A stretch of 64,000 nt of DNA from Streptomyces sp. Q6 (GTDB taxonomy: Bacteria; Actinomycetota; Actinomycetes; Streptomycetales; Streptomycetaceae): NCBI RefSeq assembly GCF_036967205.1, contig NZ_CP146022.1:4774001-4838000 (forward strand). The letters are read 5' to 3'. The position numbers and the translations under genes were made by a program. The notes under the pieces are model-generated. The model saw nothing but the letters and a program-made list of their open reading frames with translations, did no database searches and was not told the origin of the DNA. This document shows, one piece after another, positions 1 to 64,000 of the stretch (position 1 is its first letter; every line of letters starts with the position of its first letter).

Positions 1-1420
1 GTACGTACGCCGCGTAGGACGCGGTCGTCGTCCAGGTCGCCGAGGTGGCGCCCGCCGCGGACGTGAACAGGGTGCCCTGGTCCGTGACGAGGTGCAGGGT
101 GCGGTTGGGGGCGCCCGCGACCTCCAGGCGCACGGTGACGGGCGCGTCGGGGGCGACGGCGAGGCGCTCGCCGAGGCCCGCGACCTCGCCCTTGCCGCCG
201 GTCGCGGTCAGGGTGACCTCGACGGCCGCGGACTCCGCCACGTACGAGCGGCCCGCCTTGATGCCCGCCTGGATCGCGTCCCGCGTCAGGTCGTCGGCCA
301 GGACCACCGTCTGGGGGCCGCCGATCCGGTCCGGGTCGCGGTGGGCGTCACTGTTGCCCATGGCCGGCAGCCAGGACCCCGTCCCCCGGGATCGGGCGTA
401 CGCGACGAGGGTGTTGTCCCAGTCGGCGAGGGAGATCTCGTCGTCCGGGGTGTACGGCCCGTTCCACACCTCCACCGCGTCCGCCTCGCCGAAGCCGAAC
501 TTCCAGCCGCAGCCGATGCAGGTGGCGTGCGGGTGGGCGGGGACGACGAGGCCGCCCGCGCGGCGGATCTGGTCGGCGTATCTGGCCCAGCGGTTGTCGC
601 GGGCCCGGTAGCGCCAGTCGACGAAGGTGCCGGGGTCGGTGCCGAGAGCGACGACGTGGCCGTTGCGGGTCGTGATCTCCTCGCCGAGCATGACCAGGAG
701 GTCGTCGCCCGCCACGTCCGCCCAGTGGGCTTGCGAGGCATGCGTGTTGTGGTCGGACGTGTTGATGAAGTCCAGGCCCGCCGCGCGGGCGAGCGCGCCG
801 ATCTCGGCCGGGGTGCGGCGCCCGTCCGAGTACCAGGAGTGCAGATGGCAGTCGCCCCGGTACCAGGCGCGGCCCCGGCCGCGGGCCCGCTCCGGCGGAT
901 AGCTCGGGCGCGGCGTCGCGCCGGACGCCCCGTGCGTGAGCGTCACCGTCACCTCGTACGGCAGACCCTCGGGCGCCACCGTGTACGGGCCGAGCGCGAT
1001 GTGCCAGGTGCCGGCCCGCACCGGGCCCGGGATGTAGCCGGGCGTCGCGTCGTCGGCGCGGACGAAGAACTCGGTGCGGGCGCCGCCCGACCAGCCGCGG
1101 AAGCCCTTGCCGCCGAGCGCCGTGCCGCGCTCGTCGAAGAGGCCGATGTCCAGCGCGTTGTTCTGCGTACCGGCCGGGACGGTGGCCTTCGTGTACGTGT
1201 AGGAGACCCTGATCTCCCGTACCCCGCGCGGCACTTCGACCGGCAGGTACACGAAGTCGGGGGCGCCCGGCGGCAGGGTGCCCTTGAGCGTCTTGGTGGA
1301 CTGCGAGCCGTCGGCGGCGCTGGCGAAGCTCATGGTGGTGAGCGTAAGCGCGGCGGCCGTACCGGTCACGAGCAACGCGCGTCTGCCCAGGGCGTGTTCG
1401 GGTGCGTCGTCTGTGCACAT
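1..1420 (-). CDS. Exported PHP-domain metallohydrolase, CehA/McbA-like (C-terminus outside window)
   Basis: Predicted exported metal-dependent hydrolase of the PHP family. The ATG at 1420 is followed by GRRALLVTG and a hydrophobic stretch ending in an Ala-rich cleavage region, a Tat/Sec-like signal peptide. Residues of roughly 35-150 form a beta-rich N-terminal region. Next comes the PHP signature: CHLHSWYSD (HxH metal ligands), then FINTSDHNTHAS, then a later His-rich PAHPHATC and GNSDAHRD. The frame stays open to base 1, so the C-terminus is missing. Substrate is unknown; PHP enzymes of this type act on phosphoesters or related bonds. It is transcribed alone, leftward, with a small exported-protein gene behind it. 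Family confidence is good; substrate cannot be named. Confidence 0.8.
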   Translation of the reverse strand, partial: MCTDDAPEHALGRRALLVTGTAAALTLTTMSFASAADGSQSTKTLKGTLPPGAPDFVYLPVEVPRGVREIRVSYTYTKATVPAGTQNNALDIGLFDERGTALGGKGFRGWSGGARTEFFVRADDATPGYIPGPVRAGTWHIALGPYTVAPEGLPYEVTVTLTHGASGATPRPSYPPERARGRGRAWYRGDCHLHSWYSDGRRTPAEIGALARAAGLDFINTSDHNTHASQAHWADVAGDDLLVMLGEEITTRNGHVVALGTDPGTFVDWRYRARDNRWARYADQIRRAGGLVVPAHPHATCIGCGWKFGFGEADAVEVWNGPYTPDDEISLADWDNTLVAYARSRGTGSWLPAMGNSDAHRDPDRIGGPQTVVLADDLTRDAIQAGIKAGRSYVAESAAVEVTLTATGGKGEVAGLGERLAVAPDAPVTVRLEVAGAPNRTLHLVTDQGTLFTSAAGATSATWTTTASYAAYV

Positions 1421-1507
1421 GTCGCGGCTCCCCAGAGTGTTGGATGTGGCGCGTGCAACTCTGGTATTGAGCCGTGAACTCCCTCCCAAGGGAAGGGGAG
1501 GGGCGGA

Positions 1508-1837
1508 TTACGACTTGCGGCGTCCGCGGAACAGGCCGGCGACGACCAGGACGACGACCACGACGAAGAGGATCAGGATCCAGCCCAGCACGCCGAGCGA
1601 GCCGCTCTTCTTCTTCTTGGACTTCTTCGGCTTGCTCCTGGTCACCGAGGACGACTTCTTCACCGGGTTCCTGGGCGCCGAGGCAGCGGAGGTGTGAGCG
1701 CCCGTGGCCTTCGAGGACCCCCAGGGCCCCGAGGACACCGCTGCCGGTGCGGTCGCCGACGCCGTCGCCGGGACCCCGCCCAGCAACAGGCCTCCGAGCA
1801 ACAGCAGTACGGTCATGGGACGCGTGCGAAGAAACAT
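1508..1837 (-). CDS. Small exported protein with C-terminal membrane anchor
   Basis: A 109-residue protein of unknown function. An N-terminal signal peptide (MFLRTRPMTVLLLLGGLLLGG, ending near TASA) is followed by a Ser/Ala-rich segment. A strongly basic stretch (KPKKSKKKK) precedes one transmembrane helix (LGWILILFVVVVVLVV) and an RGRRKS tail. ATG 1837 is preferred because a G-rich Shine-Dalgarno-like run lies about 7 nt upstream; a GTG at 1858 would add seven residues. The basic-TM-basic end could resemble a sortase-independent anchor. It is divergent from fbiC and probably shares its promoter region (1838-1931). Confidence 0.65.
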   Translation of the reverse strand: MFLRTRPMTVLLLLGGLLLGGVPATASATAPAAVSSGPWGSSKATGAHTSAASAPRNPVKKSSSVTRSKPKKSKKKKSGSLGVLGWILILFVVVVVLVVAGLFRGRRKS

Positions 1838-1931
1838 GACAAACCCCCCGTTGGTCACGACCCGGCGAGACTAGTACCGCTGGTCGGCTCCCGAAAGCCC
1901 CGCGGGAGAGATCCGCTCGTATGCTCGGTTC

Positions 1932-4541
1932 ATGAGTGATCCGGACGCCGTACCCCAGACGCCCCAGGCCGACCGTCCCACCGCCAACGCGATGCGCCGC
2001 GCGCTCAAACGGGCCAGAGACGGTGTCGCGCTCGACGTCACCGAGGCCGCCGTCCTCCTCCAGGCGCGCGGCACCGACCTGGACGACCTCACCGCGTCGG
2101 CCGCCCGGGTGCGGGACGCGGGCCTCGCGGCGGCGGGCAGGCCGGGCGTCATCACGTACAGCAAGAGCGTGTTCATCCCGCTCACCCGGCTGTGCCGCGA
2201 CAAGTGCCACTACTGCACGTTCGTGACGGTGCCCGGCAAGCTGCGCCGGGACGGGCACGGGATGTTCATGTCGCCGGACGAGGTCCTCGACATCGCGCGC
2301 AAGGGCGCCGAACTCGGCTGCAAGGAAGCCCTGATCACCCTGGGCGACAAGCCGGAGGACCGCTGGCCCGAGGCCCGCGAGTGGCTCGACGCGCACGGCT
2401 ACGACGACACGATCGCGTACGTGCGGGCCATATCGATCCGGATCCTGGAGGAGACGGGGCTGCTGCCGCACCTCAACCCCGGGGTCCTGTCCTGGACCGA
2501 CTTCCAGCGCCTGAAGCCGGTCGCGCCCAGCATGGGCATGATGCTGGAGACGACCGCCGAGCGCCTCTGGTCGGAGCCGGGCATGCCGCACTACGGCTCG
2601 CCCGACAAGGAACCGGCGGTGCGGGTGCGGGTGCTGGAGGACGCGGGCCGCTCGTCGGTCCCCTTCACCAGCGGGCTGCTCATCGGGATCGGGGAGACCT
2701 ACGAGGAGCGCGCCGAGTCGCTGTTCGCGCTGCGCCGCGTCGCGCGCTCGTACCACGGCGTCCAGGAACTGATCATCCAGAACTTCCGCGCGAAGCCGGA
2801 CACGGCGATGCGCGGCATGCCCGACGCCGACCTCGACGACCTCGTCGCGACGGTCGCCGTCGCCCGGCACATCATGGGCCCGTCGGGGAACCTCCAGGCC
2901 CCGCCGAACCTCGTCGACGGCGAGTACGCGCGGCTCATCGGCGCGGGCATCGACGACTGGGGCGGGGTGTCCCCGGTGACGATCGACCACGTGAACCCGG
3001 AGAAGCCCTGGCCCCGGCTGGACGAGCTGGCGCGGCGGTCGCGGGACGTCGGCTTCGAGCTGCGGGAACGGCTGTGCGTCTACCCGGAGTTCGTGACGCG
3101 CGGCGAACCGTGGCTCGACCCAAGGCTGCTCCCGCACGTCCGCGCGCTCGCCGACCCGGAGACCGGTCTCGCGATCGCGGACGCGCCGGTCGTCGGCCGG
3201 CCCTGGCAGGAGCCCGACGAGGGGTACGTCGCGTCGGCCTCGGGCCGCACCGACCTGCACCGCACCATCGACACCGAGGGCCGTACGTCGGATCGCCGCG
3301 ACGACTTCGACGAGGTGTACGGCGACTGGGAGGCGCTGCGCGAGCAGGCGGCGCCCGGCATGGTCGCGGAGCGCATCGACACGGATGTGCGCGAGGCGCT
3401 GGCGCAGGCCGCCGACGACCCGACGAAGCTCACCGACCCGCAGGCCCTGGCCCTGCTGCACGCGGACGGGCCCGCCCTCGACGCGCTGTGCGGTATCGCC
3501 GACGACATCCGTAGGTCGGTGGTCGGCGACGACGTCACGTACATCGTCACGCGGAACATCAACTTCACGAACGTCTGCTACACCGGCTGCCGCTTCTGCG
3601 CCTTCGCGCAGCGCCGCACGGACGCCGACGCGTACACGCTCTCGCTCGACCAGGTCGCGGACCGGGCCCAACAGGCCTGGGACGTCGGCGCGGTCGAGGT
3701 CTGCATGCAGGGCGGCATCCACCCGGACCTGCCGGGCACGGCCTACTTCGACATCGCGAAGGCCGTGAAGGCGCGCGTCCCCGGTATGCACGTGCACGCC
3801 TTCTCGCCGATGGAGGTCGTCAACGGCGCGACCCGCACCGGGATGTCGATCCGCGAGTGGCTGACCGCCGCCAAGGAGGCGGGCCTCGACTCGATCCCCG
3901 GCACGGCCGCCGAGATCCTCGACGACGAGGTCCGCTGGGTCCTCACCAAGGGCAAGCTGCCCACGGCGACCTGGATCGAGGTCGTGAAGACCGCCCACGA
4001 GCTGGGCATCCGTTCGTCCTCGACGATGATGTACGGGCATGTGGACCAGCCGCGCCACTGGCTCGGCCACTTCCGTACGCTCGCCGCGATCCAGCAGGAG
4101 ACCGGCGGCTTCACGGAGTTCGTGACGCTGCCGTTCATCCACACGAACGCGCCGGTGTACCTCGCGGGCATCGCCCGGCCGGGCCCGACGTCCCGGGACA
4201 ACCGGGCCGTCACCGCCATGGCGCGGGTCCTGCTCCACCCGCACATCCCGAACATCCAGACCAGCTGGGTGAAGCTCGGCACGCAGGGCGCGGCCGAGAT
4301 GCTCCGCTCGGGCGCCAACGACCTCGGCGGCACGCTGATGGAGGAGACCATCTCCCGGATGGCGGGCTCCTCGTACGGCTCGTACAAGTCGGTCAAGGAC
4401 CTGATCGCCGTGGCCGAGGCGGCGGGCCGCCCGGCGAAGCCCCGGACGACGCTGTACGGGTCCGTCCCGGACGAGCGGGTCCGGGCGGCGCTGGCGTCGG
4501 ACGGGCACCTGCCGGAACTGCTGCCGGTACTGGAGGGCTGA
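1932..4541 (+). CDS. fbiC: Bifunctional FO synthase (CofG/CofH fusion)
   Basis: Makes the deazaflavin FO from 5-amino-6-ribitylamino-uracil and tyrosine, the chromophore step of coenzyme F420 synthesis in the cytoplasm. The 869-residue protein carries two radical-SAM modules, as in actinobacterial FbiC. The CofG-like half has CRDKCHYC near residue 87. The CofH-like half has CYTGCRFC near residue 549. Both are CxxxCxxC cluster-binding motifs. Length matches the fused actinobacterial enzyme; archaea keep the halves separate. No clear Shine-Dalgarno precedes the ATG at 1932, so the message may be leaderless. It stands alone, divergent from the small exported gene and convergent with the AraC gene. 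Confidence 0.96.
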
Positions 4542-4772
4542 GGAGCGGGTGCGGGCCCGGGGCCGGCGCCGCTGACAGGGTGGGCGGGCGCCGGGCTCGG
4601 GATGTGCGGGGCCTCGCTGTGCGCCCGCACTCGCATCCGCATCCGACCGGGGAGATGGGGCGGCGGATGGGCGGCGCCGACACTGCCCATCGGCCACACC
4701 TCCCGTGCAAGGGGCGGCACCAGGACCATACGGTGGGCGCCGGGGCGTGGCTCGCCGCTCCGCGCACGGCCG

Positions 4773-5783
4773 TTATCCGGTTCGCGCGGCACCCGGCGGG
4801 CCGGCCAGCGTCCGGGACGGGGTCTCCCCGAAGCGGGTCCGGTAGCGCCGCGCGAACCGGCCCAGGTGGGCGAAGCCCCAGCGGTACGCGACCTCGGTGA
4901 CGGTGACCTCCCCGGGCGCGGCGGTGCGCAGCACCATCCGTACGTGCTGGAGCCGCACCTCGTGCACGTATCCCATGGGCGTCATCCTCAGCTGCGTACG
5001 GAACGCCTCTTGCAGGGTGCGCAGGCTGACCTGGGCGACGGCGGCGAGCCGGTTCGCGTCCCACGCTTCGGCCGGACTGTCGCGCACGGCGTCCATGACC
5101 CGGCGGACGGCGGTGGTGGACATGGCGGTCGGCGGTGCGTCCAGGGCGTCGCGGTACCGGTGGTCGGTGGCCAGCAACAGGCCCTCCAGCAGGGTCTGTT
5201 CGAGGCGTCCGCGAATCATGGGGCTCTGCAACAGGCCCCCCGGGTTGTTCGCGTCGAGTGCGGTCCAGCGGGCCAGCGCGGCCCAACTGCCGCCCGTACC
5301 GGCGGAGATGGGGAAGGAGCGGCGGAAGCCGATGTCGCGGCGGACCGGTCTGCCGAGCATGGCCTCCAGCTGCCGGTGCATCGCCGCCCTGTCGACCTTG
5401 ATGGTGAGGGTGTCGCAGTCCGGCGAGAAGTCGCCGACCCGGAAATCGGCCGTGGGGTTGAGCATGCCCCCGGTGCGGGCCGACACCTGGGTGCGGACCT
5501 CCGGGCCCTGGCCGATGCCGAAGGAGCCCGTCGTCGGCGCCACGATGTGGTAGCCGCCCAGCTCAGGGATGTACGCCGTGATGGAGGCGCCGAACGACAT
5601 GCGCCCCAGCGTCACACCGCCCAGCGGTACGACCTCGGCGTCGAGGGCGAAGTCCGCCGCTGCCGGGGTGTCCAGCTCCATGTCGTAGAACTGCTGCGAC
5701 AGCACGGCTCGCGCCTCGTCCACCGAGCGGGTGGCGAAGCGGTTGACCACGGTCGCAGGGCCCTGTCCCTTGTCCGCGTCCAT
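4773..5783 (-). CDS. AraC-family transcriptional regulator
   Basis: DNA-binding regulator of 336 residues. Residues of about 1-210 form an AraC-binding-like sensory region. The C-terminal 100 residues hold two helix-turn-helix motifs (ANRLAAVAQVSLRTLQEAF, then VTEVAYRWGFAHLGRFARRY). The order and the FxxxxRYRxxFGxxPSR ending are typical of the family. No ligand can be inferred. It is convergent with fbiC; the next gene upstream is the divergent dehalogenase 250 bp away, with a DUF397-like remnant between, so the dehalogenase is only a weak candidate target. Confidence 0.85.
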   Translation of the reverse strand: MDADKGQGPATVVNRFATRSVDEARAVLSQQFYDMELDTPAAADFALDAEVVPLGGVTLGRMSFGASITAYIPELGGYHIVAPTTGSFGIGQGPEVRTQVSARTGGMLNPTADFRVGDFSPDCDTLTIKVDRAAMHRQLEAMLGRPVRRDIGFRRSFPISAGTGGSWAALARWTALDANNPGGLLQSPMIRGRLEQTLLEGLLLATDHRYRDALDAPPTAMSTTAVRRVMDAVRDSPAEAWDANRLAAVAQVSLRTLQEAFRTQLRMTPMGYVHEVRLQHVRMVLRTAAPGEVTVTEVAYRWGFAHLGRFARRYRTRFGETPSRTLAGPPGAARTG

Positions 5784-5823
5784 GAGGCAAGGATGCCCCG
5801 CACGACCGGGCGGCAGGATTGTT

Positions 5824-5913
5824 TCAGGGCAAGTTCTGCCTGATCGAGTCCAGGAACGTCCGGGCGGTGACGGTGATGCCGGGGCCGGCGTCGGGGGTGT
5901 GCCCGGTGCGGAA
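5824..5913 (-). pseudogene. Possible DUF397 C-terminal remnant
   Basis: Read on the minus strand, this stretch encodes HTPDAGPGITVTARTFLDSI followed by a stop. It lines up with the C-terminus of the intact DUF397 protein at 7868-8104 (HTPDTSPTFKVTAAAWAAFL). No DUF397 N-terminal WxKSSYS motif or plausible start is visible upstream. It looks like the tail of a decayed DUF397 gene left between the AraC and dehalogenase genes. The match is short, so confidence is modest. Confidence 0.4.
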
Positions 5914-6030
5914 GGCGAGCCCGTTCGAAGAAAGTCGTCGGTGGGCTGTCACAGCCGGGGATCCGCCGGTGTCCAACCCCGGTGAAGGCGCGACAGGGCG
6001 CCCTTCCCCCGTCCGACGAAAGGCACGCAG

Positions 6031-6957
6031 ATGTCGACCGGCCCCCGTGACACCGACGCCGCCCGCACGACCCGCACCGTCCCCGTCCTCGACTCCTTCA
6101 TGTCCTACGTGGACGGGGGCCGGGCCGACGCGGGCGCCCCGCCCGTCGTCCTCCTGCACGGCAACCCCACCTCCTCCCACCTGTGGCGCGGTGTCCTGCC
6201 GTACCTCACGGGGGAGACCCGGGTCCTCGCGCCCGACCTCATCGGCATGGGCGCGTCCGGCAAGCCCGACAGCGACTACCGGTTCGCGGACCACGCCCGC
6301 TACCTGGACGCCTGGCTCGACGCGGTCGGCCTCGACGCCGCCGTGTTCGTCGGGCACGACTGGGGCGGCGCCCTCGCCATGGACCTCGCGGCGCGCCGCC
6401 CCGGGCGGGTGCGCGGCCTGGCGCTCGTCGAGACCTTCCTGCGGCCGCTGACGATGGCCGAACTCCCGCCGCTCGGTCAGCAGTTGTTCCGCGACTTCCG
6501 CACCCCCGGCAAGGGCGAGGAGATGATCCTGCGGGACAACATGTTCATCGAGTTCAACCTGCCGCACGGCATCGCCCACCTGTCCCCCGAGGACCACGAC
6601 GTGTACCGCGCCCCGTACCCGACCGAGGCCTCCCGCAAGCCGCTGCTCGTGTGGCCCCGCGAGATCCCGTTCGACGGCGAGCCCGCCGACGTGCACGCCC
6701 GCATGGTCGCGTACGGCGCGTGGCTCTCCTCGCCCGAGTCGGCCGGGGTGCCGAAGCTGGTGATGCACGGCGAGGGCGGGATCGGCATGGGCTCGGCGGA
6801 CGCCGTCGCCTGGGCGCGGGAGACGTTCACGAACGTCGAGACCGCGAGCATCGGCGTCGCCGGGCACCACGCCCCGGAGGACCGGCCGGACGAGATCGGC
6901 GCCGCCGTCCGCGACTGGCTGCGCCGGCACGCCGCCGCACGCACACTGTCCGCATGA
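6031..6957 (+). CDS. Haloalkane dehalogenase (alpha/beta hydrolase)
   Basis: Predicted to hydrolyse carbon-halogen bonds of haloalkanes to alcohols, in the cytoplasm. The 308-residue protein has the DhaA-type layout: HGNPTSSHLWR near residue 43 (Asn for halide/oxyanion), the nucleophile elbow VGHDWGG with Asp about 110 and the adjacent Trp, VETFLRP with Glu about 134 at the acid position used by DhaA, and the catalytic His in AGHHAPEDRPDEIG near 279. This resembles the HLD-II subgroup; luciferase-like relatives share the fold, so substrate is an inference. Its TGA overlaps the ATG of the sigma-factor gene, suggesting translational coupling. Confidence 0.85.
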   Translation: MSTGPRDTDAARTTRTVPVLDSFMSYVDGGRADAGAPPVVLLHGNPTSSHLWRGVLPYLTGETRVLAPDLIGMGASGKPDSDYRFADHARYLDAWLDAVGLDAAVFVGHDWGGALAMDLAARRPGRVRGLALVETFLRPLTMAELPPLGQQLFRDFRTPGKGEEMILRDNMFIEFNLPHGIAHLSPEDHDVYRAPYPTEASRKPLLVWPREIPFDGEPADVHARMVAYGAWLSSPESAGVPKLVMHGEGGIGMGSADAVAWARETFTNVETASIGVAGHHAPEDRPDEIGAAVRDWLRRHAAARTLSA

Positions 6958-7853
6958 GCGACGACACCGCCGAGCAGGCGCCGCGGCCCCAGGTGGCCGA
7001 CCCCGAACTCCTCGCGGAGGAGCGTGCGTTGGTGGCACGGGCCGTCGACGGTGACAAGGGCGCCCTGGAGGACGTCGTGCGGAGGCTCCAGGATCCCCTG
7101 TACCGGCTGGCCCTGCGCATGACGTGGCGGCCCGCCGACGCCGAGGACGCCGCGCAGGAGATCCTGATCCGCGTCGTCACCCGGCTCGCCACCTGGCGGG
7201 CCGAGGCGCGGCTGCTCACCTGGGCCTACCGCGTCGGCGTCAACTACCTTCTGAACCTGAAGCGGCGCACCCCGCAGGAGGCTGCGGGGCTGAGCCTCGA
7301 CGCGTTCGGCGAGGACCTCGTCGCCGGGCTCGCCCCGCAGGACTACGCGGGCCCCGACGCCGAACTCCTCGCCCGCGAGGTCCGGTTGACGTGCACCCAG
7401 GCGATGCTCCAGTGCCTGGAGCGCGGCGAGCGCGTCGCCTACGTCCTCGCCGAGGTCTTCGGCCTCCCGTCGGCGGACGCCGCCTGGGTCCTCGACGTCT
7501 CACCGGCCTCCTACCGCAAGCGACTCGAACGCGCCCGTACGCGACTGCGCTCCTTCATGGACGCCACGTGCGGGCTCGCCGACCCGAAGGCGCCGTGCCG
7601 GTGCGCGCGCCGGGTCGCCCCGGCGGTGGCGTCGGGCCGCGTCGACCCGCGCCGCCCCGCCCTCGCGACCCATCCGGTCACCCCGGGCGGCCGTGATCTG
7701 TCCCAGGCGTCCGCCCAGATGGGCCGCCTGCACGACGCGGCGACGGTCCTGCGCTCGCACCCGGACTACGCGGCGCCCCGGGCCAGGACGGACGCGATCG
7801 TGGCGCTGCTCGACTCGGGCCGCTTCCCGCTCCTGACGGGCCCGGGGGAGTAG
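6954..7853 (+). CDS. ECF-type RNA polymerase sigma factor with Cys-containing C-terminal extension
   Basis: A 299-residue sigma-70 family factor. Region 2 is at about 40-100 (ALRMTWRPADAEDAAQEI, then WRAEARLLTWAYRVGVNYLL). Region 4 is at about 150-200 (RVAYVLAEVFGLPSADAAWV, then SPASYRKRLERARTRL). A C-terminal extension of about 95 residues contains CGLADPKAPCRCARRV, a Cys-rich patch seen in a recognisable group of actinobacterial ECF factors. ATG 6954 overlaps the dehalogenase stop by four bases. No anti-sigma gene is adjacent, so control may reside in the extension. Regulon unknown. Confidence 0.85.
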   Translation: MSDDTAEQAPRPQVADPELLAEERALVARAVDGDKGALEDVVRRLQDPLYRLALRMTWRPADAEDAAQEILIRVVTRLATWRAEARLLTWAYRVGVNYLLNLKRRTPQEAAGLSLDAFGEDLVAGLAPQDYAGPDAELLAREVRLTCTQAMLQCLERGERVAYVLAEVFGLPSADAAWVLDVSPASYRKRLERARTRLRSFMDATCGLADPKAPCRCARRVAPAVASGRVDPRRPALATHPVTPGGRDLSQASAQMGRLHDAATVLRSHPDYAAPRARTDAIVALLDSGRFPLLTGPGE

Positions 7854-7867
7854 CGCCTCAGGGGGCT

Positions 7868-8104
7868 CTATGCCAGTGAGCCGAGGAAGGCGGCCCACGC
7901 GGCTGCGGTGACCTTGAAGGTGGGGCTGGTGTCGGGCGTGTGCTTGGAGTCGCGGAGGTGGATGTGGTGGGGGGTGGCGGCCGCCTCCAGGCATTCGCCT
8001 TCGCCGCCGCTGTAGCTGGACTTGGTCCACTGGAGGGCGGCTTCCAGGCATTCGCCCTGGTCGCCGCTGTAGCTGGACTTGAACCAGTGGGGGTCCGTGC
8101 TCAT
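7868..8104 (-). CDS. DUF397 protein with a duplicated N-terminal motif
   Basis: A 78-residue DUF397 protein, a small partner normally encoded beside XRE/DUF5753 regulators in Streptomyces (WhiJ/BldB-type systems). The family motif WxKSSYSG...GECLEAA occurs twice (HWFKSSYSGDQGECLEAALQ, then WTKSSYSGGEGECLEAAATP), followed by the usual RDSKHTPD...W..FL ending. The doubled motif is unusual. The start overlaps the stop of the XRE gene by four bases (ATGA), so the two are translated together. DUF397 proteins have been proposed to act with their XRE partner as toxin-antitoxin-like or developmental switches. Confidence 0.88.
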   Translation of the reverse strand: MSTDPHWFKSSYSGDQGECLEAALQWTKSSYSGGEGECLEAAATPHHIHLRDSKHTPDTSPTFKVTAAAWAAFLGSLA

Positions 8105-8910
8105 AGTTCCCGCGCCACCTTTTCGATCAGTGTTGCGGACTCCTCGGAGTTGAGAGCCTGCGTGCGCAGGATGCCATATTTGCCGAACAGGTCTCCCAGG
8201 TCAGGCTGTTCGGTGACGAAGTAGCCGCCGCTTGGGCCTTCGATGTAGGCGAGTTGAGTTCGCTTCGCCGTTTCCAGGAGGATCATGGGGCCGTTCAGTC
8301 CCGCATGGTTCTCACGGGCATGCGGCATCACCTGAATCTCGACGTTGCGCAGGCCACCGACGTCCAGGAGGTGGAGCAGCTGCTCCCGCAGGACGTCCGT
8401 TCCGCCCAAGGGCTTGGTGAGTGCCGACTCCTCGATCACGTAGCTGACGGCCGCCTGCGGCTTGCGACTGAACAGCTCCTGGCGCGCCAGGCGTTCGGCC
8501 AGCCGCTGCTCGATCTCGTCGTCTTCCAGCATCGGGCAGCGGTTGCTGATGTAGACGGCGCGGGCGTACCCCTCCGTTTGCAGCGAGCCGGGGACGATGT
8601 GGTTCTGGAACACATACAGCGCGTGCGCCTTCTTCTCCTCCGCCAGGTAGTCCTCGGTCCACGGCCGCAGCCCGCCCTGCCCGAACTCCTTGCCGGCCAC
8701 GGCCTGAAGTGCGCCTTGCGCGTCCAGCGCCTGCTCCGCCAGTTCGACGAGGCGGCCCTTCGGCGGACGCTCCCCGCGCTCCACCATCGCCACCTGCGAC
8801 TTGGAGTACCCGACGTGTCTGCCGAGGGTCTCCATCGTCATCCCGGCCCGCTCGCGGTGGAACCGCAACAGCGCCCCGAATGCCTTCGACCCGCGTTCCC
8901 CGAAGTGCAC
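8101..8910 (-). CDS. XRE-family regulator with DUF5753 domain (partner of DUF397)
   Basis: A 269-residue regulator. The N-terminal helix-turn-helix (FHRERAGMTMETLGRHVGYS, then KSQVAMVERGERPPKGRL) is followed by a DUF5753-type region of about 180 residues (VPGSLQTEGYARAVY, RQELFSRKPQAAVSYVIEES, NVEIQVMPH, YIEGPSGGY). The GTG at 8910 is chosen because GGGGAGG sits 6 nt upstream; longer TTG starts would run into the divergent ATPase gene. It forms an operon with the DUF397 gene (ATGA overlap) and is divergent from an anti-sigma-like ATPase. This three-gene layout is a recurrent Streptomyces arrangement. Confidence 0.88.
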   Translation of the reverse strand: MHFGERGSKAFGALLRFHRERAGMTMETLGRHVGYSKSQVAMVERGERPPKGRLVELAEQALDAQGALQAVAGKEFGQGGLRPWTEDYLAEEKKAHALYVFQNHIVPGSLQTEGYARAVYISNRCPMLEDDEIEQRLAERLARQELFSRKPQAAVSYVIEESALTKPLGGTDVLREQLLHLLDVGGLRNVEIQVMPHARENHAGLNGPMILLETAKRTQLAYIEGPSGGYFVTEQPDLGDLFGKYGILRTQALNSEESATLIEKVAREL

Positions 8911-8973
8911 AACGGCCTCCCCAAGTGCACAGCCCCGCACGGACGTTGCGTAACCCTGGTCACAGTATGTGAC
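8898..8973. promoter_or_regulatory. Divergent control region: direct repeat plus 15-bp palindrome
   Basis: Between the leftward XRE gene and the rightward ATPase gene there is a perfect palindrome, GTCACAGTATGTGAC, at 8959-8973 (6-bp arms, 3-bp centre). A near-direct repeat covers the XRE start: CCCCGAAGTGCAC at 8898-8910 and CCCCAAGTGCAC at 8919-8930. These are natural candidates for binding by the XRE protein and could control both directions. Inference from position and symmetry only. Confidence 0.5.
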
Positions 8974-8993
8974 GACCCGGAACGCTGTGCAGC

Positions 8994-9521
8994 ATGAACG
9001 GCTCAATGAACGTCACGGAAAAGAAGCACTTCACGATCCTGCTCTCCTCCACAAGGCGCGGCGCCCGCCTGGCCCGGCTGCTCGCGGAGCGGCAGCTCGC
9101 CGAGTGGAAGAGGCAGTCGCCCGAGGCGGAACACGTCGTCGCCGAGCTCGCGGCGAACGCGGTGCGGCACGGCCGGGTGCCGGGCCGGGACTTCCGGCTG
9201 ACGCTCACCCTGGACGCGGCGCGCACGCTGCGTATCGAGGTCGCCGACGCGCGACCGGACCGGGTGCCGCGTCGTCGGCAGCCGGACGACGAGGGCGGCC
9301 GGGGCCTGCTGATCGTCGCGTCGTACGCGGACCGCTGGGGCGTGACCAGCGGTGATACGGCGGCGCCCCACAAGACGGTCTGGGCCGAACTCGACGCACC
9401 GGAAGCCGGGTCGCGGACATTCGGTCATGCGGCGCCGCCGGTGCCGCACGAGGACCGAACCGCCCGCCCCGGAGGTCACCGTGAGTGTGGGACTACCGCA
9501 CGAGCGCCGAGGACGTCTTGA
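8994..9521 (+). CDS. ATP-binding protein, anti-sigma-factor kinase-like (HATPase_c_2)
   Basis: A 175-residue GHKL ATPase of the RsbW/SpoIIAB-like type common in Streptomyces. The N box is ELAANAVRHG near residue 50, a G1-like VADARPD follows, and the G2 motif is GGRGLLIV. The C-terminal 40 residues are Pro/Arg-rich and probably unstructured. Start ATG 8994 (a second ATG lies at 9006). Such proteins phosphorylate anti-anti-sigma factors or act in conservon-like signalling; no partner is encoded here. Divergent from the XRE/DUF397 operon. Confidence 0.82.
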   Translation: MNGSMNVTEKKHFTILLSSTRRGARLARLLAERQLAEWKRQSPEAEHVVAELAANAVRHGRVPGRDFRLTLTLDAARTLRIEVADARPDRVPRRRQPDDEGGRGLLIVASYADRWGVTSGDTAAPHKTVWAELDAPEAGSRTFGHAAPPVPHEDRTARPGGHRECGTTARAPRTS

Positions 9522-9534
9522 GGGGGCGGGCCCG

Positions 9535-10647
9535 TCAGACCAGCAACTCGGCCTTCAGCGTGCGCAGTTCGGCCGGGGACAGGCCCAGGGCCCGCTTCTC
9601 GTACGTGCGGAACGAGCTGAACTTCTCGCGCACCTCGTCGAACCCGGAGTTCAGGTACGCGGCGCGGACGTCGAGGAGCGGCTTGTAGACCTTGGCCTGC
9701 GCGGGCGGCATCGAAGCGAGCGCCGCGGCGTTGGCCGCCGCCCGGTAGTCGTTCGAGGCGAGGTAGTCCGCCATCACCGTCTCGCGCGGCACACCGAGCG
9801 CCGTGAGCAGCGCGGCGTTCGCCCAGCCCGTACGGTCCTTGCCCGCCGTGCAGTGGAACAGGACACCGTCGCCGCCGACCGCACCGGCGAAGACCTGCCG
9901 GTAGGCGGCCTGGGCGGTGTCGCCGCTGACCATGAACTTCTCGCCCTCGGTCATCATCGTGACCGCCTCGGACTCGGTCGTCGGCATCGCGGTGAAGGTG
10001 CCGGAGCCGGCCAGCACGTCCGCGACCACGTACGTCGTGCCCGCCGGTACGCGGTCGGGTGCCGCCGCCCGCTCGGACGCCATGCGCAGGTCGTAGTCCG
10101 TGCGGATGCCGAGTCGCCGCAGCTTCGCCAGGTCGGCGTCGGTGAGCCGGTCGAGCGAGTCGGAGCGGTACACCTCACCCATCTTCACCCAGTGCCCGTC
10201 GGTGGTCCGGTAGCCGCCCGCGTCGCGGAAGTTGACGGCGCCGTCGAGCTTCACGAGCCGGTCGGCGAGGTGCAGTCCGCGCCCGTGGTCGGGTACCAGG
10301 TCGAACCACTGCCGGTCGGCGCCCGCCGGGAGCCCGGTGACGGTGACCCTGCCGGCCGATCCGCCGCCCGCGACCGTACGGCCGCCCGCCTCGACGGTCA
10401 CGTGCCGCACGCCCGGCGCCTGCCAGGCGATCTCGTACGTGCCGGGGGTCGCCGTGGCCGTGACCGTGGCCTGCGTGAACGGGATGCGGGCGGGGGCCGC
10501 GCCGCCCGGGTGGGCGGAGGCGGCGGGGGCGGCGAGCGCGACGAGGAGGGCGGCGGCCGAGAGAACGGTGACGCGGGTCGGCAGGTGCTGCCGCGACGTC
10601 AGGGACTTCTGCGACGCCAGGGCCTTCAGAACAGTCAGGGGCTTCAT
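9535..10647 (-). CDS. Exported protein-tyrosine phosphatase
   Basis: Secreted phosphatase of about 370 residues. The ATG at 10647 begins a signal peptide (basic start, then VTVLSAAALLVALAAPAASA). A beta-rich domain of about 100 residues precedes the catalytic domain, which starts at GAVNFRDAGGYRTTDG and contains the P-loop HCTAGKDRTG (CX5R, nucleophilic Cys). The NFRDxGGY motif plus CX5R is typical of the Y_phosphatase3 / lipid-tyrosine phosphatase group (LipA, MptpB-like). Upstream in-frame starts exist to 10752 but would bury the signal peptide. Convergent with the ATPase gene, only 13 bp apart. Confidence 0.85.
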   Translation of the reverse strand: MKPLTVLKALASQKSLTSRQHLPTRVTVLSAAALLVALAAPAASAHPGGAAPARIPFTQATVTATATPGTYEIAWQAPGVRHVTVEAGGRTVAGGGSAGRVTVTGLPAGADRQWFDLVPDHGRGLHLADRLVKLDGAVNFRDAGGYRTTDGHWVKMGEVYRSDSLDRLTDADLAKLRRLGIRTDYDLRMASERAAAPDRVPAGTTYVVADVLAGSGTFTAMPTTESEAVTMMTEGEKFMVSGDTAQAAYRQVFAGAVGGDGVLFHCTAGKDRTGWANAALLTALGVPRETVMADYLASNDYRAAANAAALASMPPAQAKVYKPLLDVRAAYLNSGFDEVREKFSSFRTYEKRALGLSPAELRTLKAELLV

Positions 10648-10993
10648 GGGGCGGATGTTTCGGGGTGCCGGGGAGCGGGGCGCGACGCCGTGGTGAACGG
10701 CGGGCGAAGCGCGGGCGTCCAACTGCCGGGGAGCCGTGGCGGCGGCGTGCACGAGCTGTGCGCCTTTCTTCGCGCGCCCTCACGCATGCCTTCATGGGCG
10801 GCCTCACGCGCGCCCTCGTGTGCGCCTTCGCGAAGTGGGCAAATGTGGGCTCAAGTGACCTCAAGGGCGTCTTTTCGCATACCAGTTGAGTCCGCTTGGG
10901 TCGCTGAAGCGAACGATCCTGGCGGGGCCCCGTCGAATAGAGTGCTGCCGTCGGCCGGTCGTGACAGGACGCGACGTGACGTGAGGGGATCCC
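10648..10993. other. Gene-free divergent intergenic region
   Basis: About 346 bases lie between the divergent phosphatase and ADP-ribosylglycohydrolase genes. They contain a GC-rich segment with loosely repeated GCGCCCTC/GTGCGCC blocks at about 10765-10845 and no convincing gene. Promoters for both flanking genes must be here; I could not identify -10/-35 elements with confidence. Confidence 0.5.
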
Positions 10994-12124
10994 ATGGGTG
11001 CACCGCCCGCCGGCGCTGCCGTGTGGGGCCGCGCCGAACAGCAGGACTTCCGCAGCCGGGTGCGCGGCACCCTGCTCGGATCCGCGCTCGGCGACGCCCT
11101 CGGCGCCCCGCTCACCGGCCTCACGCTCGACGCGATCCGGGAGGCGCACGGCGCCGAAGGACTCACGCAGCTCGTGCCCGCGTACGGGCGCATGGGCGCG
11201 GTGACGGCGGCGACCCAGCTCGCGCTCTTCTCCGTCGACGGCCTCATCCGTGCCCAGGTCCGCAGGGACACCGGCGCCTGGCACCCGCCCACCGACGTGC
11301 ACCGTGCCTATCTGCGCTGGTCCGCGACCCAGCGCGACTGGGGGCCCGACGAGCGGCGCAAGGAGGACGGCTGGCTGGCCCGCGAGGAGTGGCTGTACTC
11401 GCGGCGCGGCGCCTCCCAGGCCTGTCTGCTCGGGCTCGGCAACGACGTGATGGGCACCCTCGACCGCCCCAAGAACCCGGACGCGGCGGGCCCCGAGGCG
11501 GCGACCCGCTCGGCGCCCTTCGGCCTGCTCGTCGGCTGGGAGCCGCAGCTCGTGCTCCAGCTGGCCGTGGAGTGCGCCGTCCACACGCACGGGGCGCCCG
11601 CGGCCTATCTCTCCGCGGGCGCCTACGCCGTGATCGTGCACGCCCTGGCGCGCGGCGACTCGCTGGACGCGGCCGTGCAGCGCGCGATGGTCCTGCTCGC
11701 CGCCCGTCCCGGGCACCCGCCCGTGGTCGACGCGCTCAAGCAGGCGCTGGGCGCCGTACGCCAGGGCATGCCGAGCGCCGCCCGGGTCGGTGAGCTCGTC
11801 GCCCTGGACGAGACGTCGGGGGCCGTGGGGTCCCTGGCCGCCGCTGTGTACTGCGCGCTCGTCGGCGAGGACATCCGGCACGGCCTGGGCCTCGCCGTGC
11901 ACCACGACGGCCCCTCGTCGGACACCGGCGCCCTGTGCGGCGGCCTGCTGGGCGCACTGCACGGCGAGACGGCGCTGCCGCCCGCCTGGGTGGCGGAGCT
12001 GGAGGGCCGCGCGACGATCCTGGAACTCGCCGACGACTTCGCGATGGAGATGACCCAGGGCCCGGCCCTGCACGGCCCCGGCACGGCGGCACCGGGCTGG
12101 CTGGCGCGCTACCCGAGAGCCTGA
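10994..12124 (+). CDS. ADP-ribosylglycohydrolase-family protein, probable pseudoenzyme
   Basis: A 376-residue protein of the ARH/DraG fold, which normally removes ADP-ribose from proteins using two divalent metals. The first motif is kept (GSALGDALGAPLTG near residue 30). The metal-binding DDT of the second motif is replaced by AAT (VTAATQLALFSVDG). In the C-terminal motif, where active bacterial members read GDSDSTG, it reads GPSSDTGALCGGLLGA, losing both Asp ligands from their usual places. Fold and length are intact, so it is more likely a binding or regulatory homologue than a working hydrolase. Single gene followed by strong hairpins. Confidence 0.8.
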   Translation: MGAPPAGAAVWGRAEQQDFRSRVRGTLLGSALGDALGAPLTGLTLDAIREAHGAEGLTQLVPAYGRMGAVTAATQLALFSVDGLIRAQVRRDTGAWHPPTDVHRAYLRWSATQRDWGPDERRKEDGWLAREEWLYSRRGASQACLLGLGNDVMGTLDRPKNPDAAGPEAATRSAPFGLLVGWEPQLVLQLAVECAVHTHGAPAAYLSAGAYAVIVHALARGDSLDAAVQRAMVLLAARPGHPPVVDALKQALGAVRQGMPSAARVGELVALDETSGAVGSLAAAVYCALVGEDIRHGLGLAVHHDGPSSDTGALCGGLLGALHGETALPPAWVAELEGRATILELADDFAMEMTQGPALHGPGTAAPGWLARYPRA

Positions 12125-12137
12125 GAGGCGCCCGCCC

Positions 12138-12215
12138 CTGCCCGTACGAGGACGCGTACGGGCAGGTCTACGGGTATGCGTACGGGCCCGCGGGTGATCG
12201 CTCACCCCCGGGCCC
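12138..12215. terminator. Two strong hairpins between convergent genes
   Basis: The first hairpin has an 11-bp perfect stem, CTGCCCGTACG with CGTACGGGCAG (12138-12165). The second has a 14-bp stem with one mismatch around the loop TCGC (12184-12215, arms GGGCCCGCGGGTGA and TCACCCCCGGGCCC). They lie between the convergent ADP-ribosylglycohydrolase and symporter genes and probably serve as a bidirectional terminator without a U tract, as is common in Streptomyces. Confidence 0.7.
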
Positions 12216-12230
12216 GCTCACGTCACGGCG

Positions 12231-13802
12231 CTACAGCCGCGTCACGTCGTCCGCGGCACCCGCGGGCGCCGGTACCGCCGCCGCGCCGGCCGACCCGGGG
12301 CCGTCGTCGTCGGTGTTGAGGCGCTCGATGATCGCGTCGCGCTCCGGGGTGTCCTCCGGCTTGATGAAGCCGATGACGATGTAGAGCACCAGCGAGACCG
12401 CCAGCGGGATCGACACCTGGTACTGGAGCGGCACTCCGCCCTCGACGTTCCAGTTGATCGGGTAGTTGACCAGCCAGAACGCCAGCAGACCCAGGCCCCA
12501 GCTGGTGAGCGCCGCGGTCGGCCCCGACTTGCGGAACGTGCGCAGCAGACCCAGCATCATCGGGATCGCGATCGGACCCATCAGGCCCGCGACCCACTTG
12601 ATGACGACGGTGATGATGTCCTTGAACGTGGGCGAGTTGACCTGCGTGGCCACCGCCATCGACAGGGCCAGGAAGATCACGGTCGTCAGCCGCGCCGCGA
12701 CCAGCCCGGTACGGGCACCCCAGTTCCGCGCCTTCTCGGAGAGCGCCGGGGCGACGTCACGGGTGAAGACGGCCGCGATGGCGTTGGCGTCGGAGGAGCA
12801 CATGGCCATCGTGTGGGAGAAGAAGCCGACGATGACCAGGCCCAACAGGCCGTGCGGCAGCAGCTGTTCGGTCATCAGGCCGTAGCTGTCCGAGCCGTCC
12901 GGCTTCTGTGCCTGGACCAGGAGCGGCGACATCCACATAGGGAAGAAGAGGACGACCGGCCACACCAGCCACAGGATCGCCGAGAGCCGTGCGGAGCGCT
13001 TGGCCTCGTGCGGGCTCGCCGTGGCCATGTAGCGCTGGGCCTGGTTGAGCATGCCGCCGTTGTACTCGAAGAGCTTGATGAACAGGAACGCGATCAGGAA
13101 GACCGTGCCGTACTGCCCCACGAGCGGTTTGTCGTGGCCCTGCAACTCCGGCCGGCTCCACGCGTCGAGGAAGCCGATGTTCTTGTCGCCGAGCTTCAGC
13201 ACGACGGCGACGAACATCGAGACGCCGGCCAGCAACTGGATGATGAACTGGCCGAGTTCGGTGAGCGCGTCCGCCCACAGGCCGCCGATGGTGCAGTAGA
13301 CGGCGGTGATGGCGCCGGTGATGAGGATGCCCTGGTTGAGGGAGATCCCCGTGAACACCGACAGGAGCGTGGCGATCGCCGCCCACTTCGCGCCCACGTC
13401 GACGATCTTCAGCAGCATTCCGGACCAGGCCAGCGCCTGCTGCGTGCCCAGGTTGTACCGGTTCTTCAGGTACTCGAGGGGAGAGGCCACGTGCAGCCGC
13501 GAACGCAGCCGGTTGATGCGCGGCGCGAAGAGCGTGGAGCCGATGGCGATGCCGAGCGCGATCGGGAAGGACCACGTGACGAAGGACGTCACGCCGTACG
13601 TGTACGCGATGCCGGCGTATCCGGTGAACATCACCGCGCTGTAGCCGGACATGTGGTGCGAGATGCCGGAAAGCCACCAGGGCATCTTGCCGCCGGCCGT
13701 GAAGAAGTCGGAGACGTTGTCCACACGCTTGTGGGACCAGACGCCGATCGCGACCATCACACCGAAGTAGCCGATGAGCACGGCCCAGTCGAGACTGTTC
13801 AT
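12231..13802 (-). CDS. Sodium/solute symporter (SSS family)
   Basis: Membrane transporter of 523 residues with about 13 hydrophobic helices, coupling Na+ entry to uptake of a small solute, probably a sugar. The start MNSLDWAVLIGYFGVMVAIG opens helix 1; the SSS-like segment FFTAGGKMPWWLSGISHHMS follows near residue 40. The ATG at 13802 has GGAGGGG 6 nt upstream. The C-terminus (TPERDAIIERLNTDDDG) is hydrophilic. Similarity to the SglT-like branch suggests a sugar, but the substrate is not determined. No neighbouring catabolic genes share its operon. Confidence 0.88.
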   Translation of the reverse strand: MNSLDWAVLIGYFGVMVAIGVWSHKRVDNVSDFFTAGGKMPWWLSGISHHMSGYSAVMFTGYAGIAYTYGVTSFVTWSFPIALGIAIGSTLFAPRINRLRSRLHVASPLEYLKNRYNLGTQQALAWSGMLLKIVDVGAKWAAIATLLSVFTGISLNQGILITGAITAVYCTIGGLWADALTELGQFIIQLLAGVSMFVAVVLKLGDKNIGFLDAWSRPELQGHDKPLVGQYGTVFLIAFLFIKLFEYNGGMLNQAQRYMATASPHEAKRSARLSAILWLVWPVVLFFPMWMSPLLVQAQKPDGSDSYGLMTEQLLPHGLLGLVIVGFFSHTMAMCSSDANAIAAVFTRDVAPALSEKARNWGARTGLVAARLTTVIFLALSMAVATQVNSPTFKDIITVVIKWVAGLMGPIAIPMMLGLLRTFRKSGPTAALTSWGLGLLAFWLVNYPINWNVEGGVPLQYQVSIPLAVSLVLYIVIGFIKPEDTPERDAIIERLNTDDDGPGSAGAAAVPAPAGAADDVTRL

Positions 13803-14035
13803 GTGCCCCCTCCAGGGGTCCGCCTTGTGAACGTTGCGGCTCTTCGTCAGTACGTCCGTTCCAGCGGGCGCCCCCGTGCGGGAGTGGGGACTTCGGGGAT
13901 TGAACCGCCTGTTCGGCCGGTCGGTCAAGGGCATCGACGGTCACGGATGTGAACCGAGATCAGCAAGCCGAACGATTTTGCATTTTCGTGACCAGGCGGG
14001 GAGTTGTCGTGAACGTGACGTCGGCCACACGATGA

Positions 14036-14110
14036 GCGGGCACTTCGTCAGTGCCCGCAGGTGGCCGCAGATACGGATACGACCGCACGGGATGCGGGTC
14101 CCGTGCGGTC
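14036..14110 (-). terminator. Tandem hairpins after the SDR gene; rest of the 340-bp gap has no gene
   Basis: In the gap 13803-14142 there is an 8-bp hairpin (GCGGGCAC/GTGCCCGC, 14036-14058) and a 12-bp perfect stem (GACCGCACGGGA/TCCCGTGCGGTC, 14081-14110). The second is placed to terminate the leftward SDR transcript 33 bp past its stop. The remainder of the gap probably holds the symporter promoter; no gene is seen. Confidence 0.65.
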
Positions 14111-14142
14111 GCGTAGTGAGAGCAGTGAAGGGGGTGGTGCGC

Positions 14143-14937
14143 TCAGCGCATCAACTCACCCGCGTTCACCAGGAGTTGCTGGCCGGTGATGGCGCGGGAG
14201 CGGTCCGAGGCGAAGAAGACCGCCGCGTCCGCCACGTCGCCGTCGGTGGCGAGCTCCGGCAGGGCCATCCGCTCGGTCAGCCGGGCGAGCACCTCCTCCT
14301 CCGACGCGCCCTCGGTGTGCGCCGTGAACTGGACGTACGCCTGCACCGGCGGGCCCCACATCCAGCCCGGCAGCACCGTGTTCACGCGGATCCGGTACGG
14401 CCCCAACTCCCGCGCCAGGGAGTACATCGCGCTGGTCAGCGCGCCCTTCGACGCCGCGTACGCCGCCTGTCGGACCTGGGTCGGCGCGGCCACGGCCGAC
14501 TGGGTGCCGATGATGACGACCGAGCCGCCGCGTTCCTTGAGGGCGGGCAGGCAGGCCCGTGTCATCCGCAGGGTGCCGAGCAGGTTGACGTCGATCACCT
14601 CGCGCCAGGTGTCGAGGTCGGCGTCCTCCAGGCCGCCGAAGTAGCTGTCCCAGGCGGCGACATGGACCACCGCGTCGACCCCGCCGAACCGCTCGCGCGC
14701 CAGCGCCACCAGTGCCTCGCACTGCGTCTCGTCGCCGATGTCGGTGGAGCGGTACGCGGTCCGGGTGCCGGCCGGGTCCAACTCGGCCGCGGATTTGGCC
14801 AGGTTGGCCTCCGTGCGCGCGCCGAGCACCGCGTTGCCCCCGTCGCGCACCACGGCCGCCGCGACCTGGTGGCCGAGCCCGGCGCCGACACCGGAGACGA
14901 TCACGGTTTTCCCGGCGAGCGGTGCGTCCTGCGCCAT
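14143..14937 (-). CDS. Short-chain dehydrogenase/reductase
   Basis: NAD(P)-dependent oxidoreductase of 264 residues. The Rossmann glycine motif is SGVGAGLG near residue 14; the active-site pair is YAASK with an upstream Ser (IGTQSAVAAPTQVRQAAYAAS). The C-terminus reads ITGQQLLVNAGELM, close to the usual SDR ending. The ATG at 14937 has GGGAGG 7 nt upstream; an upstream start at 14961 lacks one. It is divergent from the alpha-beta-barrel gene across a 17-bp palindrome, suggesting both belong to one small catabolic regulon, possibly for a steroid-like or aromatic compound; that last point is a guess. Confidence 0.88.
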   Translation of the reverse strand: MAQDAPLAGKTVIVSGVGAGLGHQVAAAVVRDGGNAVLGARTEANLAKSAAELDPAGTRTAYRSTDIGDETQCEALVALARERFGGVDAVVHVAAWDSYFGGLEDADLDTWREVIDVNLLGTLRMTRACLPALKERGGSVVIIGTQSAVAAPTQVRQAAYAASKGALTSAMYSLARELGPYRIRVNTVLPGWMWGPPVQAYVQFTAHTEGASEEEVLARLTERMALPELATDGDVADAAVFFASDRSRAITGQQLLVNAGELMR

Positions 14938-14964
14938 TGGGTGCCTCCCGACTCTGGCCATCTA

Positions 14965-14981
14965 TCTGACGGGGCGTCAGA
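14965..14981. promoter_or_regulatory. 17-bp perfect palindrome, TetR-type operator candidate
   Basis: TCTGACGGGGCGTCAGA (6-bp arms, 5-bp centre) lies 28 bp before the SDR start and about 40 bp before the divergent gene. Symmetry, size and position suit a TetR-family repressor site controlling both genes. No TetR gene is in the window. Confidence 0.6.
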
Positions 14982-15020
14982 GTATGGGCGTCGGACGGAG
15001 GTTGGAAGGGGATGAGCGGC

Positions 15021-15866
15021 ATGGAAACAGGTGACACGCACAGCGGGACGTACGCGGAACTCGCGGCCGTCGGACCGTACGGGGTGCGCCCCGGGCACGC
15101 CCTGATCACCATGGTCGAACCGCACCCGGGCCACGAGTACGCGTACAACCGCTGGTACGAGGACGACCACTACTACGCGGGTGCCATGGCCATGCCCTGG
15201 ATGTACGCGGGACGCCGCTGGGTCGCCACCCGCGACCTCCAACTCCTGCGCTACCCGGAGAAGTCGGCGGTCGCCGAGCCGGTCACCGCGGGCTGCTACC
15301 TCTCCACGTACTGGGTCACCGAGGGCCGCTACGACGAGCACATGAAGTGGACCGTCGGGATCAACAAGCGGCTCAACCGGGACGGCCGGGTCTACCAGGA
15401 CCGTACGCACGTCTTCACCGCGTTCCAGGACCACGAGGCGACGGTCTACCGGGACGGGGCCGCCGGCCCGCGCGACTACCACGCGCTCGACCACCCGTAC
15501 GCCGGGCTGGTGCTGGAGGTCGTCGACGTGGAGCGGGCCGAGCAGCGGGCGGCGGTGCTGGAGTGGCTGCGCTCGCGCCATCTGCCGAAGGTGCTCGCCG
15601 GGTCACCGGCCGCGCTGGTCACGATCTTCCGGCCGACGCCGCTGCCGGGCGACCGGATGACGTACGTGAAGCAGGTCGAGGGCGTCGACACCCGGCTGAC
15701 GCTGCTGTGGTTCCTGGAGGCGGATCCGCGCGACTGCTGGCAGGAACACTTCGCCGGGCTGGGGGAGCAGCTGGCGGGGGCCGGGCTCGGGGCGCGGGTG
15801 GAGCTGATGGCGCCGTTCGTCCCGACGGTGCCGGGAACGGACCGCTATGTGGATCAGCTCCGCTGA
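15021..15866 (+). CDS. Conserved protein with dimeric alpha-beta-barrel character
   Basis: A 281-residue protein not assigned to a named enzyme. It begins with TYAELAAVGPYGVRPGHALI and has two similar halves (HEYAYNRWYEDDHYYAGAM; later TLLWFLEADPRDCWQEHFAG). Paired segments of this sort suggest tandem ferredoxin-like/EthD-like folds. It ends in APFVPTVPGTDRYVDQL. ATG 15021 is preferred because GGAAGGGG lies about 9 nt upstream; ATG 15012 would leave no spacing. It is divergent from the SDR gene across a shared palindrome, so the two probably act on the same compound. Confidence 0.6.
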   Translation: METGDTHSGTYAELAAVGPYGVRPGHALITMVEPHPGHEYAYNRWYEDDHYYAGAMAMPWMYAGRRWVATRDLQLLRYPEKSAVAEPVTAGCYLSTYWVTEGRYDEHMKWTVGINKRLNRDGRVYQDRTHVFTAFQDHEATVYRDGAAGPRDYHALDHPYAGLVLEVVDVERAEQRAAVLEWLRSRHLPKVLAGSPAALVTIFRPTPLPGDRMTYVKQVEGVDTRLTLLWFLEADPRDCWQEHFAGLGEQLAGAGLGARVELMAPFVPTVPGTDRYVDQLR

Positions 15867-15976
15867 ATTCATGATCCGGAAAGGGCCGAGCCCCCTCGGC
15901 CAGGACGGCGGGCTAGTCGAGAGGGCTCCTACGTGGTGCTCTGTGTTGCATATGTGGTTGTTGTGCCGTTCTCAGA

Positions 15977-16177
15977 TCAGAAGGAACCCGTGCTCACCTC
16001 GTGCACGAACGCATTCCACGTGTCGGGGGTGAAGTCGATCGAGGGGCCTTCCGTGACCTTCGAGTCCCGGACCGCGATCGCCTGAAGGACAGGCGACTTG
16101 ACCTCCACGCAGGCGCCGTTGCCCGTGGAATAGGAGGACTTGGTCCAGGAATCCGTAACGCCCTGGTGAATTGCCAT
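15977..16177 (-). CDS. DUF397 protein
   Basis: A 66-residue DUF397 protein with the complete family pattern: DSWTKSSYSTGNGACVEVK, then AVRDSKVTEGPSIDFTPDTW, then NAFVHEV. GGAGC lies upstream of the ATG at 16177. It follows the second XRE/DUF5753 gene (16438-17295) on the same strand after a 260-bp gap, so it is probably its partner even though the two are not overlapping as in the 8-kb pair. Confidence 0.85.
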   Translation of the reverse strand: MAIHQGVTDSWTKSSYSTGNGACVEVKSPVLQAIAVRDSKVTEGPSIDFTPDTWNAFVHEVSTGSF

Positions 16178-16216
16178 GTTTGCTCCGGTCTAGCCAGTTG
16201 TCGAATTGCATCCCGC

Positions 16217-16330
16217 TCAGAGGATCAGAGCGGTTCGCGCCAACGATGTTGTCTTGATGGCGTGATCGACGCTACTCGCCAACTCGGGTGTATGAAGCGG
16301 CCATTCACCCAACCGGATGGCATATTCCAT
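16217..16330 (-). CDS. Possible 37-residue ORF between XRE and DUF397 genes
   Basis: A short open frame beginning MEYAIRLGEWPLHTPELA, with GGAAG 6 nt before the ATG. It sits between the XRE and DUF397 genes in the same direction. I recognise no family. It may be a real small protein or chance; codon use is not strongly GC-biased at third positions, which lowers confidence. Confidence 0.3.
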   Translation of the reverse strand: MEYAIRLGEWPLHTPELASSVDHAIKTTSLARTALIL

Positions 16331-16437
16331 GGGGGTCTTCCATTTTTCCGAGGCGAAGGTGTACCGTGCGGCGCCTTTGCCTCGGAGGCACGATGAAAGC
16401 GCGGAATCCGGCCTTCCGGAGATCGTTCCTCCGGACG

Positions 16438-17295
16438 TCAGCGGGCGTGTTCCTTGGCGATCTCCGAGATGAACTGTCGGGATTGCTCCACATTCAGCGC
16501 TTGTGCCCGCAGATGCTCGTACATGACGCTGTACTTCTGCACATCGTTGGCCTTCTCCAGGTAGAGATCGCTGGTGACGCCCTCGATGTAGACCACGCTG
16601 GAATCCGCCGCGTCGGGGAACTCCAGGATCGCGTACTGCCCGTTGAGCCCGGGGTGCGCCCCCATCTCGAACGGGATCACCTGCACCGTCACGTGCGGCA
16701 GTTGGGACTGCTCGACGAGGTGCTCCAGCTGCTCGCGCATCACGTGCTTGCCGCCGACACCGCGGCGCAGCGCCGCCTCGTCGAGCACCGTCCACAGGCG
16801 CAGCGGGTTGTCGGGCGCCTGGATGCGCTCCTGGCGGCGCATCCGCACCTGGACGCGCTTCTCGATGTCCTGCGCCGTCGTCTCCGGAAGCGCGCCGTTG
16901 ATGAGCGCCTCCGCGTAGCCGCGGGTCTGGAGCAGGCCGGGCACCACCTGCGGGTCGTAGACGCGCAGCGACGCCGCGTCGGTCTCCAGGCCGATGTAGA
17001 CGCTGTACGGGATGTCGCCGAAGGAGTGCCACCAGCCCTGCTGGCGCGAGTCCTTGGCCATCTGCATCAGCGAGTCGACGATCCGGTGGTCCTCGACCTC
17101 GTAGACCCCGCACAGGTCACGGACGTCGCGCTGGCTGATGCTGCGCCGCCCGTTCTCCAGGCGGCTGATCTTCGACTGCGACACCAGCAGGCGCTCGGCG
17201 ACCTCCTCGGCGGTCATGCCCTTGAGCTCGCGGAGCCTGCGCAGCTCCTGGCCCAACCGGCGTCGCCTGACAGTGGGATTGACGTTGGACGCCAC
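16438..17295 (-). CDS. XRE-family regulator with DUF5753 domain
   Basis: A 285-residue helix-turn-helix regulator. HTH at about residues 12-65 (LRRLRELKGMTAEEVAERLL, VSQSKISRLENGRRSISQRD). The DUF5753 region follows, with YDPQVVPGLLQTRGYAEALI, VLDEAALRRGVGG, VTVQVIPFEMGAHPG and VVYIEGVTSDLYLE. The GTG at 17295 has GGAGGTG about 9 nt upstream. An 18-bp palindrome at 17359-17376 lies just upstream and may be its operator. It is paired with the DUF397 gene at 15977-16177. Confidence 0.88.
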   Translation of the reverse strand: MASNVNPTVRRRRLGQELRRLRELKGMTAEEVAERLLVSQSKISRLENGRRSISQRDVRDLCGVYEVEDHRIVDSLMQMAKDSRQQGWWHSFGDIPYSVYIGLETDAASLRVYDPQVVPGLLQTRGYAEALINGALPETTAQDIEKRVQVRMRRQERIQAPDNPLRLWTVLDEAALRRGVGGKHVMREQLEHLVEQSQLPHVTVQVIPFEMGAHPGLNGQYAILEFPDAADSSVVYIEGVTSDLYLEKANDVQKYSVMYEHLRAQALNVEQSRQFISEIAKEHAR

Positions 17296-17358
17296 GGGAC
17301 GTGCACCTCCGGCTGCGTGCATTTTCTTGTTCTGCGTACGGGTCTGCCTACGTTGTGT

Positions 17359-17376
17359 ATCTGCTGCTCAGCAGAT
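17359..17376. promoter_or_regulatory. 18-bp perfect palindrome upstream of the XRE gene
   Basis: ATCTGCTGCTCAGCAGAT (8-bp arms, 2-bp centre) lies 64 bp upstream of the XRE start. It is the only clear symmetric element in the 317-bp gap 17296-17612, which otherwise shows no gene. A self-binding operator for the XRE protein is the simplest reading. Confidence 0.5.
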
Positions 17377-17612
17377 TGCCACCCTGGTGCGTCCGGCGCT
17401 GGCAAACAGCGGATATCCATGGCGTACGCAGCGCGAACGCGACCGCGCGGGGCGATGGCCGGGGCACCGTCCTGAGGTGCGGACGTCCGGTCATCGCCCC
17501 GCGCGGTACTGCGGCTCCCGAACCGGGTCTGTGGGGACTGCGGTGCGGCGCTGTTGCGGGTGTTGTGCGTGTGGTGCGTGTCGTGCCTGGTGTTACGGGT
17601 GCTGCTGCCCGC

Positions 17613-18350
17613 CTAGTGAGCCACGGCGCGAGCCATGGAACCGTGGCGCGGCTGCATCGGGACGCCCCTGGCGGGCTCCGGTGCGGGCCGGCCCGCCGGT
17701 GCGGCGGGCGAACGGCGTGGCTGAGCGGCCACCCCGTTCTGGACGTCCATCACGGCGTGCGCCACGAGGCCGCCCATCGGGTCGTGCCTGATCAGGTCCC
17801 GCAGCCGGGATCGGGACGAGCGTCCCTCGTTCCCCGGGTACAGGTGCTTGCCGAGTCCGACCGCGTGGGCCAGTGCGGCGAGCGCCGCGGTCCGGGGGTC
17901 CGGCGGAACGCCGGTCCGGATCGCGCTGTCCAGCCGGGACCTGATCTCCCGGCTGATCGCTGTCTCCGTCGCCTGGTAGCGAGTCGTCGGCAGCACCCCG
18001 CACATCTGTCCCGCCACGGCATGCACCATGCCGCACCGCTCCAGGTGCGAGAGATAGGTCTGGCGAAGGCCAAGGCGCGGCCCGCCAATCCAGTGGACCG
18101 CCCGCACAGGAGCGCCGCGCCTTCGCAGCAACTCCAACGCGCAGTCCAGTGTCGGATCTCCGGTCGGCCGTGGTGCCACCACGGCGATACGATCCCCGTC
18201 TGGGGCTATCCGTCCGGCCAGCGCCAGCTCTACTAGCTGTGCTCCGGCCAGACCTAGGTCGAGCGACTGCGGCTGCGCTGTGGTACCCGTGGCCGGGTCC
18301 AGAGCGAGCAGCAGAAGCTCCTCCGGAAGTGTTCTGCGGCTCCTGCCCAT
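17613..18350 (-). CDS. GOLPH3/VPS74-like (GPP34) protein
   Basis: A 245-residue protein of the GPP34 family, which in eukaryotes binds phosphatidylinositol-4-phosphate on Golgi membranes and is frequent, with unknown role, in Streptomyces. The diagnostic start LPEELLLLALDPATG is followed by LGLAGAQLVELALAGRI and the later TAALAALAHAVGLGKHLYP. The last 60 residues are Pro/Arg-rich and probably disordered. The ATG at 18350 has GGGGAGG nearby. It stands alone between the XRE gene and the divergent carboxypeptidase. Confidence 0.85.
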   Translation of the reverse strand: MGRSRRTLPEELLLLALDPATGTTAQPQSLDLGLAGAQLVELALAGRIAPDGDRIAVVAPRPTGDPTLDCALELLRRRGAPVRAVHWIGGPRLGLRQTYLSHLERCGMVHAVAGQMCGVLPTTRYQATETAISREIRSRLDSAIRTGVPPDPRTAALAALAHAVGLGKHLYPGNEGRSSRSRLRDLIRHDPMGGLVAHAVMDVQNGVAAQPRRSPAAPAGRPAPEPARGVPMQPRHGSMARAVAH

Positions 18351-18564
18351 CCATGCCTCCCCGCGTGGATGAATGACAGGGTGACCCCTCTCACATTGGT
18401 CTGTCGAGAGTGCGTGGGGGCTTTGGGCGGGAACCGGCAGGTATGTCGTTCTCGTCTACCGGGGGGGTTAAGCCCCCACACAGGACACTGGTACATGGTT
18501 CGGACAGGGTCAGACAGGCGCAGACTGTCCGGCACGTCAGTCGTAAGCGGTCGAGGAGGCATCG

Positions 18565-19176
18565 GTGGCGGGGACCCCCGACAGGTCGGGAGAGCAGAAG
18601 GCGTCGGGCGGGACGACCCCGGACGAACGCGATCCGCGGCTCGCGGTGGCGCGCAGTACTCCGTCGGGATCGGGGTCGGCCCCGGCCGGCGTCGATCAGC
18701 CGACGGCCGTGTTCTCGGTCCGGGCGACCGGGTCGGACGCGGCGGACGACGCCGCGGCCCCGGAAGAGCCCGGTGACGCCCGTCTGCGGGCCGCTGTGGC
18801 CGCGTGGGTGAACGGGCCGGAGGGCGACGCCCAGGACGGCCCTGAGGGCGGTTCTGCCGGGTCCGGCGGTGCGGCTGAGGCTGCCGCCCCGGAGCGGGAC
18901 GGCGGCGCGGAGCCGGCGGAGCCCGAGGTGGAGGCCACCGTGGACGCCGACGCCGACGCCGAGCCGACGGCGGAGGTGACCGAGCCCGGGCCGACGGCTG
19001 ACGCCGCTGGGCCCGATCCCGAGCCGGAGCCTGACGCCGAGCCGACGTCCGACGCCGAGCCGGAGGACGCGGCCGAGCCGACGTCCGACGCCGAGCCGAC
19101 GGCTGACGCCGAGCCCGAGCCGCAGGACGCGGCGCCCGAGCCGGCCGAGCCCGAGGCCGACGCCGAGCCCGAGGGG
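18565..19176 (+). CDS. D-Ala-D-Ala carboxypeptidase, N-terminal cytoplasmic part (separated by a frameshift)
   Basis: First part of a carboxypeptidase gene that continues at 19174-21080. The GTG at 18565 has GAGGAGG 7 nt upstream. It encodes an acidic, Pro/Ala/Glu-rich tail with a VDQPTAVF motif near residue 43; the same motif recurs after the break (VDHPTAVFK, VDQPTTMLK), showing both parts belong to one protein. After AEPEG (base about 19173) this frame turns into Arg/Pro/Ser-rich nonsense, while the next frame takes over with the same acidic Pro/Ala/Lys composition. Adding one G to the GGGG at 19173-19176 rejoins them. Confidence 0.75.
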
Positions 19177-21080
19177 CTGCCCCGGAGACCGAGCCCGCTG
19201 CCGCGCCGAAGGGCGACACCGAGGCCGAGGCCGAAGCCGACCCGAAGCCCGCTGCCACGCCGAAGCCCGACGACGCCGAGCCCAAGGCAACCGACGCCAA
19301 GCCCGCCGCGCTCAAGGCCGACGAGCCCGAGGCCGCCGACGCCAAGCTCGCCGCGCCCAAGCCCGGCACGGAGCCCAAGGCTGCCGAAGCCAAGCCCGCC
19401 GCGCTCAAGGCCGACGAGCCCGAGGCCGCCGACGCCAAGCTCGCCGCGCCCAAGCCCGGCACCGCGCCCAAGCCCGACGACGCCAAGCCCGCCGCGCCCA
19501 AGACCGATGAGCCCAAGGCCGCGCCCGCCGTCGACCACCCCACCGCCGTCTTCAAGGCCGTCGCGCCGCCGGTCGATCAGCCGACGACCATGCTCAAGTC
19601 GCCCGTCGCCGGCGGTTCCGCGCCGGAGAGCGACGTCGAGCGCACGAGCCGGTTCGTCCCGCTGAAGCCGCTCGACGACAGTGCGAACGCGAAGGCGAAG
19701 GCAAAGCCGAACGCGAGCGCGCCGACCGGGACCCCGGTGGAGCCCGCCGTGCCCGAGCGGACCACGCAGCAGCCGCTGCCGCCGAAGCCGCCGATCGACC
19801 TGCTCGCGGAGCTGACCAACACCCCGCCGCCCCCGGAGACCCGGGTCCGCACCACTGTGCGGCGGTTCAAGATCTGGACGCCGGTCGTCCTGCTCCTGGT
19901 CGTCGTGTTCGCGATCGTGCAGGCCGTGCGCCCGCTGCCGACGCCCACCCTGAGCCTGACCGCGCAGGAGACCGTCTCGTTCGAGGGCGGCAAGCCGTCC
20001 GTGCCCTGGCCCGGCCAGGGACAGGCGGCGATGGACGTGAACGGCATCGGCACGTTCGGCACGTCCGGCAGCCAGAAGCCCGTACCGATCGCGAGCATCG
20101 CCAAGGTCATGACGGTCTACGTCATCCTGCGCGACCACCCGCTCAAGACCGGTGCGAAGGGGCCGATGATCCCCGTCGACGCGGCCGCGCAGAAGCACTA
20201 CGAGACCGGCAAGGCCGAGAACGAGTCGGTGGTCAAGGTCACCGAGGGCCAGAAGATCTCCGAGTACGAGGCGCTCCAGGCGGTCATGCTGCCGTCCGCC
20301 AACAACATCGCCAAGCTGCTGGCCCGCTGGGACACCGGCGAGACCTCCGAGGACGCGTTCGTCGAGAAGATGAACAAGACGGCCGCGGAGCTGGGGATGA
20401 AGAACACGACGTACACCGACCCCAGCGGGCTCGACAAGACGACCGTGTCCACCGCCGAGGACCTGGTGAAGCTGGGGCGCGCCGCGATGGAGAACCCCGT
20501 CTTCAAGGAGATCTCCCGGCAGAACAAGTACACGGACCTCAACGGGGACGAGCAGAAGAACTTCCTCGGACTCGTCCCGACCGTCGCCGTCGGCATCAAG
20601 ACCGGCACCACCACCGCGGCGGGCGGCAACATCCTCTTCGCCGCGGAGAAGACCGTCGACGGCAAGCCGCAGACGATCATCGGCGCGGTCCTCGGCCAGT
20701 ACGGGAGCAACGGCGTCGCCAACATCGACGAGGTCACCTCGGCCACCCGCAAGCTGATCGAGGCGGGTCAGCAGGCGCTCACCGCGAAGACCATCGTGAA
20801 GAAGGGCGACGTCGTCGGCGAGGTCGACGACGGCATGGGCGGCACGACCCCGGTCGTCGCCACGAAGGACGTCTCCGCCGTCGGCTGGTCGGGCCTGACC
20901 GTCCGGCTCGCCCTGGACGACCGCAAGGGCGAGACGGTGCCGCACGCGGCGAAGGCCGGCACCGAGGTCGGCGTGCTCAGCGTCGGCGACGGCAAGAACG
21001 ACGCCGTCGAGGTGCCCGTCGCCCTCCAGGAGGATCTGGCCGAGCCGGGCCTCGGCGCGAAGATCAAGCGCGTCGGATAA
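19174..21080 (+). CDS. D-alanyl-D-alanine carboxypeptidase, membrane and catalytic part
   Basis: Main part of a peptidase S11-type DD-carboxypeptidase that trims peptidoglycan stem peptides outside the membrane. Order: Pro/Ala/Lys repeat region; VERTSRFVPLKP; one transmembrane helix (WTPVVLLLVVVFAIVQAV, about 19877-19930); then the penicillin-binding domain with SIAK (IASIAKVMTVYVIL), SANN (LPSANNIAKLLARW) and KTG (VGIKTGTTTAAGG). If the frameshift is real, translation could restart at ATG 19590, giving a 496-residue protein that keeps the helix and all catalytic motifs. Followed 135 bp later by a membrane protein gene. Confidence 0.88.
19296..19462 (+). repeat. 74-bp exact direct repeat, two copies, inside the carboxypeptidase gene
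   Basis: The 74 bases at 19296-19369 recur exactly at 19389-19462 (period 93 bp). They encode a repeated KPAALKADEPEAADAKLAAP unit of the proline/alanine-rich stalk. The repeat keeps the reading frame (93 is a multiple of 3), so copy number can change without breaking the protein. It is also a likely site for assembly or consensus error. Confidence 0.85.
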
Positions 21081-21214
21081 CGGTTCCGCGGGAGGCCGGT
21101 CGGCATCGGCCTCCCGCGGCGCCTGTTCACAGACTCCGTGCTAGCGTCGCGAGACCGGGGCAGGACCGGGACGTTCCCTCGGTCGTTCGGACGGTACGTA
21201 CGGGAGTGTCAGCA

Positions 21215-23065
21215 GTGACCACAGCGGAGCCGACGCGCGCCGACGACGCCGAGCCGGGTTCCGGGCAGGTGCGAATACGGGTCCCCGCGCAGCCGCAGCA
21301 GGACCGGGAACCGTCCACCGCCGGAGCGGGACCGCAGGGCCGGCCGTGGTGGCTGCGTGTCGCCCGGCACCCCGTCACTCTCGCCACCGCCGTCGCCGCG
21401 GTGCTGCACCTCATCTGGTTCTTCACGTTCGCGAACAGTGGCGGCGACCTCGCCGCGCAGGACGCGTGGGCCGAGTTCGTCGGCCGGCACCCCGACTCCG
21501 CGTACAACCTCGCCTGGTACGGCGGCATGCACCCGGTGTCGTACAGCGTCGTGTCGCCGTATCTGATGTCGGTGCTCGGCGTACGGACGACGATGATGGT
21601 CGCCGGGACCCTCTCCGCGGCGCTCCTGGCCCTGATCCTGATCCGGCCGCGGGCCGTCGTCCGGCCGCTGTGGCCCGCCCTCGCCGGTGTCTTCGCGCTG
21701 CTGTGCAACGCCGCGTCGGGCCGCGTCACCTTCGGCCTCGGCATGATGTTCGGGCTCGCCGCGGTCGCCGCCGTCTTCTGCTGGCCCTACCGCTGGCGCC
21801 ACCGGCGATGGGCGAAGGCGGCCGTCGCCGCGCCGCTCGCCGGGCTCGCCACGGCCTGCTCGCCGGTGGCGGGCCTGTTCGTGGGACTCGTCGCCGTCGC
21901 GCTCTTCCTCCAGAAGCGACGGCCCGGGGCGTACGCGCTGGGCATCGCGCCCACCGTCGTCGTCGGGCTGTCGGCGTGGCTGTTCCCGTTCTCCGGGACG
22001 CAGCCGATGTCGTTCTGGTCGACGCTGCTGCCGATCGCGTACGGCCTGCTCGTCTGCTTCCTGGTGCCCAAGGAGTGGGTGACGGTGCGGATCACGTCCG
22101 CCGTCTACACCCTGTCCGTGCTCCTGGTGTGGCTGATCAGTTCGCAGATCGGCTCGAACATCACGCGCCTGCCGATGCTGTTCGCGGGCGTCGCGCTGCT
22201 CGCCGCGCTGCCGTTCACCGTGCCGCGCTCGCGCAAGTGGTACGTCGTCGTCATCGCGTTCGTCGGGTTGAATGGCTGGATCGGGTTCAAGTCCGTCGAC
22301 GACGTCGTCCGGACGACCCCGGAGGCGTCCTGGGCGCGCGAGCTTGCGCCCCTCGTCAACGAGTTGCAGGACGTCGGGGCCGAGCGCGGCCGCGTCGAGG
22401 TCGTGCCCGCCCGCTCCCACCGGGAGGCGTCCGCGCTCGCCCCGTACGTGAACCTGGCGCGCGGCTGGACCCGGCAGGCCGACATGAAGCGCAACCCGCT
22501 CTTCTACGACGACAGCCTCAACTCGGCGAACTATCACGAGTGGCTCAAGCGCTGGGCCGTGCGGTACGTGGTGCTGCCGAAGGGCGAGCCGGACGGCGCG
22601 GGCAGCGAGCGCGAGCGGGAGCTGGTGCAGCGCGGGCTGCCGTATCTGAAGCAGGTCTGGGGCGACGCCAACTGGCAGCTGTTCGCCGTCACCGACCCGA
22701 CGCCCATGGCCGAGCCGAACGCACGCGTCGACGCCGCCGAGCAGAGCGAGCTGACCATCGAGGTGACCAAGCCGGGCCACGTCCTGATCCGCGTCCCGTA
22801 CTCGCCGTGGCTCGCGGTCGTCGACGAGGACGGCAAGGCGCTGGACGCGCCGCGCGAGACGGAGGCGTCGCAGCGGGCGCGGGAGGGCGACGACAGCCTC
22901 CCCAAGCGGTTCGACAACGTGCACGGGTGCCTGTTCGAGACGGCGGAGGACGCGTCGGGGGACCAGTGGACCGAGCTCGTCGCCCCGCGGGCCGGCACGT
23001 ACCACCTGGCGGCGCCCTACAAGTGGTGGTCCCGGGGCACGCCCTGCCCGGACGAGCTGCGGTAG
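21215..23065 (+). CDS. Polytopic membrane protein with large C-terminal extracytoplasmic domain
   Basis: A 616-residue membrane protein. After a charged N-terminus, about ten hydrophobic helices span residues 45-365 (for example VTLATAVAAVLHLIWFFTF and WYVVVIAFVGLNGWIGF). A soluble C-terminal domain of about 250 residues follows, with WARELAPLVNELQDVGAERG and VRYVVLPKGEPDG. The layout, with an early acidic loop (AQDAWAEFV), recalls GT-C glycosyltransferases, but no diagnostic catalytic motif is certain. GTG 21215 has GGGAG 8 nt upstream; GTG 21206 is possible. It follows the carboxypeptidase gene, which fits a cell-envelope role. Confidence 0.6.
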   Translation: MTTAEPTRADDAEPGSGQVRIRVPAQPQQDREPSTAGAGPQGRPWWLRVARHPVTLATAVAAVLHLIWFFTFANSGGDLAAQDAWAEFVGRHPDSAYNLAWYGGMHPVSYSVVSPYLMSVLGVRTTMMVAGTLSAALLALILIRPRAVVRPLWPALAGVFALLCNAASGRVTFGLGMMFGLAAVAAVFCWPYRWRHRRWAKAAVAAPLAGLATACSPVAGLFVGLVAVALFLQKRRPGAYALGIAPTVVVGLSAWLFPFSGTQPMSFWSTLLPIAYGLLVCFLVPKEWVTVRITSAVYTLSVLLVWLISSQIGSNITRLPMLFAGVALLAALPFTVPRSRKWYVVVIAFVGLNGWIGFKSVDDVVRTTPEASWARELAPLVNELQDVGAERGRVEVVPARSHREASALAPYVNLARGWTRQADMKRNPLFYDDSLNSANYHEWLKRWAVRYVVLPKGEPDGAGSERERELVQRGLPYLKQVWGDANWQLFAVTDPTPMAEPNARVDAAEQSELTIEVTKPGHVLIRVPYSPWLAVVDEDGKALDAPRETEASQRAREGDDSLPKRFDNVHGCLFETAEDASGDQWTELVAPRAGTYHLAAPYKWWSRGTPCPDELR

Positions 23066-23075
23066 GCCCGCCGGC

Positions 23076-24395
23076 TCAGTCGCCGGCCGGGCCGGAGAGG
23101 TGGCAGATGTCCGTCGGCCGCCGCACGCCCCGAGGGGTGTCCGTCGCCGCGATCTGCGTCCGCACCGTCTCCAGCTGGGCCAGGATCGTGCGCAGCGTTG
23201 CGGCCGTCGGAGAGCGGAAGTACTCCAGGACCGCCCGGTAGAACGCGTCCCGCAGCACCGGCGGCATCACGTCCGACGCGTCGAAGCAGAGCGTGTCCGC
23301 GTCGTGCGTGAGGTAGGAGGCGATCTCCTGCGCCACCGGGTTGTCGTCGGGCTGCGGGTCCGTGGCGTCGGGGAAGAAGGGCCGCAGGTGCGGCTCGGCC
23401 GCCTTCGACCACTCCTGCCGCCCCTCCTCGCTGGTCAGCCGCCGCACCAGCTCCTGCGCGCCGGGGCTGTCCGTCAGGACCGCCGCCATGTCGCCGGACA
23501 CCTCGAAGGCCTTCTTGTACGTGGGCGAACCCCCGAGGAAGCGGGCCGCGGGCTCCACGCGGATGTCGTCCCGGGGCGCGTACAGGTAGCGGACGAACGA
23601 CGCCTGGTGCTCGTGCGTGCACCCGGGCTGCGAGCCGCCGAGCAGACCGCGCGCGTCCCCGTCCGGGTGGTCGGGGTCGGGCGTCCCCCAGAACGACATC
23701 GTCAGGGACGACTCGATGGCGCGCTGCGAGCGCTTGCCGCGCGCTTCGAGGAGGCCGGCCCACGTGGTGAACGCCCGCTTCACCGCGGGGGACCCGGCCC
23801 AGTCGAGGCGGCCCGTCGCCCACTGCGTGTACGTCGCCGGGCCCGCCTGGTGCAGCAGGATGTCCTCGACCCAGTCGGTGCCCGGCCAGCCCGACGTGGC
23901 CTGTGCCGCCATCCCCACGCACCAGGCGGGGTCGCCGCCCGGGGAGCCCGTCCTGCTCCACACCAGGCTCTTGAGGTCGACCTTGAGCGGCACCCAGTAG
24001 GTGCGGCGGCGCCCCTCCACCATGAGGGTGGGGGACCAGGGCGGGAAGGCGCGCTCGGCGGCCGCCTCGTCGAGGGGCTTGAGCTTGTTCTGCGCGGCGT
24101 ACTCGGTGAGTTCGCCGATGCTGTTGAGGATGGCGACGTCCGGGGGCGCGTCGGCGGCGAGCTGGGCGACGAGCGTCTCGCGCAGCGAGCGGGTGCCCTG
24201 GTAGACGTACCGGTGCCCGGACCCCCGCGACAGCTGCCGCAGGACGGACGTGAACGCCTCGCCCTCCGCGCCGGTCCACGGGCCGAGCACCACGACCGGG
24301 GAGCCGCCGCCGGAGGAGCAGCCTCCGGTGAGCGCGCTGAGGGCCAGGAGGACAGCGGCCAGGGCGAGCCGGACGGGACCGCGCGGGCTCCTCAC
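23076..24395 (-). CDS. Solute-binding lipoprotein, GlnH-like member of the pknG locus
   Basis: A 439-residue lipoprotein. The signal peptide ends in the lipobox LTGGC; the mature protein has an extracellular solute-binding protein layout (VVLGPWTGAEGEAFTSVL, LAADAPPDVAILNS, WVPLKVDLKSLVW). The GTG start at 24395 overlaps the upstream gene by four bases. In mycobacteria and corynebacteria a lipoprotein (GlnH), a four-helix membrane protein (GlnX) and the kinase PknG are encoded together and are thought to sense amino acids. The same three parts occur here in one tight operon, though in the order kinase-GlnX-GlnH. Ligand is inferred from that synteny only. Confidence 0.7.
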   Translation of the reverse strand: MRSPRGPVRLALAAVLLALSALTGGCSSGGGSPVVVLGPWTGAEGEAFTSVLRQLSRGSGHRYVYQGTRSLRETLVAQLAADAPPDVAILNSIGELTEYAAQNKLKPLDEAAAERAFPPWSPTLMVEGRRRTYWVPLKVDLKSLVWSRTGSPGGDPAWCVGMAAQATSGWPGTDWVEDILLHQAGPATYTQWATGRLDWAGSPAVKRAFTTWAGLLEARGKRSQRAIESSLTMSFWGTPDPDHPDGDARGLLGGSQPGCTHEHQASFVRYLYAPRDDIRVEPAARFLGGSPTYKKAFEVSGDMAAVLTDSPGAQELVRRLTSEEGRQEWSKAAEPHLRPFFPDATDPQPDDNPVAQEIASYLTHDADTLCFDASDVMPPVLRDAFYRAVLEYFRSPTAATLRTILAQLETVRTQIAATDTPRGVRRPTDICHLSGPAGD

Positions 24396-24862
24396 GCGCT
24401 CACCCCGCCGCCGCGGCCGACCAGCAGGTACTCCCGCCGGTACACGTGCAGCGCGCCGCCCGCCACGGCGCCGACCAGCACACCGAGGGGGGCCACCCAG
24501 CCGGCCAGGACGTCGATGCCGCCCAGCTCCCCGTCCCGTACGGCCTGTTCCATGCGGGCGGCCGCCGGGCGGATCGCCGCCGGATCGGGCTCCGCCAGCG
24601 GGTCCCGTTCGGCGCTGACCTCCACCTCGGGGGAGGAGTCGCGGGCCAGGACATCCGCGTACGGCACGGCGTCGTGCTGCGCGAGCTGGGCCCGTACGCC
24701 GTCGGCCGCGAGCCACGGCACCACGAGCAGCGGCAGCGCGGCGGCGAGCAGCGGCACGCTCAGCCTGATCCGCATTCGGCGGCGCAGGAAGAACACCGTG
24801 CGCCACAGCCCCACCGCGAGCAGGACGAAGCAGCACGCGGCGACCGCTCCGGCGGCGATCAC
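24392..24862 (-). CDS. GlnX-like membrane protein, C-terminal half (may be fused to the preceding gene)
   Basis: A 156-residue product with helices at 1-20 (IAAGAVAACCFVLLAVGLW) and 32-50 (LSVPLLAAALPLLVVPWLA), an extracytoplasmic segment, and a last helix near 120-140 (DVLAGWVAPLGVLVGAVAGG). The GTG at 24862 overlaps the stop of the upstream frame by GTGA. One extra base in the CCCC at this junction would join the two into a single protein of about 391 residues with four helices, the topology of GlnX. Either coupled genes or one gene with a base missing would look like this. Confidence 0.65.
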   Translation of the reverse strand: MIAAGAVAACCFVLLAVGLWRTVFFLRRRMRIRLSVPLLAAALPLLVVPWLAADGVRAQLAQHDAVPYADVLARDSSPEVEVSAERDPLAEPDPAAIRPAAARMEQAVRDGELGGIDVLAGWVAPLGVLVGAVAGGALHVYRREYLLVGRGGGVSA

Positions 24863-25565
24863 CCGGGGCCGAGGGCGGCGCGTGCGGCGAGGCGGCCGTG
24901 CAGATCGCGTTCGAGGGCGGTGATGCGGTCGACGACCGTGGTCGCGTCGGCGGGTTCGGCGGCGGGGCGGCAGCGCGGGTAGGGGCGTCCCGGTCGACGG
25001 CCGTCTCGCCGGTCGCGTCGGGGCAGAGCATGCTCGCCGCGTACGCGAGTCCGGCGCGGCGCAGCGCCGGGTCGCCGACGTTGGTCCTGGCCCAGGCGAT
25101 CCACTCCTCGTAGCCGTCGATGAGTCCGGAGACGACGTCGAGCTCCTGGCGCTGGGCCTCGCCGAAGGCGCCGCCGCGCGAGAGCCGGGCGATGTCCTGG
25201 GCCGCGGCGCCGGTGCGGGCGGCGTAGCGCGGCCCGAGGCCGGAGAGTTCGACGGCGCTGCCCGCGTCCAGGCCGACCTCGGCCTCGCGCTGGGCGATCC
25301 GCAGCGACGTCCGCGCGTCGGCCAGATCGCCGAGCGCCGGGGCGAGTTGGGTGCGGATGTACGTCGAGTCGGCGCGGACCTCCGCGTACGCCCAGCCGAG
25401 CGCGGCGAAGCCGACGAGCGCGAGCAGGGGCAGGGCGACGAGACGGTCGCGCAGGTAGGTGCGGTTGCGGGGCGCGCTGTGGGCGCGGGCGGGTGGCGGC
25501 CACAGCAGGCGGCGCAGGGGCGGGGCCCAGCGGGGGACGGGGCGGCGCAGCCGGGGCCGCCTCAC
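24859..25565 (-). CDS. GlnX-like membrane protein, N-terminal half (internal frameshift)
   Basis: Starts at GTG 25565, overlapping the kinase gene's stop by GTGA. The product has one N-terminal helix (LVALPLLALVGFAALGWAYA) and an alpha-helical extracytoplasmic sensor-like region (LGDLADARTSLRIAQREAEV). Near 24955-24985 the frame turns to Pro/Ser-rich nonsense, whereas the alternative frame continues sensibly as ATTVVDRITALERDLHGRLA and stops at 24859. A single-base loss in a CCGCCG/CCCC stretch explains this. Together with the next gene it probably encodes the GlnX-like partner of the kinase. Confidence 0.65.
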
Positions 25566-26549
25566 ACGCCTCGCCTCAGCAGGGGGTGCAGCAGGGCGGG
25601 CAGCGGGCGCCGGTCCCTGTGGTGCCGCAGCGCCATCGGGCGGACCAAGTAGGCGCGGTCCAGGAGGCGTTCGGCGATCTCGTCGGCGTGCGGCAGATCC
25701 TCGGAGCGGGCCGCCTGACGGGCCAGCATCAGATAGAACCCGGAGAGATGCGTGCCCAACTCACGCCCCTGAGAGGGAAATTCGAGGCGTCCTCCGGCGT
25801 CGCGCGCCTCGTCGTCGCGGGCCGCGGTGGCCCGGGACAGGTGGGCGAGGCCCGCCGCGTCGACGGTGCCCGCCACCACCAGGCGCTGCGCCGCCTCCCA
25901 CACCTCGGCCTTCATCCGGACGCGGGCCTGCTCGTCGGTGAGCCCGTGCTCGTTGAAGAGCCGGCCGAGCCGCACCAGCGCCTCCTCCAGGGTGTCGGTG
26001 CCGTCCACGTGCTCGACGGCGATCCGCACCGTCGCGGTCCGCGCGGCCGTGCGGTGCCGGGAGTGCTGCGGCACCGCGTCCAGGGCGTCGATGGCGGCGG
26101 CGCGGGCGCCCGCGCCGCCGAGCGCGAGACGGGTGCGGGCGGCGCCGAACGCCGCGCTGCCGAGCGACGGATTGCGCAGTCGTACCGCCTCGTAGAAGGT
26201 GAGCGCCTCGTGCCAGTGCCCGAGGGCCGCCTCGCCGCCGGACCGGCGTTCCGCCCGGTGGCCGAGGTGCTCGGCGCAGTAGCCGAGGGCGAGCTTGGGC
26301 GCGTACTCGCCGGGGATCGCGCCGTAGACCTGGTCGAAGTGGTCGCGTGCCGAGACGACGTCGTCGCGGGCGAGCGCGAGGAGGCCCTGGTGCCAGTCGA
26401 CGCGCCAGTCGTGCCGCGAGCGCTCGCGGCCGATGGCGTCGACGGCGCCGCGCAGCTCCTCCTCGGCGAGCTTCAGGTCGGCGTCGTCCGGATCGGTGCG
26501 CAGCGCGACACGCAGCCTCAACCGGCAGCGCAGCAGGTGCACTTCGGGG
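25562..26549 (-). CDS. pknG: PknG-type kinase, C-terminal TPR part (separated by a frameshift)
   Basis: C-terminal tetratricopeptide region of the kinase encoded at 26518-27876. Coding sense resumes at EVHLLRCRLRLRVALRTDPD and continues with the helix pairs typical of PknG: WRVDWHQGLLALARDDVVSA, HFDQVYGAIPGEYAPKLALG, YEAVRLRNPSLGSAAFGAAR. No start codon of its own is convincing. Adding one base to the CCCC run at 26546-26549 gives DSPEVHLLRCRL and one continuous 770-residue protein. Its stop overlaps the GlnX-like start (GTGA). If the break were real the kinase would lose its dimerisation/TPR region. Confidence 0.75.
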
Positions 26550-27876
26550 AGTCGCGCCAGTCGGCGGTGTTCTGGAGGAGCGCCGCCGGGTCGGCGTCGG
26601 CGAGCCGGCTGAGCGCGGCGTGGTGGGCGTCGTCCGGGTCGGGGCGCGGCACCGGGAGCCGGGCGGCGGCGTCGGCGGGGGCCGGCGGTTCGTGCAGCGG
26701 CCCCGGCGGGGTCTCGCCGGCCGGCGTGGCCCAGCGCGGCAGGGCGGGCGCGGTGCCGAGTCCGGCGTCGAGCGCGTACGGGGACTGGAGGAACAGCGGC
26801 GACGGCTCGAACGTCTCGTCCCGGGTGCGCAGCGAACGTAACTCCCGCCACACGCCGCGCAGTTGGTCGTCCATCTCGCGGGCGTCGGCGAACCGGTCGG
26901 CCGGTGTCGAGCGGGTGGCGCGGCGCAGTACCCGGGCCAGCGAGACCAGGCCGAGGCCGGACGGGGCGGGTGTCGTCGTCAGGAGGGCGGCCCGCGCCGC
27001 GAGGGTGTCGCCCTCGCGCAGCCGGCCGAGCGCGCCGAGCGCGGCGAGGTCGCGGTGGTTCTCGCCGAGCCCGCACAGGGTCCGCAGGGTCTCGCCGAGC
27101 CCGAACAGGTCGTCCTGCGGTTGGCCGGCGCCCGCCACCTCGGGCGGCGTGAGCGGCACGTTCGGCGCGCGGAACCCGTACGTCGTCAGGCCGGGGGCGC
27201 CCGCGGGCCGGATGGAGCCGACGTCGACGACCTTGATCGCGGAGACGTCGTGCATCACGTTCTGCGGCTTCAGATCGCCGTAGACGAGGACTCCGGAGCC
27301 CGGCGGTCGTACGTGCAGATGCTCCAGGGCCGACAGGATCCGGATCCCGTACGCGAGGACGAACTCGTGGAACCGGGCGCCGCCGAACCGCTCCGGATCG
27401 GTCCGGGCGAGGGCCCGCACCTCGTCCAGGTTGAGCCCGTCGACGTAGGGCAGGACGAGGAAGTCGCCCACCCGCTCGTGGGTGCCGTAGTTGAAGACGG
27501 GGATGATGCCCTCGTGGTTGAGGTCGGCGAACGCCTGCCGTTCCTCGCGCAGCGCCCGCTCGGCGAAGGCGGCCTGGCCGGGCCGCAGCGTCTTGACGGC
27601 GACCTCCCGCTCGTCGACCTTCTCGTCGCGCGCGAGATACACGTCGCCCATCCCGCCGAGTCCGAGCCGCCGGACGACCCGGTACTGTCCGGCGAGCAGC
27701 TCTCCGGCCACGAGTCCCGGCATTCCGTCGTCCTCGCCGGTGTCCACCGACTGGCGCGGCCTGACCTCGGGGAGCGCCGTGACGTCGGGCCCTTCCTCGG
27801 GCAGGACGACATCGGCGTCACGCGGCACGCCCGATGGCGACATGACGATCAGTGGCCCCGAGGAGTCCCCCTCCAT
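26518..27876 (-). CDS. pknG: PknG-type serine/threonine protein kinase, kinase-domain part
   Basis: Soluble Ser/Thr kinase; in relatives PknG phosphorylates the FHA protein GarA/OdhI to control 2-oxoglutarate and glutamate metabolism. Kinase motifs: LGLGGMGDVYLAR near 71, VAVKTL with Lys about 95, a non-RD catalytic loop YGDLKPQNV with Asp about 201, and DVG (Asp about 218) in place of DFG. A PknG-like SIRPAGAPGLTTYGFRAPNV segment follows. No CxxC rubredoxin motif is present in the 60 residues before the kinase domain, unlike mycobacterial PknG. This frame ends early at 26518 after SPKCTCCAAG, a shifted reading of SPEVHLLRC. First gene of the pknG-glnX-glnH-like operon. Confidence 0.85.
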   Translation of the reverse strand: MEGDSSGPLIVMSPSGVPRDADVVLPEEGPDVTALPEVRPRQSVDTGEDDGMPGLVAGELLAGQYRVVRRLGLGGMGDVYLARDEKVDEREVAVKTLRPGQAAFAERALREERQAFADLNHEGIIPVFNYGTHERVGDFLVLPYVDGLNLDEVRALARTDPERFGGARFHEFVLAYGIRILSALEHLHVRPPGSGVLVYGDLKPQNVMHDVSAIKVVDVGSIRPAGAPGLTTYGFRAPNVPLTPPEVAGAGQPQDDLFGLGETLRTLCGLGENHRDLAALGALGRLREGDTLAARAALLTTTPAPSGLGLVSLARVLRRATRSTPADRFADAREMDDQLRGVWRELRSLRTRDETFEPSPLFLQSPYALDAGLGTAPALPRWATPAGETPPGPLHEPPAPADAAARLPVPRPDPDDAHHAALSRLADADPAALLQNTADWRDSPKCTCCAAG

Positions 27877-28009
27877 GGCGATCCAGGATAGGCGCGTGGA
27901 CCCTCAAGTGCCCCCGTGCGCACGGTGAGGATTCGGCATCGAAAGCGGAACGGCGGGCGATGCCCGGACGGCGGCGGCCGGATCCCGGAGGTGTTCAGGC
28001 TGCCGGGGG

Positions 28010-28690
28010 CTACCGCCTCAACAGATCTGCCAGCAGCGGGAGTTGGTCGGGGTCCTCCAGTGCCGAGCCCACGGCGACGACCCTGGCCCCGGCGTCGAGG
28101 TAGGCCCCGGCGTTCTCCGCGTCGATGCCTCCCGTCGCGACGAACGGCACCTCCGGGAACGGCCCCCGCATGGCCCGGAACCACCCGGTCCCCAGCACGC
28201 TCGCCGGGAACGCCTTCAGCCAGTCGAGGCCGAGGCCCCGCGCGGCCTGCACCTCCGTGGGCGTGGCGACCCCGGGCAGATGCGGCAGTCCGGCCGCGAC
28301 GCTGTCCCGCGCCACCTCCGTGTCGAGCCCCGGGGCCACGGTGAACGCCGCCCCCGCAGACACCGCCCACCCGAGGCGCCGCGCCGACGTCACGGTGCCC
28401 GCGCCGACCGGCTTCCCGCGCTCGGCCCCCGCGGCGACGACGGCCCGCAGCACCCGGGCGGCCTCCTCGTCCTGTACGGGAACCTCGACGCACTCCACAC
28501 CCACGTCCCATGCCCGCACGGCGAGTTCGACGGACTTCTCCTCGCTCATGCCGCGCAGGATGGCCATGACGGGCACGGCGCCGAACAACTCGTCGAAGGT
28601 GCGGCTCACGGGGCTCGTGGGGCTCATAGGGCTAGTGGGGCTAGTGGGGCTCGTGGGGCTAGTGGGGCTCGTGGGTATCAGGGACGCCAT
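28010..28690 (-). CDS. eda: 2-keto-3-deoxy-6-phosphogluconate aldolase
   Basis: Class I aldolase splitting KDPG to pyruvate and glyceraldehyde 3-phosphate. The 226-residue protein has AILRG near the start of the barrel, VECVEVPVQ, GAGTVTSARR, and the Schiff-base Lys in WLKAFPAS near residue 150; the C-terminal FVATGGIDAENAGAYLDAGA is typical. The N-terminus carries an odd low-complexity TSP repeat of about 21 residues encoded by seven 9-bp units. Its ATG overlaps the end of the iclR gene by 13 bases. Last gene of kdgK-iclR-eda. Confidence 0.9.
   Translation of the reverse strand: MASLIPTSPTSPTSPTSPTSPMSPTSPVSRTFDELFGAVPVMAILRGMSEEKSVELAVRAWDVGVECVEVPVQDEEAARVLRAVVAAGAERGKPVGAGTVTSARRLGWAVSAGAAFTVAPGLDTEVARDSVAAGLPHLPGVATPTEVQAARGLGLDWLKAFPASVLGTGWFRAMRGPFPEVPFVATGGIDAENAGAYLDAGARVVAVGSALEDPDQLPLLADLLRR
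28611..28673 (-). repeat. Seven 9-bp tandem units in the eda coding start
   Basis: On the plus strand the units read GGGCTCGTG, GGGCTCATA or GGGCTAGTG, end to end. They encode Thr-Ser-Pro six times and Met-Ser-Pro once at the N-terminus of the aldolase. The repeat preserves frame, so copy number could vary between strains without loss of function. Confidence 0.9.
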
Positions 28691-29424
28691 CCCAGCTCCT
28701 TGGAGATCGTCGCGGCGGTGGACAGCAGATCCGGCAGCACGTCCGCCTCAAGGGCGGCCAGGTCGGCCCTCGCCTTGAGCGCGGTTACGGACACGGCCGC
28801 GACCACGTCCCCGCCGCTGTCCCGTACGGGGACGGCGAGGCAGTTCACGTAGTCCTCGTACTCGCCGTCGTCGACGGCGAAGCCGCGCGCCCGCGTCTCG
28901 TCGAGGACCGTCCCGAAGCGGTCGGGGGACGTGATCGTCGTGGCGGTGTACGCCTTGAAGTCGCAGGTGGCGAGCAGTTCGGCGGCCTGTGCGCGCGGGA
29001 TGTGGGCGAGGATCGCCTTGGCGACGGCGGCCGTGTGCGGCCGTACGGGCCGGCCGATCTGCGCGTACAGCCGCACGCCGTCCACCGGGTCGATCTTGTC
29101 GACGTACAGGATCTGTCCGCCTTCGAGCGCGGCGAGGTGCACGGTGTGCCCGCAGCGTTCGCCGAGCGCGCGCAGCCGTTCCTGGGCGATGTCCTTCAAT
29201 CCGAACTGTTCCAGGGCGAGTTGGGCGAGACCGGCGAGCCGGTGCCCGACCGCGTACCGCCCGTCGGGCAGCCGCCGCGCGAGCCCGCCGTCGGTCAGCG
29301 ACTCCAGGATGCGCAGCGCGGTCGACCGGTGCACCCCCAGGTGTTCGCCGACCTCGGTCTGGGTGCGGGGCTTGCGGGCGACGAACTCAAGGATGTCGAT
29401 GGCCCGCCGGACTGTCTGTGACAC
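28678..29424 (-). CDS. IclR-family transcriptional regulator
   Basis: A 248-residue regulator with an N-terminal winged helix-turn-helix (ILEFVARKPRTQTEVGEHLG, VHRSTALRILESLTDGGLAR) and the IclR effector domain (ERCGHTVHLAALEGGQILYV, VDDGEYEDYVNCLAVPVRDS). Its place between kdgK and eda suggests it is the KDG/KDPG-responsive repressor of this operon. It overlaps eda by 13 bases and lies 4 bases after kdgK. Confidence 0.9.
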   Translation of the reverse strand: MSQTVRRAIDILEFVARKPRTQTEVGEHLGVHRSTALRILESLTDGGLARRLPDGRYAVGHRLAGLAQLALEQFGLKDIAQERLRALGERCGHTVHLAALEGGQILYVDKIDPVDGVRLYAQIGRPVRPHTAAVAKAILAHIPRAQAAELLATCDFKAYTATTITSPDRFGTVLDETRARGFAVDDGEYEDYVNCLAVPVRDSGGDVVAAVSVTALKARADLAALEADVLPDLLSTAATISKELGWRP

Positions 29425-29428
29425 GACG

Positions 29429-30364
29429 TCAGACGCCTTTCGCGTGAGCGGAGTTCATGGGATCGACGGGCACGTAGTCCTCGACGCTGCGCAGGGTCCG
29501 CCCGGCGAGCAGGTGCCCGAGAGCGAGACGTTCACGCGGGGCCGCGCCGTTCAGGAGTCCGCTCAGATATCCGGCGGCGAAGGCGTCCCCCGCGCCGACC
29601 GGTTCGACGACGTCGACGGCGGGCGCGGCCACGAACTCCACGGCTCCGCCGTCGAACTCGGTGGCGCCGACGGCCCCGTCCTTGACGACGAGGACCCCGC
29701 GCGGGGCGATCACCTCGCGCAGCGCGTCGGCGGTGGCGGCGCCCCACAGGGCCTCGCCCTCGTCCCGCCCGACGAGGACGACGTCGGCGCGCCGGGCGAG
29801 GCCGAGCAGCGTGTCGGCGGCGACAACCGGTGAACTCCACAGCGCGGGGCGGTGGTTGACGTCGAACGACACGAGGGATCCGGCGTCAGCGGCCCGCTCC
29901 ATGACCCGGTCCACGAGCGCGGCGCACCCGTCCGACAGGGCCGGGGTGATGCCGGTCAGGTGCAGCAGGCGGACGCCCTCGGGCCCGAAGGGGATGGCGT
30001 CGGCGTCGGCGGGCGTCATCCGGGAGGCCGCGGAACCGCGCCGGTAGTAGTGCACGCGGGTGCCGTCGGGTCCCGGGTCCTTGAAGTAGACGCCGGTGGG
30101 GGCGCCGGGATCGCTCCGTACGCCGCCGACGTCCACGCCGCGCGCGGCGACCGAGGCCACGATCCGCCGTCCGAACGGGTCGTCGCCGACCCGGCTGACC
30201 CAGGCGGCCCGGTGTCCGAGATCGGCGAGGTACTGCGCGACGGTCGACTCGGCGCCCGCGACGGCGAGGCGTATCTCCCGGCTGTGCTCCAGGCCGCGCC
30301 CGTCGGCCGGGGCGGCCTGGGCCATGGTCTCGCCGAGGCAGACCACGTCAGGGGTCGGTCGCAT
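29429..30364 (-). CDS. kdgK: 2-keto-3-deoxygluconate kinase (PfkB family)
   Basis: Phosphorylates 2-keto-3-deoxygluconate to KDPG, the substrate of the downstream aldolase. The 311-residue protein starts VVCLGETMAQAAPADGRGLE and carries the PfkB signature VEPVGAGDAFAAGYLSG near residue 250 with the catalytic Asp in GAGD. YFKDPGPDGTRVHYYRRGSA matches KDG-kinase-type sugar binding. First gene of the kdgK-iclR-eda operon, which would feed KDG from pectin, alginate or hexuronate breakdown into central metabolism. Confidence 0.88.
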   Translation of the reverse strand: MRPTPDVVCLGETMAQAAPADGRGLEHSREIRLAVAGAESTVAQYLADLGHRAAWVSRVGDDPFGRRIVASVAARGVDVGGVRSDPGAPTGVYFKDPGPDGTRVHYYRRGSAASRMTPADADAIPFGPEGVRLLHLTGITPALSDGCAALVDRVMERAADAGSLVSFDVNHRPALWSSPVVAADTLLGLARRADVVLVGRDEGEALWGAATADALREVIAPRGVLVVKDGAVGATEFDGGAVEFVAAPAVDVVEPVGAGDAFAAGYLSGLLNGAAPRERLALGHLLAGRTLRSVEDYVPVDPMNSAHAKGV

Positions 30365-30490
30365 GCTGTCGGTTCCTCTCGGCCGGGCTCACGACCGACG
30401 CTAGCAGGGCCTCCGCAACGAGCGTGCACATGCTGCAACAGCCCGAAAACGCGGGTGCGACCCCTCCGCGATCCGGAAAGAATGCCGGGC

Positions 30491-31072
30491 ATGCCGACAG
30501 AGCTGAAGCCGACGATCCCGCCGGGCACCCTGGCCGCGACGCCCCAGCCGACCCTGACCACGGCCGACGGCGAACTACAGCTGAGACCTGCCGAGTCGAG
30601 CGACGCGCAGGCGATCTACGAGGCCTTCCAGGATCCGGCGCTGCGCTTCTGGCACGCGCGGACCATGGAATCGCCGCAGGAGGCGCGCACCTGGATCGAG
30701 GGGACGCACGAGGACTGGCGGAGCGAGCGGGCCGCGCAGTGGATCGTGGCGCGGGCGGGCGACGGGGCCCCGCTCGGCCGCATGGCCCTGCGCACCATGG
30801 ACCTCCTGGAGGGCCTCGCCGAGATCGGCTACTGGGTGCTGCCCGCCGCCCGCGGCCGGGCCGTCGCCCCCAGGGCCCTGGCCACGGTGACCGACTGGGC
30901 CCTGGCGGCCGGCTTCCACCGCGTCGAATTGCTGCACTCGACGCGGAACGAGCCGTCGTGCCGGGTGGCGGAGAAGACCGGCTACCCACTGGAGGGGACG
31001 CGTCGCAGCTCGGCGCTGCACACCGACGGCTGGCACGACATGCACGTCCACGTCCGCCTCCAGAATCCGTAG
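30491..31072 (+). CDS. GNAT N-acetyltransferase, RimJ/RimL-like
   Basis: A 193-residue acetyltransferase. The fold is clear from LQLRPAESSDAQAIYEAFQD, the acetyl-CoA-binding segment IGYWVLPAARGRAVAPRALA and ELLHSTRNEPSCRVAEKTGY. ATG 30491 is chosen because GGAAAG lies about 10 nt upstream; ATG 30482 would leave no spacing. Such enzymes acetylate protein N-termini or small amines; the substrate is not evident. Divergent from kdgK. Confidence 0.85.
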   Translation: MPTELKPTIPPGTLAATPQPTLTTADGELQLRPAESSDAQAIYEAFQDPALRFWHARTMESPQEARTWIEGTHEDWRSERAAQWIVARAGDGAPLGRMALRTMDLLEGLAEIGYWVLPAARGRAVAPRALATVTDWALAAGFHRVELLHSTRNEPSCRVAEKTGYPLEGTRRSSALHTDGWHDMHVHVRLQNP

Positions 31073-31091
31073 CCGCCGCCCGTGCTCAAGG

Positions 31092-31430
31092 TCACGCGAG
31101 GAGGAGAGCGGCGACGACCGGGGCGGCGTAGATCAGCGGGAACGGCACGTGCGCGAACCAGCGGGCCCGTACGACGGTGATCACGGCCCCGGCGAAGTAC
31201 AGGACGAGCCCGATCCCGGCGGCGACGCCGATCGCCGGGACGGCGAGTCCGACGAGCAGACCCACGGCGCCCGCCGCCTTCACGGTGCCGAGGAACGGCA
31301 GCCACGAGGCGGGGATGCCGTAGTCGGCGATGGGCCGCACGACCCAGGGGGCGCGCAGGAAGACGGAGGCGGCGGAGAAACCGGCCATGACGGCGGCGAA
31401 CACGGTGACGACGACGTAGGCGACAGACAT
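31092..31430 (-). CDS. DoxX-family membrane protein
   Basis: A 112-residue membrane protein with four hydrophobic helices (VAYVVVTVFAAVMAGFSAAS; WLPFLGTVKAAGAVGLLVGL; VAAGIGLVLYFAGAVITVV; PLIYAAPVVAALLLA). This size and spacing, with the GTVKAAGAVGLLVGL motif, match the DoxX-like group. The ATG at 31430 has GGAGGG 6 nt upstream. Convergent with the acetyltransferase, 19 bp apart. Confidence 0.8.
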   Translation of the reverse strand: MSVAYVVVTVFAAVMAGFSAASVFLRAPWVVRPIADYGIPASWLPFLGTVKAAGAVGLLVGLAVPAIGVAAGIGLVLYFAGAVITVVRARWFAHVPFPLIYAAPVVAALLLA

Positions 31431-31715
31431 GAAAACCCTCCGGGGTTCTTCCCGATCGCTGGTGCTTCGCTGCGCGGAATCGGTCCGCTGCCTGACTGAC
31501 CCGCGCCGCGCGGGGAACGTGACAGCTCGGTGAGAGGAATGTCCGCGACCCGCACGCGGTCCGGGCCACGTACCGAACCTGCGACGACTGCTCGAAGGAC
31601 TCTTGACAGCGTGCGTACTGTTTCGCGACCTTTGAGCCCCGTGGGGGAATAGGGGGGTCCATGTACGCAAGGCGGACAGATCAACGCACCCTGGCCGAGG
31701 GGCGGTTGGTCTGAA

Positions 31716-32792
31716 GTGAAGATCACGACCCATAGACCCGAGGAGCTGAGCAAGGCGCTCCTCGGGGCGTGGCACGAGACCATGGAAGGGTCGCCTGACT
31801 ACCAGAACCCCTTCCTGTCACCGGAGTTCGCGATCGGGGTCGGCCAACACCGGGGCGGCGCGCAGGTGGCGGTGCTGCGCGAGGGGAGCGAACCGGTCGG
31901 CTTCTTCCCGTACGAGCGGGGCCCGTTGGGGGTGGGCCGGGCCATCGGCCTGGGCCTGTCCGACTGCCAGGCGCTGGTGCACCGGCCCGGCGTCACCTGG
32001 GACACCGGGGCGCTGCTGCGGGCGTGCGGCCTCGCGGTCTTCGAGTTCGACCACCTGGTCGAGGAGCAGAAGCCGTTCAGCCGTTATGTCACGGGGACGT
32101 TCGCCTCGCCGGTCCTCGATCTGAAGGACGGCGGCCATGACTCGTACGAGGAGTGGCTGCGGGCGTCGTACCCCGGCCAGGCCAAGACGATGCTGAAGAA
32201 GGAGCGGCGCCTGACCCGCAACGTGGGGGAGATGCGCTTCGTCTACGACGAGCGCGACCCCCAGGTGCTGCGCCGGCTCATGCGCTGGAAGTCGGCCCAG
32301 TACCGGCGCACGGGCCGGATGGACCGCTTCGCCCGCCCGTGGATCGTCGACCTGACCGAGCACCTCTTCCGGACCCGCGAGGACCACCTCACCGGTGTCC
32401 TCTCGGTCGTCTACGCGGGCGACCGCCCGGTGGCGGCCCACTTCGGGCCGACGTCCCGCACGGTCTTCGCGGCCTGGTTCACGGCGTACGACCCGGAGTT
32501 CGGCTACTACTCGCCGGGCCTGATGATGCATCTGCGGATGGCCGAGGCGGCGGGCCGGCACGGGATCAGGGTGATGGACTGGGGCCGCGGCGAGAAGGAG
32601 TACAAGGACTGGCTGAAGACCCGCGAACTGCGCGTGGCGGAGGGCTTCGCGTCCCGCCCCCACCCGATGGCGGCGGCCCACCGCCTGTGGCGCCGCCCGG
32701 TCCGGGGCCTGCGCAACACGGTCCTGGCCCACCCGGAACTGCGCGACCGTGCGGACCGCCTGCTGAAGACGGTGGGGGCGCTGCGCGGGTGA
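31716..32792 (+). CDS. GNAT-family protein, CelD/FemAB-like (Acetyltransf_6)
   Basis: A 358-residue protein of the CelD/BioF2-like acetyltransferase type. Features: a first GNAT-like half (QVAVLREGSEPVGFFPYERG), the central YPGQAKTMLKKERRLTRNVG, and the second half with SVVYAGDRPVAAHFGPTSRT, YYSPGLMMHLRMAEAAGRHG and VMDWGRGEKEYKDWLKTREL. Proteins of this family often work in exopolysaccharide or cell-wall-peptide assembly. Starts at GTG 31716. It is the last complete host gene before the prophage. Confidence 0.8.
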   Translation: MKITTHRPEELSKALLGAWHETMEGSPDYQNPFLSPEFAIGVGQHRGGAQVAVLREGSEPVGFFPYERGPLGVGRAIGLGLSDCQALVHRPGVTWDTGALLRACGLAVFEFDHLVEEQKPFSRYVTGTFASPVLDLKDGGHDSYEEWLRASYPGQAKTMLKKERRLTRNVGEMRFVYDERDPQVLRRLMRWKSAQYRRTGRMDRFARPWIVDLTEHLFRTREDHLTGVLSVVYAGDRPVAAHFGPTSRTVFAAWFTAYDPEFGYYSPGLMMHLRMAEAAGRHGIRVMDWGRGEKEYKDWLKTRELRVAEGFASRPHPMAAAHRLWRRPVRGLRNTVLAHPELRDRADRLLKTVGALRG

Positions 32793-32914
32793 GGCCGGTG
32801 CGTCCACCGACTCCTGCCCGAGCCCGCGCCGCACGCGCGAGCACGGTCGAGAAGGCGGGCGCCCCACTGACGGACGACCACGGCCACTGAGCCGACGTCC
32901 GCCGATCGCGCGAG

Positions 32915-32948
32915 AAGGGTCCCTCGGTATGCCGTCCGAGGGGCCCTT
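32915..32948. terminator. Hairpin terminator
   Basis: A 13-bp stem with one G/T mismatch (AAGGGTCCCTCGG and CCGAGGGGCCCTT) around a short loop, 120 bp after the acetyltransferase stop. The 438-bp stretch 32793-33231 has no protein gene; it holds this hairpin, a short tandem repeat, another hairpin and the tRNA fragment. Confidence 0.7.
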
Positions 32949-32949
32949 T

Positions 32950-32977
32950 CCCGCTGCCCGCTGCCCGCTGCCCGCTC
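32950..32977. repeat. Four tandem CCCGCT(G/C) units
   Basis: Three CCCGCTG heptamers and one CCCGCTC follow each other directly after the terminator hairpin. Short, non-coding, probably replication slippage. Confidence 0.7.
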
Positions 32978-33068
32978 CGAGCCCCCGCCCGTGCCGCGCC
33001 GGACCGCCCGGGTGGGGCACCTCCGGCTCCGGGCAGGGGCGCCTGCGGGCGAGGCCGCGCGCACGCGG

Positions 33069-33108
33069 AAGGGCCGGACCCGGGGATCACGCCCCTGGTC
33101 CGGCCCTT
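33069..33108. terminator. Strong hairpin downstream of the tRNA fragment
   Basis: Perfect 12-bp stem AAGGGCCGGACC/GGTCCGGCCCTT with a further complementary GGGG/CCCC inside the loop. It lies 7 bp beyond the 3' end of the leftward tRNA-Arg fragment and is presumably the original terminator of the host tRNA gene, now left behind at the prophage edge. Confidence 0.75.
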
Positions 33109-33115
33109 CGTGCTG

Positions 33116-33163
33116 TGCCCCGGCAGGATTCGAACCTGCGACACCAGCTTTAGGAGAACCGCT
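33116..33163 (-). other. attL: 3' half of tRNA-Arg(CCT)
   Basis: Read leftward, this 48-bp piece has the anticodon arm (stem CGGTT/AGCTG around CTCCTAA, anticodon CCT), variable region, T arm (GCAGGTTCGAATCCTGC) and the acceptor 3' strand CCGGGGC with discriminator A. The 5' half (acceptor 5' strand and D arm) is absent upstream, where unrelated phage sequence begins. This is the expected left junction of integration into a tRNA gene, with the rebuilt whole tRNA at the other, unseen end. Confidence 0.85.
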
Positions 33164-33238
33164 TTTCGCGCTGACATCTGTGCAGATGGGGGCGGCAATG
33201 GCTCGCCCAATGGAGATCATTTAGGAGCGATTTAGGAG
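33149..33238. repeat. Three TTTAGGAG copies across the attachment region
   Basis: The octamer TTTAGGAG occurs in the anticodon loop of the tRNA fragment (33149-33156) and twice just before the integrase stop (33220-33227 and 33231-33238, 11-bp period). Repeats of the anticodon-loop sequence near attP could be extra integrase core- or arm-type sites. Position supports this, but no binding data exist. Confidence 0.5.
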
Positions 33239-34527
33239 ATCAACTCTTCGGGGTGCTTCACCAGGTCGACCCGGCCCCACAAGGCTTTCAGCCCCACGTT
33301 CTCCAACGCCTCCCAGAATACGGCTTCCAGCCCCTCAAGGCGCGCGGCTCGCATCGCGGGCGTCGGCCGCTGATAGTGCGCCTTGATCCCGGGCCGCTTG
33401 TGGCCGGCCGCCTCGAACGCCAGCGGCTCCTTCACGCCGAGCTCCGACTGGAGCGTGTCGTGCAGGGCGCGCAGCGACCGCATGTCGAGGCCCTCACAGA
33501 TCGGCTCCCACGCCGCACGCGCCGCGACGCCCTGGCGCGCCGACCGCTCGTCCCGCCCGTCGCACACGGGCCGGAACATCTTGGACCAGTTCCCGCGGCG
33601 CCACGGCTTGCCGCTGTCCGTCGCGAACAGCCGCTCGTGCGGCCAGTCCTGCAAATGCCAGTCGAGCAGGCGCCCCAGGAACGGCGGCACGTCGATGTCG
33701 CGGGTCCGCCACTCGTTCTTCGTCGGCTCAAGTCGCACGACGTACCCCTGCTTCGTGCCGTTCTCGTCGCGCAGCTGGTACTCGGCGAACTCTTCGACCA
33801 CGCGCAGCACTCGGCAGGCGAACTCACCCGCCCCCCACTGCTGGCGCCGCCACAGCAGCGCGTTGTCCCGGTGCACTGCGAGCCCCTCACCCCAGTTCAT
33901 CCCGGTGAAGGCTGTCGTGAGGACGTGGATGCCGCGGGCGGGCCCGAGCCGCTCCGCGATGCGGATCACGTCCTCGGGGCGCACGCCCCCATCTCGTTTG
34001 ATCTTTGGCGGTTTCGGCCGGGCCGCGTCGCCGGACGTGTCCTTGGTGCGGCGCCGGCCAAAGAGCGGGTTCACGGTGAGGTACCCGGCGTCGACGGCCC
34101 CGGTCATGATGGTCGACATCAGCGAGACGCAGTGGCCGCGGCTCACGTCCTCGACGTCCATTGTCTGCTGCCAGCTGTCGACGTCGAACCAGGTGATCGC
34201 GCCCAGCGGCACGTCCTTCCACCGGGGCAGGATGCGCAGTTCGAGCTTGTCCCACCGGGTGGCGGTGGTCTGCCCGCGCTTGCGCCGCGACGCCATGAAG
34301 ATGGATGCGAACTCGCCGAACGTGGCGGCCCGCTTCTCAGGGTCGATCCAGGCGCCGACCTTGATGAGACGCTCCTGCTCGGCTCCCCACTCCACGGCCA
34401 GCGTTTTGGTGGCGAACCCGGGCTCGGTGCCCTTGCTTCCGTCGGGCTTCTTGTAGCAGGCCCGCCACGTGAACTGCTTGGTGGTCCTGCCGTTGCGGAC
34501 CTTGTAGACCTTCTCTGCGTACGCCAT
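33232..34527 (-). CDS. int: Tyrosine-type site-specific integrase
   Basis: Phage integrase of 431 residues. An arm-binding/SAM-like N-terminal half (FGEFASIFMASRRKRGQTTA, TRWDKLELRILPRWKDVPLG) precedes a catalytic domain. Box II appears as LDMRSLRALHDTLQSELG with the second Arg kept, then AAGHKRPG (His) and the nucleophile in GIKAHYQR. Box I reads TAFTGMNWGEGLAV, with Asn where tyrosine recombinases have the first catalytic Arg. The ATG at 34527 has AGGGGG 7 nt upstream. The stop lies 68 bp from the tRNA fragment, as expected for an integrase beside its attachment site. Confidence 0.9.
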   Translation of the reverse strand: MAYAEKVYKVRNGRTTKQFTWRACYKKPDGSKGTEPGFATKTLAVEWGAEQERLIKVGAWIDPEKRAATFGEFASIFMASRRKRGQTTATRWDKLELRILPRWKDVPLGAITWFDVDSWQQTMDVEDVSRGHCVSLMSTIMTGAVDAGYLTVNPLFGRRRTKDTSGDAARPKPPKIKRDGGVRPEDVIRIAERLGPARGIHVLTTAFTGMNWGEGLAVHRDNALLWRRQQWGAGEFACRVLRVVEEFAEYQLRDENGTKQGYVVRLEPTKNEWRTRDIDVPPFLGRLLDWHLQDWPHERLFATDSGKPWRRGNWSKMFRPVCDGRDERSARQGVAARAAWEPICEGLDMRSLRALHDTLQSELGVKEPLAFEAAGHKRPGIKAHYQRPTPAMRAARLEGLEAVFWEALENVGLKALWGRVDLVKHPEELIS

Positions 34528-34565
34528 CGCGTCGCCCCCTGAACTTCCCCGCTGCTTCTGTGGGA

Positions 34566-34766
34566 TCAGACCGTCATGGCGTGCGCCGCGCAGGTGCGCG
34601 CGGTGCTCAGGCTGAGGTCCGGATCGACCTCGGCGAGTGCTTCGTTGACGGCCTGGGCGCCGTTCCTCGTCAGCGCGCCGCGGTTGCACAGCGACGTGTG
34701 AACGTAGACGGCGGGATGTTCGGGGGTGTGCTCGCGGTCGACCCACACGAGGATCTTGCGGGGCAT
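34566..34766 (-). CDS. Small phage protein upstream of integrase
   Basis: A 66-residue protein starting MPRKILVWVDREHTPEHPA and ending ARTCAAHAMTV. The open frame continues upstream to 34868, but the MPRK start fits the coding character. No family recognised. It lies between integrase and repressor in the same direction; an excisionase role is possible by position but no helix-turn-helix is visible. Confidence 0.5.
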   Translation of the reverse strand: MPRKILVWVDREHTPEHPAVYVHTSLCNRGALTRNGAQAVNEALAEVDPDLSLSTARTCAAHAMTV

Positions 34767-34915
34767 CGCCACCACAGAGATCAGACGCACACAGAATTGA
34801 ACGCGCACCACAGCACCACCCCTGTCCGATGGTGGCCCCCTGGTCAGCGTCTGGTCATAGTTCCACACTTTCGGGTCAGTTGTGATCCCTTTGGAGTACA
34901 GGGACGCGCGGCCTG

Positions 34916-35434
34916 TTATGAGCCACCAGAGCTCTCGGAAGTACCGGTGTCGTCCCCAGATTCGAGTCGCGCGCGCGACCGCTGCCAGGCCCGGAGTTCC
35001 TCGATCAGCTCGTCCGCCGTCACCCCGGGATCACCCTTCACGACGATGATTGCTCTGCCCTTGTCGCCGACCTTGAGCACGGCCGTGTCGAGCAGCTCTC
35101 CCTCGTCGCCAAGCTCGTGAACGATTCGGAGCGGCAGGCGCCGTCCGTCGATGTCGGTGTCGGCCGGCCTCTCGTCGGCCGGGGCGGGTGCTGCCGCTGC
35201 GCGGCTGACGTCTCCACCGGCGAGGACGGAGTCCACCGAATCTGGTGACCAGCCCAGCAAGGTTGCGTACGCGCGGATGGTCCGCGTCGGCTTCGTGTAC
35301 TTGTGCCCGCGCTCGATGTCCTGGATCGAGGTCAGAGCGGCGCCCAGGGCGGCGGCGACATCCTTCTGCTTCAAGCTCTGGCGCTCCCGGTCGGTGCGGA
35401 AGGCGTTGCCGAGGCGTACCCAGTCACGGTCCAT
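34916..35434 (-). CDS. CI-like phage repressor (XRE family)
   Basis: A 172-residue DNA-binding protein with an XRE helix-turn-helix at residues 8-60 (RQSLKQKDVAAALGAALTSI, QDIERGHKYTKPTRTIRAYA). The C-terminal half is hydrophilic with RAIIVVKGDPGVTADELIEE and has no LexA/CI-type Ser-Lys peptidase motif, so prophage induction would not use RecA-stimulated self-cleavage. It reads leftward from the switch region and is divergent from the Cro-like gene, the standard lysogeny arrangement. It probably binds the TCTGAG-containing palindromes at 35456-35647. Confidence 0.82.
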   Translation of the reverse strand: MDRDWVRLGNAFRTDRERQSLKQKDVAAALGAALTSIQDIERGHKYTKPTRTIRAYATLLGWSPDSVDSVLAGGDVSRAAAAPAPADERPADTDIDGRRLPLRIVHELGDEGELLDTAVLKVGDKGRAIIVVKGDPGVTADELIEELRAWQRSRARLESGDDTGTSESSGGS

Positions 35435-35648
35435 GGTTCACCATCATGCCTCATATCTGAGACTGACGGAACGGCGGATCTGAGCCTTTGACCTGCGCAT
35501 TAGTGGCGCTTTCTGTTTGCGCCGAGCGCCTCATGCGCCCCGCATATGCACTTTGGCGCCCCCTCTTGAGACAGCTGAGGCCTCAGAATCTGAGGCTCTG
35601 CACTCAAAGTGCTTGACTATGTACTCAGATTGCACCTAGATTCTGAGT
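35435..35648. promoter_or_regulatory. Lysis-lysogeny switch region with TCTGAG operators and leaderless early promoter
   Basis: The 214-bp region is less GC-rich than its surroundings. A perfect palindrome GCCTCAGAATCTGAGGC lies at 35580-35596. Further TCTGAG/CTCAGA half-sites occur at 35456, 35479, 35624 and 35642. A rightward promoter is clear: TTGACT at 35613-35618, an 18-bp spacer containing CTCAGA, and TAGATT at 35637-35642. The expected transcription start falls at about the GTG start of the Cro-like gene (35649), implying a leaderless message. Repressor bound to the spacer and -10 half-sites would block this promoter. Confidence 0.75.
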
Positions 35649-36086
35649 GTGAGACCGAACGGAACCCGCATCCGGGAACTCAGAAATAAGCGTTCTCTGA
35701 GTCTTCGCGCACTCGAATCCCTCGCCGGAGTCAACCGCAGTTACCTGCTGCGGCTGGAAAACGGGGAGGTCAGGCGCCCTGATCCGGCCCGCCTCCGAGC
35801 GGTCGCCCTCGCCCTCGGTGTCGAGATTGACGCCATCACCCACCAAGGAGACGACGTGCCCACGAAGGACACGACGCGCGCCATGGACGCGACCGGCCTG
35901 CGCCGCTGGACGCCGCAGCAGGTAGTCGACCTGCAGCTCCTGCCGTACGCCAGCGTGCGGACGCTCAAGGCGAAGTGCCACCGCCGCGAGATCTGGCACC
36001 ACCGGGACAACAACCGGATCACGTTCACCGCCGAGGACATCCGGCGGAACACCGAGGCCGGCCAGGTCGCGCCCGTCGCCGCCTGA
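35649..36086 (+). CDS. Cro-like XRE regulator fused to an excisionase-like domain
   Basis: A 145-residue protein starting at GTG 35649. Residues 5-60 form an XRE helix-turn-helix (IRELRNKRSLSLRALESLAG, VNRSYLLRLENGEVRRPDPA). After a linker, residues 84-135 form a second putative DNA-binding unit resembling winged excisionases (RRWTPQQVVDLQLLPYASVR, TLKAKCHRREIWHHRDNNRI, then FTAEDIRR). First gene of the rightward early operon and divergent from the CI-like gene, so Cro function is likely. The second domain suggests it may also assist excision; that is inference. Confidence 0.75.
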   Translation: MRPNGTRIRELRNKRSLSLRALESLAGVNRSYLLRLENGEVRRPDPARLRAVALALGVEIDAITHQGDDVPTKDTTRAMDATGLRRWTPQQVVDLQLLPYASVRTLKAKCHRREIWHHRDNNRITFTAEDIRRNTEAGQVAPVAA

Positions 36087-36173
36087 GCGCGGCCCCCAGA
36101 AACGCCGATGGCCGCCCGCGACTTTCCCGGCCCGAGCGACCACGACCGGCAACCCCACCAGAGAGAGGTCACC

Positions 36174-36599
36174 GTGACCGACATCATCGCAGACCAGCGC
36201 AGCGAGTTCATCGCCGGACTTCGCGCGCTCGCCGACTTCCTCGAGCAGACGCCCAGCGTTAGGTGCAGCAGCACCGAGACCTTGTTGCTGAACCTGCGCA
36301 CGACGTCCGCGGTTGAGGAGTTCGCCCGCCAGCTCGAGCTGCCCGTGCGGTACGACGACGAGGGCAACGCGACCAGCATCCTCCGCTTCGGCCCGATCGC
36401 GTACGAGGCGTTCGGCTACGTCGACTTCGACCAGCACCTGGCCGTCAAGAGCGAGCGCGACGCGCGCCGGTGGGCCGAGCAGCACGGCTTGGAGATGCGG
36501 CCCGCCGCCGAGAAGCTGGCCGAGTTCCGGCCCGTGGTCCCGCTCAGCAAGGCGCCCGTTGCGCAGGCGCCGGCCGGTGCTGCGGCGGTGACCGCGTGA
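36174..36599 (+). CDS. Phage early protein, unknown function
   Basis: A 141-residue protein. The GTG at 36174 has GAGAGG upstream. N-terminal half alpha-helical (DIIADQRSEFIAGLRALADF), middle beta-rich (EFARQLELPVRYDDEGNATS). No family recognised. Its TGA overlaps the next GTG. Confidence 0.65.
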   Translation: MTDIIADQRSEFIAGLRALADFLEQTPSVRCSSTETLLLNLRTTSAVEEFARQLELPVRYDDEGNATSILRFGPIAYEAFGYVDFDQHLAVKSERDARRWAEQHGLEMRPAAEKLAEFRPVVPLSKAPVAQAPAGAAAVTA

Positions 36600-37444
36600 G
36601 CGCCCCGCTGGTGGTGAACACCACCGACGGCACGTGCTGGACGCGACGCACCGCGACTCGGGGCGGCCTGGCCCTGTACGCGATGGCCGACGTGAAGACC
36701 TGCCCCGACGCCGTGATGGCGACGTACGACGAGCTGGCCGAGCACGGCATCTCTGGCACGGCGGACGTGCTGCCGATGCCGGTCGGCTCGCGGCGCTGCG
36801 AGATTGACCGCCTGGCCGACGACTTGGCGGGGGCGAACCTCTCCCTGTGGGAGGAGGAGCAGGACCACGCCCGTACGCGGCTCGCGTGGCAGTCGGCTCG
36901 TCGCCGAGCTGCTCGGCGCCAGCCCCACGAGCGCGAGGGACTGATCTTCCACCTGGAGCGGGAGAACCGTCGACTGCACGCGTTCGTCCGCGTCGCCAAC
37001 CACGCGGCGCAGGTGAGCCACGGCAGTTGGGAGAAGACGAGCACCGAGGTCGCGTCGCTGCGCGAGGAGAACGCCCGGCTGCGGGCTCGGGTCGCCGAGC
37101 TGGAGGCGGGGCTGCCCGCCATGCAGCAGGCCTTGTTCCGGGCGCTCGACCGCGTCACGGAGCTGGAGGCCGCGCCGACCACGGTGTACCGCGCGGAGCA
37201 CCCGGACTCCGGGATCACCCTCGGCCACTACGGCACGGCGGTCGCCGCCCGCGCGCACTGCGAGGACATGGAACGTCGCTCTTGGCCGACGGGGACGAAC
37301 CTCGCCTTCGACTGGATCGAGGACGACGAGGACCGAGTCGCCGAGCTGGTGGTCACCGCGGGCCAGAACGAGGAGTCGACCACCGGCTACATCGTCACCG
37401 CGCTGGAGCTGGCCTCCGAGTACGACGAGGAGGCCGACGAGTGA
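36596..37444 (+). CDS. Phage early protein with coiled coil, unknown function
   Basis: A 282-residue protein starting at GTG 36596, four bases inside the previous gene. A central coiled coil (EKTSTEVASLREENARLRAR, VAELEAGLPAMQQALFRALD) suggests oligomerisation. The C-terminal part is acidic (EDDEDRVAEL, ASEYDEEADE). Not recognised; probably assists DNA metabolism in the early operon by position. Confidence 0.6.
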   Translation: MSAPLVVNTTDGTCWTRRTATRGGLALYAMADVKTCPDAVMATYDELAEHGISGTADVLPMPVGSRRCEIDRLADDLAGANLSLWEEEQDHARTRLAWQSARRRAARRQPHEREGLIFHLERENRRLHAFVRVANHAAQVSHGSWEKTSTEVASLREENARLRARVAELEAGLPAMQQALFRALDRVTELEAAPTTVYRAEHPDSGITLGHYGTAVAARAHCEDMERRSWPTGTNLAFDWIEDDEDRVAELVVTAGQNEESTTGYIVTALELASEYDEEADE

Positions 37445-37539
37445 TCACGAACGTGTTCCTCATCATCGTCACCGCCATGGCTCTGTACGCCCTCGGCTCC
37501 GTCGCGGTGTGCCGCCTGACCAAAGGGGGCTCCCGATGA
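37441..37539 (+). CDS. Tiny membrane protein
   Basis: A 32-residue product, MITNVFLIIVTAMALYALGS then VAVCRLTKGGSR: one transmembrane helix and a basic tail. GTGA overlaps at the start and ATGA at the end support translation. Function unknown. Confidence 0.55.
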   Translation: MITNVFLIIVTAMALYALGSVAVCRLTKGGSR

Positions 37540-38105
37540 TCAGCACCGAGACCAGGCGCGGCTACCTGCTCGCCGACTCGCCGTGGCCGACGGCCGGCCG
37601 GAACACCGTCCGCAAGGACTTGAAGGCGCTCGCCGCCGACGGGTTCCTGCACGGGTGCGACCGCAGCGGCCGCCGTACGTACCTCGTCGACCGGTTCTGG
37701 GCCAAGGTCCAGATCGGCACGGCCGACGAGTGCTGGCCGTGGACCGCAGCCGTCAACCCCAAGACCAGGTACGGGCAGTTCCGCGTCGGCGCCACGATCC
37801 GCGGAGCGCACACCATCGCTGTCGTGTACCGGCACGGGCCCGTCCCCGTCGGGCACGTCGTCGACCACTTGTGCCGCACCCGGACGTGCGTCAACCCGCA
37901 CCACCTCGACGTCGTGACGATCGCCGAGAACACACGTCGCGGCATGGCGCCCACGGCTGTTGCCGCCCGCGAGAACCGGTGCACGAACGGCCACGAGTTC
38001 ACGCCCGAGAACACGATCGCCAAGGGCGACGGACACCGGCGCTGCCGCCAGTGCTTCAACGCCTCGCAGCGCGCCCGGTACGCGGCGAAGGCGGTGGCGG
38101 CGTAG
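37536..38105 (+). CDS. HNH endonuclease, homing-type
   Basis: A 189-residue nuclease. A short winged-helix-like start (RNTVRKDLKALAADGFLHG) precedes the HNH_3-type core DECWPWTAAVNPKTRYGQFR, HVVDHLCRTRTCVNPHHLDV, TIAENTRRG. The C-terminus carries a zinc-finger-like CTNGHEFTPENT...CRQC. This layout is typical of free-standing phage homing nucleases. It lies immediately before the replication gene. Starts at ATG 37536, overlapping the tiny membrane gene. Confidence 0.85.
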   Translation: MISTETRRGYLLADSPWPTAGRNTVRKDLKALAADGFLHGCDRSGRRTYLVDRFWAKVQIGTADECWPWTAAVNPKTRYGQFRVGATIRGAHTIAVVYRHGPVPVGHVVDHLCRTRTCVNPHHLDVVTIAENTRRGMAPTAVAARENRCTNGHEFTPENTIAKGDGHRRCRQCFNASQRARYAAKAVAA

Positions 38106-38243
38106 TGCAGCACCTCGAGCGCCGCCGACTCCGCGACGCGTTGGCCGCCTCGGCTTTGTAGCCGCACCGCACACGGCCCCGGGGCGGGGTGACCACACGC
38201 ACCCCCGCCCTGGGACGACCACCCCATAGAGAGAAGCCGAGAG

Positions 38244-39065
38244 TTGAGCACAGAGGAGCAGGGGTCGGCGGGCGGCAGCGTCCCGAACTCGTTCGGGAAC
38301 GCGCTCGCGTGGAAGTGGGTGCGCACCATGCCCGCTTCTCTGCGCCGAGGCGGGTTCCTGACCCTGCTCTACGCCCTGCGTGCCATGGCCAACGCATCGG
38401 GCGAGTTGCGGTTCCACGGGGACCGGAAGCCCATCCGCATCAAGGACTTGGCCGCTGCTGCCGGGGCCGACGAGAAGGACGCGCGGCGCTACCTCGAGGC
38501 CGCGCAGCGGGCGGGTGTGGTCGTCGTCATCGGTGAGCAGCGGCGGGGACGGTCGACCCTGTACGCGATCACGCTCTCTCCGTTCCCTGACTGGGCGGCG
38601 GCGGCCGCACATCTCGACAGCACCAAGCGCGTCCGCGTCCAGAAGCCGGCGCCTTGGGCCGACCAGAAGAACGGGGGTCCAACCCCCGAACTTCGGAGCC
38701 CTGAGAACGGGGGACCGACCCCCGAACTTTCGGGCCCGGCTGAGGAGAAAGAACGGGGGTCCAACCCCCGACCGAGTTCGGGGGACCAACCCCCGTTTGG
38801 TTCGGGGGTCCAACCCCCGAACAACCCAGGGAGTACCCAAGAGGGTTCCCAAGAGGGGGCGGGGCCGGTCCTTCCACCTCAGGTGGATGGGACCTCGAGG
38901 TCTGAAAAGACCGAGCCCGACCAAGAGGACAAGCCCCACGACAAGCAGGCCGCCGACGACTTCGTCCGCTGCGCCAGCTGCCTCCGGCCGATGATCCCCC
39001 GCCCCGGCCGCACCACCCACCGCGACTGCCCCACCGTCGTCTCCTCCGAGAGGACCGCGTCATGA
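38244..39065 (+). CDS. Replication initiator-like protein with helix-turn-helix; contains putative origin
   Basis: A 273-residue protein. The N-terminal 110 residues contain a helix-turn-helix (FLTLLYALRAMANASGELRF, IRIKDLAAAAGADEKDARRY, LEAAQRAGVVVVIGEQRRGR). Residues of about 140-200 are low complexity (GGPTPEL repeats) because the DNA here is a set of palindromic iterons. The C-terminus has a Cys pair, RCASCLRPMIPRPG and HRDCP. A DNA-binding head followed by iterons inside the gene is the layout of lambda O-type initiators. Start is TTG 38244. The 138-bp gap before it has no gene beyond a doubtful 18-codon frame at 38105. Confidence 0.7.
   Translation: MSTEEQGSAGGSVPNSFGNALAWKWVRTMPASLRRGGFLTLLYALRAMANASGELRFHGDRKPIRIKDLAAAAGADEKDARRYLEAAQRAGVVVVIGEQRRGRSTLYAITLSPFPDWAAAAAHLDSTKRVRVQKPAPWADQKNGGPTPELRSPENGGPTPELSGPAEEKERGSNPRPSSGDQPPFGSGVQPPNNPGSTQEGSQEGAGPVLPPQVDGTSRSEKTEPDQEDKPHDKQAADDFVRCASCLRPMIPRPGRTTHRDCPTVVSSERTAS
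38672..38819 (+). repeat. Five 17-bp palindromic iterons, putative phage replication origin
   Basis: The unit CGGGGGWCCRACCCCCG occurs at 38672-38688, 38708-38724, 38754-38770, 38779-38795 and 38803-38819. The only differences are T/A at position 7 and A/G at position 10. Arms CGGGGG/CCCCCG are perfect; flanks often carry GAAC or TTCGG. Start-to-start distances are 36, 46, 25 and 24 bp. They lie inside the initiator gene, as lambda ori lies inside gene O. Confidence 0.75.
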
Positions 39066-39268
39066 CGCCACAGGAGCGGCTCGCCGCCGAGGAGTTCCCC
39101 ACCGGCACGTTCGGCCACGCCCGATCCGCGCGCCAGCCCGCCCGCCCCGGCCCCACGTGGACCGCCGAGGAGCAGGCGCAGCACGTCGCCGACATGCTCG
39201 CCGACCTCAACCGGCGCGCCAGCAAACGCCGCACCCACCTCCGCGTCATCGAGGGCGAGGCCGCATGA
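39062..39268 (+). CDS. Small phage protein, unknown function
   Basis: A 68-residue helical, basic protein (TWTAEEQAQHVADMLADLNR, RASKRRTHLRVIEG). ATGA overlap with the initiator gene; ends four bases into the next gene. No family recognised. Confidence 0.6.
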   Translation: MTPQERLAAEEFPTGTFGHARSARQPARPGPTWTAEEQAQHVADMLADLNRRASKRRTHLRVIEGEAA

Positions 39269-39471
39269 AGACTCCGTCGATCCGCGTGCAGGGCCTGCGC
39301 CCCGGTCTTCAGGTCCGCGGCCTCGATCGCGGCATGACCCCGGTCGCGGACTGGCTCTGCTCTTGCGGCCACCACGAACGCGCCACCGGCCGGCCGGACG
39401 TACAGCAGCTGGCTGCCCGCGTCGAGGTCGGCACCTGCCCGCACCTCGCAGCAGGAAGCAGGGCCGCCTGA
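39265..39471 (+). CDS. Small phage protein with Cys/His cluster
   Basis: A 68-residue protein with WLCSCGHHE and a later GTCPHL, which could bind one zinc ion. ATGA overlaps at both ends. Function unknown. Confidence 0.6.
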   Translation: MKTPSIRVQGLRPGLQVRGLDRGMTPVADWLCSCGHHERATGRPDVQQLAARVEVGTCPHLAAGSRAA

Positions 39472-39779
39472 TGGCCGAGTTCATCGACTACGCGTGCAGG
39501 CTCGGCGCCCTCCGGGGTCGGCCGATCGCCACCGTGCTGCTGCCCGGCGACTCCCCGCCCCCGACCGCCTTGGGCCCGCGGCGCTGCGTGTGCGGGCGCC
39601 AGCTGCGCGATCCCGTCTCCCGGGCCCGCGGCTATGGGCCGAAGTGCTGGCGGCGCCTACGCGGCGACACAACCACCCGCCGGACCCCGGTCACACCACC
39701 CGCAGCACCCGCCCCCGTCATCGACGGACAGACCGAACTTCCTCTCGCCGAGCACCAACCCACCCTCTGGAGCCTCTGA
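39471..39779 (+). CDS. DUF6011-like zinc-binding protein
   Basis: A 102-residue protein. The core RRCVCGRQLRDPVSRARGYG, then PKCWRRLRG, matches the CxCGRxLxDPxSRxRGxGPxC pattern of the DUF6011 group common in actinophages. The C-terminus TELPLAEHQPTLWSL resembles a short interaction tail. TGATG overlaps link it to both neighbours. Confidence 0.7.
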   Translation: MAEFIDYACRLGALRGRPIATVLLPGDSPPPTALGPRRCVCGRQLRDPVSRARGYGPKCWRRLRGDTTTRRTPVTPPAAPAPVIDGQTELPLAEHQPTLWSL

Positions 39780-40207
39780 TGACCATGGGCCGAGATGAGC
39801 TTTCTGACCTCACCATGCAGGCCATCGCCGCCACGTTGGACCGCAACGCTGAAGAAGCCGCGCGCGCCTTGAGCGAGATCGGTACCCGCGGCAACTCCCG
39901 CGGCATTTACGCGGCCTGCTGCGCGTTCGCCCATCTCGGCAAGGTCGCGCTGACGAAGCTGTACGGCGACCAGGCCCCCGACCTCAAGCGCGGCGACATG
40001 TGGGCCATGGACATTCTTCAGCCCGGCGCCGACCCCCACGACCTGTTCGCCGTCCGGTTCATCGTCGCCTACGCCAACGAGGACCGAGACCAGGTCAACG
40101 CCCTGTTCGACGCGTCGATTGCAGCGGGCCCTGAGGACCACGTGTGTTCGGTCACGCAGCTGCTCATCACCGCCGTGCAGTTGACCAACACCGCCAAGGA
40201 CCAGTGA
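39779..40207 (+). CDS. Phage protein, unknown function
   Basis: A 142-residue, mostly helical protein (MQAIAATLDRNAEEAARALS, YAACCAFAHLGKVALTKLYG). No recognised domain. Start overlaps the previous stop (TGATG). Confidence 0.6.
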   Translation: MTMGRDELSDLTMQAIAATLDRNAEEAARALSEIGTRGNSRGIYAACCAFAHLGKVALTKLYGDQAPDLKRGDMWAMDILQPGADPHDLFAVRFIVAYANEDRDQVNALFDASIAAGPEDHVCSVTQLLITAVQLTNTAKDQ

Positions 40208-40284
40208 CCACGAGCACGGCCGCCCCCGCTGGTATCGGGGGCGGCCGGCCCGCCCAGTCCATCACACGACACACCGGAGCCACC

Positions 40285-41238
40285 ATGACCACCGACCGCC
40301 CGTCCGACATGTGCAAGACCTTCTGCGTCGCCTGCATCACCGACGAGTCGCACGACCCCGCCCCGCGGTCGGCCGCGCCAGCCGCCGAGGCTGAACGTCG
40401 GGCTGAGATCGCCGACGATGTCACGGCCAAGACCAAGGAACTCCTCACCCGGCGTACCGAGACGCTGCGCCGCCGCGCCGAGCGCGCCGAGGCTGAGGTG
40501 GAGCAGCTGCGCGTCGACCGGGCCGCCGTGCTGCTGGAGGCCGCCGCCGCGATCGACGCCACGTTCACCGGCCCCGGCAACGACCGCTACGTGCGCTACG
40601 GGGCCGACCTCCTCCGCCGCATGGCCGACGAGGCGCAGCAGCCGGAAACCGCCGAACGCCCGTTGTCGCCTTACTACGAGCACCCGGCCTGCGGCTTCCA
40701 CTGGCACGGCCGCGACAGCATGGACATCCCCATGCGCGACGGTCAGCCCGTCTGCCCGCGCTGCGAGCTGGAGCAGCTGCGCGCCCATACGGCGGCAGCG
40801 GGCAAGGTGCTCACCACCACGTCCGACCGACTCGGTGACGCCGAGGCCGAGGTGAAGCGCCTGCGTGCCGTTGAGCGCCTGTGCTCGGGCCGCCCCGGCT
40901 ACCACACCGTCACCGTCAAGGCCCTGCTCACCGCCATGAGCGCCGCCGCCGAGGCGCAGCAGGCCGAGCCCGCCCCAAACGAACTGGCCCCGATGTTCGA
41001 GGGCCTCGCCCGCCTGCTCGCCACCAGCAGCCGCGACTGGCAGCTCTACCGAGTCGACGCGTGGCTCTACGCCGTTCTCGTCGGCTGGGACTGCGAGCAG
41101 GCCACCCACGACGAGTGGTGCACGCACGGCGCGTTGGAGGAGACGGCAGCCATGCACGGCTGGGACGCCGACACCGTGGCCAAGGCCCGCCGCTACCGCA
41201 CCGCAGTCCGCGCGATCACGGAAGGGCGGCAGTCGTGA
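40285..41238 (+). CDS. Phage protein with coiled coil and Cys pairs, unknown function
   Basis: A 317-residue protein. The start MTTDRPSDMCKTFCVACITD includes CxxxxCxxC. A coiled coil follows (RRTETLRRRAERAEAEVEQL). A middle segment HPACGFHWHGRDSMD then CPRCELEQLRAH could bind zinc, and a globular C-terminus (DAWLYAVLVGWDCEQATHDE) ends it. ATG 40285 has GGAG upstream; a GTG at 40204 is possible. Function unknown. Confidence 0.6.
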   Translation: MTTDRPSDMCKTFCVACITDESHDPAPRSAAPAAEAERRAEIADDVTAKTKELLTRRTETLRRRAERAEAEVEQLRVDRAAVLLEAAAAIDATFTGPGNDRYVRYGADLLRRMADEAQQPETAERPLSPYYEHPACGFHWHGRDSMDIPMRDGQPVCPRCELEQLRAHTAAAGKVLTTTSDRLGDAEAEVKRLRAVERLCSGRPGYHTVTVKALLTAMSAAAEAQQAEPAPNELAPMFEGLARLLATSSRDWQLYRVDAWLYAVLVGWDCEQATHDEWCTHGALEETAAMHGWDADTVAKARRYRTAVRAITEGRQS

Positions 41239-41375
41239 TCGTCCACGACCTCGCCACGGCCGCGCAGAACATCCTCGTCGGCGCCCTCGCCTGGACCGCC
41301 GCCGGATCCGCCGCCCTCGCACTCTCCATCGTGCTCATCGCCGGGGCCATCACCGGCATGTGGAGGAAGTCATGA
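41235..41375 (+). CDS. Tiny membrane protein
   Basis: A 46-residue product with one long hydrophobic helix (ALAWTAAGSAALALSIVLIA, then GAITGMW). GTGA and ATGA overlaps with its neighbours support it. Unknown function. Confidence 0.55.
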   Translation: MIVHDLATAAQNILVGALAWTAAGSAALALSIVLIAGAITGMWRKS

Positions 41376-41725
41376 CCCGCACCCTGACCCTGACCCTGCT
41401 GTACCTGCTCGGCGCCGGACTCGCCGTGCACGCCTCCGTCACCAGCGGCCAGCACGACGCCCTCGGGTACGCGCTCGGGTTCGCCGCCCTCCACGCACTG
41501 CTGCTCGTCGCCGCGATCCGCGAGTGGCTCGCCGCCGAGGAGCGCCGCGCCATCGCCGCCGGGGCCGCCCGCCTCGCCCGCCTCCGGGCCCGCGCCGAGG
41601 CCGAAGCCGAAGCCATCGACGGCATCGCCCGCATCGAACTCGCCGCCGCCTGCTGCGAGATGTGGTGGACGTCGGCCGGCGCCGACCACGATGCCGCGTG
41701 TGGACGGGACCGGTGGGCCGCATGA
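41372..41725 (+). CDS. Small membrane protein
   Basis: A 117-residue protein with two predicted helices (LTLTLLYLLGAGLAVHASV; GYALGFAALHALLLVAAI) and a long Ala/Glu/Arg helical tail. GGAGGAAG precedes the ATG. Unknown function. Confidence 0.6.
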   Translation: MTRTLTLTLLYLLGAGLAVHASVTSGQHDALGYALGFAALHALLLVAAIREWLAAEERRAIAAGAARLARLRARAEAEAEAIDGIARIELAAACCEMWWTSAGADHDAACGRDRWAA

Positions 41726-41967
41726 CCGGACCGAGCAGTACGCCCCACGGCGAGCACGCCCCGCGCCCCGGGACCACATGGGACACCCGCGTCGTCTGGG
41801 ACGAGGAGCACGTCATCGCCGACGACGACCTCACGGCCCTGCCGAGCCCCGAGGCCGCCTGGGCCACGAGCACCACCCGCGGCGAGCGGGCCGCAGACAG
41901 CGCGCCCGCCCCGACGCCGAACCGAGCCACTCGCCGCGCCCTCGCCCGCGCGGCACGACGGAAGTAG
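41722..41967 (+). CDS. Small phage protein, unknown function
   Basis: An 81-residue hydrophilic protein (DTRVVWDEEHVIADDDLTAL) with a basic C-terminus (NRATRRALARAARRK). The ATGA overlap supports translation. No family recognised. Confidence 0.55.
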   Translation: MTGPSSTPHGEHAPRPGTTWDTRVVWDEEHVIADDDLTALPSPEAAWATSTTRGERAADSAPAPTPNRATRRALARAARRK

Positions 41968-41973
41968 CGCCAC

Positions 41974-42633
41974 ATGAACGTCTGCGGCCTGTGCGAGACC
42001 CAGCTGACCGACGGCTACCTGTGCCCCGGCTGCACCCTCGCCACCGCCCGCCGCCTCGACACCGCCCCCCGCTGGTACGAGGCGCTCGCCGGGTTCCTCC
42101 AGCCCGCCGTCACCGGCCCCGCCGAGGGCGTACGGTCCGGCGGCCGCACCGAGCCGCCGCTGCCCCTCTCAGAACCCGTCCTCGTCCTGCGCGGGCCCGG
42201 CGGCATCGTCGGCATCCTGGAGGACTGGCGCTCGGCCATGCAGGCCGACCGCGGATGGAGCACGCCGGTCCTTGAGGGCGACACCGCCCGCCGCGTCCAC
42301 GTCGCCGCTCGCGCCCTGTCGATCAACCTGGAGTGGATCGCGTCCAGTTGGCCGGCCGCAGGCGCCATGGCCGAGGAGATCCGCGATCTCGAACGGGACG
42401 TCCGCTCCGTGATCGCCCCCACCGACCCCGCCGAACGCCCCGTCCGCATGGGCCACTGCCCGACCGCCCGAGACGCCCAGGACGCCCCCTGCGGCGCTGT
42501 CCTGCTCCGGCGTCCCGGCCAGACCTCGATCACGTGCTCGTGGTGCGGTACGACCTGGCCGCCGTCGCGCCTGCTTGCCCTCGCCCGCGCACAGCAGGAC
42601 GCCCTCAACGCGCCCCGGACGCTGGCAAGTTGA
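41974..42633 (+). CDS. Phage protein with zinc ribbons at both ends
   Basis: A 219-residue protein. N-terminal CGLCETQLTDGYLCPGC and C-terminal CPTARDAQDAPCGAVL, ITCSWCGTTWPP each look like Cys4 zinc sites. The middle is helical. This arrangement recurs among actinophage early proteins of unknown role. It ends the first part of the early operon; a 146-bp gap follows. Confidence 0.65.
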   Translation: MNVCGLCETQLTDGYLCPGCTLATARRLDTAPRWYEALAGFLQPAVTGPAEGVRSGGRTEPPLPLSEPVLVLRGPGGIVGILEDWRSAMQADRGWSTPVLEGDTARRVHVAARALSINLEWIASSWPAAGAMAEEIRDLERDVRSVIAPTDPAERPVRMGHCPTARDAQDAPCGAVLLRRPGQTSITCSWCGTTWPPSRLLALARAQQDALNAPRTLAS

Positions 42634-42638
42634 GGCGC

Positions 42639-42745
42639 TAGAATCGCAACAAAGACTTACAGAACGGGTGATCTTGTGCCAAGGTAGCCCGTACAACCAA
42701 AAACAGAACGGCCCCCGCCGGTGCTACCAACACCGAGCGAGGGCC
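42639..42745 (+). promoter_or_regulatory. -10-like element and hairpin in a gap of the early operon
   Basis: TAGAAT at 42639-42644 is a good -10 match within locally AT-richer DNA, but no good -35 is seen 17 bp upstream. At 42710-42745 a two-part hairpin (GGCCC/GGGCC and CGGTG/CACCG around CTACCAA) precedes the next gene's AAGGAG ribosome site. An internal promoter or attenuator is possible. Confidence 0.4.
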
Positions 42746-42779
42746 TGACCGCCACCCTTGATCACGCAAGGAGACGGCT

Positions 42780-43592
42780 ATGGCTCATCGTGCCATGCCC
42801 GGACGCGCTCGCCGCGTCCTGCGTCGGATCTTCCGACGCACGCCCACACGCACCACTCGCCCCGTCGCACCCCTCTGGGTCCGCATCCTCACCGACGTCG
42901 GGCGCCCCATCGTCCTCGCCGTCGCACTCCTCATGTGCGCCCCCGGCGAGTACCACCTCGCCCGCACCGCAGGCTGGAACACTCAGTTCGCGTACGGCAT
43001 GCCGGTCGTCCTCTCCGCCTACGCGGGCATCGCCGCGACCGTCGCCTCGACCCGCCGCCGAGGCGACCGAGGCCGCTGGTCCGCAATCCTCGGCGCCTGC
43101 CTCGCCCTCGGCCTCGCGATGGCCGCACAGGTCGTGTCCCACCTCATCGGCACCGGCCACCTCGCCGCCAAGCAGGGATGGCTCGTCGCCGTCACGTCCC
43201 TCGTGCCCCCGGCGGTCGTCGGGCACCTGCTGCACCTCGCAGCCACCCCGCCCGACACGCGCCAGGACACCCAGGACGCACCCGAGGCCCCCGCCGTCTT
43301 GAGCGTCCCGGCCGCCCCTGCGGCCCCACTCGTCATCTGCACGGCCGACCTCCGGCTGCCGGACGGCCAGGACGACGACAAGGACGCCCAGGACGACGAG
43401 CACCGTCCGCCGCCCCCACCCGTCCTGCTGAGCACCGCTGAGATCGCCGACAGGTACGGGGTCGACCCGTCGACCATCCGCAGCTGGGTCGCCTCTGGAC
43501 GGCTGTACGTGCACACCAAGGACGCCCGGGGACGCAACTGGTTCGCCGACGACGCGTCCGTCCCGGCGGCCCGCGAGGCGGTGGCGTCATGA
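42780..43592 (+). CDS. DUF2637-like membrane protein fused to a helix-turn-helix domain
   Basis: A 270-residue protein. About four hydrophobic helices in residues 35-150 (PIVLAVALLMCAPGEYHLAR, YGMPVVLSAYAGIAATVAST) resemble DUF2637 proteins of Streptomyces plasmids and phages. A Pro/Asp-rich linker leads to a MerR/excisionase-like helix-turn-helix at about 218-262 (LLSTAEIADRYGVDPSTIRS, WVASGRLYVHTKDARGRNWF). It could tie DNA to the membrane. AAGGAG precedes the ATG. Exact role unknown. Confidence 0.65.
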   Translation: MAHRAMPGRARRVLRRIFRRTPTRTTRPVAPLWVRILTDVGRPIVLAVALLMCAPGEYHLARTAGWNTQFAYGMPVVLSAYAGIAATVASTRRRGDRGRWSAILGACLALGLAMAAQVVSHLIGTGHLAAKQGWLVAVTSLVPPAVVGHLLHLAATPPDTRQDTQDAPEAPAVLSVPAAPAAPLVICTADLRLPDGQDDDKDAQDDEHRPPPPPVLLSTAEIADRYGVDPSTIRSWVASGRLYVHTKDARGRNWFADDASVPAAREAVAS

Positions 43593-43723
43593 CGCAGCCC
43601 GCCCCCGACGAGCAGCTGCCCGCGCTCCCGCCCCGCGGCGACCTCCCGCCCGGCTACGAGCCCACCCCGACCACCGCCTGGTCGTGGGACGACTACTTCG
43701 CCGGCCACCCCGTCGACGAGTAG
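43589..43723 (+). CDS. Short phage protein
   Basis: A 44-residue Pro-rich acidic peptide ending WSWDDYFAGHPVDE. The ATGA overlap with the preceding gene is the main support. Function unknown. Confidence 0.5.
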   Translation: MTQPAPDEQLPALPPRGDLPPGYEPTPTTAWSWDDYFAGHPVDE

Positions 43724-43728
43724 CCCCG

Positions 43729-43872
43729 GTGCTCGCCGCGTTCTTCGTGCTCGCCGCGCTCCTCGGTCTGTTCGGCCTCGTCGTGGTCGACATCCGCACC
43801 GTGCCCCCGATCACCGGCACCTGCGCCTTCATCGTCACCCTCGCCGCGCTCGCCGTGGCCATCTACCGGTAG
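43729..43872 (+). CDS. Tiny membrane protein
   Basis: A 47-residue product with two hydrophobic helices (LAAFFVLAALLGLFGLVVV; CAFIVTLAALAVAIY). GTG start at 43729, five bases after the previous stop. Unknown function. Confidence 0.5.
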   Translation: MLAAFFVLAALLGLFGLVVVDIRTVPPITGTCAFIVTLAALAVAIYR

Positions 43873-43881
43873 GACCCTGCC

Positions 43882-44391
43882 TTGACTGTCGTCACCCTCG
43901 GCGGCTGCACCGTCGGAATCTGCATCCTCATCCACCACCTCATCCAGTGGTGGCCCGGCCGCAAGGCCCTCATGAAGGACCCCGCCCGCCAGGCAGGCGA
44001 GTTGGCCCCGTTCCTGCTCGCGTGGGCCTACGGGGCGCTCACCATCCTCGGCGTCGGCGGACTCATCGGCTGGGCCGCCAAGACCACGCTGTGGATCTCC
44101 AACTGGCTCGGCGACGTCGCCCTCGTCTGGGGCGTCGGCGGCACCACAGGGACCCACGGCGCCGCGCCCACCTACCTGCCGCTCACCCAGGCCGGGGGCG
44201 CCGTCGTCCTCGTCCTCACCGTCGCCATGGTCGCCGCCGCGAAGAAGTCCCGGTGGGGCTACGCCATCAAGCGCGGCGCCTGGTGCGGAATCTGCCTCGG
44301 CACGAGCGCGGGCATCGCCGGATTCGCCGCGGCCCCGCTCGCCATCGGCACCAACTGGCTCGGCACCACGATCTTCGGAGCCATGCAGTGA
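43882..44391 (+). CDS. Phage membrane protein, unknown function
   Basis: A 169-residue protein with four hydrophobic helices (VTLGGCTVGICILIHHLI; LLAWAYGALTILGVGGLIGW; GGAVVLVLTVAMVAA; GTSAGIAGFAAAPLAIG). TTG start at 43882. Its stop overlaps the next GTG. No family recognised. Confidence 0.6.
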   Translation: MTVVTLGGCTVGICILIHHLIQWWPGRKALMKDPARQAGELAPFLLAWAYGALTILGVGGLIGWAAKTTLWISNWLGDVALVWGVGGTTGTHGAAPTYLPLTQAGGAVVLVLTVAMVAAAKKSRWGYAIKRGAWCGICLGTSAGIAGFAAAPLAIGTNWLGTTIFGAMQ

Positions 44392-44720
44392 GCCAGGACG
44401 ACGACGAGCCCGAAGAGGAGCGCGAGACAAGCCGGTTGGCCGGCGGATGCGTACTCGCCGCCCTCGGCGCCGGAGCCCTGGCGGTCGTCTTCGCCGTCTC
44501 GACAGAGGCCGGGATCCTCGCCGTCTGGCTCGCCGCCACCGCCGCGGTGTGGTGGGCAGCCCGCCGCCGCATGTCCGATTCGTCCTCCCCTCCCCCGCCC
44601 CCTCCCGCAGACGACGTTTACGCAGCTCATAGCGACGAAATCGCCCGGGTCCAGAAGGGGCCGGGGGAGGGGTTGTTGATCTTGTACCCGAAGCGCGACG
44701 ACATGGAGAACGACCAATGA
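44388..44720 (+). CDS. Small phage membrane protein
   Basis: A 110-residue protein: acidic N-terminus (DDDEPEEERETSR), two helices (AGGCVLAALGAGALAVVFAV; AGILAVWLAATAAVWW), and a Pro-rich hydrophilic tail. GTGA and ATGA overlaps on either side. Unknown function. Confidence 0.6.
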   Translation: MSQDDDEPEEERETSRLAGGCVLAALGAGALAVVFAVSTEAGILAVWLAATAAVWWAARRRMSDSSSPPPPPPADDVYAAHSDEIARVQKGPGEGLLILYPKRDDMENDQ

Positions 44721-44809
44721 TCCACAGCCTGTTGAAGATCCTCCGCGCCGCCCCCACCTACTGCGGCAAGTGCGGCTGGTGGGTCGAAGGATGCCCCCAC
44801 CAGAACTGA
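44717..44809 (+). CDS. Micro-protein with Cys motif
   Basis: A 30-residue product starting MIHSLLKILRAAPTYCGKCG and ending WWVEGCPHQN. CxxC plus CPH may bind zinc. Supported by the ATGA overlap with the upstream gene; otherwise unassigned. Confidence 0.45.
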   Translation: MIHSLLKILRAAPTYCGKCGWWVEGCPHQN

Positions 44810-44827
44810 CTACGAGAGGATGACCCC

Positions 44828-45241
44828 ATGACCGACGACCTGGCGCAGTGGCTCGGCGAGCAGCTCGACGTGGACGCGGCGCACGCCGTCGCTGCGGCCG
44901 AGGAGGCACCGGGTGCGGAGTGGCGGTATGACGGGCAGTACGTCGTGGCCGTCGCCGAGCGGGACATGGTGGCGGTCGGCTCGCAGGACTTCATGGACCC
45001 GAAGGTCGGCGAGCACATCGCCGCCCATGATCCGGCGCGCGTGCTGCGCGAGATCGACGCCAAGCGGCAGATGCTCACCCTGCACGCCGCGACAGGTGGG
45101 CACGAGTGCTCGACGCGGGACGAGCGCGGCGACATCGACCACTGCACCTGGGTCATGGAGTCCGAGGCGTGCCCGACGCTGCGCCTGCTCGCCCTGCCCT
45201 ACGCGGACCGGCCCGGCTACCGCGAGGAGTGGCGGCCGTGA
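44828..45241 (+). CDS. DUF6221-like phage protein
   Basis: A 137-residue protein. The segment VGEHIAAHDPARVLREIDAK, RQMLTLH matches the HIxxHDPARVLREVxAKR pattern of DUF6221 proteins frequent in Streptomyces phages. The C-terminus (CPTLRLLALPYADRPGYREE) also fits. GAGAGG precedes the ATG. Role unknown. Confidence 0.7.
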   Translation: MTDDLAQWLGEQLDVDAAHAVAAAEEAPGAEWRYDGQYVVAVAERDMVAVGSQDFMDPKVGEHIAAHDPARVLREIDAKRQMLTLHAATGGHECSTRDERGDIDHCTWVMESEACPTLRLLALPYADRPGYREEWRP

Positions 45242-45633
45242 CCATCACCATCAGGCTCGTCGGCGGCCCCGACGACGGCCGCACCATGACGATCATGGAC
45301 AACGAGCCCCCGCCGCTCTACCTGATCCCCCAGCCGCCCCCGCTCACCGACCTCTGGGCCGACCCTCTTGCCCCACCAGCCCCGATCCCGGTCGCGCAGT
45401 ACGAGCTGATGCACGAGAACGGGTGGCCCCGCCGCGAGGACGACGGCACCTACCTCTACGGCCACCGTCCCACCCCGGCCGCGCCGGGCGCACGCCACGC
45501 CCTGGAGGAGAGCCGCAGGGCGGCGCAGACCGCCGAGGAGCAACGCACCGCCGAGCTGGACGCGACGTGGTCCGAGATCCGCAAGGAACGCCCCCAGTAC
45601 CCCGAGGACTGGCGCGAACTCGGGCGGCCGTAG
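45238..45633 (+). CDS. Phage protein, unknown function
   Basis: A 131-residue protein starting VTITIRLVGGPDDGRTMTIM, with a YELMHENGWPRREDDGTYLY segment typical of small actinophage beta proteins. GTGA overlap at the start. Last gene of this rightward run before the leftward gene at 45640. Confidence 0.6.
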   Translation: MTITIRLVGGPDDGRTMTIMDNEPPPLYLIPQPPPLTDLWADPLAPPAPIPVAQYELMHENGWPRREDDGTYLYGHRPTPAAPGARHALEESRRAAQTAEEQRTAELDATWSEIRKERPQYPEDWRELGRP

Positions 45634-45639
45634 CTTCGG

Positions 45640-45867
45640 TTACTCCGCGCGCATCGCCACGATGAACAGAACCTCCCGCGCATCAAGATCACTTGGGATC
45701 GGAACGGCATGCCCGTTCACGCAGGCGAGCGACACGGGAACGCTGTCGTCACCGAGATCGCCGCTGACCCTGTGCGAGTGAGTGGCGGCGCAGGCGGGAC
45801 ACTGCACGACGACGTAGTCGGCTCCGTAAGTGATCGGTCCATGAACGGTGATCTCGACGTAGGCCAT
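45640..45867 (-). CDS. Small zinc-binding-like protein, antisense to the phage operon
   Basis: A 75-residue protein, the only leftward gene between the repressor and the window end. MAYVEITVHGPITYGADYVV leads into CPACAATHSHRVSG and CVNGHAVPIP, a likely Cys4/CxH zinc site. GAGG lies about 8 nt before the ATG; a GTG at 45918 is less likely. It is divergent from a small helix-turn-helix gene. The pair, closed by a terminator, looks like an independently expressed (moron-like) insert. Confidence 0.6.
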   Translation of the reverse strand: MAYVEITVHGPITYGADYVVVQCPACAATHSHRVSGDLGDDSVPVSLACVNGHAVPIPSDLDAREVLFIVAMRAE

Positions 45868-45924
45868 GCGGCGATCCTCGCGCAGATCGCAGTGCAGGAG
45901 TAGGCCATAACGCACCATGGAGGC

Positions 45925-46128
45925 ATGGAGTCACAGCTTCTGCGCCCCGGCTACCTCACCGCCCACCAGACCGCCACCGCCCTCGGCATCGGCCTCGACA
46001 GCGTCCGCAAACTTGTCGAGCGCGGCCACCTCACCCCGGCCCCCGGCAGCACCCCGCGGCAGCGCTGGTTCGCCCTCGCCGACGTCCATGCCTACGCCAC
46101 CAACCGCCACACCCGCGCCGCTGCTTGA
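45925..46128 (+). CDS. Small helix-turn-helix (excisionase/MerR-like) protein
   Basis: A 67-residue DNA-binding protein. YLTAHQTATALGIGLDSVRK and LVERGHLTPAPGSTPRQRWF form a typical winged Xis/MerR-like helix-turn-helix, followed by ALADVHAYA. It could be the phage excisionase, though it is far from integrase, or the regulator of the divergent gene at 45640-45867, 57 bp away. A terminator follows 66 bp later. Confidence 0.7.
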   Translation: MESQLLRPGYLTAHQTATALGIGLDSVRKLVERGHLTPAPGSTPRQRWFALADVHAYATNRHTRAAA

Positions 46129-46193
46129 CGCGCAGGTCAGCCCAGTGTCACGATCTCGGTGAACAACTGTGCCCCCAGACGGCACCACAGACG

Positions 46194-46240
46194 CACGACG
46201 AAGCCCCCGCACCGGTCCCCCCGGCGGGGGCTTCGTCGTG
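46194..46240 (+). terminator. 17-bp perfect hairpin terminator
   Basis: CACGACGAAGCCCCCGC pairs perfectly with GCGGGGGCTTCGTCGTG around a 13-base loop. It separates the divergent pair (45640-46128) from the late genes starting at 46321, and would stop early-operon transcription too unless read through. Confidence 0.8.
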
Positions 46241-46320
46241 TCACAGCCCCATCACACCGCCCTCACGCCGCCCCCACGTCCCGGATGATGCAGCTTCCAC
46301 TGCGCACCACTGGGGGGACC

Positions 46321-46659
46321 ATGAGCCAGCCGTACACGCCCGCACCACCCGCCTGGACACCACAGCCGCCGCCCCGCTTCAACTGGGCACGCTGGGCGCT
46401 GTGGACGGCCTTAGCCGCCGTCCTCGCCTTCGCCCTCGCCGGCGGCCTCGGCTACCTCCTCCGCGACGACAGCAGCACCAGCGCCGACCCAGCCGCCTGC
46501 AAGGCCGCCATGCGCGCCGACTTCAAGCGCGCGGCCGCCGCCGGCAGCAACGCCACCCCGAGCGACAGGCCCGCCGAGTGCGCAGGCGTCGACGACGCCA
46601 CCGTGCAGCGCTACGCCACCGAGATCGTCACCGAGCAGCTCGGAGACATCGAGCCGTAG
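46321..46659 (+). CDS. Phage membrane-anchored protein, unknown function
   Basis: A 112-residue protein with a Pro-rich start, one helix (WALWTALAAVLAFALAGGLG) and an extracytoplasmic domain (ACKAAMRADFKRAAAAGSNA). The organisation resembles small Streptomyces lipoprotein-like membrane proteins. ATG 46321 follows GGGGGG. First gene after the strong terminator. Confidence 0.6.
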   Translation: MSQPYTPAPPAWTPQPPPRFNWARWALWTALAAVLAFALAGGLGYLLRDDSSTSADPAACKAAMRADFKRAAAAGSNATPSDRPAECAGVDDATVQRYATEIVTEQLGDIEP

Positions 46660-46671
46660 GAGGTGGCGCCC

Positions 46672-46947
46672 GTGGCCGGCATCCGCAACGGGCGCCCCTA
46701 CCGCCGCCTGTGCGCCTGGCAGAAGGCGCTCGGCCTGCCCTGCTGGATCTGCGGCCACAACATCCCGACCGACGTCGACGGCCGGACTCACCCGCTGGCG
46801 TTCACCCTCGACCACGAGCAGCCACTGTCCCGGGGCGGCAACCTCCTCGACCCGGCCAACGCCCGCAGCGCGCACCGCAAGTGCAACAGCGCCCGCGGCA
46901 ACCGGCCGACCGTGAAGCGACCGAAGCGACCCGCACTGAGGTGGTGA
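46672..46947 (+). CDS. HNH endonuclease next to terminase
   Basis: A 91-residue HNH nuclease. LPCWICGHNI supplies the Cys pair; FTLDHEQPLSRGGNLLDPAN and ARSAHRKCNSARGNR form the His-Asn-His core. In HK97-type phages a small HNH protein beside the terminase is needed for specific cos cleavage, and the location here fits. GTG 46672 has AGGAGG 8 nt upstream. Confidence 0.85.
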   Translation: MAGIRNGRPYRRLCAWQKALGLPCWICGHNIPTDVDGRTHPLAFTLDHEQPLSRGGNLLDPANARSAHRKCNSARGNRPTVKRPKRPALRW

Positions 46948-46951
46948 ACAC

Positions 46952-47098
46952 ATGAGCACAGTCGAAATCGGCACCCTCGTCCTCGCGTCAGCCGCAGTGG
47001 CCCTGGTCGCGTTGGCGGCCCGGTGGCAGCGGCAGGCAGCCGAGATGCAGAGGCAGGCAGCCGAGATTCAGGCGAACCTGCGCCGAGGACGTCGGTGA
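46952..47098 (+). CDS. Tiny membrane protein with coiled-coil tail
   Basis: A 48-residue protein: helix VEIGTLVLASAAVALVALAA then WQRQAAEMQRQAAEIQANLR, a repeated RQAAE heptad. Possible role unknown; rz- or holin-like function is not supported by position. Confidence 0.5.
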   Translation: MSTVEIGTLVLASAAVALVALAARWQRQAAEMQRQAAEIQANLRRGRR

Positions 47099-47104
47099 CG
47101 CACG

Positions 47105-47542
47105 ATGCTGTACGTCATCACCGGCCCGCCAGCCGCGGGCAAGTCGTCGTGGATCGAGTCGCATGCCAAGCCCACCGACATCGTGATCGACCTCGACCGC
47201 ATCACGCTCGCGCTCACCGGGCCTGGCGCACCGCAGTGGAACCAGGACGCGACCGTCGTCCGCGTCGCCCAGCGCGCCCGCTACGCAGCCATCGACGAGG
47301 CCGTGAAGCACCGCGACAAGGTCGACGTCTACCTCATCCACACCAGGCCCAAGGCCAAGGCGCTCGCGCAGTACAAGAGGCTGGACGCACGCATCGTGGC
47401 AGTCGACCCGGGCCGCGACGTGGTCATGAAGCGCATCGACGCGATGCGATCACCAGAGATGAAGCGCGTCGCCACCGCCTGGTACAACGACCGCCGACGG
47501 CGCGCAGAGCAGACCGTCACCCAGTCACCGCTGCGCTGGTAA
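47105..47542 (+). CDS. P-loop kinase/ATPase-like protein
   Basis: A 145-residue protein with the Walker A motif GPPAAGKSS at residues 7-15 and a Walker-B-like IVIDLD. A later Arg-rich helix (YNDRRRRAEQ) may form a lid. The size resembles polynucleotide or nucleoside kinases found near HNH and terminase genes in actinophages. Substrate not known. Confidence 0.7.
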   Translation: MLYVITGPPAAGKSSWIESHAKPTDIVIDLDRITLALTGPGAPQWNQDATVVRVAQRARYAAIDEAVKHRDKVDVYLIHTRPKAKALAQYKRLDARIVAVDPGRDVVMKRIDAMRSPEMKRVATAWYNDRRRRAEQTVTQSPLRW

Positions 47543-47813
47543 CGCAAAGCCACCGGGGGTGTCGGCGCCCGGCGGGAGGCGACCGCGCGGACCCGAACCG
47601 CACTGTGGATCATCGTCTGGGCGGGGAGAGTGGATCAAAACTTCAGGGCTCTCCTGGGCGACCCAAACGCCCTTCTCGCCCGATTTTTTACACGGGGCCT
47701 GTACTCGCTAATCCGCTGGCCTCAACGCCAGCGATTTAGTGGCCGCTCCTAATCCGCCGAAGCCGACGCCAGCGATTTAGCGCGGTGACTATGCGTGACC
47801 GGCGGAGGTGATC
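47543..47813. other. Non-coding packaging-site candidate with terminator and paired hairpin repeats
   Basis: No gene in 271 bp. At about 47656-47688 GGGCGA and TCGCCC flank a loop and are followed by T6, a standard intrinsic terminator, rare in this GC-rich DNA. At about 47709-47740 and 47750-47781 two 32-bp direct repeats share CTAATCCGC and GACGCCAGCGATTTAG-like ends; the first is an imperfect inverted repeat (CTAAtcCGCTGGC/GCCAGCGatTTAG). Just before the terminase genes, these are good candidates for the cos or pac recognition site. Confidence 0.55.
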
Positions 47814-48080
47814 ATGGCGACGAACGTCGAAGCGACCGCCGCCGAGATTGAGCACCTGCGCGTCGGTGACACGGCGCCCGGCCTGGCCCAACTCGCCCTG
47901 ACACTCGCTGCGGTGATGGACGGCAAGGACGGGGCGACGGCCAAGGCGAACGCGGGCCGTGAGCTGCGCGCCGCACTGGAGGGCCTGCGCAAGGTGGCCC
48001 CCGTGGCCGACCAGGACGACAGGGTCGACCAGCTGTCGCAGAAGCGGGAGGAACGCCGTGTCCGAGCCCGCCGCGCCTGA
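47814..48080 (+). CDS. Putative terminase small subunit or packaging partner
   Basis: An 88-residue helical protein (ATAAEIEHLRVGDTAPGLAQ; KANAGRELRAALEGLRKVAP; basic tail REERRVRARRA). The ATG at 47814 has GGAGG upstream. It overlaps the large terminase by 23 bases. Assignment rests on position between the repeat region and the large subunit; sequence similarity to known small subunits is not obvious. Confidence 0.5.
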   Translation: MATNVEATAAEIEHLRVGDTAPGLAQLALTLAAVMDGKDGATAKANAGRELRAALEGLRKVAPVADQDDRVDQLSQKREERRVRARRA

Positions 48081-49548
48081 CCCTGACTACGGCGTACAGA
48101 CGCCCCGCCTGTTCACCGCCCCGCCCAACTACCTGTCCTCGGCGGGGCAGGAGGCTGTCGAGCTGGCGGCGATGGCGGGCTTGGACCTGTTCCCGTGGCA
48201 GCAGAGCGTCCTCGACGTGGGGATGCGGGAGCGTGCCGACGGCAACTGGACCGCGTTCGAGATCGCCGTCAACGTTGCCCGGCAGAACGGCAAGGGCGGG
48301 ATCATCGAAGCGCGGGAGCTGGCCGGGCTGTTCCTGCTGAAGGAGCGGCTGATCATCCACTCGGCGCACGAGTTCAAGACCAGCCGCGTCGCGTTCCAGA
48401 GGATCCAGTCCCTCATCCTCGGGTGCCCTGACCTGCGCAAACGCGTGAAGCGGATGTTGTGTAACACCACCGAGACGTCGATCACGCTGACCACCGGCGA
48501 GAGCTTGCAGTTCATCGCGCGCTCGGGCGGCTCGGGCCGTGGCTGGACCGGGGACTGCAACATCCTCGACGAGGACATGATCCTCGGCGATGACGCCATG
48601 GGCGCGCTCATGCCGACCATGTCCGCCGTCCCGAACCCGCAGCTCTGGTACCTGGGCAGCGCCGGCATCGGCGCGCCGTCCGTGCAGCTGGCCCGCCTGC
48701 GGCGCCGCGCGCTGGCCGCGTTGGAGGCTGGCGTCCCGGACCCGTCGCTGGCGTACTTCGAGTGGTCGATCGATCCGCACGTGGACGAGTGCCCGACCGG
48801 CTGCACCGACCACGACGACCCCGATGACCTGGCGTCGTGGGCCAAGGCGAACCCGTCGCTGGGCTACCTGATCACTCCGGAGTTCGTGCGCAACGAGCGG
48901 GCGTCCCTCGGCTCGTCGGGCATCTTCGAGCGGGAGCGGCTCGGTGTCGGCCAGTACCCGTCGGACGAGGCCGACACGTGGCAGGTCATCGGCGAGGAGG
49001 CGTGGCGGGCCCTGGCGGTCGCTGACGCGAAGCGCAGCGGCACGGTGTCGTTCTCCATCGACATGACCCCGGAGCGGTCGCACGCGGCGATCTGCGCCGC
49101 CTTCCCCTGGCGCGGCGGCGTCCACGTCACGGTTGTCGAGCACCGGCCCGGGGCGGGATGGATCGTTGAGCGGGCCAAGGAGCTGCACGCCAAGTGGAAC
49201 CCGCGGTGCTGGGTGATCGACCCGGCCAGTCCGGCAGCGTCGCTCATCGGCGCCCTGGAGGACGCAGACGACGGGCTGGGCGTTGAGGTGGTCAAGCCCA
49301 CGGGCCGGGACATGGCGGCGGCCTGCGGCCAGTTCTACGACGCGGTTTCCGCGCAGGAGCTGACGCACTTCGACGATGCGCCGCTCGCGTCCGCCCTGGC
49401 GGGCGCGCAGCAGCGGCCGCTCGGTGATGCGTGGGCGTGGGCCCGTCGGGGCGTGTCCGTGGACATCAGCCCGCTGGTCGCGGCGACCCTCGCCAAGTGG
49501 GGGCTCGGCGCTGAGGTGGAAGAGGAAGGGGCGCCGAACCTGTGGTGA
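48058..49548 (+). CDS. terL: Terminase large subunit
   Basis: Packaging motor and nuclease, 496 residues. The ATPase half has Walker A-like NVARQNGKGG near residue 75, Walker B ILDEDM near 168 and the coupling-type GSAGIGAPS. The nuclease half starts near 330 with SFSIDMTPERSHAAICAAF (first Asp) and WVIDPAS near 390. The sequence fits the HK97/cos-type actinophage group. GTG start 48058 lies within the preceding gene, an overlap of 23 bases. Confidence 0.92.
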   Translation: MSEPAAPDPDYGVQTPRLFTAPPNYLSSAGQEAVELAAMAGLDLFPWQQSVLDVGMRERADGNWTAFEIAVNVARQNGKGGIIEARELAGLFLLKERLIIHSAHEFKTSRVAFQRIQSLILGCPDLRKRVKRMLCNTTETSITLTTGESLQFIARSGGSGRGWTGDCNILDEDMILGDDAMGALMPTMSAVPNPQLWYLGSAGIGAPSVQLARLRRRALAALEAGVPDPSLAYFEWSIDPHVDECPTGCTDHDDPDDLASWAKANPSLGYLITPEFVRNERASLGSSGIFERERLGVGQYPSDEADTWQVIGEEAWRALAVADAKRSGTVSFSIDMTPERSHAAICAAFPWRGGVHVTVVEHRPGAGWIVERAKELHAKWNPRCWVIDPASPAASLIGALEDADDGLGVEVVKPTGRDMAAACGQFYDAVSAQELTHFDDAPLASALAGAQQRPLGDAWAWARRGVSVDISPLVAATLAKWGLGAEVEEEGAPNLW

Positions 49549-49721
49549 GATCCGTCGCGTTGACCGTCGCCGAGGTCGTGTCCCTGCTGTCGATCCTGTA
49601 CGGCGTCGCGTTGATCTACGTGCCTGCGGCGCTGATCCTGGCCGGGCTGATGGGCGTTGTCGCCGCGGAGCGGAAGCTGGCGCCGCGACGATCTACCCAC
49701 CGTAAGGGGGCGCCGTCATGA
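49545..49721 (+). CDS. Small membrane protein between terminase and portal
   Basis: A 58-residue protein with one or two hydrophobic helices (LTVAEVVSLLSILYGVALIY; VPAALILAGLMGVVAA) and a basic tail (RKLAPRRSTHRKG). It overlaps both neighbours (GTGA, ATGA), supporting real translation. Function unknown; a membrane protein in the head module is unusual. Confidence 0.6.
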   Translation: MRSVALTVAEVVSLLSILYGVALIYVPAALILAGLMGVVAAERKLAPRRSTHRKGAPS

Positions 49722-51034
49722 GCCTGTTCGGCCTGTTCGACCGCCGCTCCTCGCCGGAGAATCCGGCGGTGCCGCTCACCGATTCGTCGCTGCTCGACTG
49801 GCTCGGCGGCCCCAAGACCGAGGCCGGTGTGCAGGTCTCCGAGCGCTCGGCGCTGCACATGCCGGCCGTGTGGCGGTCGGTGGCCGTCATTGCCGGGGTG
49901 TCGGCGGCGCTGCCGCTGCACACGTACAAGGCCGGCACCAAGGACCGGACCACGTCCCTGCTGCTCGGCGACCCGCACCCGGAGCTGACGCCGCTGGAAC
50001 TGTGGCGGCTCGCCTACGTGCACAAGGTGCTGTGGGGCAACGCCTACATCCAGAAGCTGAGGGCGCCATCCGGGCAGGTCAAGGAGCTGTGGCCGGTGTC
50101 GTCGGACCGGGTGACCGTGGACCGCGAGCGGCCCTCAGAGGCGAACCCGTCGGGCAAGTTCTTCTATGCGACGGACGACTGGGGCGAGGTGCACCGGCTG
50201 ACGCCGCGTGAGCTGATGCACCTGCCAGGGCTCGGCTACGACGGGCTCAAGGGCCTGTCCCCGGTCTCCCTGGCACGCGGGGGCATCAGCCTTGCGCAGG
50301 CCGCAGAGCTGAGCGCGGGCCAGCTGTTCGGCCGCGGCAACATGGTGTCCGGCGTCTTGCAGACCGAGCAGCGCCTGGACGCCGAGCAGGCCGCGGCGCT
50401 CAAGGCCCGGTGGCAGGCCAAGGTCGGCGGGATCGAGAACGCGCACCAGGTGGCTGTGCTCGACTCGGGCGCGAGCTTTCAGCCGGTGACGATGCCGCTG
50501 AAGGACGCCCAGTTCCTGGAGTCCCGCGAGTTCCAGATCACCGAGGTGGCGCGCATGTTCGGCGTGCCGCTGTTCCTGCTGATGGAGACCGCGAAGTCGA
50601 CGAGCTGGGGCACGGGCCTTGAGCAGCAGGCGCAGGGCTGGGTGACGTTCGACCTCGGTCCGACGTGGCTCGCGCCGACCGAGCAGCGCATCACCAAGGA
50701 GCTGCTGCCGCTCGGCGAGTACGCGCACTACGCACTGCAGGGGCTGCTGCGCGGCGACTCCTCGTCGCGCGCCACGTTCTACCGGGCGATGCGCGACACG
50801 GGCGTGATGTCTGCCAACGACATCCGCTACCTGGAGGAACTGCCGCCGATCCCGGGCCCGGAGGGCGACACCTACTTGCAGCCCACGTACATGGCGCCGC
50901 TCGGCTCCAACCCGTTCGCGCCGGACGACGCACCGGCGCCGGTGCGCGCCGCCGCGCTCATGGCCGAGGCGCGCCGCCTCCTGGCCGACCACGCCGACAA
51001 GGAGGCGGACGATGCCGACGATGACGACCAGTGA
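49718..51034 (+). CDS. Portal protein, HK97 family
   Basis: The 438-residue dodecameric channel of the head vertex. WLGGPKTEAGVQVSERSALH, MPAVWRSVAVIAGVSAALPL and the later DAQFLESREFQITEVARMFG, VPLFLLMETAKSTSWGTGLE are characteristic of HK97-family portals (the FQITEVARxFGVP motif). The C-terminus is acidic (DKEADDADDDDQ). It overlaps the protease gene by 23 bases. Confidence 0.95.
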   Translation: MSLFGLFDRRSSPENPAVPLTDSSLLDWLGGPKTEAGVQVSERSALHMPAVWRSVAVIAGVSAALPLHTYKAGTKDRTTSLLLGDPHPELTPLELWRLAYVHKVLWGNAYIQKLRAPSGQVKELWPVSSDRVTVDRERPSEANPSGKFFYATDDWGEVHRLTPRELMHLPGLGYDGLKGLSPVSLARGGISLAQAAELSAGQLFGRGNMVSGVLQTEQRLDAEQAAALKARWQAKVGGIENAHQVAVLDSGASFQPVTMPLKDAQFLESREFQITEVARMFGVPLFLLMETAKSTSWGTGLEQQAQGWVTFDLGPTWLAPTEQRITKELLPLGEYAHYALQGLLRGDSSSRATFYRAMRDTGVMSANDIRYLEELPPIPGPEGDTYLQPTYMAPLGSNPFAPDDAPAPVRAAALMAEARRLLADHADKEADDADDDDQ

Positions 51035-51788
51035 GGAGCGGCGGCGCCTGTCCCTGGACACGGCGCACGTCACGCTCCGCGCCGACGAGACGGGCGGGCA
51101 GCGGTTCGCCGGGTACGCCGCCGTCTTCAACTCCCGGACCGCGATCGGGAATCCGCTGCGCTGGGGGTTCTACGAGGAGATCGCCGAGGGCGCGTTCACC
51201 AAGACGCTGTCCGAGGGTGACGCCCGGATGCTCATCGACCACGACTCGTACTACGTCGTGTCCCGCATGTCGGCCGGCACCCTCAGCCTGTCCGAGGACG
51301 GCCGCGGCCTGGCCGTCGACTCCGCCCTCGATACCCGCCTGTCCTACGTGCAGGACCTGGCGGTGAACCTGGAGAACCGCAACGTCACCGGCATGAGCTT
51401 CGGGTTCTACGTCGTCAAGGACGAGTGGAACCAGGAAGAGATCGAAGTCGAGGGCGCCGATCCGGTGCCCGTCGACGTGCGCGTGATCCGCGAGGTACGC
51501 CTCATCGAGGTCAGCGCCGTCACCTTCCCTGCCTACCCCGAGACCGAGGCCGAGCTGAAGGCCGTGGCGCGGGCGCTGGATCGGCGCGGCGACTACGCCG
51601 CGGTCGAGGCCGCCGCCCGGCACCGGCCCGAGCTGCTCGACCTGGTGCACATCGACCGCGAGCCGGGAGAGTCCACTCGCGACGAGCAGGTGCCTGCTGA
51701 GCCGGTTGTGTCCACTCAGCCCCAGGGCCTGCCGCTGTCAATGCGCATGAGCGCGCTGGCCGCCCGCTACGGGCTCCCGCGCACGTAA
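51012..51788 (+). CDS. Prohead protease, HK97 family
   Basis: A 258-residue serine protease that processes the capsid. GQRFAGYAAVFNSRTAIGNP opens the fold; the catalytic His is in ARMLIDHDSYYVV (near 77) and the Ser in NVTGMSFGFYVV (near 130), followed by VREVRLIEVSAVTFPAYPET-like sequence. The last 80 residues are a hydrophilic extension. Directly before the capsid gene, as usual. Confidence 0.93.
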   Translation: MPTMTTSEERRRLSLDTAHVTLRADETGGQRFAGYAAVFNSRTAIGNPLRWGFYEEIAEGAFTKTLSEGDARMLIDHDSYYVVSRMSAGTLSLSEDGRGLAVDSALDTRLSYVQDLAVNLENRNVTGMSFGFYVVKDEWNQEEIEVEGADPVPVDVRVIREVRLIEVSAVTFPAYPETEAELKAVARALDRRGDYAAVEAAARHRPELLDLVHIDREPGESTRDEQVPAEPVVSTQPQGLPLSMRMSALAARYGLPRT

Positions 51789-51806
51789 TCCCTATCCACC
51801 TTCCGT

Positions 51807-51834
51807 CAGCCCCTCGGCGTCGCCGCAGGGGCTG
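51807..51834 (+). terminator. Hairpin upstream of the capsid gene
   Basis: CAGCCCCT/AGGGGCTG, an 8-bp perfect stem around a 12-base loop, between protease and capsid genes. It may act as a weak attenuator or as an mRNA end that stabilises the capsid message. Confidence 0.5.
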
Positions 51835-51864
51835 TCTGGCGTGCCGTGAAAGGACACCGCCACT

Positions 51865-53109
51865 ATGAGCACTCTGCTCACCCGAGCGATCGAGAAGCGG
51901 GCCAACGTCTGGTCCCAGATGCAGGAGATCCAGGCTCGCGCCGAGACCGAGGGCCGCAGCGAGCTGACCGCCGAGGAGCGCGAGAAGTGGGACGCCGCCG
52001 AGGCGGACCTCACCGCCACGTCGCAGGACATCGAGCGCATGGAGCGCTCGGCCCGCCTCGACACGGTGCAGCGCGACCAGGCCGTCATCGCCACCGGGAG
52101 CGAGAACGCCGAGGACCGCGGCGAGATCGACCAGGACGCCCAGTACCGGGCCGCGTTCGACGTGTACGTGCGGCACGGCATGGGCGGGCTGTCCCATGAG
52201 CAGCGCACGCTGATGATGTCGAACCAGGCAGAGGTGCGCGCCGGTGCGACGTCGCCGGGGACGGCCGGCGGGTACTTCATCCCGACCGAGACCCTGAACC
52301 GGATCACTGAGGTGATGAAGGCGTACGGCGGTCTGCTCGGCGCCGCGAACGTCATCACCACCGCGTCCGGCAACCCGCTCAACTGGCCGACCAACGACGA
52401 CACCGGGAACATCGGCGCGATCCTCGCCGAGAACTCTCAGGTCACCGAGCAGGATGTGACCCTCGGGCAGAAGACCCTCGGCGCCTACACCTACACCTCC
52501 AAGCTGGTGCGCCTGTCGCTGCAACTGTTGCAGGACGACGTGTTCGGCGTGGAGTCGTGGCTGACGCGCAAGCTCGGCGAGCGCATCGGCCGTGCCGTCG
52601 CCGCGCACCTCGCCACCGGCACGGGCACCGCGCAGCCCGAGGGCCTGTTCACCAACGCGACCGCGGGCAAGACCGGTCAGACCGGGCAGACCACGTCGGT
52701 CACCTACGACGACCTGATCGACCTTCAGCACTCCATCGACCCGGCGTACCGGGCGAGCGCGCAGTGGGCCATGTCCGACTCCGCGCTCAAGGTCGTGCGC
52801 AAGCTCAAGGACGGCCAGTCCCGTCCGCTGTGGGAGCCGTCCGTCCAGGCCGGCGCCCCGTCGCTGCTGCTCGGCCAGGGCGTGCTCATCGACAACGGGA
52901 TCCCGGCCCCGGCCGCGAACGCCAAGTCGATCGGCTACGGCGACATCAACGCGGGCTACGTGGTCCGGCAGGTGGCCGGTGGCCAGATGATGCGCCTCGA
53001 CGAGCGGTACGCCGACTACCTCCAGGTCGGATTCCTCGGCTTCCTGCGCCTGGACGCCAAGCCGGACGACGCCTCGGCGTTCCGCGTCTACGCCCACTCG
53101 GCGACCTGA
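51865..53109 (+). CDS. Major capsid protein, HK97 fold
   Basis: A 414-residue capsid subunit. Residues of about 1-105 form a coiled-coil delta domain (MQEIQARAETEGRSELTAEE, REKWDAAEADLTATSQDIER), normally removed by the protease. The mature part includes TAGGYFIPTETLNRITEVMK, LVRLSLQLLQDDVFGVESWL and QWAMSDSALKVVRKLKDGQS, standard in HK97-like capsids, and ends QVGFLGFLRLDAKPDDASAF. Flanked on both sides by hairpins. Confidence 0.95.
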   Translation: MSTLLTRAIEKRANVWSQMQEIQARAETEGRSELTAEEREKWDAAEADLTATSQDIERMERSARLDTVQRDQAVIATGSENAEDRGEIDQDAQYRAAFDVYVRHGMGGLSHEQRTLMMSNQAEVRAGATSPGTAGGYFIPTETLNRITEVMKAYGGLLGAANVITTASGNPLNWPTNDDTGNIGAILAENSQVTEQDVTLGQKTLGAYTYTSKLVRLSLQLLQDDVFGVESWLTRKLGERIGRAVAAHLATGTGTAQPEGLFTNATAGKTGQTGQTTSVTYDDLIDLQHSIDPAYRASAQWAMSDSALKVVRKLKDGQSRPLWEPSVQAGAPSLLLGQGVLIDNGIPAPAANAKSIGYGDINAGYVVRQVAGGQMMRLDERYADYLQVGFLGFLRLDAKPDDASAFRVYAHSAT

Positions 53110-53122
53110 TCCTGCCCGCATC

Positions 53123-53147
53123 GCGGCCCCGGCATGGTCGGGGCCGC
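53123..53147 (+). terminator. Hairpin downstream of the capsid gene
   Basis: GCGGCCCCG/CGGGGCCGC, a 9-bp perfect stem with a 7-base loop, 14 bp after the capsid stop. Without a U tract it may reduce read-through to later genes or protect the capsid message 3' end. Confidence 0.6.
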
Positions 53148-53168
53148 CTGCTCCGAAAGGAGGCGGGC

Positions 53169-53633
53169 ATGGCCCGTATCCGGATTCTGCAGTCCATCGC
53201 CGGACTGGATTTCTCGTGGGTCGTGGGCGACGTTGTCGAGGTCGACGACGAGGCGGCCGCGGGATGGGCCGACGGCGAGCGCGCCGAGGCCGCACCCGAC
53301 GATGCCCCGGTCACGGTGGCCGCGCCGAGCACGGTCGAGGCCGAGGACGACGGGGCGGACAAGCCGTTCGATCCGACGGCCGCCAAGGTCGACGAGGTGC
53401 TGGCCTTCCTCTCCACCGCCGACGAGGACGAGGCGCTGCGCGTCCTGGACGCCGAAGCAGCGGCGAAGAAGCCGCGTGCCTCGGTCCTCAAGGAGCGCGA
53501 CGCCATCCTTGCCGCAGCCCGCGAGCGTGCCGCCGAGGCGGCGGGCGGCACCGAGCAGCAGGCCGCCGAGAAGGCTGCCGACACCTCGCGCGGCGGAGGC
53601 CGAGCCGAGGACCCCGAGACCCGCACCGAGTAG
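53169..53633 (+). CDS. Head-region phage protein, unknown function
   Basis: A 154-residue acidic protein. MARIRILQSIAGLDFSWVVG, DVVEVDDEAAAGWADGERAE is a small SH3-like head common in genes that follow actinophage capsids. A long Ala/Glu-rich helix tail follows (VDEVLAFLSTADEDEALRVL). AAAGGAGG precedes the ATG. A head decoration or connector role is possible. Confidence 0.65.
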   Translation: MARIRILQSIAGLDFSWVVGDVVEVDDEAAAGWADGERAEAAPDDAPVTVAAPSTVEAEDDGADKPFDPTAAKVDEVLAFLSTADEDEALRVLDAEAAAKKPRASVLKERDAILAAARERAAEAAGGTEQQAAEKAADTSRGGGRAEDPETRTE

Positions 53634-53645
53634 CGAGGGGGCGGC

Positions 53646-54194
53646 ATGGGCATCATCACTCTGGCCGAGGCCAAGGCCCAGCTCGACATCGAGAGCAGCG
53701 GCGACGACCTTGAGCTTCAGGCGTACATCGACGGCATCACCGCGCCCATCGAGAACCTGGTGGGCGTAGTCGAGGAACGCACCGTCACCGAGACCGCCAA
53801 CGGCACCGGCAGCACGCTGTGCCTGCTGAAGGTGCCAGCCCTGGCTCTCGTGTCCGTCACACCGCAGTTGACGGGCGGGGCGTCGCTCGACGTCGCGCAG
53901 CTGCACCTCGACGGCGCGACCGGCGTCGTGCGGCAACTGTCGGGCGGCCGGTTCTACGGCGGGCCGTGGACGGTCACCTACACCGCAGGCCGGGCCGAGA
54001 CCCCGCCCACCATCAAGCTCGCCGCGCGCATCCTGATCCAGCACCTGTGGCGCACGCAGTACGGCAGCGCGCGCGGGCAGAGCAGCAGCGACGACTACTC
54101 GGTCTCTGAGCCGATCCCCGGGTTCGGGTACGCGGTGCCCAACCGGGTTCTCCAGTTGCTCGAACCGTTCAAGCTGCCGCCGGGGGTGGCGTGA
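53646..54194 (+). CDS. Head-tail connector protein (gp6-like)
   Basis: A 182-residue adaptor. The start ITLAEAKAQLDIESSGDDLE, LQAYIDGITAPIENLVG matches the phage connector family that sits under the portal, followed by a beta domain (WTVTYTAGRAETPPTIKLAA) and AARILIQHLWRTQYG. Position after capsid fits. Confidence 0.85.
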   Translation: MGIITLAEAKAQLDIESSGDDLELQAYIDGITAPIENLVGVVEERTVTETANGTGSTLCLLKVPALALVSVTPQLTGGASLDVAQLHLDGATGVVRQLSGGRFYGGPWTVTYTAGRAETPPTIKLAARILIQHLWRTQYGSARGQSSSDDYSVSEPIPGFGYAVPNRVLQLLEPFKLPPGVA

Positions 54195-54661
54195 TGGCGA
54201 CCTCGCGTGCGGGCGCGGCTATCGATGCGCTGCTGGCCATCCTGCGGGCTGCTCCGGGCCTGTCGGATGCCGAGGTCATCGATGGGCCCTCGGCGGTGAA
54301 CTACACGTCCCGGCGCCGCCTGTACATCGGGTGGGCGCCGGGCGCCGACCAGGCCGCCGAGATTCAGCAGGAGTTCGCGTCGGTGGGCGCCCGCACCCGG
54401 GACGAGGACTTCACGATCACCTGCCATGCCGAAGTCCGGGCGGGCGACAAGGACATGGCCTTGCGGCGGGCCGCAGTGTTTGAGCTGCTCGCGCAAGTCG
54501 AGGACGCGCTGCGCGCCACCGACGCGGCGCCGGAGGCGCCCACCCTGAACGGGACGGTGCTGTGGGCCCACCTGACGGCCGGCAGTCTCACGCAGGAGCA
54601 GACCCCGGACGGCGCCCAGGCGGGCCTCGTCTTCACGGTCTCCTGCCGGGCCCGTATCTAA
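54194..54661 (+). CDS. Tail-terminator/neck-type protein
   Basis: A 155-residue protein (IDALLAILRAAPGLSDAEVI, LYIGWAPGADQAAEIQQEFA, then FTITCHAEVRAGDKDMALRR). Size, place and the repeated beta-alpha pattern resemble tail-completion proteins of siphoviruses. Start at ATG 54194 (overlapping TGATG); GTG 54191 is equally possible. Confidence 0.65.
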   Translation: MATSRAGAAIDALLAILRAAPGLSDAEVIDGPSAVNYTSRRRLYIGWAPGADQAAEIQQEFASVGARTRDEDFTITCHAEVRAGDKDMALRRAAVFELLAQVEDALRATDAAPEAPTLNGTVLWAHLTAGSLTQEQTPDGAQAGLVFTVSCRARI

Positions 54662-54691
54662 TCCAACCATTCCCACCTCAAGGAGTTCCCC

Positions 54692-54898
54692 ATGGCGCGT
54701 GTGCGCTTGGTCGGGCCCGAGCCGGTGACCGTGCCTGAGCTGGGCGGTCGCACGGTGGAGCCCGACGAGATTGTCGAAGTGCCCGACGAGCGGTTCGAGG
54801 CCTACGTGTGCCAGACGGCGACGTGGGAGTCGATCGAGGAGCCGGGCTCCAAGCCGAAGAAGGCGGCGGCGAAGTCGCCGCAGAAGGACGAGGTCTGA
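54692..54898 (+). CDS. Small phage tail-region protein
   Basis: A 68-residue protein, MARVRLVGPEPVTVPELGGR then TVEPDEIVEVPDERFEAYVC, with a Lys-rich end. A short SH3-like head similar in style to the 53169 product. Role unknown. It lies directly before the tail-tube gene. Confidence 0.65.
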   Translation: MARVRLVGPEPVTVPELGGRTVEPDEIVEVPDERFEAYVCQTATWESIEEPGSKPKKAAAKSPQKDEV

Positions 54899-54899
54899 C

Positions 54900-55886
54900 A
54901 TGGCGATCGGGTCCGGGCTCGGCGCCCAGCTCAGCATCGGCGCGGAGTCGGCGTATGGCACCTACGTGGCGCCGTCCAAGCACATCGAGTTCACCAAGGA
55001 ATCGCTGGCCCTGAAGAAGACCACGGCGCAATCGGCGGGCATCGCAGCCGGCCGTCTGCTGCCGCTGTCGGGGCGGCGTGTGGTCACCCAGCGCGAGGCC
55101 AACGGCAGCGTGGACCTGGAGGTCACCAACAAGGGCATGGGCGTGCTGCTCCAGGCGCTCATGGGCACGACGGTCACGCCAGTGCAGCAGGGCGCGGGAG
55201 CGGCGTACCTGCAAACGCACACGCTCGCTGACACGGCGGGCAAGTCCCTGGTGATCCAGAAGGGCGTGCCCCTCACCACGGGCACGGTCACCGACAAGAC
55301 CTTTCTGGGCTGCAAGGTCACGAGCGCTGAGTTCTCGTGCGAGGTGGGCGGCATGCTCACCGCGAGCTTCGAGTTCGACGCGAAGGACTGTGACGAGACG
55401 CAGACGCTCGTGGTCGCCTCGTACCCCACGATGTCTCCGTTCCACTTCGGGCAGATGGCGCTGAAGTCCGGCGTCTACGCCTCCGAGGCGGCGCTGGACG
55501 GCATCCGCAAGGTGTCCGTGAAGATCGAGCGTCCCCAGGCTGTGGACCGCTTCTACGCCGGACAGGCCGGGCTGAAGAAGGAGCCGATCTCCAACGACCA
55601 GGTGAAGATCACTGGCTCGATCGAGATGGACTACGTGGCCACCACGCTCGACGACTTGCACACGAGCGACGCGGCAACCGCCTTCCTGTGGGAGTTCACC
55701 GGCGCCAACATCGCCACCACCTACTATGAGACGTTCCGGATCAAGCTGCCCGCGATCCGTATCGACGAGGCCCCGCCGACTGTCGAAGGTTTCGACGTCG
55801 TCAAGCCCACCATCAGCTTCACGGGCCTGTACGACGGGACGAACCAGCCCGCCATCGAGTACATCTCTACCGACATCACCCTGTAG
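54900..55886 (+). CDS. Major tail (tube) protein
   Basis: A 328-residue protein. GSGLGAQLSIGAESAYGTYV, APSKHIEFTKESLALKKTTA and GSVDLEVTNKGMGVLLQALM are characteristic of siphovirus tail-tube proteins of actinophages, and the C-terminal SFTGLYDGTNQPAIEYISTD fits. ATG 54900 follows the previous stop directly. Just upstream of the tail chaperone and tape measure, the canonical place. Confidence 0.9.
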   Translation: MAIGSGLGAQLSIGAESAYGTYVAPSKHIEFTKESLALKKTTAQSAGIAAGRLLPLSGRRVVTQREANGSVDLEVTNKGMGVLLQALMGTTVTPVQQGAGAAYLQTHTLADTAGKSLVIQKGVPLTTGTVTDKTFLGCKVTSAEFSCEVGGMLTASFEFDAKDCDETQTLVVASYPTMSPFHFGQMALKSGVYASEAALDGIRKVSVKIERPQAVDRFYAGQAGLKKEPISNDQVKITGSIEMDYVATTLDDLHTSDAATAFLWEFTGANIATTYYETFRIKLPAIRIDEAPPTVEGFDVVKPTISFTGLYDGTNQPAIEYISTDITL

Positions 55887-55893
55887 GTGCGTC

Positions 55894-56400
55894 GTGCGTG
55901 ACGTTCGCCTGCTCAACACCGGCAGCCTGCTGGAACTCCAGAGGCGCCTGCGGGCTGCCGGTAACGAGAACATCCGCTCATCCATGCAGCGCCGGATCCG
56001 GCGTGCGGCCGAGCCGCTCAAGGACGACCTCCAGTCGACCATCCGTGAACTGCGGATCGTTTCCCAGCCGCGGCGCACGCCCCCGGGCGGCCCGTCCCCG
56101 ACGACGCGGCCGATGCGCGCCACGATCGCCGAGGCCATCCGTATCAGCGTGCGTACCTCCGCCGGGTCCGCCGGCGCCCGAGTGTGGATCGACCGGTCCC
56201 ACCTCCCCGCCGATCTGCGGGGCATGCCCGCAGCCCTCAACACCGGCCGGATCCGCCACCCCGTGTACGGCAACCGGCGCCGCTGGGTGCAGCAGGATGC
56301 GACCCCCCTGTGGTGGGACCGCACGGTGCGCGCCCACACCCCCCGTATCGAGCGCGAGGTCGGCCGCGTCCTGGACGACGTGCGCCGCCGCCTGACCTGA
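55894..56400 (+). CDS. Tail-region protein, HK97 gp10-like by position
   Basis: A 168-residue basic protein (LLNTGSLLELQRRLRAAGNE, NIRSSMQRRIRRAAEPLKDD) ending GNRRRWVQQDATPLWWDRTV and REVGRVLDDVRRRL. Such proteins between tube and chaperone genes are often minor tail components. GTG start 55894. Confidence 0.65.
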   Translation: MRDVRLLNTGSLLELQRRLRAAGNENIRSSMQRRIRRAAEPLKDDLQSTIRELRIVSQPRRTPPGGPSPTTRPMRATIAEAIRISVRTSAGSAGARVWIDRSHLPADLRGMPAALNTGRIRHPVYGNRRRWVQQDATPLWWDRTVRAHTPRIEREVGRVLDDVRRRLT

Positions 56401-56413
56401 ACCGGAGCAACAC

Positions 56414-56872
56414 GTGATCATCGTCTACACGCCCGAGGGCGGCGAGCCCGAGACCCTGGACGCGCGGCGGCTGCGCGCCTCCGAGGTGATGGCCATCGAG
56501 AAGGCCGCCGACATGAAGTGGGCCGAAGTCCGCCAAGGCCTGCACGAGGGCGACGTCACTGCGGTGCGCACGGTCGCCTGGGCGCTGAAGAGGCGCAACG
56601 AACCCGCGCTGCGGCTGGCGCAGTTCGACCCGTTCGACGACGAGCTCATCGTGCGCCTCGATGCACGAGAGGTCGAGTCGTTCGCCCTCCAGGTGTACGC
56701 CTCGTTCCGGGACCAGCCGGAGGAACTGGCCGCAGCGTGGGACGAACTGCGGGAGGCAGCCCACGACAAGGACGCCTGCGAGCTGGCCATCAAGCAGGCC
56801 GAGGAACTCCCAAAAGATCCGGGCCCCGTCCCGCCCAGTCTGGTGACGGATGGTTCGCCGACCGCCGCCTGA
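56414..56872 (+). CDS. Tail assembly chaperone G (unshifted product)
   Basis: A 152-residue acidic helical protein (ARRLRASEVMAIEKAADMKW, AEVRQGLHEGDVTAVRTVAW) located between the tube and tape-measure genes. Near its end, bases 56809-56815 read CCCAAAA in the X XXY YYZ register, allowing a -1 shift to make the longer GT form. In siphoviruses G and GT bind the tape measure and guide tube assembly. Confidence 0.88.
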   Translation: MIIVYTPEGGEPETLDARRLRASEVMAIEKAADMKWAEVRQGLHEGDVTAVRTVAWALKRRNEPALRLAQFDPFDDELIVRLDAREVESFALQVYASFRDQPEELAAAWDELREAAHDKDACELAIKQAEELPKDPGPVPPSLVTDGSPTAA

Positions 56873-57012
56873 CCTTGCTGCCGCTGTTCGCGTACTACCT
56901 GCACTACACAGCGCGCGACGTCGACGACCTGACGGTCGACGAGTTCGAGTACCTCGCCGGGTGGATCGATGAGCACGAGGCCCGCTTGAAGGCGGCGTCC
57001 ACAACCGAATAG
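56809..57012 (+). CDS. Tail assembly chaperone T extension via programmed -1 frameshift
   Basis: From the CCCAAAA slip site the -1 frame stays open to 57012 and reads RSGPRPAQSGDGWFADRRLT, LLPLFAYYLHYTARDVDDLT, VDEFEYLAGWIDEHEARLKA. There is no start codon or ribosome site for it, but composition and length suit the T domain. The full GT protein would be about 199 residues (134 before the slip, 65 after). GC-rich sequence immediately after the slip site (CCGGGCCCCGTCCCG) may form a stimulating structure. Confidence 0.85.
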   Translation, partial: PKRSGPRPAQSGDGWFADRRLTLLPLFAYYLHYTARDVDDLTVDEFEYLAGWIDEHEARLKAASTTE

Positions 57013-57048
57013 CGGGCCGCGCCCCGCCTCAAGCAGAGGGGGCGGGCT

Positions 57049-60000
57049 GTGTCCTCGCAGCGTCTGAACTTCATCCTGAGCGGCCGCGACGATCTGTCGC
57101 GCACCCTCAATGGGGCGGGCGACAGTGCGGCCCGGCTGCACCGGCGCCTGGACGACTCCATGCGCCAGAGCACCAACTCGGTGCAGCGGTTCACCCGTGA
57201 CGCTCAGGGACGGCTACGCGATCTGAGCGGCCGCCTCACGTCGTTCGGTGACGCGGCCCGCTCCGTCAGCGACGGGCTGCCGTCGCTCTCCAACCGGCTC
57301 GGCGATGTGGCCGACGCGGGCGGGGACGTCGCCCAGTCGCTCGGCAAGAGCGGCGGCGGCGCGGGCGGCGCCATGATGGGCATCGCCGCCGCGGCAGGCC
57401 TGTCGCTGCTGCCCGCGCTCGGCGCGCTGGTGCCGATGATGGCCGGCGTAGCGCTGGCCGGCGGCACCCTGAAGCTCGGGTTCGCCGGGGTCGGCGACGC
57501 CATGGAGGCCCAGGCCAAGGGCACCAAGGAGTACAACAAGGCCCTGAAGAAGCTCAGCCCCGAGGCGCGCGGCTTCACCAAGGAACTCGTCTCGCTGAAG
57601 AAGGAGTTCAGCGGGGCCGGCCGGGACGTCCAGAAGGCGATGCTGCCCGGCTTCACCCGCGCGGTGAAGGATGCCGGGCCGCTGGTCAAGATCCTGCGCC
57701 GGAACATGGTCGACCTCGGCGGCACGTTCGGCGGTCTGGCCAAGCGGGCAGGCAGCGTCTTCCGTGAGTCCGGGTTCCAGCGGGACCTCCAGGCCAACCT
57801 CACCCTGGGCAAGCAGTTCGTCGGCGACATGGCGACGGGGGTCGGCCGGCTCGGCCGTAGCTTCCTCGACTTCGGTGCCGCGTCGAAGCCGACCCTGACC
57901 GCGCTGTCGGGCGGAATCCGAGACGTGCTGGGCAAGGGACTGCCCGGCATGTTCGACGGGCTGAAGGTCGGGATCTCCGGGAGCGCCTCGTTCCTGAACG
58001 GCCTGTTCTCCATGCTCAACCGGGTACTGCCCGCGATCGGCCGGTTCGCAGGCGAGACCGCGCGCGCCCTTGGGCCGCTGCTGGGCCAGGCATTCGAGAA
58101 CGCCGGGCTGTCGACGCAGACCGTCCTCGACGGGCTGGGCAAGGGCATCAAGGCCCTGTCGCCCGTCTTCAAGGATCTGGGCTTCGGCCTCAAGTCGATC
58201 ATGCAGATCATGAGCATCCTCGGCCCCACCCTGAAGGACGTGGGCTCCGCTCTGGTCGGCAGCTTCCTGCCCAGCTTCGCCGAGGTCGACAAGGCGCGCG
58301 GCCCACTGCAACGCCTCTCGGACACGATCGAGCGGAACAAGGGCTCCATCCAGGAGTTCGCCCGGCAGGGCGGTACGGCCTTCCTGACGCTGGTTGAGGT
58401 CGGCGTGCAGAACCTGCCGACCCTGCTGTCGGTGTTCCGCACCGTGACGGGCGGCATGGTCACCGCGCTCGGCGGTGTCCTGCACGCCGCGGCGACCGCG
58501 TTCGGGTGGGTGCCCGGCATCGGCGACAAGCTGAAGACCGCTGACCGGAAGTTCTCCGAGTTCAAGGACTCGTACATCTCCGGGCTGAAGACGGCCGAGG
58601 AGAAGGCGCGCGGGTTCGCCGCGGCGACCGCGCCGAAGCTGGCCGCGGGCAAGTTGCAGCTGAACATCAACTCGTGGGAGGCGCAGCTTCGGACGGCCAA
58701 GGAGCAGCTGAAGTCGGTGCCGCCGTCGAAGCGGTCCGCGCTCCTCGCGAAGATCGATGATCTGAAGTCGAAGATCCGCGAGGGCAAGGGCCAGCTGGCT
58801 TCGCTCAAGGACCGGAGCGTCGCCGTCAACGGCAAGGACCGGGCGTCGGGCGTCATCCGCATGGTGCGCGGTCTGCTCGCCGGGCTGCGCGACCGGAACG
58901 TCACCGTGTGGACGCACTACAAGCAGACCCGGGACGGCAACGTCGCCCCCTCGTTCCCGTGGCGGGGTGGCATCCAGAAGCGCGCCGGCGGCGGCCCGAT
59001 CTCCGGGCCGGGCACCGGCCGCTCCGACAGCATTCCGATGTTCGCGTCGAACGGCGAGTACGTCATCAACGCCCGGTCGACGGCCAAGCATCGCGGTCTG
59101 GTTGAGGCGATCAACCAGGACCGGGTGCCGCACGGTCTCGGCGCGCTGGGCGGGGATGTGGGCCGCGGCCTGGCCGCAGGCATGACCGGGTCGCTGAGCA
59201 CGGTCACCAGCGGGGCCCGCTCGGTGGCGGGCGCGATCATCACCGCGATGAAGACGGAGTTGCAGATCGCCTCGCCGTCGAAGCGCACCACCGCCCTGGC
59301 CCGGGACGTCGGGTCTGGTCTGATCAAGGGCCTGACCGGGTCGAAGGACAAGATCAAGGCCACAGCGAAGGATCTGGCGGCCGACATCTGGAAGGCGTTC
59401 ACCGGCAAGAAGGACAACTTCTACGTCGCGTACGTCAACCGGCAGACGAACAAGCTGCTGTCGCTGGCGAGCAAGCGCGACGCCCTGGCCGCGACGATCA
59501 AGAGGGCGAAGGACTTCGCCGAGTCGACCCGGGTCGGGGCGAAGAAGTCGGCGTCTCTGGGTGGCATGTTCGAGGGCGAGGAGCAGGTCACCGCGTCCGG
59601 CATCAACAGCAAGCTGCAACAGCGGCTCGCCAAGATGAAGACGTTCACCTCGTACGTCAGCACCTTGAAGAAGCGCGGTCTCAACAAGACCATGCTGCGC
59701 GAGATCTTGGAGATGGGCCCGGAGGAGGGCTACGCGTATGCGAGCGCGCTGGCCGGGTCCTCGTCGAAGCTGTTCAAGGAGATCAACTCCACGCAGTACA
59801 AGGTGAACGCGCAGGCCGAGACCCTCGGCCGCTCTGGCGCCGATGCTCTGTACGACTCGGGCAAGAACGCGGGGAAGGGCTTCCTCAAGGGCCTGTCGTC
59901 GCAGCAGGACGCGATCGAGAAGCAGATGCTGAAGATCGCCAAGGGTATGGACAAGGCCATCCGCAAGGCGCTCGGCATCAAGTCGCCGTCGCGCGTGATG

Positions 60001-60276
60001 GCGCAGGTGGGCCGCTACTCCACCGAGGGCCTGGCGGCCGGGCTCACCGAGCGAACCCCGGTCCTCGACCGCGCGCTCGGCGTCGTGGCCGGGAAGGTCG
60101 CGGCGACGCGCCCCGTCCTCGGCCGGCCTGCGGTCGCGGCCGGTGCGAGCGGCGGCATGAACGTCTACATCACCGTCGAGCAGGCCATGGACCCGGTCGC
60201 GGTGGCCCGGGAGATGGAGCGCTTGTTCACCAAGCTCGGCCGCAATCAGGGCGTCAGGTTCCAGTTCGCCAGCTGA
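57049..60276 (+). CDS. Tail tape-measure protein
   Basis: A 1075-residue protein that sets tail length, implying a tail of about 160 nm if the usual 1.5 angstrom per residue holds. Long amphipathic helical N-terminus (LNFILSGRDDLSRTLNGAGD), a hydrophobic segment near 105-147 (GIAAAAGLSLLPALGALVPM), and repeated ASPSKRTTALARDVGSGLIK and KSPSRVMAQVGRYSTEGLAA motifs near the C-terminus, typical of this family. GTG start 57049. Confidence 0.95.
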   Translation: MSSQRLNFILSGRDDLSRTLNGAGDSAARLHRRLDDSMRQSTNSVQRFTRDAQGRLRDLSGRLTSFGDAARSVSDGLPSLSNRLGDVADAGGDVAQSLGKSGGGAGGAMMGIAAAAGLSLLPALGALVPMMAGVALAGGTLKLGFAGVGDAMEAQAKGTKEYNKALKKLSPEARGFTKELVSLKKEFSGAGRDVQKAMLPGFTRAVKDAGPLVKILRRNMVDLGGTFGGLAKRAGSVFRESGFQRDLQANLTLGKQFVGDMATGVGRLGRSFLDFGAASKPTLTALSGGIRDVLGKGLPGMFDGLKVGISGSASFLNGLFSMLNRVLPAIGRFAGETARALGPLLGQAFENAGLSTQTVLDGLGKGIKALSPVFKDLGFGLKSIMQIMSILGPTLKDVGSALVGSFLPSFAEVDKARGPLQRLSDTIERNKGSIQEFARQGGTAFLTLVEVGVQNLPTLLSVFRTVTGGMVTALGGVLHAAATAFGWVPGIGDKLKTADRKFSEFKDSYISGLKTAEEKARGFAAATAPKLAAGKLQLNINSWEAQLRTAKEQLKSVPPSKRSALLAKIDDLKSKIREGKGQLASLKDRSVAVNGKDRASGVIRMVRGLLAGLRDRNVTVWTHYKQTRDGNVAPSFPWRGGIQKRAGGGPISGPGTGRSDSIPMFASNGEYVINARSTAKHRGLVEAINQDRVPHGLGALGGDVGRGLAAGMTGSLSTVTSGARSVAGAIITAMKTELQIASPSKRTTALARDVGSGLIKGLTGSKDKIKATAKDLAADIWKAFTGKKDNFYVAYVNRQTNKLLSLASKRDALAATIKRAKDFAESTRVGAKKSASLGGMFEGEEQVTASGINSKLQQRLAKMKTFTSYVSTLKKRGLNKTMLREILEMGPEEGYAYASALAGSSSKLFKEINSTQYKVNAQAETLGRSGADALYDSGKNAGKGFLKGLSSQQDAIEKQMLKIAKGMDKAIRKALGIKSPSRVMAQVGRYSTEGLAAGLTERTPVLDRALGVVAGKVAATRPVLGRPAVAAGASGGMNVYITVEQAMDPVAVAREMERLFTKLGRNQGVRFQFAS

Positions 60277-60286
60277 GGGGGTTTAC

Positions 60287-62731
60287 GTGCCGCTGCTCGT
60301 TGAAATGGGGTGGGGTGGCCTGGTGCAGGCACCGTCCACGATCACGTGGACGGACATCACCCAGTACGTCGACGTGGTGCAGGGGGTGACTATCACCCGG
60401 GGGGCATCCGACGAACTGTCGGAGACGCAGCCCGGCACGGCCACCCTCGTGCTCGACAACTCGGACGGCCGGTTCACACCCGGCAACACGTCGTCGCCCT
60501 ACTACCCGTTCGTGCGGCGCAACGCGCCCATCCGTATCTCGCAGGCCATCATCCCGACGGCGCCCACCGGGCCGCAGCCCTACGCGCTGGAACTGCTCGG
60601 CGACGACTTCGACGACGGGAAGCTGAACACGTCGCTGTGGGTGAACAGTTACGGCGGGGTGTCCGAGGTCGGCGGCCGGGCCCGGGTGCCGGCCGCCGTG
60701 AACGGGTTCGCCGCGTACCAGTCGACGCGGTACTGGCGGCTGTGGGGCACCAGCTTCTGCGTGAAGCCGGTGACGCTGCCGCAGGCGAACGGGTCGTCCT
60801 CCGCCACCGCCACCATGATGATCAACAGCGGGACGGACGGGACCCGCATCGGGTTCTCGTACAACCCGGTCACGGGCGCGTTGCGCCTGGTCAACGACGT
60901 CGGCTACTTCGACGGCAGCGCGACCGTGCTCACGTACAACCCCATCGATCACGCGTGGTGGCGGGTACGCGAGGCGTCCGGGGTCGTCTACTGGGAGACC
61001 AGCGGCGACGGGTTCGGGTGGACCGTGCGCCGCTCGCTGGCCACGCCCGCGTGGGTCGGCGTCAACCAGGTCACCGCCGAACTCGGCGCCTCACGCTCGA
61101 ACAACGGCACCGGTGACTTCGCGGAGTTCGACCTGGCGGGCGCGAAGATCAGGCCCCGCTTCTACGGCATGGTCAACGAGTTCCCGGTGCAGTGGGAGGG
61201 CCTGTACTCCAAGGTCCAGATCTCGGCGACGGACCTGTTCAAGCGGCTCAACAAGCAGCCGCCGCTCCGCTCGATGGTGGCGCAGGAGATCATCGCCGAC
61301 GGGCCGGTCGCCTACTACCCGCTCACCGAGGACGCAGGGGCGACGAGCGCCGGCGACCTGTCGGGGAAGGCGGCCACCGCGCTCGCTCTCACCCAGGCCG
61401 GATCCGGCGGCACGCTGGAGATGGCGGCCACCGCGGGGGCCGCGGAGACCGGCGACCAGCATCCGCAGTTCACGCCGTCCACCGCGAGCGCGGGCAAGTA
61501 CCTGACGTGCGACCTCGGGCCGGTGGTCGCCGAGCTGATGACCGCCGGGTATCTGGCGTTCGAGTGCTGGTTCCAGACCACGACCACCACGCGCGCCGTT
61601 CTCGGCCTGGCCTCGGCTGACCTTCAGTACCAGATCACGCTCACCGTCTCCACGCTCGGCGGGCTGCTGCTGGAGTGGACCGACACCGGCGGCACCCTGA
61701 ACGTGGAGACCATCTCCGGCCCGACGACGATGGCCAACGGATCGTGGCATCACGTCGTCTTCGACGAGGCCGCCTCGGACATCTGGGTCGACGGCGTCCT
61801 CGTCGACTCCACCGTGCCCGTGTTCGCGGCGACCGACCTGCGACTGCTGTGGGTGGGCAGCCACCGCGGCGGCCGCCTGTTCAACGGCAGCATCGGGCAC
61901 GTCGCGATCTACGCCCCGTACACGTCGATCGGCGCCGACCTCGCCCAGCACTACGCCGCCGGCGCCACCGGCTTCGCGGGCGAGGACGCAGACCAGCGCA
62001 TCATGCGGCTGGCCCGGTACGCGGGCCTGGACTCCGTCACCATCTGGGGCACCACCCACGACCCGGTCGCCAGCCAGGGGCCCGGCGGCTCCTCCGTCGT
62101 CGCACGGATGCGGGAGGTCGAGGCCACCGAGTCCGGCCGCCTGTGGGCCGAACGGGACTGGTACGGACTGGCGTACCAGTCGCGGGATGTGCGCTACAAC
62201 CCGTCGCCCAGCGCGGAAACGTTCACCATCAACTACGCCGACCTGGAGCCGGGCATCGAGCTGGCGGACGACGACCAGAAGATGGTCAACCTCGTCGACG
62301 CGTCCCGGCCCGGCGGGGCGACGCAGCGTGTGTCCGCGCCCGCGAGCGTGCTGGCGTTCGGCGAGTACCCGCAGGACCTGACCGTCCTGAAGACGTCCGA
62401 CAACTCGGTGCTGGACGCCGCGGCGTGGCTGGTGTCCCGCTACGCCAACCCCATGCCGGAACTGCGCGAGGTGCCCATCGAGGCGCACACCATGTCCACC
62501 TACCTGGACATCCTCGACGCCGAGATCGGCTCGTACTTCTCCGTCTACAACCTGCCCGCGCAGGCGACCGCGCCGTCGATGCGCGTCACGGTCGAGGGCT
62601 ACACCGAGACCATCAAGCACAACTCGCACGTGATCACGTTCCACACCAGCGCATCGTCGACCGACTCTGTGTGGGTCCTCGGCGACCCCGTGTACGGGGT
62701 GCTCGGTTCGACCACCCGCCTCGCCTACTGA
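60287..62731 (+). CDS. Minor tail protein with LamG/concanavalin-like domain
   Basis: An 814-residue tail-tip protein. Residues 1-330 resemble distal tail/baseplate proteins (TWTDITQYVDVVQGVTITRG, TATLVLDNSDGRFTPGNTSS). Residues of about 380-560 form a laminin-G-like jelly roll (GYLAFECWFQTTTTTRAVLG, GSWHHVVFDEAASDIWVDGV, LFNGSIGHVAIYAP) able to bind surface carbohydrate. The rest (AEIGSYFSVYNLPAQATAPS) is a further baseplate-like part. Follows the tape measure, so host recognition is plausible. Confidence 0.88.
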   Translation: MPLLVEMGWGGLVQAPSTITWTDITQYVDVVQGVTITRGASDELSETQPGTATLVLDNSDGRFTPGNTSSPYYPFVRRNAPIRISQAIIPTAPTGPQPYALELLGDDFDDGKLNTSLWVNSYGGVSEVGGRARVPAAVNGFAAYQSTRYWRLWGTSFCVKPVTLPQANGSSSATATMMINSGTDGTRIGFSYNPVTGALRLVNDVGYFDGSATVLTYNPIDHAWWRVREASGVVYWETSGDGFGWTVRRSLATPAWVGVNQVTAELGASRSNNGTGDFAEFDLAGAKIRPRFYGMVNEFPVQWEGLYSKVQISATDLFKRLNKQPPLRSMVAQEIIADGPVAYYPLTEDAGATSAGDLSGKAATALALTQAGSGGTLEMAATAGAAETGDQHPQFTPSTASAGKYLTCDLGPVVAELMTAGYLAFECWFQTTTTTRAVLGLASADLQYQITLTVSTLGGLLLEWTDTGGTLNVETISGPTTMANGSWHHVVFDEAASDIWVDGVLVDSTVPVFAATDLRLLWVGSHRGGRLFNGSIGHVAIYAPYTSIGADLAQHYAAGATGFAGEDADQRIMRLARYAGLDSVTIWGTTHDPVASQGPGGSSVVARMREVEATESGRLWAERDWYGLAYQSRDVRYNPSPSAETFTINYADLEPGIELADDDQKMVNLVDASRPGGATQRVSAPASVLAFGEYPQDLTVLKTSDNSVLDAAAWLVSRYANPMPELREVPIEAHTMSTYLDILDAEIGSYFSVYNLPAQATAPSMRVTVEGYTETIKHNSHVITFHTSASSTDSVWVLGDPVYGVLGSTTRLAY

Positions 62732-62743
62732 CAGGAGCAGCCT

Positions 62744-63205
62744 GTGGCCATCGCCGTTGTGCGCGCCGAGAACTACTACGTGCCGCCGCCGCCCATGCCT
62801 GCCGACGCGTGGGCTGACACCCTGCCCGCAGAGCTGGTCTTCGTCTGGACCGAGTACCGGCTGAGCCGACGCGTCACCATGCCGGACGGCGTCCTCGATG
62901 GAGAGCCTGCCCTGTACGCCCGCGTCGACTCCAACCGCTGGCTCGTGCAGTGCGTGTGTGGCAGCGCCGACATCATCTCCCCAGCCGACCCACGCTGGGC
63001 CTGCGTCACCTGCGGCTACGGCTGGGTGTCGATCATCGTGCCCACCGCCGACGAGGTCGCCGCGATCGAGGCGCAGCTGCTCAAACAGCCCCGCCCGAAT
63101 CGGCGGTTCTGGTGGCATCCCAACGATCCGGCCAACCCGGACCGGCCCACCGATGCCCCGATCCCGCCGACCGAGCCGAGCAGGGTAGGGCAGGTGCTGA
63201 AGTGA
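62744..63205 (+). CDS. Phage tail-region protein with Cys4 motif
   Basis: A 153-residue protein. VQCVCGSADIISPADPRWAC and VTCGYGWVSIIVP hold CxC and CxxC pairs fitting a zinc ribbon. The C-terminus is Pro-rich (WHPNDPANPDRPTDAPIPPT). Common downstream of minor tail genes in Streptomyces phages; function unknown. GTG start 62744. Confidence 0.65.
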   Translation: MAIAVVRAENYYVPPPPMPADAWADTLPAELVFVWTEYRLSRRVTMPDGVLDGEPALYARVDSNRWLVQCVCGSADIISPADPRWACVTCGYGWVSIIVPTADEVAAIEAQLLKQPRPNRRFWWHPNDPANPDRPTDAPIPPTEPSRVGQVLK

Positions 63206-63735
63206 CGTTCTCACCCCGCACCTGGACGTCCGGTGAGGTAGCCACCGCGGCCATGTTCAACACCGAGATCAGAGATCAGTTCAACTCGTTCTTCGGCGCC
63301 TGGTCGACGTACACGCCCAGTTGGGGAGCCGACGGCGGCGCGGCCCCCACGCTCGGGAACGGATCATTGACCGGCCGGTACCTCAAGACCGGACGCACCG
63401 TCGACTGGGTCCTTCAGCTGACATGGGGGTCGACCTCGGCGGCCGGCGGCGGCGGGTCCAGTGAGAACTGGTGGTTCGGACTTCCCGCAGCGCCCGCCGC
63501 CGGTTTCAGCCAGCGCATCGTACAGGCCGATGCGTTCGACAACAGCGCCTCCCTGCACTACGCCGGAACGGCCATCTACAGCACGCTCAACAGCGGCTGT
63601 GTGAAGACGTTCGTCGACCAGCTCGGCACCGGCCTCGTCGCGGCCAACGCTCCGATCTGGGACAGCACCGCCCCGTTCGTCTGGGCAGCCAGCGACATCC
63701 TCTACGCGTCCGGCCGGTACGAGGCTGCCGCCTGA
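63202..63735 (+). CDS. Phage minor structural protein, probable tail fibre part
   Basis: A 177-residue beta-rich protein (FSPRTWTSGEVATAAMFNTE, IRDQFNSFFGAW). The start TWTSGEVVTAAxxNTxIRDN-like pattern is widespread at the N-terminus of phage tail-fibre or receptor-binding proteins. GTG 63202 overlaps the previous stop. Confidence 0.75.
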   Translation: MTFSPRTWTSGEVATAAMFNTEIRDQFNSFFGAWSTYTPSWGADGGAAPTLGNGSLTGRYLKTGRTVDWVLQLTWGSTSAAGGGGSSENWWFGLPAAPAAGFSQRIVQADAFDNSASLHYAGTAIYSTLNSGCVKTFVDQLGTGLVAANAPIWDSTAPFVWAASDILYASGRYEAAA

Positions 63736-63752
63736 TCTGCCCAACACCCCGC

Positions 63753-63777
63753 CGCCCCGCGCCTGATGGCCGGGGCG
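63753..63777 (+). terminator. Hairpin between tail genes
   Basis: CGCCCCG/CGGGGCG, a 7-bp perfect stem with an 11-base loop in the 63-bp gap before the last gene. It resembles the hairpins flanking the capsid gene and may tune expression. Confidence 0.45.
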
Positions 63778-63798
63778 TTCGTCGTTCCTGGAGGCCTC

Positions 63799-64000
63799 GT
63801 GACGAACGTGTACGTCTGCTCGCTGAAGACCGACACCCCGCAGGCCATCGCGCCCGGCGGCACCTACTCGATCGTCCGGTTCCCGTATGCGGCGGGCGCC
63901 GAGTCCTACGACCCGCACGGCATGCACGACCCCGTCGACCCGCTCGGCTACGAGGTGCGCGACTGGCAGCGCGACGACCGGTCCGGGCTGATCTGGCCCA
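63799..64000 (+). CDS. Phage protein, N-terminal part only (runs off window)
   Basis: GTG 63799 with CTGGAGG upstream opens a frame that stays open to the end. It begins MTNVYVCSLKTDTPQAIAPG, continues with PYAAGAESYDPHGMHDPVDP and is followed by WQRDDRSGLIWP. It resembles small proteins found among tail-fibre genes of Streptomyces phages. Not assigned further because the C-terminus is missing. Confidence 0.6.
   Translation, partial: MTNVYVCSLKTDTPQAIAPGGTYSIVRFPYAAGAESYDPHGMHDPVDPLGYEVRDWQRDDRSGLIWP

What the first reader, a model, noticed from the sequence alone, without database searches (positions are those of the whole stretch)
38672..38819. Five near-identical palindromic iterons inside an initiator gene: a lambda O-like phage origin
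The 17-bp unit CGGGGGWCCRACCCCCG appears five times in 148 bp, varying at only two positions, inside a gene whose N-terminus is a helix-turn-helix. Lambda places its origin iterons inside gene O. Spacings of 36, 46, 25 and 24 bp give two upstream and three closely spaced units. The encoded protein segment is low complexity, so the DNA rather than the protein seems to be under selection.
Basis: partly seen in the sequence, partly recalled or inferred. Interest (0 to 1): 0.7.

Follow-up and report, generated by a model that had tools for sequence, protein, structure and literature searches.

The report
Phage replication origin inside its gene
A Streptomyces prophage gene carries five copies of a DNA word that its own protein very probably recognises to start copying the phage, and across about seventy related genes one amino acid of the protein and one letter of the DNA word change together.

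Summary
In detail: five exact copies of CGGGGGWCCRACCCCCG lie at the stated places and nowhere else in the 8.95-Mb genome. They occupy all three reading frames of one prophage ORF (38244-39065), so selection acts on the DNA. Of 62 distinct homologues, 60 carry such an array, 61 with a longer duplicate record; gaps are 23-25, 35-39 or 46 bp, about one helical turn apart. The word differs between phages, while copies within a phage are largely alike. An unbiased scan of 145 protein columns picked residue 76, N-cap of the predicted recognition helix, as partner of half-site base 5: Asp-G, Arg-C, Ser/Asn-T. This fits 70 of 71 loci, including 10 of 11 held-out ones. The winged-helix protein therefore very probably binds the array. 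The layout is that of lambda O and pSK41 Rep, but sequence homology was not found, the following stretch is not truly AT-rich, and no P-like partner was recognised. Origin function is inferred. Verdict: an unannotated family of nested phage replicators with a readable specificity code; a new variant of a known kind.

The parts
38244..39065 (+). initiator-like gene, 273 aa, TTG start: winged-helix N-domain, low-complexity linker encoded by the array, Cys-rich C-terminal element
   Evidence: ORF list; TTG-AGC start shared by 7 of 7 homologues read; AF2; no Pfam or NCBIfam model above its cut-off and no convincing PHROG
38280..38633 (+). winged-helix DNA-binding domain, about residues 13-130; recognition helix 77-90
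   Evidence: AF2 secondary structure and pLDDT; fold matches to winged-helix proteins
38469..38471 (+). codon of residue 76 (Asp), the proposed specificity residue at the N-cap of the recognition helix
   Evidence: top of an unbiased scan of 145 columns against iteron bases; locus table
38672..38688 (+). iteron 1, frame 2
38708..38724 (+). iteron 2, frame 2
38754..38770 (+). iteron 3, frame 0
38779..38795 (+). iteron 4, frame 1
38803..38819 (+). iteron 5, frame 1
38820..38889 (+). lower-GC stretch after the array (candidate opening region), with three CCCARG elements at 38825, 38836 and 38848, 11-12 bp apart
   Evidence: mean GC 0.56-0.60 in the five 30-nt windows that start 0-40 nt after the last iteron in 60 homologues, against 0.65-0.78 in the windows upstream and 0.70-0.76 beyond +100; a second dip to 0.61 at +80; element frequency 2.65 per 62 nt against 0.08 in upstream coding DNA
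38958..39029 (+). C-terminal Cys-rich element (RCxxC ... C), possible Zn ribbon or partner contact
   Evidence: pLDDT about 90 for residues 241-260; RCxxC...R...C in the consensus of 50 homologues; 1 of 50 members matches a zinc-ribbon model; function not tested

Best explanation
This is a phage replication module in which the origin is nested inside the initiator gene. Shown: the DNA array is kept as DNA, in helical phase, across a family of prophage genes, and its base 5 tracks residue 76 of the encoded winged-helix domain. Inferred: dimers of the N-domain bind each imperfect palindrome, one monomer per half-site; the dimers line up on one side of the helix and form an O-some-like complex; this strains and opens the lower-GC stretch just downstream; the C-terminal Cys-rich part, or a host factor, brings in the host helicase, since no phage helicase, primase or polymerase was recognised. 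Nesting the sites in the gene keeps protein and site specificity linked, so phages can switch type as one unit.
For: Array of at least 3 copies in 60 of 62 distinct homologues, 61 counting the longer duplicate L049 of truncated L036. 42 of 60 arrays use three reading frames and 18 use two; the 245 gaps are all 23-25, 35-39 or 46 bp; copies within a locus are 91% identical, between loci 70%. Unbiased scan of 145 columns x 25 base features on 59 loci: residue 76 x half-site base 5 first (NMI 0.96), best other residue 0.57. 71 loci: D-G 42, R-C 20, S-T 7, N-T 1, misfit S-C 1; half-sites R-C 216 of 216, D-G 400 of 418, S/N-T 69 of 90; independent pairs for D/G 6 of 6 on supported branches, p 0.03 (for R/C 3 of 3 in nearly all draws, too few to test). 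Held-out loci 10 of 11. Residue 76 sits just before the recognition helix. Gln at 78 goes with A at base 15 in 7 of 7 loci, other residues with C in 64 of 64. Lower GC after the array. The 62 annotated features of the relative OnionKnight name no helicase, primase, polymerase or other initiator.
Against: No direct proof of binding or replication. The downstream stretch is only relatively AT-rich (60% GC in the window), and smaller dips occur elsewhere in the gene. Cumulative GC skew of OnionKnight shows no clear turn at the array. L106 breaks the residue-76 rule, and 12 of 71 loci are mixed. On the 59-locus tree alone the pairs test was 5 of 5, p 0.06. No sequence homology to a known initiator. 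A transcription regulator with an operator array would show the same co-variation.
Confidence: 0.83

Rival explanations
1. The protein is a transcription regulator and the array is its operator cluster (autoregulation or a roadblock inside the gene), not an origin.
For: Fold matches are mostly winged-helix transcription factors (MarR, CRP, Fur); co-variation shows recognition, not replication.
Against: The array starts 400-495 nt after the domain start, inside the gene, in 60 of 60 arrays; no sigma-70-like promoter in window 38000-39300; no further exact site in the genome, and OnionKnight has no CGGGGGn5CCCCCG outside gp46, though sites with mismatches exist at about the level of the control pattern; the fixed position just before a lower-GC stretch with its own phased elements fits an origin better.
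Confidence: 0.1
2. The palindromes act as RNA hairpins (attenuator, stability or termination elements).
For: Three terminator-like matches against 0.9 expected in shuffles, all three at iterons, two of them on the opposite strand; GC-rich stems.
Against: Hairpins need not be alike between copies or match a protein residue; in the seven Gln78 loci the 3/15 pair is broken in 33 of 40 copies; no Rfam family; gaps follow the DNA helix.
Confidence: 0.02
3. The array is a partition (centromere-like) or copy-control site.
For: Such sites also use phased repeats bound by winged-helix proteins (established knowledge); a TubR fragment (6tey) is among the fold matches.
Against: The element has an integrase and recognisable head, packaging and tail genes; no partition gene was recognised among the prophage proteins scanned, which were not all of them; no plasmid of 72,556 records carries the domain.
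Confidence: 0.05

Closest known systems
Phage lambda O gene and ori-lambda
   Same: Imperfect-palindrome iterons in the middle of the initiator gene, in all three reading frames, with gaps of 20, 24 and 23 bp; a lower-GC stretch follows; each lambda iteron is an 18-bp inverted repeat bound by two O proteins (passages of PMC6022878).
   Different: No sequence homology; 23% against 60% GC in the 40 nt after the array; longer gaps including 36 and 46 bp; no gene P-like partner recognised; a Cys-rich C-terminal element; family-wide switching of the iteron word tied to one residue.
Staphylococcal plasmid pSK41 Rep (RepA_N family)
RepA-type mycobacteriophage prophage origins
   Same: Actinobacterial phage initiator with an HTH; the origin is thought to lie within or next to repA (passages of PMC7157519).
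   Different: Those prophages are extrachromosomal; no iteron array inside repA is mentioned in the passages seen.

Membership tests
lambda O / ori-lambda | iterons inside the initiator gene, after the DNA-binding domain | tested here: met
lambda O / ori-lambda | iterons are imperfect inverted repeats of about 18-19 bp | tested here: met
   17 bp, mean 6.8 of 8 symmetric pairs in the window; lambda from passages
lambda O / ori-lambda | AT-rich unwinding tract next to the iterons | tested here: inconclusive
   relative GC dip in 60 homologues, but 60% GC against 23% in lambda
lambda O / ori-lambda | sequence homology of the N-domain to lambda O | tested here: not met
   hhalign of the 22-row domain profile against lambda O: probability 0.1%; no O-type Pfam match in 50 members
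lambda O / ori-lambda | helicase loader gene (P) beside the initiator | tested here: inconclusive
   none recognised in the window proteins scanned or named among the 62 features of OnionKnight
lambda O / ori-lambda | initiator binds its own iterons | tested here: inconclusive
   co-variation only; no binding assay
lambda O / ori-lambda | segment is a functional origin | not testable with these tools
   needs a replication assay
RepA_N (pSK41 Rep) | RepA_N domain by profile | tested here: not met
   only FaeA (2), SPOR (1) and Zn_ribbon_SprT (1) matched among 50 members in Pfam at E 0.001
RepA_N (pSK41 Rep) | winged-helix initiator fold | tested here: inconclusive
RepA_N (pSK41 Rep) | binding boxes centrally within the rep gene | tested here: met
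   array inside the gene; pSK41 from passages

The most novel reading that the evidence does not exclude
A family of Streptomycetaceae phages has diversified into replicon types by repeated single-residue switches at the N-cap of the initiator's recognition helix, each followed by concerted rewriting of every iteron inside the same gene despite three reading frames. Mixed arrays (for example D76 with T-type right halves in L014 and L049, S76 with C- or G-type left halves in L031, L032 and L035) are switches caught midway, and the types define which phages can share or must not share an initiator.
Probability: 0.55. Interest if true: 0.68.

Novelty: new variant of a known kind. Interest (0 to 1): 0.58.

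Why it matters
It suggests a function for a gene annotated 'hypothetical protein' in sequenced Streptomyces phages (OnionKnight gp46, Chymera gp45) and locates their probable origin. It also turns an old question, how an initiator and an array of several binding sites change specificity together, into one that can be read from sequence: the residue 76 / base 5 rule predicts the array type of a new phage (10 of 11 held-out loci) and points to intermediate arrays. The nested layout recalls lambda O and pSK41 Rep without detectable sequence homology, which hints at a shared advantage of keeping the origin inside the initiator gene.

Tried and rejected
Cumulative GC skew of OnionKnight: no clear turn at the array, so it neither supports nor refutes. 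Plasmid collection: no homologue. Rfam, window 37500-40000: nothing at gathering scores. Promoter scan: none; terminator-like sites 3 against 0.9, not followed further. tRNA scan of 31000-64000: none. Pfam, PHROGs and NCBIfam gave no family for the initiator; a SPOR hit (E 7e-4, under its cut-off) in one member of 50 was taken as chance. In the PDB second look no replication initiator other than 4pql, 4pt7 and 5kbj was noticed among the 50 rows shown; absence there is not evidence. Papers: nine searches showed no listing that reports this origin or the residue-base rule; the library holds open-licence PMC papers only and mostly listings were seen. Papers seen as passages: PMC7466680, PMC7157519, PMC5703833, PMC6022878; all others as search listings.

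Rows dropped: 88 loci with the domain gave 62 distinct (identical first 330 nt merged). L094 has no array. L036 is cut by its contig end; its duplicate L049 was added only. L092 was left out of the co-variation sets because its register was off by one. L109 (fragment, no array) and L157 (40-bit relative whose five-copy array could not be put in register; Ser at 76) were not scored. Sequences are related: the effective number at 80% identity is 39 for 59 loci. In one search the lines headed by a column named c77 are for residue 77, a slip of mine; one search gives the table for residue 76. My notes speak of residue 77 at first and of 127 scanned columns; one search shows that 145 columns (residues 3-147) were scanned. 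Held-out gaps are slightly wider than in the first set (26, 28, 45, 47 and 48 also occur; L117 shows 4 copies with a 49-bp gap). The genome tallies count the window's own genome and, where drawn, the genome of L094.

Full report
1. Observation. The five copies are exactly where stated and are the only exact matches in the 8.95-Mb genome. They lie in a TTG-started ORF, 38244-39065, 273 aa, at codons 143-192, in frames 2,2,0,1,1. With all three frames used, the repeats cannot be a by-product of protein repeats.

2. Setting. The genome is of the same genus as that of L007, whose contig equals one titled Streptomyces griseoviridis (L040), so the host is a Streptomyces. The window holds a siphovirus-type prophage (type inferred from its genes): integrase (PHROG 2.9e-20), two HTH regulators, an HNH endonuclease directly upstream of the gene, and further on terminase, portal, protease, major head protein and tape measure. 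In the sequenced relatives OnionKnight and Chymera the homologue is a 'hypothetical protein' some 7-8 genes' length downstream of repressor and excise, in the early region. OnionKnight's 62 features name no helicase, primase, polymerase or other initiator.

3. Family. Homologues of the N-domain were taken from phages, IMG/VR and bacterial genomes. The domain was found in 17 of 295 and 20 of 392 genomes drawn from the genus, 14 of 392 from the order, 14 of 395 from the family, in 3 of its 17 genera, and 4 of 394 from the class, in 1 of 137 genera; the draws overlap and include the window's own genome. All bacterial hits seen are from the window's family, which for a Streptomyces is Streptomycetaceae. 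No plasmid record holds the domain.

4. The array is conserved as DNA. 88 loci gave 62 distinct genes. 60 of 62 hold at least three copies of a 17-bp word found without using the window's consensus; L036, cut by its contig end, is completed by L049 (five copies, gaps 25, 46, 25, 24); L094, a shorter ORF that ends with the domain, has none. Copy numbers are 5 in 45 of 60, 6 in 9, 4 in 4, 7 in 1 and 3 in 1. All 245 gaps are 23-25 (147), 35-37 (52), 38-39 (4) or 46 (42) bp: steps of roughly one helical turn. 42 of 60 arrays use three frames, 18 use two. Copies within a locus are 91% identical and copies between loci 70%. So number, place and phase are largely kept, the word changes between phages, and the copies of one phage change together.

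5. The word follows the protein. For 59 loci, 145 alignment columns (residues 3-147 of the window protein) were scored against 17 iteron positions and 8 symmetrised half-site positions. Residue 76 against half-site base 5 (position 5 and the complement of 13) came first with NMI 0.96; the best other residue was 78 against base 15 at 0.57. If this were only linkage of neighbouring DNA, many columns should score alike. On a tree built without columns 76 and 78, residue 76 and base 5 each change nine times. The rule (Asp-G, Arg-C, Ser/Asn-T) was then applied to newly fetched loci: 10 of 11 scorable loci fit, and L106 (Ser76 in a diverged helix, array CGGTCC) does not. All 71 loci: D-G 42, R-C 20, S-T 7, N-T 1, S-C 1; eleven changes each; 6 of 6 independent D/G pairs agree on supported branches, p 0.03; 3 of 3 for R/C in 196 of 200 draws. 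By half-site: Arg-C 216 of 216, Asp-G 400 of 418, Ser/Asn-T 69 of 90. Twelve of 71 loci are mixed, by 1 to 4 of about 10 half-sites. Gln78 goes with A at base 15 in 7 of 7 loci; there the 3/15 pair is broken in 33 of 40 copies.

6. Structure. AlphaFold (50 sequences) gives a confident winged helix up to residue 126-130, a low-confidence linker over the array-encoded part, and a small confident C-terminal Cys-rich element. The recognition helix is 77-90, so residue 76 is its N-cap, where a base contact is plausible. Foldseek and VIA-align match winged-helix regulators and plasmid initiator domains without a clear winner; the viral library's best matches are mostly phage HTH proteins and include a replication protein O (E 5e-4) and a GpO N-terminal protein (E 2.7e-3). 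Some aligned lengths there carry large rmsd, so only the fold class is claimed.

7. Downstream. GC falls to 0.56-0.60 just after the last iteron in 60 homologues. Elements of the form CC[CA]A[ATG]G stand at +4/5 (57 of 60), +14-17 (47 of 60) and +27/28 (51 of 60), 2.65 per 62 nt against 0.08 upstream, and the middle one shifts by a base between lineages, so that its reading frame and the encoded peptide change. These may be a second set of contacts in the opening region; this is inference.

8. Mechanism. Shown: DNA-level constraint, phasing, concerted change, and one-residue co-variation. Inferred: dimer binding, assembly on one face, opening downstream, recruitment of the host replisome. The nearest working models are lambda O (passages of PMC7466680 and PMC6022878; record features) and pSK41 Rep (passages of PMC5703833). 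Sequence membership in the lambda O and RepA_N families was tested and not met, so I claim 'works like', not 'is'.

Noticed in passing
window 38825, 38836, 38848: Three CCCARG elements 11-12 bp apart follow the array; similar triplets stand at the same offsets in most homologues (all three in 41 of 60) even where the encoded peptide differs.
   Followed up: partly
L014, L049, L031, L032, L035 (arrays after the domain): Arrays whose left and right half-sites belong to different types, possible intermediates of a specificity switch.
   Followed up: partly
L106: Ser at residue 76 but a C-type array (CGGTCC), the only misfit; base 4 differs too and residue 77 is Gln.
   Followed up: no
L157: A very distant relative (40 bits) has a five-copy palindromic array of a different word (TCCGCACGTGCGGA) with gaps 36, 45, 23, 22.
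   Followed up: no
L094: A relative of the domain at the end of a shorter ORF without any array; perhaps a paralogue with another role.
   Followed up: no
window 38244: The unusual TTG start followed by AGC is shared by 7 of 7 homologues whose start was read.
   Followed up: partly
window 38958-39029: C-terminal Cys-rich element conserved in the family with high model confidence; candidate contact for the host replisome.
   Followed up: no
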